DNA of 21,519 nucleotides from the IMG/VR virus record IMGVR_UViG_3300025759_000832, positions 1-21,519 of that record. One strand, written 5' to 3'. The stretch is from a virus. A model generated the notes under the pieces. It worked only from the letters and a program-made list of their open reading frames with translations, was not told where the DNA came from and made no database searches. Both the position numbers and the translations under genes were made by a program. This document shows positions 1 to 21,519 of the stretch, in pieces; position 1 is the first letter of the stretch; every line of letters begins with the position of its first letter.

Positions 1-2
1 AC

Positions 3-302
3 ATAATTGAAGAAATGTCCACTTTTTCTCGTAGAGGTAACTCATGGCAGGCAGAAGAGGGGTGTAATGATGACTTGATTATGTGTCTAGTTATATTTGG
101 CTGGTTATCTAATCAACCTTACTTTAAGGAATTATCAGATTCAAATATTAGAAATCAGATGTATGAAGAACAGCAAAAATTGATGGAACAAGATATGGCG
201 CCTTTTGGATTTGTAGATAATGGGATTGATGAAATCACCGATGAAGACACAATAGACGAATATGGAACAAAGTGGTATCCTGTCGTAAGAAAGGGACAAT
301 AA
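3..302 (+). CDS. gp17: Large terminase subunit, C-terminal end (partial)
   Basis: The reading frame is open from the first bases of the window and gives the last 99 residues of a protein. The segment EGCNDDLIMCLVIFGWL resembles the end of the RNase H-like nuclease domain of T4 gp17, where a conserved acidic residue completes the metal site used to cut concatemeric DNA during packaging. A short acidic tail follows (DEITDEDTIDEYGTKWYP). The gene lies directly before the sheath gene, which is the T4-like order 17-18-19-20. The internal ATG at position 15 is not the true start. The N-terminal ATPase domain lies outside the window. Identification rests on the C-terminal motif and gene order. Confidence 0.85.
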   Translation: MIEEMSTFSRRGNSWQAEEGCNDDLIMCLVIFGWLSNQPYFKELSDSNIRNQMYEEQQKLMEQDMAPFGFVDNGIDEITDEDTIDEYGTKWYPVVRKGQ

Positions 303-320
303 TCTCTACTTTTGGGTTAT

Positions 321-328
321 TATAAATA
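321..328 (+). promoter_or_regulatory. T4-type late promoter upstream of the tail sheath gene
   Basis: Exact TATAAATA, the core recognised by RNA polymerase carrying the gp55 late sigma factor in T4-like phages. It lies 18 nt after the terminase stop. The expected start near 334 gives a leader of about 90 nt before the sheath ATG. The 11-mer TTATAAATATC around it recurs at the gp22 promoter. Confidence 0.75.
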
Positions 329-357
329 TCTACAATGATAAAAAGTTTGACTATGGA

Positions 358-373
358 CGTAAGAAAACTTACG
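358..373 (+). repeat. Stem-loop in the tail sheath leader
   Basis: CGTAAG, a four-A loop, then CTTACG: a perfect 6-bp stem inside the predicted 5' leader of the sheath mRNA. No U-tract follows, so it is not a typical terminator. It may act as an mRNA stability element, which is inference. Confidence 0.45.
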
Positions 374-392
374 AATTTTGAAATTAACAATA

Positions 393-404
393 AATTAGCT
401 AATT
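393..404 (+). repeat. 12-bp palindrome next to the sheath ribosome binding site
   Basis: AATTAGCTAATT is a perfect palindrome ending just before the Shine-Dalgarno stretch AGAGGAG (about 407-413). It could form a weak hairpin or be a protein site. The gp22 leader also carries a palindrome beside its ribosome binding site. Confidence 0.35.
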
Positions 405-422
405 AAAGAGGAGAATATACCA

Positions 423-2357
423 ATGGCATTTCAAGTATCACCTGGTGTTCTCGTACAAGAAAGAGACTTAACTAATATAATCCCAGCAGTATCAACTAGT
501 ATTGGTGCAGTTGCGGGTCAATTTGGTAAAGGTCCTGTTGATGAGATTGTTTCAATCTCTAGTGAACAAGAATTAGTAGATACGTTCGGAAAACCTACTT
601 CAACTAACTTTGAGTATTTTTTCACAGCGTCTAACTTCTTGCAATATAGTAATGCTTTGAGAGTAGTACGAGCCCAAACAACGTCATTAGCAAACGCTTC
701 ATCAAGCGGATCAAGTACATTGATTAAAAATACTGATGACTACATAAACAATTACTCCACAGGTCAAGGAGTAGTAGGTACATTTGCTGCTAGAACAGCT
801 GGAACACACGGAAATAGTTTACAAGTATCTATTTGCCCAAGTGCGACAGCTTACGAATCAGTATCTACTTCATTAGTTGCTTCAGATTCAACAACAAACG
901 CAGTAGGTAATACTACTATCGCAGTTGATGAAGGAAGTAATTTTAGTGTAGGCGATATTATTCAGTTTTCTACAACAGCAAGTACTGAAGACTTTGATGA
1001 CGGAGATTTTTATAGAATAACAGCTATTACAAGTGAAACTCTAACAATCGTTCAACACCCTAGAGGTGCTGGTGGATTGAAAAGAGTAATCGCTGACAAT
1101 AGTAAAATCAAAAGAAGATGGAAGTATTACGAGTCAGTTGACAGAGCTCCTGGAACTTCAGCGTATGTATCTGCTAGATCAGGTTCAGGCGATGAACTCC
1201 ATATTGTTGTTGTTGACGAAGACGGTGTAATTTCTGGCGAACCAGGAAGAGTATTAGAATCATTTTCTAGTCTTTCTAAAGCGTCAGATGCAAAAACTCC
1301 ACAAGGAGACGATAACTACTATCCAAACGTAATATACAATAGATCACAATACATCTATTGGATGGATCACTTAACAACTGGTACTAACTGGGGTAACGCA
1401 GCAAGTGGAACAACTTTCACTGCTGTAGATACTAACAGTTTAGAATCATTATCTGGTGGTAACAACGGATCAACAGTAACTGACGGACAACTAAAAACAG
1501 CATATGAAAAATTCCAAGATGCTGAAACAGTTGACGTTGGTCTAATTATGGCTGGTCCTTCAGGTAGCTCAACTCACATTGACAACTTGATTACAATTGC
1601 TGAAGAAAGAAAAGATGCAGTTGTATTTGCTTCACCACAAAGATCAGATGTAGTTAATATCACTAACTCAAATACACAGACGAATAATGTTAAAGGTTTC
1701 TTTGACACTGTTAGATCGTCTTCATATGCTGTATTTGATAGTGGATACAAATACCAATACGACAGATACTCTGACGTATATAGATTTGTTCCATTAAATG
1801 GTGATATAGCAGGTCTTGCGGCTAGAACAGATACTGTTGCTGATAGTTGGTTCTCACCAGCTGGTTTCAACAGAGGTATCGTTAGAGGCGCAGTTAAGTT
1901 GGCATACAACCCAACTAAAGCTCAAAGAGATATACTTTACCCAGCACGTATCAACCCAGTTGCTACGTTCCCAGGTCAAGGTACAATCTTATTTGGCGAT
2001 AAGACAGGTCTAACTACACCAAGTGCTTTTGATAGAATAAACGTAAGAAGATTGTTTATTGTATTAGAAAAGGCAATTGCTACAGCTTCTAAATTCCAAT
2101 TGTTTGAATTCAATGATGAATTTACAAGAGCGAACTTTAGAAACATTGTAGAACCTTTCCTAAGAGAAGTACAAGGTAGACGAGGTATCACAGACTTTTT
2201 AGTAGTATGTGATGAAACTAACAACACAGGCGAAGTAATTGATAGAAATGAATTTATAGCTGAGATATTCATTAAACCAGCTAGAAGTATCAACTTTATC
2301 ACATTATCTTTCGTTGCAACTAGAACCGGCGTTTCGTTTGACGAAGTAGCAGGTTAG
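423..2357 (+). CDS. gp18: Contractile tail sheath protein
   Basis: Forms the outer contractile sheath of the tail, which shortens to drive the tube through the host envelope. The product is 644 residues, close to T4 gp18 (659). The N-terminus (FQVSPGVLVQERDLT, then GAVAGQFGKGP and LVDTFGKP, residues about 3-60) and the segment NFLQYSNALRVVRA match the T4 sheath pattern. The C-terminal third (about residues 480-640, with FNRGIVRGAVKLAYNPTKAQRDILYPARINPV and FIVLEKAIATASKFQLFEFND) is the conserved core that packs on the tube. The middle is Ser/Thr/Gly-rich and is the usual variable surface insertion. The start is supported by AGAGGAG 9 nt upstream. It lies between the terminase and tube genes under a late promoter. 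The ORFs in other frames inside it are shadows. Confidence 0.95.
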   Translation: MAFQVSPGVLVQERDLTNIIPAVSTSIGAVAGQFGKGPVDEIVSISSEQELVDTFGKPTSTNFEYFFTASNFLQYSNALRVVRAQTTSLANASSSGSSTLIKNTDDYINNYSTGQGVVGTFAARTAGTHGNSLQVSICPSATAYESVSTSLVASDSTTNAVGNTTIAVDEGSNFSVGDIIQFSTTASTEDFDDGDFYRITAITSETLTIVQHPRGAGGLKRVIADNSKIKRRWKYYESVDRAPGTSAYVSARSGSGDELHIVVVDEDGVISGEPGRVLESFSSLSKASDAKTPQGDDNYYPNVIYNRSQYIYWMDHLTTGTNWGNAASGTTFTAVDTNSLESLSGGNNGSTVTDGQLKTAYEKFQDAETVDVGLIMAGPSGSSTHIDNLITIAEERKDAVVFASPQRSDVVNITNSNTQTNNVKGFFDTVRSSSYAVFDSGYKYQYDRYSDVYRFVPLNGDIAGLAARTDTVADSWFSPAGFNRGIVRGAVKLAYNPTKAQRDILYPARINPVATFPGQGTILFGDKTGLTTPSAFDRINVRRLFIVLEKAIATASKFQLFEFNDEFTRANFRNIVEPFLREVQGRRGITDFLVVCDETNNTGEVIDRNEFIAEIFIKPARSINFITLSFVATRTGVSFDEVAG

Positions 2358-2372
2358 TAGAGGAGAAATAAA

Positions 2373-2900
2373 ATGGCAAACATTAACGACTTCAAAGCTA
2401 AACTTGCTGGCGGTGGCGCTAGAGCCAATCAGTTTAAGGTAACAATGCCTTTTCCTGGTTACGCAAGTGTTGGTGGCGAAATAGAAGATATGGCTTTCTT
2501 ATGTAAAGCTACTTCATTACCAGCTATGAATATTGGAAACATAGATGTTAAATTTAGAGGTAGAGATATTAAGATTGCTGGAGATAGAACAATAGATGCG
2601 TGGACTGTAACCTGTTACAATGATACAAATTTCAGACTGAAGAATGCGTTTGAAAGATGGCAGAACGGTATTAACAATATGACTGACAACGAAGGTTTAA
2701 CTAACCCAGTTGACTATCAAGTTGATGCTTTCATAGATCATTTAGACAGAAATGGTAATACGATTAAATCTTACACGTTGAGAGGAGCATTCCCGACAGC
2801 TGTAGGTGGTATACCACTAGACTACGAAACTACTGATGCGATTGAAACGTTTGAGGTGACTTTTAGTTACCAATACTTTGAATCAAATACTACAACTTAA
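2373..2900 (+). CDS. gp19: Tail tube protein
   Basis: Monomer of the inner tail tube, stacked as hexameric rings inside the sheath and forming the DNA channel. It has 175 residues against 163 in T4. The opening (INDFKAKLAGGGARANQFKVTMPFPG), the FLCKATSLPAMNIG strand and the GDRTIDAWTVTCYND segment are typical of the gp19 family. The gene starts 16 nt after the sheath stop with AGAGGAG as ribosome binding site, so the two are co-transcribed. A strong terminator follows. A second protein with the same strand pattern is encoded at 9582-10208. Confidence 0.93.
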   Translation: MANINDFKAKLAGGGARANQFKVTMPFPGYASVGGEIEDMAFLCKATSLPAMNIGNIDVKFRGRDIKIAGDRTIDAWTVTCYNDTNFRLKNAFERWQNGINNMTDNEGLTNPVDYQVDAFIDHLDRNGNTIKSYTLRGAFPTAVGGIPLDYETTDAIETFEVTFSYQYFESNTTT

Positions 2901-2910
2901 TTTTTAAACT

Positions 2911-2933
2911 AGAGGGGCTTCGGCCCCTCTTTT
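2911..2933 (+). terminator. Rho-independent terminator with UUCG loop after the tube gene
   Basis: AGAGGGGC, TTCG, GCCCCTCT followed by a T run. This is a perfect 8-bp GC-rich stem closed by the very stable cUUCGg tetraloop. It ends the sheath-tube transcript before the portal promoter. Confidence 0.93.
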
Positions 2934-2941
2934 AAAACTAG

Positions 2942-2949
2942 TATAAGTA
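2942..2949 (+). promoter_or_regulatory. Probable late promoter upstream of the portal gene
   Basis: TATAAGTA matches the late consensus TATAAATA at 7 of 8 positions. It lies just after the terminator and 22 nt before the portal ATG, with AGGAGA as ribosome binding site between. A new promoter is expected here because the upstream transcript ends at the terminator. Confidence 0.55.
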
Positions 2950-2971
2950 GTATTAGTATAGGAGATAAATT

Positions 2972-4495
2972 ATGGCAGAACTATTCGGGTTTAGTATTAC
3001 AAAACTCAAAAAGCAAGCAGATCCAAAACAAAGTTTTACAACCAATCAGGCTGAAGACGGTACTCAAACTGTTTCGGCAGGGGGTCACTTTGGGTCTTAC
3101 TTGGATATGGAGGGTAGTGCGAAGACAGAGCAAGACCTTATCCGTAGATATAGAGAAATAGCAATGCACCCAGAGTGTGATATGGCGATAGAAGATATTG
3201 TCAATGAGGGTATTGTTGCGAATGAATTGAAAGATGCAGTAAGAGTTATCTTTAATAACTTACCATACGGCAGAGATATACAAAGAAAAATAGAAGACGA
3301 ATTCCAGGAAGTTTTAAGATTAATGAACTTCAATACAAAAGGCCATGACATATTCAGAAGATGGTATGTGGATGGTAGAATATTCTATCAAAAGATTATT
3401 GATAGAGACAACCCTAAAAAGGGTATAACAGAATTAAAATATATTGATCCTAGAAAGATTAAAAAGATAAGAGAAGTTAGAAAGAAAAGACCTGATGTAC
3501 CTAGTCCATCAGCTTTAAATAGTCTAGCTGTTGTAGATGAGTATGTTGAATACTTTTTATTTAATGAAAGAGGGTTATCTGGTACAACTGGACAATCAGG
3601 TGTTAAGATAGCGCCAGATACAATCGCATTTTGTCCGTCAGGTATCATAGATCAAAACAAAAACATGGTCTTATCATACTTACACAAAGCGATTAAACCC
3701 ACTAATCAATTAAGAATGATTGAGGACGCAGTGGTGATTTATAGAATTGCTAGAGCGCCTGAAAGAAGAATATTTAAAATTGACGTAGGTAACTTACCAA
3801 AAGCGAAAGCTGAACAATACCTAAGAGACGTTATGGCAAGATATAGAAACAAACTTGTATATGACGCTGGTACTGGTGAGATAAGAGACGATAGAAACTA
3901 TATGTCAATGCTAGAAGACTTTTGGTTACCAAGTAGAGAAGGTGGTAGAGGAACAGATATTACTACTTTACCAGGTGGTCAAAACCTAGGCGAAATGACA
4001 GATGTAGAATACTTTAGAGCAAAACTATATCGTTCTCTAAATGTTCCTGTTAGTAGATTAGAAAGCTCACAAGGTTTTAATATGGGTAGAGCGAGTGAGA
4101 TTACTAGAGATGAACTTAAATTTACAAAGTTTGTACAAAGACTGAGAAAGAAATTTACAGAATTGTTTAATGACATTATGAGAACACAGTTGGTGTTAAA
4201 AGGTGTCATAGCTGAACAAGACTGGCACATAGTTAAAGACTGTATAATGTATGATTTCATACAGGATGGACACTTTGCTGAACTAAAAAACGCTGAACTT
4301 CAAAGAGAAAGATTAGCATTAGCAAATGAAATGAGAGACTATGTTGGTAAGTTTTATTCTGTACAATATATAAGAAAAAATGTTTTAAAACAAAACGATA
4401 GAGAAATGGAAGAAATGGATAAACAAATTAAAAAAGAAATTGATGATGGTATTATTCAAAACCCCATGGCTCAAGTAACTGAGGAGAAAAAATAA
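2972..4495 (+). CDS. gp20: Portal vertex protein
   Basis: Twelve copies form the ring at one capsid vertex through which DNA is packaged and to which the neck and tail attach. The product is 507 residues (T4 gp20 is 524). Family hallmarks are QDLIRRYREIAMHPECDMAIEDIVNEGIV (about residues 54-82), the long central section with LKYIDPRKIKKIRE, and the MLEDFWLPSREGGRGTDITTLPGGQNLGEMTDVEYFRAKLYRSLNVPVSRL stretch in the second half. The C-terminus is charged and helical. The ribosome binding site AGGAGA lies 8 nt before the ATG. The stop overlaps the next start as TAATG, which indicates translational coupling. Confidence 0.95.
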   Translation: MAELFGFSITKLKKQADPKQSFTTNQAEDGTQTVSAGGHFGSYLDMEGSAKTEQDLIRRYREIAMHPECDMAIEDIVNEGIVANELKDAVRVIFNNLPYGRDIQRKIEDEFQEVLRLMNFNTKGHDIFRRWYVDGRIFYQKIIDRDNPKKGITELKYIDPRKIKKIREVRKKRPDVPSPSALNSLAVVDEYVEYFLFNERGLSGTTGQSGVKIAPDTIAFCPSGIIDQNKNMVLSYLHKAIKPTNQLRMIEDAVVIYRIARAPERRIFKIDVGNLPKAKAEQYLRDVMARYRNKLVYDAGTGEIRDDRNYMSMLEDFWLPSREGGRGTDITTLPGGQNLGEMTDVEYFRAKLYRSLNVPVSRLESSQGFNMGRASEITRDELKFTKFVQRLRKKFTELFNDIMRTQLVLKGVIAEQDWHIVKDCIMYDFIQDGHFAELKNAELQRERLALANEMRDYVGKFYSVQYIRKNVLKQNDREMEEMDKQIKKEIDDGIIQNPMAQVTEEKK

Positions 4496-4836
4496 TGAGT
4501 GAAGAAACTAAAAATTTTATTGACAAACTTGCGGTAGGCGATAACGCTGGTGCTGGTGAAGCATTTAAAGATGCTTTAAGAGTTAAGGTTGGTCAAACTT
4601 TAGATAATCATAGAAAAGATATGGCTGGTAATTTATTTAATAAAATAGATAACCCTATACCTGAAGCAGAGGCACATAGTGACCCTAAACCTGAAATAGC
4701 TGATCCAGGAACTTTTGATAAAGAAGGTCGTATAGTTGATACTACTGAAAATGATGGAAAAGCTGAATTAGAAATAGACGGTACAGCAGATACCATGGTA
4801 GGAGTAGATGTAAATGCAGGTCAGCCAAATAGTTAA
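4495..4836 (+). CDS. Small prohead core (internal scaffold) protein, probable
   Basis: A 113-residue acidic protein. Residues 7-45 (NFIDKLAVGDNAGAGEAFKDALRVKVGQTLDNHRKDMAGNLF) follow a pattern I associate with small prohead core proteins of marine T4-like phages: a short helix, a GDN turn, then an amphipathic helix. The remaining residues are rich in Asp, Glu, Pro and Gly and look disordered. Its place between the portal and the prohead protease, where T4 has genes 67 and 68, supports a core role, with probable cleavage by gp21 during maturation. It is coupled to the portal gene by a TAATG overlap and overlaps the next gene by 23 nt. Whether it corresponds to T4 gp67 or gp68 cannot be decided from this sequence. 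Confidence 0.6.
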   Translation: MSEETKNFIDKLAVGDNAGAGEAFKDALRVKVGQTLDNHRKDMAGNLFNKIDNPIPEAEAHSDPKPEIADPGTFDKEGRIVDTTENDGKAELEIDGTADTMVGVDVNAGQPNS

Positions 4837-5059
4837 ACAGAATCTTTTAATAGATTCTAATACTTACAATAGTCTTTCGCCGAACATGAAAGACGCAGTT
4901 AAAGATGTTTTTTCGTTTTATGAACAAGCGAAAGGTAACATTGTAGAAAGATTTGAAAGCGCAATTAAAGAAGTTGCTGCTCTACATAATTTAGAAGTTA
5001 AACAAATAGAAGATTACTTTGATAAAGAAGTAATTGAAAAATTAGGAGAGGACAAATAA
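4814..5059 (+). CDS. Small helical protein of unknown function in the prohead operon
   Basis: An 81-residue, mostly helical, charged protein (KDAVKDVFSFYEQAKGNIVERFESAIKEVAALHNLEVKQIEDYFDKEVIEKL). I do not recognise a named family. The start is supported by AGGAG at 4800-4804, 9 nt before the ATG, inside the previous gene. It ends with a TAATG overlap onto the next gene. Position and helical character suggest a second prohead core component (gp67/gp68 position), but that is inference from context. It has no signal peptide, membrane segment or cysteine. Confidence 0.6.
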   Translation: MQVSQIVKQNLLIDSNTYNSLSPNMKDAVKDVFSFYEQAKGNIVERFESAIKEVAALHNLEVKQIEDYFDKEVIEKLGEDK

Positions 5060-5310
5060 TGTCAACAGTAATAGCAAAAGGTAATGTGGTAAACAATCCA
5101 TCACTTAATGATATTGATCGTGCTCATTTTGTTAGATGTACAGCAACTGGTGCTACACAAACTATTGAAATAAGAAGTTTAGATAGTACAGTATTAGGTC
5201 AAGTATATTTACATACAGCAGGCGACACAGTAATTATTGAAAAAGCACCAGATGATAAAATTACAATGGCGAATGGTCACGCATCAGCTGTAGGTTCACC
5301 AAGAAGTTAA
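5059..5310 (+). CDS. Small beta-rich protein of unknown function
   Basis: An 83-residue protein with alternating hydrophobic strands (TQTIEIRSLDSTVLGQVYLHTAGDTVIIEKAPDDKITMANG), suggesting a small beta sandwich or barrel. No family is recognised. The ribosome binding site GGAGAGG precedes the ATG, and the start overlaps the upstream stop as TAATG. Because it sits in the portal-to-protease operon it is probably made late with virion proteins and could be a capsid accessory or decoration protein. That role is inference. Confidence 0.6.
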   Translation: MSTVIAKGNVVNNPSLNDIDRAHFVRCTATGATQTIEIRSLDSTVLGQVYLHTAGDTVIIEKAPDDKITMANGHASAVGSPRS

Positions 5311-5312
5311 TT

Positions 5313-5675
5313 ATGATTACGGCTACCAAGCTAACGGATAATAGTTTTAACATTATAGTTAAAGCGAATGGAGTTGGAAGTGAAGACGAACAGACTTTGG
5401 TAGATGTTGTAAATTCAAATAATGCGACTTCGGAACCAAAAGTTTCAATCGCAGATATACATTATGAAATATTAGGCACTGGTAAGTGTACAATATTTTT
5501 TAAAAACGATATAGAAAAAAAGGTAGAGATTACGGGTAGAGGAAACTACGGATTGAAACCAAGTGAAGATAGAATTAAAGATGCAATAGGTGATATTTTA
5601 CTAACAAGCGACTCTGATGTTACAAGTTATAATGTAGTAATAGAGGCGCAAAAAGAATCAGGATATACAAGTTAA
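5313..5675 (+). CDS. Beta-rich protein, probable paralog of the next gene
   Basis: A 120-residue protein of unknown function. It can be aligned by eye with the neighbour at 5675-6067: an N-terminal NIIVKANGVGSEDEQTLVDVVN segment, a central ADIHYEILGTGKCTIFFKND strand pair, a glycine turn (TGRGNYGLK) and the C-terminal end GDILLTSDSDVTSYNVVIEAQ. The start lies 2 nt after the previous stop without a clear Shine-Dalgarno sequence, so translation is probably coupled. The stop overlaps the next ATG (TAATG). No signal peptide or membrane segment is seen. A virion structural role is suggested by position only. Confidence 0.6.
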   Translation: MITATKLTDNSFNIIVKANGVGSEDEQTLVDVVNSNNATSEPKVSIADIHYEILGTGKCTIFFKNDIEKKVEITGRGNYGLKPSEDRIKDAIGDILLTSDSDVTSYNVVIEAQKESGYTS

Positions 5676-6067
5676 TGGCTGACACAGTAACAACACAAAC
5701 AATAGCAGATACTTCAGGTGTCAAATTTGTAGCAAAACTTACAAATTTTTCCGATGGTACTGGCGAGACTTTAGTTAAAAAAATAGATGCATCTGAACTT
5801 ACTTTTATGAGTGAAGATGGTAATAGAACTATTGCAAGAGTATATTACTCTATCAATACATCAGATAGTAAATCAGGCGTAGAGTTGATATGGGATGGTA
5901 CAACAAATGCGACTGCTTTATTGTTATCTGGTAATGGTTTTATGGACTTTAGAACAGATGGTAATAGTATTCCAAACAATGCTGGAACTCCTACTGGCGA
6001 TGTTTTACTATCTACTAAAAACTTTGCTAGTGGCGATAATTATACAATAATTATAGAGTTTAGATAA
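5675..6067 (+). CDS. Beta-rich protein, probable paralog of the preceding gene
   Basis: A 130-residue protein of unknown function. The segments VKFVAKLTNFSDGTGETLVKKID, ARVYYSINTSDSKSGVELIWDG, LLLSGNGFMDFR and GDVLLSTKNFASGDNYTIIIEF line up in order with those of the upstream protein, indicating an old tandem duplication. The whole chain looks like a single beta-sandwich domain. It is the last gene before the late promoter of the prohead protease. A capsid surface or accessory role is possible but unproven. Confidence 0.6.
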   Translation: MADTVTTQTIADTSGVKFVAKLTNFSDGTGETLVKKIDASELTFMSEDGNRTIARVYYSINTSDSKSGVELIWDGTTNATALLLSGNGFMDFRTDGNSIPNNAGTPTGDVLLSTKNFASGDNYTIIIEFR

Positions 6068-6074
6068 AAAATTG

Positions 6075-6082
6075 TATAAATA
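6075..6082 (+). promoter_or_regulatory. T4-type late promoter upstream of the prohead protease
   Basis: Exact TATAAATA 23 nt before the protease ATG, followed by a purine-rich ribosome binding site (AAAGAGAGAG). Predicted leader about 18 nt. Confidence 0.7.
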
Positions 6083-6105
6083 TATAACGTAAAGAGAGAG
6101 AATTT

Positions 6106-6753
6106 ATGAAACTAATTTCCGAAGAAATAAACAACGCCGAATATATCGTTGAAGAAAAAGACAACGGTAAAAAAGATTACAAAATCAGAGGTATTTTTTT
6201 ACAGAGTGATATAAAAAATAGAAATGGAAGAGTTTACCCTAAAGAGGTGTTAAACAAAGAAGTAAAAAGATATAACCAAGAATTTATCAATAAAAAAAGA
6301 GCATTTGGAGAGTTAGGGCATCCTGACGGACCAACTGTTAACCTAGAAAGAGTATCGCATATGATTACGAAACTCTATCCAGAAGATAGAAATTTTATTG
6401 GTGAAGCAAAAATAATGAATACACCTTATGGTAAGATTGTAAAAGGTCTTATTGACGAAGGCGCTCAACTTGGAGTGTCTAGTAGAGGTATGGGTTCATT
6501 AGTACAGCGTGGTGGTTTCAACTATGTAAAAGATGACTTTTATTTAGCAACTGCTGCCGACATTGTCGCTGATCCGTCAGCCCCTGACGCTTTCGTAGAA
6601 GGTATCATGGAAGGTAAAGAATGGGTTTGGGATAATGGTGTCTTAATAGAAAAAGATATTGAGGCGTGGAAAATGGAAATTTATAAGGCGAGAAAAAGAA
6701 GTTTAGAAGAAAAAAAAGTAAATATCTTTAAAAGCTTCCTTGAAAAGCTATAA
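6106..6753 (+). CDS. gp21: Prohead maturation protease
   Basis: A serine protease that degrades the scaffold and trims capsid proteins in the prohead before DNA packaging. It has 215 residues against 212 in T4. The fold family (assemblin-like, T4 prohead endopeptidase) is shown by GELGHPDGPTVNLERVSH with candidate catalytic His72, GAQLGVSSRGMGSL with candidate nucleophile Ser125 or Ser126, and TAADIVADPSAPDAFVEGI (residues 150-167), a conserved signature after the active site. The C-terminus (about residues 185-215) is a basic, charged helix. The gene has its own late promoter and lies directly before its main substrates, scaffold and capsid. Confidence 0.93.
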   Translation: MKLISEEINNAEYIVEEKDNGKKDYKIRGIFLQSDIKNRNGRVYPKEVLNKEVKRYNQEFINKKRAFGELGHPDGPTVNLERVSHMITKLYPEDRNFIGEAKIMNTPYGKIVKGLIDEGAQLGVSSRGMGSLVQRGGFNYVKDDFYLATAADIVADPSAPDAFVEGIMEGKEWVWDNGVLIEKDIEAWKMEIYKARKRSLEEKKVNIFKSFLEKL

Positions 6754-6756
6754 TCT

Positions 6757-6764
6757 TATAAATA
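6757..6764 (+). promoter_or_regulatory. T4-type late promoter upstream of the scaffold gene
   Basis: Exact TATAAATA starting 3 nt after the protease stop and 49 nt before the scaffold ATG. It shares the extended 11-mer TTATAAATATC with the sheath promoter. A 20-bp palindrome lies in the predicted leader. Confidence 0.7.
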
Positions 6765-6778
6765 TCCTATAACAAACA

Positions 6779-6798
6779 AAAAATAAACGTTTATTTTT
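6779..6798 (+). repeat. 20-bp perfect palindrome in the scaffold leader
   Basis: AAAAATAAACGTTTATTTTT is a perfect palindrome centred on CG, between the late promoter and the ribosome binding site AAGGGAG (about 6800-6806). As RNA it can fold into an 8-bp A-U stem with an ACGU loop ending in five U, so it could be a weak terminator for the protease transcript, an operator, or a translation control hairpin. The function is unknown. Confidence 0.5.
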
Positions 6799-6813
6799 AT
6801 AAGGGAGATTTCA

Positions 6814-7905
6814 ATGGCCGAAACAGATAAGAAAATTGAGGCAATGGAACAGGAAGTTAGCGAAGCGAGTGTAAACCCGCAAGCTGATGCACCGAAGAAA
6901 GGCGCTGTAGCGGCTGAACCTACGCATTTAAAAAATGATGCGGAAGATTTAGGTGCGGCTGTTGTTAAACCAACAGACAGCAATCCAGATGCTTCAAAAT
7001 CTACAAAACCTGTTACTGGTGATGCTCAACAAAAAAGTCAAGGTGCTGCTGATGCAATGCCAAAACTAAAAGAGGGCTCTAAAGAAACAGAAAAAACTCC
7101 TGACGATAAAGAAGAAAAATCCGAAATGATGCACGACAACGACAAGAAAAAGGAACCAATGAAAGCTGGTTACAAAGAAGAAGTTGATGCGCTAGTTGGA
7201 GATGCTGACTTATCTGAAGAGTTTAAACAGAAAGCTGCGACAATTTTTGAAACTGCGATTAAAGCAAAAGTAAAAGAAGAATCTCAAAGATTACAAGGCG
7301 AGTACGAAACTAAATTAAAAGAAGATACTGAAACTCAAAAAGCTGAGCTTGTTGAAAAAGTAGACTCATACCTAAACTACGTTGTTGAGGAATGGATGCA
7401 AGAAAACAAGATCGCTATTGAAAGAGGTATTAAAGGCGAAATTGCTGAGGACTTTATTGGTGGACTTAAAAAGTTATTTGAAGACCACTATATTGATGTC
7501 CCAGATGAAAAATATAATGTGCTTGAAGATCAAGCTTCTAAAATTGAAGACCTTGAGAAGAAACTTAACGAAGAAATTGAAAAGAATGTTGAACTTAACA
7601 AATCAAATGGTGAGTTAAAAAGAGAAGACATAGCGAAAGCTGTATCTTCTGATTTAACTGACGTTGAAAAAGAAAAGTTTAACAAACTTGCAGAAGAAGT
7701 TGAGTATTCAAACGAGGAAGACTTCACTACTAAAGTTAAGACAATTAAAGAGTCTTACTTTGGTAAAAAAGAAGCTAAATCTAATGATATAGATGATGTG
7801 GCGGTAAGCGATGGATCTACAGTAGAACCTGCAGATTTAACAAACAGCATGGCTGCTTATAGCGCCGCTATAAGTAAAACAAAAGACATTAAGTTGTCAA
7901 AATAA
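6814..7905 (+). CDS. gp22: Prohead scaffolding core protein
   Basis: Main internal scaffold around which the capsid shell assembles. It is later destroyed by the gp21 protease. The product is 363 residues, longer than T4 gp22 (269). Residues 1-115 are low-complexity Ala/Lys/Asp/Glu/Pro and look disordered. Residues about 120-330 are strongly helical and coiled-coil-like (for example QRLQGEYETKLKEDTETQKAELVEKVDSYLNYVVEEWMQEN and KIEDLEKKLNEEIEKNVELNKSNGELK). The YLNYVVEEWMQEN segment near residue 190 is a conserved core motif. The C-terminus carries DLTNSMAAYSAAISKT. No cysteine is present. It has a late promoter, a strong AAGGGAG ribosome binding site, and lies between protease and capsid genes. 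Confidence 0.9.
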   Translation: MAETDKKIEAMEQEVSEASVNPQADAPKKGAVAAEPTHLKNDAEDLGAAVVKPTDSNPDASKSTKPVTGDAQQKSQGAADAMPKLKEGSKETEKTPDDKEEKSEMMHDNDKKKEPMKAGYKEEVDALVGDADLSEEFKQKAATIFETAIKAKVKEESQRLQGEYETKLKEDTETQKAELVEKVDSYLNYVVEEWMQENKIAIERGIKGEIAEDFIGGLKKLFEDHYIDVPDEKYNVLEDQASKIEDLEKKLNEEIEKNVELNKSNGELKREDIAKAVSSDLTDVEKEKFNKLAEEVEYSNEEDFTTKVKTIKESYFGKKEAKSNDIDDVAVSDGSTVEPADLTNSMAAYSAAISKTKDIKLSK

Positions 7906-7928
7906 TAATATAGAGGGAGAAAAATACA

Positions 7929-9278
7929 ATGTATTTATCTGAAACTTACGAAAAGAAATGGCAGCCAGTCCTAGAGCACCCTGATTTACCAAAAATCGGA
8001 GACTCTTACAGACGTGCCGTTACAGCTACTATCTTGGAAAACCAAGAAAGAGCACAAAAAGAAGACAATGCTTTCTTAAACGAAGCAGCGCCTACTAACA
8101 ATACTGGTGGAACTTCAAATTGGGATCCAATTTTAATTTCACTTGTTAGAAGAGCAATGCCTAATTTGATTGCTTATGACATTGCGGGTGTACAACCTAT
8201 GACTGGTCCAACTGGACTGATCTTCGCAATGAGAAGTAGATATACTAACGCTACAGGAAACGAAGCGCTATTTGATGAAGCTGATTCTGATTTCTCAGCA
8301 AGAAACGCTGCTGGTGATTCAACTTCAGGTCAAACTGCAGGTGGTCACGCTGGAACTAACCCAGCTATCTTAAACGATAGTCCGGCTGGTTCATTCACTA
8401 AAGGTGAAGCAATGACAACAGGTACTGCTGAAGCATTAGGAGATTCTTCAAACAACGCATTTGCTGAAATGGCTTTCTCAATTGAGAAAACTACAGTAAC
8501 TGCTAGATCAAGAGCTCTTAAAGCAGAATACACTATGGAACTTGCTCAAGACTTAAAAGCAATCCACGGTTTAGATGCTGAGACTGAATTAGCAAACATT
8601 TTATCTGCTGAGATCCTTGCGGAAATCAACAGAGAAGTTGTTAGATCAGTTTACATCAATGCTGAAAAAGGTGCATCTGCTAATACAGGTACAGTAAACA
8701 CTACTACAGAGGGTATCTTTGATTTAGATACAGACTCAAACGGAAGATGGTCAGTTGAGAGATTCAAAGGTCTTATGTTCCAAGTAGAAAGAGAAGCTAA
8801 CGTTATCGCACAGAGAACAAGAAGAGGAAAAGGTAACATGATTATCTGTTCTTCAGATGTTGCCTCTGCGTTACAAATGGCTGGTGTACTTGACTATGCT
8901 CCTGCATTAAACAATAACCTAAACGTTGACGACACAGGTAATACTTTTGCTGGTGTATTAAACGGTAGATTCAAAGTGTACATTGATCCGTACAGTGCGA
9001 ACAACACAGCTAAACACTACTTCGTAGTAGGTTACAAAGGTACTTCACCTTACGATGCTGGTATGTTCTATTGTCCGTATGTACCTCTACAAATGGTTAG
9101 AGCAGTTGGACAAGATACGTTCCAACCAAAAATCGGTTTCAAAACGAGATATGGCTTAATTGCTAACCCGTTTGCTGAAACTGGTGCGGCTTCAGGTGCA
9201 GTTTCTGCAGTTGAAAATGCTGGTTCTGCTAACTCTAACAGATACTACAGACGTGTTCAAGTAACGAACATTATGTAA
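7929..9278 (+). CDS. gp23: Major capsid protein
   Basis: Forms the hexamers of the icosahedral head (HK97-type fold). It has 449 residues, shorter than T4 gp23 (521) and in the range of marine T4-like phages. The N-terminal propeptide is followed by FLNEAAPTNNTGG. FLNE|A fits the gp21 cleavage pattern (hydrophobic-x-Glu), so maturation is predicted after Glu52, leaving about 397 residues. Conserved segments are ILISLVRRAMPNLIAYDIAGVQPMTGPTGLIFAMRSRY (about 68-105), the stretch around RALKAEYTMELAQDLKAIHGLDAETELANILSAEILAEINREV, and FVVGYKGTSPYDAGMFYCPYVPLQMVRAVGQDTFQPKIGFKTRYGL near the end. The ribosome binding site is AGGGAG. A strong terminator follows. Confidence 0.97.
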   Translation: MYLSETYEKKWQPVLEHPDLPKIGDSYRRAVTATILENQERAQKEDNAFLNEAAPTNNTGGTSNWDPILISLVRRAMPNLIAYDIAGVQPMTGPTGLIFAMRSRYTNATGNEALFDEADSDFSARNAAGDSTSGQTAGGHAGTNPAILNDSPAGSFTKGEAMTTGTAEALGDSSNNAFAEMAFSIEKTTVTARSRALKAEYTMELAQDLKAIHGLDAETELANILSAEILAEINREVVRSVYINAEKGASANTGTVNTTTEGIFDLDTDSNGRWSVERFKGLMFQVEREANVIAQRTRRGKGNMIICSSDVASALQMAGVLDYAPALNNNLNVDDTGNTFAGVLNGRFKVYIDPYSANNTAKHYFVVGYKGTSPYDAGMFYCPYVPLQMVRAVGQDTFQPKIGFKTRYGLIANPFAETGAASGAVSAVENAGSANSNRYYRRVQVTNIM

Positions 9279-9299
9279 TATTTGGGTTATACCAATATC

Positions 9300-9330
9300 A
9301 AAAAAGGCGATCTTTATGGTCGCCTTTTTT
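9300..9330 (+). terminator. Rho-independent terminator after the capsid gene
   Basis: AAAAAAGGCGA, a 9-nt loop, then TCGCCTTTTTT: a perfect inverted repeat with a GC core and a six-T tail. The matching A run on the left makes it able to work in both directions. It closes the head transcript. Confidence 0.93.
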
Positions 9331-9336
9331 ATTTCT

Positions 9337-9344
9337 ACTAAATA
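9337..9344 (+). promoter_or_regulatory. Variant late-type promoter placed directly at the next ATG
   Basis: ACTAAATA shares the last six bases (TAAATA) of the late consensus and lies just after the capsid terminator. The ATG of the next gene begins 5 nt later, so the expected transcription start falls on the ATG. The same element and spacing occur again before 9582. Confidence 0.5.
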
Positions 9345-9349
9345 CTAAT

Positions 9350-9577
9350 ATGAAAGACGTGCTAAAAAAATATCTTTGGATTTTCTCAATCGCTGCTGGT
9401 ATACTAACAGTGTCACTATTACTATTTCCTAATAAGAAAAATCAATTAGAGTTTATAGAAGAAGAAATAAAAAAAGTACAAACACATCAAAAAATACTTA
9501 CTGAAAAGGAAAAAGAGTTAGAAAAACTTGCCACTGAAAAGGACTGGGAAGAGGTGGATAAGGACACGACTAAATAG
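9350..9577 (+). CDS. Small membrane-anchored coiled-coil protein
   Basis: A 75-residue protein. Residues about 9-27 (LWIFSIAAGILTVSLLLFP) form one membrane segment preceded by basic residues, so the N-terminus is probably cytoplasmic. Residues about 31-70 (NQLEFIEEEIKKVQTHQKILTEKEKELEKLATEKDWEEV) form a charged coiled coil, on the other side of the membrane under that topology. No family is recognised. The layout recalls inner-membrane spanins, but no outer-membrane partner, holin or endolysin is next to it, so this is only a possibility. It has no Shine-Dalgarno sequence, and a late-type element lies 5 nt before its ATG. Its stop codon overlaps the ACTAAATA element of the next gene. Confidence 0.65.
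   Translation: MKDVLKKYLWIFSIAAGILTVSLLLFPNKKNQLEFIEEEIKKVQTHQKILTEKEKELEKLATEKDWEEVDKDTTK
9569..9576 (+). promoter_or_regulatory. Variant late-type promoter placed directly at the next ATG
   Basis: ACTAAATA, identical to the element at 9337-9344 and again 5 nt from an ATG (9582). It overlaps the end of the upstream coding sequence and its TAG stop. Confidence 0.45.
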
Positions 9578-9581
9578 TATT

Positions 9582-10208
9582 ATGACTGTTACAAACTCAC
9601 TATTAAGACAACCTACAAAACTAGATTACGCTAGTCCTACACAGTTTAAATTTAGTATTCTTAAATTACCTAAAGTAGAATATTTTTGTACTTCAGTAAA
9701 TGTACCAGGTATTAGTCTAGGTGACGCAGTACAAGCGACATCACTAAAGAACATACCTATTCCTGGCGACAAGCTAACTTACGAGCCATTACAAATGACT
9801 TTTTTAGTTGATGAGAATTTAGAGAACTTCCAAGAGATACATGGTTGGTTAGTAGGATTAGGATTTCCTAGAGACCACGTTGAATTTAGAAATTTACTTA
9901 CTTCAGGTAATGATAGATTTCCTACTAGAAATGCATCAAACATATCCACAGAAGCTGGTAAAACAAAATTTGCTGCAACAGATGCAGGACCAACACTATC
10001 TGACGCAACACTTACTGTATTGTCTAGTAAAAACAACGCACAAGTAGAAGTAAGATTTAGAGATTTATATCCTACTGGTCTTACTGGTTTACAATATAAT
10101 CAACAGGCCGCTGATGTAGATTATCTAACAGCGACAGTATCATTTAGTTATACAATATATGATTTTGCGAATGTAGGGTCATCAACAACGCAAGTAACCA
10201 CATCATAG
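9582..10208 (+). CDS. Second tail-tube-fold protein (gp19/gp54-like; gene 3 position)
   Basis: A 208-residue protein. The start at 9582 (MTVTNSLLRQ) is preferred over an upstream in-frame start at 9528 that would run far back into the small membrane-protein gene. Residues about 18-110 align by eye with gp19: PTQFKFSILKLPKV against ANQFKVTMPFPG, then FCTSVNVPGISLG against FLCKATSLPAMNIG, then IPIPGDKLTYEPLQMTFLVDENLENFQEIHGWL against IKIAGDRTIDAWTVTCYNDTNFRLKNAFERW. The C-terminal half adds beta strands and ends in YLTATVSFSYTIYDF, similar to the FEVTFSYQYF end of gp19. A tail tube initiator or terminator ring is likely. The position after gp23 is where marine relatives are often annotated with gene 3. 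The exact T4 counterpart is uncertain. Confidence 0.7.
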   Translation: MTVTNSLLRQPTKLDYASPTQFKFSILKLPKVEYFCTSVNVPGISLGDAVQATSLKNIPIPGDKLTYEPLQMTFLVDENLENFQEIHGWLVGLGFPRDHVEFRNLLTSGNDRFPTRNASNISTEAGKTKFAATDAGPTLSDATLTVLSSKNNAQVEVRFRDLYPTGLTGLQYNQQAADVDYLTATVSFSYTIYDFANVGSSTTQVTTS

Positions 10209-10229
10209 ACTTTACAAAATAAAGTTTTT
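10209..10229 (+). terminator. Weak terminator-like hairpin overlapping the uvsY promoter
   Basis: ACTTTA, loop CAAAA, TAAAGT, then TTTT, placed immediately after the stop of the tail-tube-fold gene. The 6-bp stem has a single GC pair, so it is weak. It overlaps the -35 box of the promoter below. Confidence 0.3.
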
Positions 10230-10239
10230 GTGGTATACT
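10211..10239 (+). promoter_or_regulatory. uvsY: Sigma-70-type promoter for uvsY
   Basis: TTTACA, 17-bp spacer, TATACT: each box matches the bacterial consensus at 5 of 6 positions. The expected start near 10246 leaves a 12-nt leader containing GGAG (10249-10252) before the ATG at 10258. This marks the change from late virion genes to genes read by the host polymerase. Confidence 0.7.
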
Positions 10240-10257
10240 ATATATTATGGAGTTATT

Positions 10258-10686
10258 ATGGATTTAGAACAATTACAAGATTTGGCTGATAAGAAACTAA
10301 AAATTAACGATACAGAGTTAGATTTAGAATCATTAAAGACACCTCAATTACACAACGAATTTTTAAAACACTTAACAAAGTTTAAACTACTGTTAAGTAA
10401 AGCACAAATAGAATATTACACACAAAGAAAACAAAAGTGGGAATACTATACTGGTAAAGCACCAGCAGAAGTATATGCTCTTAAACCTTTTAATTTAAAA
10501 ATATTAAAAACAGATGTTGACAAGTATCTGGATTCAGATCCTGAACTAGCCAAGTATAAACAAAAAGTAGATTATATACAAACAGTCGTAGATTTTTTAG
10601 ATAGAACAATCAAACAAATATCAAATCGTGGTTTTCAAATTAAAAACGCTATTGACTGGAGGAAATTTACTAGTGGCGCTATCTAA
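10258..10686 (+). CDS. uvsY: UvsY recombination mediator
   Basis: Loads the UvsX recombinase on single-stranded DNA covered by gp32 during phage recombination and recombination-dependent replication. The product is 142 residues (T4 UvsY is 137). It is helical and basic. The segments LHNEFLKHLTKFKLLLSKAQIEYYTQRKQKWEYYTGKAPAEVY (about residues 34-76) and VDYIQTVVDFLDRTIKQISNRGFQIKNAIDWRKFTSGAI at the end match the UvsY family. The start ATG at 10258 follows GGAG by 5 nt. An in-frame TTG at 10228 lies upstream of the predicted transcription start and is rejected. The next gene is uvsW, the usual partner. Confidence 0.9.
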   Translation: MDLEQLQDLADKKLKINDTELDLESLKTPQLHNEFLKHLTKFKLLLSKAQIEYYTQRKQKWEYYTGKAPAEVYALKPFNLKILKTDVDKYLDSDPELAKYKQKVDYIQTVVDFLDRTIKQISNRGFQIKNAIDWRKFTSGAI

Positions 10687-10688
10687 AA

Positions 10689-12197
10689 ATGACAACCACC
10701 CGATACCTAATCATAGATAAAATAAACGAAGTACATCTTAAAATAGAAGCTGAGGCTGATATTCGTAGAGAACTTGGTGAGTATTTTACATTTGAAGTAC
10801 CAGGCTATAAGTTTATGCCTCAATATCGTAATAGAGTTTGGGATGGTAAGATTAGATTATTCTCATATGCGACTGGTAAAATATATGCTGGTCTTTATCC
10901 TTACATAAAAAATTGGTGTAAAGAAAATGATATACACGTTGTAGATGGTACAAAGATACAAGAAACAAATGTTGATGAAACAAAACTAGATAATCTAATC
11001 AAAGCACTTAAATTACCACATGAAGTTAGAGATTATCAAAGAGAAGCTTTTAGATATTCTGTTGAAAAAAATAGATGTTTACTTGTATCACCCACAGCTA
11101 GTGGTAAATCTCTTATAATCTATCTCATGTTAATATTTAATTTATTACGACTAAAAGATACTAAACAAGACAAAATCCTTATTATAGTGCCCACTACATC
11201 GCTTGTAGAGCAGTTATTTAAAGACTTTAAAGATTATGGTTATAATAGTGAAAGAAACGTACATAGAATATATCAAGGCCATGAAAAAGAAACAAGTAAA
11301 AGAGTTATAATATCTACTTGGCAATCTGTCTATAATTTACCAAAGAAATGGTTTAGTGATTTTGGTATGATAATAGGTGATGAAGCTCACTTATTTAAAT
11401 CTGTGTCGCTCACAAAATTGATGACAAAATTAGAAAAGACAAAATATAGAGTTGGTTTGACAGGAACACTTGATGGTAGTAAAACACACAAACTTGTATT
11501 AGAGGGTTTGTTTGGTGCTGTTAATAAAGTGGTATCTACAAGTGAACTAATAGAAAGAGAACAATTAGCCGAACTAAAAATTATGTGTCTAATATTACAG
11601 CACGATAAAATAGCTAGACACTTCTTAAAAGATAAGACATACCAAGAAGAAATGGATTATTTGGTGTCTAATGAAAAGAGAAATAAATATATAAGAAACT
11701 TGGCGACTTCGCTAAATGGGAATACACTATGTTTATTTCAATATGTAGAAAAACACGGAAAGCATTTATATGAAACTATACGAGACAGAGCAACAGACAA
11801 ACAAGTCTTCTATGTCTTTGGAGGAGTTGATGCTGAACAACGAGAAAAAATTAGAGAAATCACAGAAAAATCTGACAACGCTATTATCGTGGCGAGTTAT
11901 GGGACTTTCTCTACGGGCATTAATATACGGAACTTGCATAACATTATTTTCGCTAGTCCTTCTAAATCTAGGATAAGAAACTTACAATCTATTGGTAGAG
12001 GATTAAGATTAAAAGATAATAACAGCGCAGCAACTTTATATGATATAGCAGATGATATATCTTATAATGGAAAAGAGAATTATACGTTACAACACTTTAA
12101 AGAAAGAATAAATATATACAATGGCGAAGATTTTAATTACGAAATCCATAACGTGGAGTTAATCAATGGTAGCAAAAACACAACCAAATCCGATTAA
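10689..12197 (+). CDS. uvsW: UvsW DNA/RNA helicase
   Basis: Superfamily 2 helicase that unwinds branched DNA and R-loops, moving replication from origin-dependent to recombination-dependent initiation. It has 502 residues. The N-terminal domain (EYFTFEVPGYKFMPQYRNRVWDGKIRLF) is the UvsW-specific DNA-binding part. Motif I is SPTASGKS with Lys140, motif II is DEAH at 231-234, motif III is GLTGT, and motif VI is QSIGRGLR near residue 440. ASYGTFSTGINIRNLHNIIFA is a further conserved helicase block. The start is 2 nt after the uvsY stop with no close Shine-Dalgarno sequence, so coupling is likely. Its end overlaps the next gene by 32 nt. Confidence 0.95.
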   Translation: MTTTRYLIIDKINEVHLKIEAEADIRRELGEYFTFEVPGYKFMPQYRNRVWDGKIRLFSYATGKIYAGLYPYIKNWCKENDIHVVDGTKIQETNVDETKLDNLIKALKLPHEVRDYQREAFRYSVEKNRCLLVSPTASGKSLIIYLMLIFNLLRLKDTKQDKILIIVPTTSLVEQLFKDFKDYGYNSERNVHRIYQGHEKETSKRVIISTWQSVYNLPKKWFSDFGMIIGDEAHLFKSVSLTKLMTKLEKTKYRVGLTGTLDGSKTHKLVLEGLFGAVNKVVSTSELIEREQLAELKIMCLILQHDKIARHFLKDKTYQEEMDYLVSNEKRNKYIRNLATSLNGNTLCLFQYVEKHGKHLYETIRDRATDKQVFYVFGGVDAEQREKIREITEKSDNAIIVASYGTFSTGINIRNLHNIIFASPSKSRIRNLQSIGRGLRLKDNNSAATLYDIADDISYNGKENYTLQHFKERINIYNGEDFNYEIHNVELINGSKNTTKSD

Positions 12198-12615
12198 GAT
12201 TATCAAGTTAATCAATGGTGATGATATTGTATGTACATTACCTGCGCAACAACTAGGTGATAAGTCGCCTTTATTAAGACTTTCAAAACCACTACAAGTT
12301 AAATATATTCCACAGTTTACAGCTCAGGGATTAAAAGATTATGTAGCTCTTATCAAATGGAGCCCCTATACAAAAGACTTTATCTTAACTATTCCAAAAG
12401 ATAAGATTATGACTATTGTAAATGCAAATACTGATATGACTAAAAGCTATAACCATATGATGACAAACTATGATAAATCAGAACCTTTGGCGCAAAAAGA
12501 GAAACCTGCGTCATTTAAAAGAGAAAGATTGAGTGATGAAGATAATGATAGAGTTAATGAAATATTTGATGAGTTTGAAGATGATGAGTTTATTCCTAAA
12601 AAGACTCTACACTAA
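12166..12615 (+). CDS. Small Sm-like protein, function unknown
   Basis: A 149-residue protein. Residues 9-95 look like a small beta barrel: PIKIIKLINGDDIVCTL resembles the first strands of an Sm/LSm fold (hydrophobic strand, NG turn, strand), followed by LRLSKPLQVKYI, VALIKWSPY and FILTIPKDKIMTIV. The C-terminal 40 residues are highly acidic (LSDEDNDRVNEIFDEFEDDEFIP) and probably disordered. I recall similar unnamed proteins in marine T4-like phages. An RNA-binding role would fit an Sm-like fold but is not shown. The ribosome binding site GGAG (12155-12158) inside uvsW sets the start 7 nt downstream. It lies between uvsW and gp55. Confidence 0.6.
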   Translation: MVAKTQPNPIKIIKLINGDDIVCTLPAQQLGDKSPLLRLSKPLQVKYIPQFTAQGLKDYVALIKWSPYTKDFILTIPKDKIMTIVNANTDMTKSYNHMMTNYDKSEPLAQKEKPASFKRERLSDEDNDRVNEIFDEFEDDEFIPKKTLH

Positions 12616-12624
12616 TAGACTCTA
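12602..12624 (+). repeat. Short direct repeat at the end of the Sm-like gene
   Basis: AGACTCTA occurs at 12602-12609 and again at 12617-12624, one copy on each side of the stop codon. It is too short to assign a role. Confidence 0.3.
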
Positions 12625-12648
12625 TTCCTCTGATCGCTCAACAAGCTC

Positions 12649-12677
12649 ATTGTAACACAAAGTTATGAAAAAGTCAA
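12649..12677 (-). promoter_or_regulatory. Possible minus-strand sigma-70 promoter, antisense to the Sm-like gene
   Basis: Read on the minus strand: TTGACT (12677-12672), a spacer of exactly 17 nt, then TACAAT (12654-12649). Both boxes match the consensus at 5 of 6 positions. Transcription would begin near 12642 and run leftward into the 3' end of the Sm-like gene and then uvsW. No minus-strand gene is recognisable there, so the product would be an antisense or small RNA. Confidence 0.4.
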
Positions 12678-12699
12678 CGCTGATTTTGAGCTTAAAACA

Positions 12700-12728
12700 T
12701 TGACAAAAAAGAGGATACCTAGTATATT
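12700..12728 (+). promoter_or_regulatory. gp55: Sigma-70-type promoter for gp55, start site at the ATG
   Basis: TTGACA, 17-bp spacer, TATATT: a full match and a 5-of-6 match to the consensus. Only 6 nt separate the -10 box from the gp55 ATG, so the transcript should begin on or beside the start codon. This lets host polymerase make the late sigma factor. Confidence 0.75.
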
Positions 12729-12734
12729 ATAATT

Positions 12735-13274
12735 ATGGCAGCAAAAAAAGAACATTACGTTAATAACAAAGAGTTTTTAGAGGCTATGAAAGCCTACAAA
12801 AAAAGTGTAAACAAAGCAAAAAGAGAAAAGAAAGATAAACCACCAGTAACTAATTATATTGGTAGTTGTTTTTTAAAGATAGCAAATCATTTATCATATA
12901 GACCTAACTTTATAAATTATACATTTAGAGACGATATGGTTAGTGATGGTATCGAAAACTGTCTACAATACCTAGATAATTTTGATCCTGCTAAATCAAG
13001 TAATCCTTTCGCTTACTTTACACAAATTATATATTACGCATTTATAAGAAGAATACAAAAAGAAAAGAAACAAACTACTATAAAACATAAACTTATTATG
13101 GATAGTAATTATGATGATGTAGCTTTACAGCCAGGTGATGACGCAGAATTTAAAAATCAATTTAGAGAATTCTTACAAAAGAATTTAAAGATGGACGATA
13201 CTCAACCTAAAAAAGTAGAAAAAAAGAAAAAGAAAACTAGAGTAAAAAAATCTACATCTAAATTATTTCACTAA
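12735..13274 (+). CDS. gp55: Late transcription sigma factor
   Basis: Small sigma-70-family protein that replaces the host sigma and directs RNA polymerase to TATAAATA late promoters. It has 179 residues (T4 gp55 is 185). HYVNNKEFLEAMKAYK aligns with the start of T4 gp55. The central part (ANHLSYRPNFINYTFRDDMVSDGIENCLQYLDNFDPAKSSNPFAYFTQIIYYAFIRRIQKEKKQ, about residues 52-115) is the sigma region 2-like core. The C-terminal 30 residues are mostly lysine. In T4 this end carries the sliding-clamp binding motif, and here it ends KSTSKLFH. The start agrees with T4. No Shine-Dalgarno sequence precedes it, and the promoter geometry predicts a leaderless message. Confidence 0.93.
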   Translation: MAAKKEHYVNNKEFLEAMKAYKKSVNKAKREKKDKPPVTNYIGSCFLKIANHLSYRPNFINYTFRDDMVSDGIENCLQYLDNFDPAKSSNPFAYFTQIIYYAFIRRIQKEKKQTTIKHKLIMDSNYDDVALQPGDDAEFKNQFREFLQKNLKMDDTQPKKVEKKKKKTRVKKSTSKLFH

Positions 13275-13277
13275 AAT

Positions 13278-14342
13278 ATGAAAATAGCTTTGTTAAATGA
13301 TACGCACTTTGGTGCGAGAAACGATAGTCCAGCATTTTTGGATTATTTTATGCGATTCTATAATGAGATATTTTTTCCATATCTAAAAGAGAATAACATA
13401 ACAACCCTTGTACACTTAGGTGATGTAGTAGATAGAAGAAAATTTATCAACTTTAAAACAGCACATACATTTAGAGAAGACTTTATGCATAGATTGTATA
13501 AAGAAGGTATTGATACACATATTATATTAGGTAACCATGACACCTATTATAAAAACACAAACGAAGTAAATGCGATTAAAGAATTATGTACAACATTTGA
13601 TGGTATAAAAGAGCCTTGGATATATGATAAGGCAGTAACAAAAAATTTTGGCGGCACCGATATTTGTTTAATACCATGGATATGTGATGACAATTATGAA
13701 CACTCTATTAATGAAATAGAAAATAGTAATGCACAAATAGCTTTAGGTCATTTGGAAATAAAAGGTTTTGAAATGAACGCAGGTCATGTTAATATGCAAG
13801 GATTAGATAAGTCTATGTTTCGTAGATTTGAAAAAGTTATATCTGGTCACTTTCATAAAAAATCTGATGATGGTCAAGTTTACTATCTTGGTTCTCAATA
13901 TGAAATTACTTGGTCAGACTATAAGTGTCCTAAAGGTTTTCATATACTAGATACAGAAACAAGAGAGATAACTAGAGTACCTAATCCAATTAGAATACAT
14001 AAGAAGTTAATATACAATGATAAAGATAATGACTATGTAAATATGGACTTATCACATTTTAAAGACACCTTTGTAAAAGTTTTTGTAACAAATAAAACTA
14101 ATGAAGAAATGTTTAATAATTTAATTGATAGATTACACAATACCATAGATACACATGAAGTTAATATAATAGAAGATTTAAATACAGATATTACAGCATC
14201 TGTAAAAGATAACGTACTAGAACAAGGGGAAGATACACTTACTTTTTTAGGCAACTATGTAGAACAAATAGATAGTGATTTAGACAAGAACAAGCTTAAA
14301 GAAGTTATGAAAGATTTATATACTGAAGCAAGTGAAAGATGA
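13278..14342 (+). CDS. gp47: Recombination nuclease subunit, Mre11/SbcD type
   Basis: Metallophosphoesterase subunit of the gp46-gp47 complex, which resects DNA ends to start phage recombination and helps degrade host DNA. It has 354 residues. Metal-binding motifs are in order: NDTHFG (Asp8, His10), HLGDVVDRR (Asp49), GNHD (Asn86, His87), ALGHLEIKG (His158) and SGHFHKK (His191, His193). The region beyond about residue 230 is the capping and partner-binding part, ending in charged helices. It starts 3 nt after the gp55 stop and overlaps the gp46 start by 4 nt (ATGA), as expected for obligate partners. Confidence 0.95.
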   Translation: MKIALLNDTHFGARNDSPAFLDYFMRFYNEIFFPYLKENNITTLVHLGDVVDRRKFINFKTAHTFREDFMHRLYKEGIDTHIILGNHDTYYKNTNEVNAIKELCTTFDGIKEPWIYDKAVTKNFGGTDICLIPWICDDNYEHSINEIENSNAQIALGHLEIKGFEMNAGHVNMQGLDKSMFRRFEKVISGHFHKKSDDGQVYYLGSQYEITWSDYKCPKGFHILDTETREITRVPNPIRIHKKLIYNDKDNDYVNMDLSHFKDTFVKVFVTNKTNEEMFNNLIDRLHNTIDTHEVNIIEDLNTDITASVKDNVLEQGEDTLTFLGNYVEQIDSDLDKNKLKEVMKDLYTEASER

Positions 14343-16054
14343 TATTATTTAAAAAGATTAGATGGAAGAACTTTCTATCTACTGGAAACAACTTTGTTGA
14401 AATAGAACTAAACAAGTCACAGATGACGTTGATGATCGGCGCTAATGGCTCTGGTAAATCAACTATGTTAGACGCATTGACCTTTGCGTTATTTAATAGA
14501 CCTTTTAGACTAATCAAAAAAGAACAGATAGTAAACACTATAAACAATGGCGACACCAGAGTAGAGTTAGAGTTTCAAATAGGAACAAAAAACTTTAAAG
14601 TTATAAGAGCTATCAAACCTACGATATTTGAAATTTATTGTGATGGTGTATTACAAAACCAAGATGCCTCTAGTGTAGATTATCAAAAGGTATTAGAAGA
14701 TCAGATATTAAGATTAAATTATAGAGCATTTAAACAGATCGCTGTTCTAGGCTCATCATCTTATCAACCATTTATGCAGATGAGACCAAGACATAGACGA
14801 GAGGTGGTTGAAGAAATATTAGACATAAGAGTATTGACACATATGGATATACTTACAAGAAATCAACAAACTGATTTAGGTAAACAAATTGTAGAAGCTA
14901 GACACCAATGTGATTTAATAGAATCAAAACACGAATTACAAACAAAACATTATAACGATTTAAAAAATAGAAGTACAGGCGATATTGATATTAAGAAACA
15001 AAAACTACAAGAAAATAAAGACGCCACTGAATCATATTTAAGAAAAGTAGAGAGATTAGAAGAAGAATATAAACAATTAGAATCTAGCACATCTGAAAGA
15101 CCTCAATATGAAACAAAATTAAAACAATTAGAAAAACTAGAAACAAAAATAGAACAAAATTTAGAGACACACAAAAAAAGTTTAGACTTTTTTGAACAGA
15201 ATGATAACTGTCCTGTATGTACTCAAAAGATAGAAGAACAATTTAGAGACGAAAAGATAGAAAAAGAAAGAGCCAAAGTGGTCACACTAAATCAAGGTAT
15301 GAAAGATTTGGTCTCTGAATTATCAAAAGTAGAAAACAAAATTATAGAATTCAATGGTATATCAGATAAGATATATGAAAACAAAATACAAATGTCAAAA
15401 GTAGAATCTTCACTAAAAGAACTAAAAAGATTTACGGACACCTTACATAATGAGATATTATTGTTAGAAGGTAAAGATGAAGACGATAAAGATATTGTTA
15501 TGAATTTGGTAAGACTAAAAGATCAATTAGAAGAAACCAAAGTAGAACTAGATAAGATAACAGAAGAAAAGAAATACCTAGATGTAGTTAGAGAGATACT
15601 ATCAGATAGAGGTGCGAAAGCTAAGATCATTAAAAAGTATCTACCTATTATGAATAGTTTAATTAATCAATATCTACAATCTATGGACTTCTTTGTATCT
15701 TTCCATTTAGATGAAGAATTTAAAGAGACTGTAAAGAGCAGACACAGAGATACCTTTGATTACAATAATTTTAGTGAAGGTGAGAAGATGAGAATAGACT
15801 TGGCTCTTGTATTTACTTGGCGTGCAATCGCAAAGATGAAAAACAGCGCCAACACAAACCTGATGGTACTTGATGAAATATTTGATAGTAGTTTAGATGG
15901 TCAAGGTACAGATGACTTCTTTAAAATTGTAAACAAAATGGGTAAAGAAAATATCTTTATTATATCACATAAGGGCGATATACTATTTGATAAGTTTACG
16001 AATATAATCAAGTTTGAAAAAGAACATAACTTTACGAAATTACAAAATGTTTAA
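14339..16054 (+). CDS. gp46: Recombination nuclease ATPase subunit, Rad50/SbcC type
   Basis: SMC-like ATPase partner of gp47. It has 571 residues. Walker A is GANGSGKST (Gly34 to Thr42, Lys40). The Q-loop region follows near QIAVLGSSSYQPFM. Long coiled-coil arms flank a zinc hook CPVC (Cys291, Cys294) that joins two molecules. The ABC signature is FSEGEK (478-483) and Walker B is LMVLDEIFD (508-516, Asp512 and Glu513). ISHKGD gives the switch histidine. It is translationally coupled to gp47. The following accessory gene starts within its last codons. Confidence 0.95.
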   Translation: MILFKKIRWKNFLSTGNNFVEIELNKSQMTLMIGANGSGKSTMLDALTFALFNRPFRLIKKEQIVNTINNGDTRVELEFQIGTKNFKVIRAIKPTIFEIYCDGVLQNQDASSVDYQKVLEDQILRLNYRAFKQIAVLGSSSYQPFMQMRPRHRREVVEEILDIRVLTHMDILTRNQQTDLGKQIVEARHQCDLIESKHELQTKHYNDLKNRSTGDIDIKKQKLQENKDATESYLRKVERLEEEYKQLESSTSERPQYETKLKQLEKLETKIEQNLETHKKSLDFFEQNDNCPVCTQKIEEQFRDEKIEKERAKVVTLNQGMKDLVSELSKVENKIIEFNGISDKIYENKIQMSKVESSLKELKRFTDTLHNEILLLEGKDEDDKDIVMNLVRLKDQLEETKVELDKITEEKKYLDVVREILSDRGAKAKIIKKYLPIMNSLINQYLQSMDFFVSFHLDEEFKETVKSRHRDTFDYNNFSEGEKMRIDLALVFTWRAIAKMKNSANTNLMVLDEIFDSSLDGQGTDDFFKIVNKMGKENIFIISHKGDILFDKFTNIIKFEKEHNFTKLQNV

Positions 16055-16607
16055 ATATTACGGCGATATATTGTTTGTTTATTCTCTACCAGATCACCTA
16101 GAGATAAAAGATAAAATTTTAAGTAATCTAACACAAGGTGGTCCTGTACACGACAGTGTCACAAAAGTAGGTATTAGTAAAACAGATTATCATATACCTT
16201 ACAAAGAAAAATCACAATATTTTAAAATTTTAGAAAATAGTTTACAAAAACATCTACACCCACTACTAGCAAAAAAATTTGAGTGTGTTGAGTTTTCTAT
16301 ACAAAAGTCCTGGTATCAACAATATACAAATAACAATGGACACAATTGGCACTATCACGGTGAATGTAATATGATAGGTGTTTACTTTTTAGAATTGCCT
16401 GATACTAAATTTAAGACACAATTTAGAGATATGATTAGAGACAAACACATAGAATACGAAGCGAAAGAGGGTGACATAGTTTTTACAAACTCTTTGACAC
16501 TGCATCAATCACCAATACTAGAATCTGATAAGAGAAAGACAGTGATTAGTTTAAACTATAATATGACAGAGGTAGATACACACCCAGTTGAGGTAATAAG
16601 TGGATAA
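16047..16607 (+). CDS. Fe(II)/2-oxoglutarate oxygenase-like protein A
   Basis: Predicted non-heme iron dioxygenase; substrate unknown. The 186-residue form starts at the ATG 16047, overlapping gp46 by 8 nt. An in-frame TTG at 16014 would overlap more and is less likely. The C-terminal half has the double-stranded beta-helix pattern: HNWHYHGECNMIGVYFLELPD with candidate iron ligands His102 or His104 and Glu106, EGDIVFTNSLTLHQS with distal His153, and KRKTVISLNY with Arg163 as probable 2-oxoglutarate anchor. This resembles 2OG oxygenases common in marine phages. No clear Shine-Dalgarno sequence precedes it. It is the first gene of the accessory block after gp46. Confidence 0.7.
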   Translation: MFKYYGDILFVYSLPDHLEIKDKILSNLTQGGPVHDSVTKVGISKTDYHIPYKEKSQYFKILENSLQKHLHPLLAKKFECVEFSIQKSWYQQYTNNNGHNWHYHGECNMIGVYFLELPDTKFKTQFRDMIRDKHIEYEAKEGDIVFTNSLTLHQSPILESDKRKTVISLNYNMTEVDTHPVEVISG

Positions 16608-17025
16608 GGTAGAATTTATAAAAGGTTATAATTTAGAGATACCTACTTGGGCTGAGATTATAGATAACTTAAATGTATCTAATGACAATGGTGAGTTTGT
16701 AAAAAATACAACACCAGGTTTCTTTGTTGCTCATAACGCAGAGAGAATAGAGAAAGTTAGATTAGTTGCGAAAGAACTAGGTTGTATGTTTGCTCATAGT
16801 TATATAAATTTTTTAAAATCTAGTAGAACATTTGGCGATCACAATGATACAATGACTGTTAGATTTTGGCAGGGCGAAGGTATGACCAAATGGCTTGTAA
16901 ATGGTAATGAAGAATACATACTAAACCCAGGTGATTTAATTATCATACCTAAAGGTGTTTATCATAATGTAAAACCACTAACACCAAGATTTGGTATATC
17001 TATGTCAGATGAGGGTGTAGTATAA
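16600..17025 (+). CDS. Cupin protein with HxD...H triad (possible Fe(II) oxygenase)
   Basis: A 141-residue single-domain cupin. The GTG start at 16600 is supported by GAGG at 16590-16593 and overlaps the previous gene by 8 nt. Residues 76-136 form the barrel: RTFGDHNDTMTVRFWQG (His81, Asp83), LVNGNEEYILNPGDLIIIPKGVYHNVKPL (His122), then RFGISM (Arg130). His81-x-Asp83...His122 is the 2-His-1-carboxylate arrangement of iron oxygenases such as JmjC-type enzymes, and Arg130 could hold 2-oxoglutarate. A non-enzymatic sugar- or metal-binding cupin is the alternative. The substrate is unknown. Its stop overlaps the next ATG by one base. Confidence 0.65.
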   Translation: MDKVEFIKGYNLEIPTWAEIIDNLNVSNDNGEFVKNTTPGFFVAHNAERIEKVRLVAKELGCMFAHSYINFLKSSRTFGDHNDTMTVRFWQGEGMTKWLVNGNEEYILNPGDLIIIPKGVYHNVKPLTPRFGISMSDEGVV

Positions 17026-17501
17026 TGAGAGTTATAGATAATTATTTACCTAGTGAAGTCGCAGATAAGATAGAGGCCAACTTAATCAATGATTGGTTTC
17101 CTTGGTTTTATACAAGTCAGGTTGTCAAACCTTACAATGTATCTTGTTTCACCCACATACTATTAGATGAAAGAAATAAAAAGTCTGATTATGCTGATGA
17201 GATATTACTACCAATTGTCAGCAACATAAATGGTAAAAAAATGTTAAGGGCCAAAGCGAATTGTTATACAAAGACAGAAAACTATATACACTACCCTTAT
17301 CATTTAGACAGGGAAGATGATGATTTTAAAGTTGCCATATATTATGTAAATACAAATAATGGTTATACAGAGATTAAAGATAAAGGTAAAGTAGAGAGTG
17401 TGAAAAATAGATTACTTTTAATGAATGGTGATGAAGAACATAGATGTACAAATCAAACAGATAAAGAGTTAAGGGTAAATATAAACATAAATTATAAGTG
17501 A
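17025..17501 (+). CDS. Fe(II)/2-oxoglutarate oxygenase-like protein B
   Basis: A 158-residue protein with a complete predicted active site: YPYHLDRE gives His93-x-Asp95, NGDEEHRCTNQT gives His139, and ELRVNININY gives Arg150 at the 2-oxoglutarate position. Hydrophobic strands FKVAIYYVN and SVKNRLLLMNG lie between them, as in the prolyl-4-hydroxylase-like fold. The compact size fits a minimal catalytic domain. It differs clearly in sequence from the three other oxygenase-like proteins nearby, so these are not recent duplicates. Substrate unknown; protein or small-molecule hydroxylation is possible. Coupled to the cupin gene by a one-base stop-start overlap. Confidence 0.7.
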   Translation: MRVIDNYLPSEVADKIEANLINDWFPWFYTSQVVKPYNVSCFTHILLDERNKKSDYADEILLPIVSNINGKKMLRAKANCYTKTENYIHYPYHLDREDDDFKVAIYYVNTNNGYTEIKDKGKVESVKNRLLLMNGDEEHRCTNQTDKELRVNININYK

Positions 17502-17507
17502 GGATAT

Positions 17508-18065
17508 ATGAAAGATTTAAAATTAATACCACCAAGTGATCCTAGAGTACAATCAGCTATCGCACCATTTAGTGATGATATGTTAAAAGAACATAATTTT
17601 AAAGATAGAAAAGAACTAACAGATTCCATGTTTGCGACAATGAAGAAATATGGTGGTATAGGTTTAACTTGTAATCAAGTTGGGTTACCATACAATATGT
17701 TTGTACTTGGCGATCATATAGGTTTGGAGAATGGTCTAAAGATGGCTTGTTTTAATCCTATGATTATATCAACAGGTGTAGAAGAAGTTGCAATGAAAGA
17801 AGGTTGTTTAACTTTTCCATTTGTATTTTTAACTATTACAAGACCTAGAAAATGTGTGGTAAAATATGAAGATGAAAATGGCGATCTAAAAGAAGGTAGT
17901 TTAGATGGTATGTTTAGTAGAATATTCCAACACGAATACGACCACGTTATGGGTAAAAACTTTACAGAATACGCTTCTAAATTAAAACTAGATAGAGCTT
18001 ATAAGAAAGCTGAAAAAGAAATGGATAGGGCTCAAAAATTACGTGCCAAGACTCAAAGTAAATAA
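17508..18065 (+). CDS. def: Peptide deformylase
   Basis: Metalloenzyme that removes the formyl group from the N-terminal methionine of new proteins at the ribosome. It has 185 residues. All three family motifs are present: GGIGLTCNQVG (residues 49-59, motif 1), EGCLTFP with metal ligand Cys100 (motif 2, with Thr where bacterial enzymes usually have Ser), and QHEYDHVMG with ligands His142 and His146 and catalytic Glu143 (motif 3). The C-terminal tail is a basic helix (LDRAYKKAEKEMDRAQKLRAK). Phage-encoded deformylases are known from marine phages. It has a GAGG ribosome binding site and lies between two oxygenase genes. Confidence 0.93.
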   Translation: MKDLKLIPPSDPRVQSAIAPFSDDMLKEHNFKDRKELTDSMFATMKKYGGIGLTCNQVGLPYNMFVLGDHIGLENGLKMACFNPMIISTGVEEVAMKEGCLTFPFVFLTITRPRKCVVKYEDENGDLKEGSLDGMFSRIFQHEYDHVMGKNFTEYASKLKLDRAYKKAEKEMDRAQKLRAKTQSK

Positions 18066-18615
18066 TAGTATTTTTTATAGAGAGTTTAATATCTCTAAAG
18101 AAGAAATAGGTTATCCTGATGGTTGGCATGGTGGTAATTGGAAACAAGAAGACTTTATAAAAGATATAGAACAAGATTTAATAGATAACCCAGCGCCAGA
18201 TCATATACCACCTTATCAAACACACGCACAATTATACGATAGAATGAAAGGTCGTAAACATTGGGACGACTTATATCTTAAAATAAAACACTCACTATTA
18301 AGATATTATACAAAAGAATTTACACTATGGAAAAGTTGGGCAAATGTTGCGAAAGAAAATAATAGATTTGGTAATCATACACACCCTTGTGATTTAACAG
18401 TGGTGTATTATTTAAAATGTGACTTACCAGAATATGGCACTTACATAGTTGATGAAGATATTATGATACCAGCAGTTAATGATTCTCTCCTAATATTTAA
18501 ACCTGACATAGAACATAGACTTACTAATATGCCCTTTGAACTCGCTGTACACCCTCAAAATCATAGATATTCCATAGTATTTGACTTCAACATTGACAAA
18601 TCAAAAACAACCTGA
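18043..18615 (+). CDS. Fe(II)/2-oxoglutarate oxygenase-like protein C
   Basis: A 190-residue protein. The start is uncertain: the GTG at 18043 lies within the end of the deformylase gene, no strong ribosome binding site is visible, and the first in-frame ATG is about 68 codons in, too late for the domain. The C-terminal half carries FGNHTHPCDLTVVYYLKCDLPE (His112, His114), NDSLLIFKPDIEHRL (His158) and HRYSIVFDFN (Arg175), the pattern of phage 2OG oxygenases. Conventional Asp or Glu as the third ligand is not obvious after His112. The N-terminal half contains a Trp/Gly-rich stretch (YPDGWHGGNW). Substrate unknown. Confidence 0.6.
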   Translation: MPRLKVNNSIFYREFNISKEEIGYPDGWHGGNWKQEDFIKDIEQDLIDNPAPDHIPPYQTHAQLYDRMKGRKHWDDLYLKIKHSLLRYYTKEFTLWKSWANVAKENNRFGNHTHPCDLTVVYYLKCDLPEYGTYIVDEDIMIPAVNDSLLIFKPDIEHRLTNMPFELAVHPQNHRYSIVFDFNIDKSKTT

Positions 18616-18621
18616 TATATT
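18593..18621 (+). promoter_or_regulatory. Sigma-70-type promoter with start site at the next ATG
   Basis: TTGACA, 17-bp spacer, TATATT, then 6 nt to the ATG at 18628. Boxes, spacer and distance to the ATG are the same as for gp55. The -35 box lies inside the end of oxygenase-like gene C. Confidence 0.7.
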
Positions 18622-18627
18622 TACACC

Positions 18628-19284
18628 ATGAAGAATTTAAAAGAGAATTTTTTAGAAAACGATACTAATTGTAAGGTACAATCATTATATGGTATGCCTG
18701 TAATGATATTTGAGAATGCGTTTAAAACAAAACCAGCAGAATTAGAATTAATAAAAAATTTAGAATTTGAAGGCGAAGATGAAAACAATGTGGTTAAGAC
18801 ATCTAAAAACAAACATTTATTAAATGAGAAAATAGAACTTGCAGTTGTTAGAGATCAGATAAATCACTATGCCTGTAAATTTATTGATGAGATTATTAGT
18901 GTAGATAATGATTTTGAAATGGTACATAGTTGGGTATCAAAAACTAGACCTGGCGAAGACCATCATCAACACTTTCACCCTGGCGCTATTTTTAGTCTAG
19001 TGTATTATGTAGAGTGTGAGAAATCAGAGTTTTATTTTAACCCAAAACAAAACTTTCTAACAAAGGGTTTTAACTTTGATTATAATATAAAAAACTATAA
19101 TATATTTAATTCACTTGAGGTGACTTATGGACCAACGACAGGTGACATATTAATATTTCCTGGTTGGGTATTACATAGAGCAAAAAACTTAGGTAATAGT
19201 GATAAGTATATAATAGGTGCGAACTACTTTATTAGAGGCGATGTGGGTAGTTATGATAAACTTACAATAGTTAAAGATATATGA
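18628..19284 (+). CDS. Fe(II)/2-oxoglutarate oxygenase-like protein D
   Basis: A 218-residue protein of the phage 2OG-Fe(II) oxygenase type. FEMVHSWVSKTRPGEDHHQHFHPGAIFSLVYYVECEKSEFYFNP (about 97-139) holds candidate ligands among His112, His113, His115 and His117. TTGDILIFPGWVLHRAKNL gives distal His183. The usual Arg at the 2-oxoglutarate position appears to be Lys193 (NSDKYIIGANYF). LYGMPVMIFENAF near residue 20 is a typical opening strand of the family. It is expressed from its own sigma-70-type promoter, probably as a leaderless message. The next gene overlaps by 4 nt (ATGA), so the methyltransferase is in the same transcript. Confidence 0.7.
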   Translation: MKNLKENFLENDTNCKVQSLYGMPVMIFENAFKTKPAELELIKNLEFEGEDENNVVKTSKNKHLLNEKIELAVVRDQINHYACKFIDEIISVDNDFEMVHSWVSKTRPGEDHHQHFHPGAIFSLVYYVECEKSEFYFNPKQNFLTKGFNFDYNIKNYNIFNSLEVTYGPTTGDILIFPGWVLHRAKNLGNSDKYIIGANYFIRGDVGSYDKLTIVKDI

Positions 19285-20417
19285 CATATAAACCATACTT
19301 TATGAAAGACGTAATAGATAACTCTAATAAAGAGTTGTTTAATGTTATATCTACCTTTGCTGGTGGTGGTGGGTCTTCCACTGGTTACAGACTAGCAGGT
19401 GGTAAGATATTATGTGTAAATGAATTTGTAGAAGCAGCGATTGAAACATACAAAGAAAACTATCCTAATACACCTGTTTTACCAGATGACATAAAGAAAC
19501 TTACTGGCGAAGACTTTTTAAAGATTGCTGGTATTAAGAAAGGTGAGTTAGATATATTAGATGGCTCACCACCATGTTCTGCGTTTAGTATCGCAGGTAA
19601 AAGAGAAAAAGGTTGGGATCAAACCAAGACATATTCAGACGGAAAACAAGTAGAAAATATAGAAGATTTGTTTTTTGAGTTTACTAGAATTACAGCAGAC
19701 ATTATGCCAAAGGTTGTTATTGGTGAGAATGTTGCTGGTATAACTATGGGTGAAGCCATAGAATATAGAAATAGAATTATAAATGAATTTGATAAGATGG
19801 GTTACGAAACTGTATATAAAGTATTGAGTGCCGCTGATTTTGAAACACCACAAGATAGAAAAAGATGTTTCTTTGTAGCGATAAGACACGACATTATGGA
19901 AAAAGCAGGTCTTAACTTTATGACTTTAGAAAATGAGATATATCCAAAGCCAGTTACACCTAAACACATAGGAGTAAAAGAAGCAATAGAAGATGTGGTT
20001 AATGACCCAGAACAAGAAAAAGAGTTATTTGATTATGTACAAAATGGCTTTCAAAAGAAGTGGATAGAACTATTAGAATTTAATCCAAAAAGACATAGAA
20101 AACCTAGTGATCCAGACTTTATTGATATAAACCCTAAAAGATCAATGTTTAATATGATAAGACCAGCGCCACATTTACCTTGTCCAACACTTACTCAAAG
20201 AGGTCAACAAATGAGTGTATCAGGTGTATTTCATTATGCGAAGAATCGTAAGTTTACTATACCAGAATTAAAAAGACTTATGGGATTACCCGAAGATTAC
20301 AAGTTAGAAGGTAAGTTTGATAAACAAGCTGAGAGAATCGGTAGAATGGTAGCGCCACTAATGATGAAGAATCTAGCGTCTAATATATACGAAAAAGTGT
20401 TAAAAAGAACAAAGTAA
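19281..20417 (+). CDS. C5-cytosine DNA methyltransferase (orphan)
   Basis: Transfers a methyl group from S-adenosylmethionine to carbon 5 of cytosine in DNA. It has 378 residues. Motif I is STFAGGGGSSTGYRLAG (residues 24-40), motif IV is DGSPPCSAFSIAG with catalytic Cys99, motif VI is VVIGENVAGI, motif VIII is PQDRKRCFFVAIR, and motifs IX and X are PTLTQRG and the ERIGRMVAPLMMKNLASNIY end. The order is complete, so activity is expected. No restriction enzyme is adjacent, which suggests self-protection against host restriction or a regulatory mark. The start overlaps the upstream oxygenase stop as ATGA. The target sequence cannot be read from the protein. Confidence 0.93.
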   Translation: MTYKPYFMKDVIDNSNKELFNVISTFAGGGGSSTGYRLAGGKILCVNEFVEAAIETYKENYPNTPVLPDDIKKLTGEDFLKIAGIKKGELDILDGSPPCSAFSIAGKREKGWDQTKTYSDGKQVENIEDLFFEFTRITADIMPKVVIGENVAGITMGEAIEYRNRIINEFDKMGYETVYKVLSAADFETPQDRKRCFFVAIRHDIMEKAGLNFMTLENEIYPKPVTPKHIGVKEAIEDVVNDPEQEKELFDYVQNGFQKKWIELLEFNPKRHRKPSDPDFIDINPKRSMFNMIRPAPHLPCPTLTQRGQQMSVSGVFHYAKNRKFTIPELKRLMGLPEDYKLEGKFDKQAERIGRMVAPLMMKNLASNIYEKVLKRTK

Positions 20418-20443
20418 GAACATCTACCACCAAAAACACTAGT

Positions 20444-20476
20444 AAAATCAACGCAATTTATAGGGTTGACTTTTTT
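20444..20476 (+). terminator. Possible weak terminator overlapping the next promoter
   Basis: AAAATCAAC (20444-20452) and GTTGA-C-TTTT (20465-20474) pair with one bulged C around a 12-nt loop, and a run of six T follows. The stem is AT-rich. Its right arm contains the -35 box TTGACT of the next promoter, so termination and initiation signals share bases. Confidence 0.35.
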
Positions 20477-20494
20477 AATCTTTCCATATAGTAT
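20466..20494 (+). promoter_or_regulatory. Sigma-70-type promoter with start site at the CobT-like ATG
   Basis: TTGACT, 17-bp spacer, TAGTAT, then 7 nt to the ATG at 20502. The -10 box is weaker than in the gp55 and oxygenase D promoters, and TATAGC at 20492-20497 is an alternative. The 36-nt distance from -35 to ATG matches the 35 nt of those two. Confidence 0.5.
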
Positions 20495-20501
20495 AGCTAG
20501 T

Positions 20502-21519
20502 ATGGACACACAAACAATTAATTTAGATACAAAATCAATACTCGCAAAGTTAATCGCTACCGAGAATATTCAAGTACAACATAACAAAGTTAAAACCGCT
20601 TCGTTTGATACGAAACATAGAGTTTTAACATTACCAGTTTTCAAAAATCAAAAGGGTGATGTTTACGATATGTTAATCGCACACGAATGCGCTCACGCTT
20701 TACATACTCCAACAGATGGTTGGGCAAAGATAGAAGATGACTCTTTAAGATCATATGTAAATGTATTAGAAGATTGTAGAATAGATAGAATTATACAAAA
20801 ACAATACCCAGGTGTTGTTAAGAATTACTTAAATGGTTTTGATATATTAGAAAAACAAAACTTCTTTGGTACTAATGGCAAAGACCTTAACAAAGAATTA
20901 ATGTTGATTGATAAGATCAACTTGTTTTATAAGTCTTCAAAAAGATTACCGATTTCTTTCTCCGCTGTTGATAACAAATGGTTAAGTAAGGTTGACGCAT
21001 TACAAACGTTTGATGATGTTGTTGACCTTGCTAAACAATTATTAAATTGGCAACAAAAAGAAGTAGAGAAGTTAAAAAAATTACCTGACTTTGATAAACA
21101 TTTAATCTCAGACAATTATAATCTTAATGATGATGAGAGCGAAGATGAATCAAAAGGTGAAGAGTCTAGTGAAAATGGTCAAGGTCAAGAAGCTGAAGAT
21201 AATGGCGAAGATAAAAAAGATGGTAGTGAGCAAACACATACAAATGCTGAAGCACAAGAAGGTGGTGGTAAAGGTGTTGCGCCAGATAAGTTAATTTCAA
21301 TTACTAATGAGAACATGGAATCTAAAATGTCTAGTTTACATGATGAAGAAAAAAGTTACGCATACTTTACTTTACCAAAAGTTAAATTAAATGATATGAT
21401 TGTTTCTAATAATAAGTTTTTAAATGATATGAGAAAGCACATATTAGATTGTACTAAAAAATATCCAAGTGATTTGATATATTACAATTGGTTAAAAGGT
21501 GCTTATAAAGATTTTAAAA
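20502..21519 (+). CDS. CobT-like metallopeptidase/VWA-type protein (partial at window end)
   Basis: The frame is open from the ATG at 20502 to the last base, giving 339 residues without a stop. Residues 58-70 contain HECAHALHTP, an HExxH zinc-peptidase motif (His61, Glu62, His65). VNVLEDCRIDRII with Glu90 follows, a plausible third ligand region. Residues about 210-260 are a long acidic Asp/Glu/Ser/Gly linker like that before the VWA domain of CobT-type cobaltochelatase subunits. The VWA domain, if present, lies beyond the window. Marine T4-like phages carry such a gene together with a CobS-like AAA+ ATPase. No CobS-like gene is within this window. The role in infection is not settled from sequence. 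No Shine-Dalgarno sequence precedes the ATG. Confidence 0.7.
   Translation, partial: MDTQTINLDTKSILAKLIATENIQVQHNKVKTASFDTKHRVLTLPVFKNQKGDVYDMLIAHECAHALHTPTDGWAKIEDDSLRSYVNVLEDCRIDRIIQKQYPGVVKNYLNGFDILEKQNFFGTNGKDLNKELMLIDKINLFYKSSKRLPISFSAVDNKWLSKVDALQTFDDVVDLAKQLLNWQQKEVEKLKKLPDFDKHLISDNYNLNDDESEDESKGEESSENGQGQEAEDNGEDKKDGSEQTHTNAEAQEGGGKGVAPDKLISITNENMESKMSSLHDEEKSYAYFTLPKVKLNDMIVSNNKFLNDMRKHILDCTKKYPSDLIYYNWLKGAYKDFK

Follow-up and report, generated by a model that had tools for sequence, protein, structure and literature searches.

The Analyzed Contig and Its Gene Content

The window, i.e., the whole stretch of DNA that was analyzed (21,519 nucleotides), is a 21.5-kb viral contig of a T4-like marine phage. 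The first genes are those of the tail, portal, prohead, and capsid; uvsY, uvsW, gp55, gp47, and gp46 follow, and behind them lie several oxygenase genes, the genes for peptide deformylase and a DNA methyltransferase, and a CobT-like gene. Some of the gene names were assigned on the basis of PHROG matches, and the rest from the gene order and the annotation of the Pelagibacter phages Mosig and HTVC008M. A strong intrinsic terminator, consisting of a 13-bp stem and a T-run, lies behind the major capsid gene (9300–9330).

The plus-strand gene gp55 (12735–13274; phrog_234, E 7e-64) encodes the late sigma factor. Its product was most similar to those of Mosig (80% identity) and HTVC008M (69%), followed by the OM43 phage Melnitz and cyanophages. 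Mosig, the closest isolate, infects Pelagibacter HTCC1062, and the nearest isolates point to a SAR11 host for the window phage.

Three Promoters Adjacent to Start Codons

The gp55 gene is preceded on the plus strand by TTGACA (12700–12705), a 17-nt spacer, and TATATT (12723–12728), with 6 nt left to the ATG at 12735. The −10 hexamer begins at position −12 from the ATG, and both boxes occupy the same position in relatives. The same elements stand before gene D, encoding a 2OG-Fe(II) oxygenase (18628–19284, plus strand; phrog_81, E 1.5e-27): TTGACA (18593–18598), located within the 3′ end of the preceding gene, 17 nt, TATATT (18616–18621), and 6 nt to the ATG at 18628. The −10 box of D is of the extended type (TGATATATT, 18613–18621), and since its TGA both terminates the gene before D (18043–18615) and provides the TG of the extended −10, this promoter is embedded in the coding sequence. 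The CobT-like or "peptidase" gene (20502–21518, plus strand, running off the window; phrog_459, E 6e-81) follows TTGACT (20466–20471), 17 nt, TAGTAT (20489–20494), and 7 nt to the ATG at 20502. In all three genes, the TANNNT hexamer starts at −12 or −13 from the ATG, and no Shine–Dalgarno (SD) 4-mer was found before any of the three ATGs (0/3). The uvsY gene presents a leadered contrast, as its promoter (TTTACA-17-TATACT, 10211–10239, plus strand) lies 18 nt from the ATG, leaving a leader of about 12 nt with GGAG. The first-pass annotation of this DNA had reported the common geometry of the three promoters, the lack of SD sequences at the three genes, and the different organization of uvsY; the coordinates, the 17-nt spacers, the 6/6/7-nt distances, and the uvsY leader all proved correct.

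The promoters of gp55 and D were the only ones in the scanned 19.9 kb of the window to score 11/12 against the sigma-70 consensus. The CobT-like promoter matched at 9/12 positions, its −10 box is weak alone, and other possible −10s overlap with it. Despite its score, this promoter is credible because its position was kept in 25/25 relatives, all having TTGAC 35–37 nt before an ATG start codon and a −10-like hexamer (TAGATT, TAGTAT, TATATT, or TATTAT) in the corresponding position, 6–7 nt before it. Promoter-like sites as a whole were no more numerous in the scanned 19.9 kb than in shuffled sequences (84 vs. 93.6 expected by chance, sd 10.3), so the case rests on position and conservation. Three promoter–ATG pairs were detected in the window vs. 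none with permuted −35 controls.

All three promoters agree with the host sigma-70 (T4 early-type) pattern of TTGACA, 16–18 nt, and TATAAT. Two other T4 promoter classes were rejected by reading the upstream regions. MotA-dependent middle promoters did not fit, as TTGAC is present at −35 and the MotA box TGCTTtA was found in none of the three regions. T4 late promoters, which consist of TATAAATA alone with no −35, did not fit either, the sites here being TATATT or TAGTAT combined with a conserved TTGAC −35 box.

Spacing of the gp55 Promoter among Related Phages

The set of 80 close IMG/VR relatives of gp55 was extended to Mosig-, HTVC008M-, and cyanophage-like sequences, giving 324 loci, 198 of them distinct. 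Nearly all of the 80 close relatives carried TTGAC[A/T]-17-TATATT-like elements at a distance of 6, 7, or 9 nt from the ATG, and the DNA upstream of the −35 box varied widely among them. Over the 198 distinct loci, the distance between the −10 box and the ATG was bimodal. It amounted to 6 nt in 66 loci, 7 nt in 19, 9 nt in 27, 10–13 nt in 4, and 20–47 nt in 66; no promoter was recognized by the rule used in the remaining 16, and distances of 8 or 14–19 nt did not occur among the distinct loci. SD 4-mers preceded gp55 in 0/85 loci at 6–7 nt vs. 29/66 loci at 20 nt or more. In the class at 9 nt, leaders of 2–3 nt could be formed; GAGG/AGGA was present in 12 of these 27 loci, between the −10 box and the expected RNA start. 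The start codon was ATG in 197 of the 198 distinct loci.

The loci at 6–7 nt had 32 different linkers and 72 different spacers; hence, the gp55 promoter is conserved in length and not in sequence. The base preceding the ATG was T or C (134/150 loci at 6–7 nt), consistent with the usual pyrimidine–purine transcription start. In a FastTree tree of 153 gp55 sequences, many inner branches of which are weak, the 6–8 nt class required 5 changes vs. 51 after shuffling. The window belonged to a well-supported set of 33 sequences, all at 6–8 nt, and the cyanophage, HTVC008M, and Melnitz branches were leadered. Longer leaders or SD sequences in homologs had been named in the first-pass annotation as evidence against leaderless mRNAs. 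They do exist in gp55 of HTVC008M, Melnitz, and cyanophages, where the predicted leaders are at least 13 nt long and some bear SD sequences, whereas none was found inside the clade of the window, which makes the leaderless trait lineage-specific.

Gene D and the Methyltransferase Promoter

In the window, D sits between the promoter and the DNA methyltransferase gene (19281–20417, plus strand; phrog_116, E 1e-68), whose start lies in an ATGA overlap with D, and it is the ATG of D that is found 6 nt past the −10 box. In two relatives without D (L007 and L095), gacttcaacaTTGACAaatcaaaaacaacctgaTATATT, identical to the window, is followed by 6 nt and the ATG of the methyltransferase gene. The same arrangement was observed with a different promoter sequence in L108, where D is present and the linker has 7 nt, and in L099, where D is missing and the linker has 6 nt. 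In most of the D-less relatives reaching this junction, 6 or 7 nt separated the −10 box from the methyltransferase ATG, the exceptions being L094, L096, and L101 (10 nt) and L106, which had no promoter. The first ATG holds its promoter distance in both pairs irrespective of the gain or loss of D, a result difficult to account for unless the spacing as such is important.

The oxygenase gene D (window 18628–19284; L108 3001–3666) is a cassette gained or lost precisely between the promoter and the methyltransferase start, and it was seen with two promoter sequences (window vs. L007/L095 and L108 vs. L099).

Gene-Blind Scan for Promoter–ATG Pairs

The IMG/VR loci fetched for gp55, the CobT-like gene, and D were also scanned with no gene start preselected, the nearest or longest ATG being taken as the gene start. 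The scan revealed 118 distinct promoter–ATG pairs, of which 97 were spaced by no more than 9 nt, and permuted −35 boxes gave a mean of 1.0. Four-base SD motifs accompanied 7/97 pairs at 9 nt or less vs. 7/8 pairs at 15 nt or more. These counts are not independent of the gp55 and CobT-like results because the scan contains those loci. Among the further genes found were the methyltransferase gene, a DUF4338-like gene, and, in one clade, uvsY at 9 nt and lacking an SD sequence. When applied to the isolates, the same scan yielded 7 pairs in Mosig, mostly at 6–10 nt, and 13 pairs in HTVC008M, divided between 7–12 and 25–35 nt. In Mosig, the predicted distance is 6 nt for an oxygenase gene (start at 95079) and a DUF4338 gene (start at 15683, minus strand) and 9 nt for gp55, and the leader predicted for gp55 of HTVC008M is about 21 nt long.

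Shine–Dalgarno Use in the Phages and in SAR11

An SD 4-mer was present before 9/11 structural-region genes of the window. A temporal split between SD-led structural genes and SD-less early genes was considered and rejected: the difference in the window (9/11 vs. 5/14, p 0.04) was not general, being absent in Mosig, in HTVC008M, and overall (39/67 vs. 39/69, p 0.86). Ribosomal protein S21 is annotated in Mosig and HTVC008M, and tmRNA in Mosig (L109 9932–10141; L113 42228–42431; L111 13467–13805); such phage-borne translation factors could have a bearing on leaderless or SD-dependent initiation.

In the SAR11 strain HTCC9565 (760 kb examined), SD-like 4-mers preceded 8% of 728 gene starts, near the background level. 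Since SD sequences are this rare, their absence alone is weak evidence, and the argument rests on the distance. No clear leaderless signal was found in the HTCC9565 genome. A weak TANNNT bump was visible at −12/−11, before operon genes too, with few −35 matches, and the exact TTGACA-17-TATAAT sequence did not occur within 30 nt of an ATG in the 1.3-Mb genome.

Leaderless Transcription as the Preferred Explanation

In E. coli, the −10 hexamer of sigma-70 promoters occupies positions −12 to −7 relative to +1, and this geometry was assumed for the host. With the hexamer ending 6–7 nt before the ATG, transcription is expected to start on or near the A of this codon. The spacing of the promoters is conserved amid sequence turnover, SD sequences are absent, and the arrangement alternates in relatives with longer, often SD-bearing leaders; both the transcription start and the use of a 5′-AUG by the ribosome are what we infer. 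Altogether, we consider leaderless transcription the best explanation for the gp55, CobT-like, and D/methyltransferase promoters, and we hold it with considerable confidence. In the proposed mechanism, the host RNA polymerase with a sigma-70-type factor would read the three promoters, probably early in infection, and transcription would begin on the A of the ATG or within about 1 nt of it. The predicted leaderless mRNAs would be those of gp55, the CobT-like gene, and whichever gene comes first behind the D/methyltransferase promoter (D in the window), and host ribosomes would start on them at the 5′-terminal AUG without the SD helix.

The alternative that survives best, although we regard it as unlikely, is that the mRNAs are only nearly leaderless, transcription starting a few nucleotides earlier or the genes being read from a read-through message, with ordinary SD-independent initiation by the host on AT-rich mRNA. 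The scarcity of SD sequences in the examined SAR11 genome leaves some room for it, as do the distances of 9–13 nt in some relatives and the genes lying upstream on the same strand, but a freely varying leader would not produce the sharp peak at 6–7 nt together with the empty range of 14–19 nt. A second alternative is genome compaction, according to which the promoters were simply packed against the genes and the leaderless start was not selected. Such a by-product might be expected in dense genomes where a promoter such as that of D lies inside the preceding gene; it is nevertheless highly improbable, as the linker of gp55 in the window is exactly 6 nt despite 84 free bases upstream of the −35 box, and the relatives are found at 6–9 nt or at 20 nt or more instead of being spread. 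Finally, the idea that translation starts downstream of the annotated ATGs, behind longer leaders, for which gp55 offers an in-frame internal ATG about 17 codons in, can be practically dismissed, as the gp55 and CobT-like starts are supported by N-termini conserved from the ATG (MAAKxEHYV in gp55 of both the window and S-BM3, whose leader differs, and the nearly identical MDTQ starts of the CobT-like proteins).

Returning to leaderless initiation, the clean switch to a normal leader in relatives of the same genes makes it look like a conserved second mode of translation start. The search for ATG-locked promoters among homologs, suggested by the first-pass annotation, was borne out, as the 6–7 nt distance is kept not only within a deep clade of gp55 sequences but also at the CobT-like gene and the D/methyltransferase junction while linkers and spacers vary. 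That annotation had spoken of a deliberate second mode: the homologs support the second mode, and the word "deliberate" is to be read solely as maintenance by selection. It is possible rather than probable that the promoters form a separate ATG-locked class that needs leaderless initiation and includes gp55, that the timing of late transcription is set in this way by the leaderless capacity of the ribosomes, and that orthologues switched between the leadered and leaderless channels in a small number of evolutionary steps.

Comparison with Known Leaderless Systems

According to the literature, leaderless bacterial genes are recognized by a TANNNT motif located some 12 bp ahead of the start codon (PMC3160421). 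These "TA-led" genes of Actinobacteria, Deinococcus, Lactococcus, and Sinorhizobium share with the window phage this position of TANNNT before the ATG, the lack of SD sequences, the bimodal leader length, and the AUG start (PMC3160421, PMC3616915, PMC10986495). TANNNT at about −12 without SD characterizes the three window genes and 85/198 gp55 loci. The end-mapped mRNAs of Lactococcus cremoris fall into two leader classes with none of 4–14 nt (PMC10986495), a gap resembling that in the gp55 distances, and in S. meliloti, also an alphaproteobacterium, every one of 171 mapped leaderless mRNAs has an AUG start (PMC3616915). In contrast to the bacterial genes, the present ones belong to lytic T4-like phages, their orthologues switch between leaderless and leadered forms, and the leaderless state is predicted from DNA.

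Most of what is known of leaderless translation in phages concerns single repressor genes. The lambda cI mRNA is likewise that of a phage regulatory gene with a 5′-terminal AUG (PMC9031893, PMC3160421), which is predicted here; however, cI encodes a prophage repressor, whereas the genes predicted here, that of the late sigma factor among them, belong to T4-like phages and are conserved over a wide clade. T4-like early promoters have been predicted in the OM43 phage Melnitz (PMC9004378), likewise of the host sigma-70 type before gp55.

No report of leaderless genes in pelagiphages or cyanophages was found in the literature searched, and in the one Melnitz paper examined, "leaderless" occurs as the title of a cited gene-finder. 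Maps of cyanophage transcription start sites exist. Leaderless mRNA itself is of a known kind; within the literature searched, no description of a conserved leaderless late sigma factor in T4-like phages seems to exist, and the switching of one orthologue between two initiation modes appears new. With gp55, a single orthologous regulator occurs both with and without a leader in hundreds of related phages, offering a natural comparative system for the evolution of leader loss and for the leader lengths that are avoided. From the leaderless reading, a concrete prediction follows for relatives of the SAR11 phages, for which gene callers and reporter designs that rely on SD sites will be misleading.

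Divergent Promoter Upstream of gp55

A conserved divergent sigma-70 promoter was noticed on the minus strand upstream of gp55 (12677–12641), with TTGACT at 12677–12672 and TACAAT at 12654–12649. By a strict rule, it was present in 82/124 distinct loci vs. 1.5 in dinucleotide-matched random sequences. A looser rule and a wider stretch detected it in 281/321 gp55 loci, including cyanophages, the random control applying to the strict rule only. TGT was found 5–6 nt past the divergent −10 box, at the expected start site, in 176/182 distinct sequences having the promoter, and the bases flanking it tended to pair as covarying palindromic arms (mean stem of 3.84 vs. 3.05, the maximum of 300 shuffles being 3.29). 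Folding of the minus-strand RNA showed no general excess (mean z −0.26), and no Rfam match was obtained for it at the gathering threshold. The transcript would be antisense to the 3′ end of the gene upstream of gp55. The promoter may produce an antisense RNA or a transcript at a replication origin, or the region around its start site may be an operator. In the cyanophage gp55 promoters (L116, L117, and L118), the forward and divergent −35 boxes nearly overlap as a palindrome, TTGACA-(~3 nt)-TTGTCAA.
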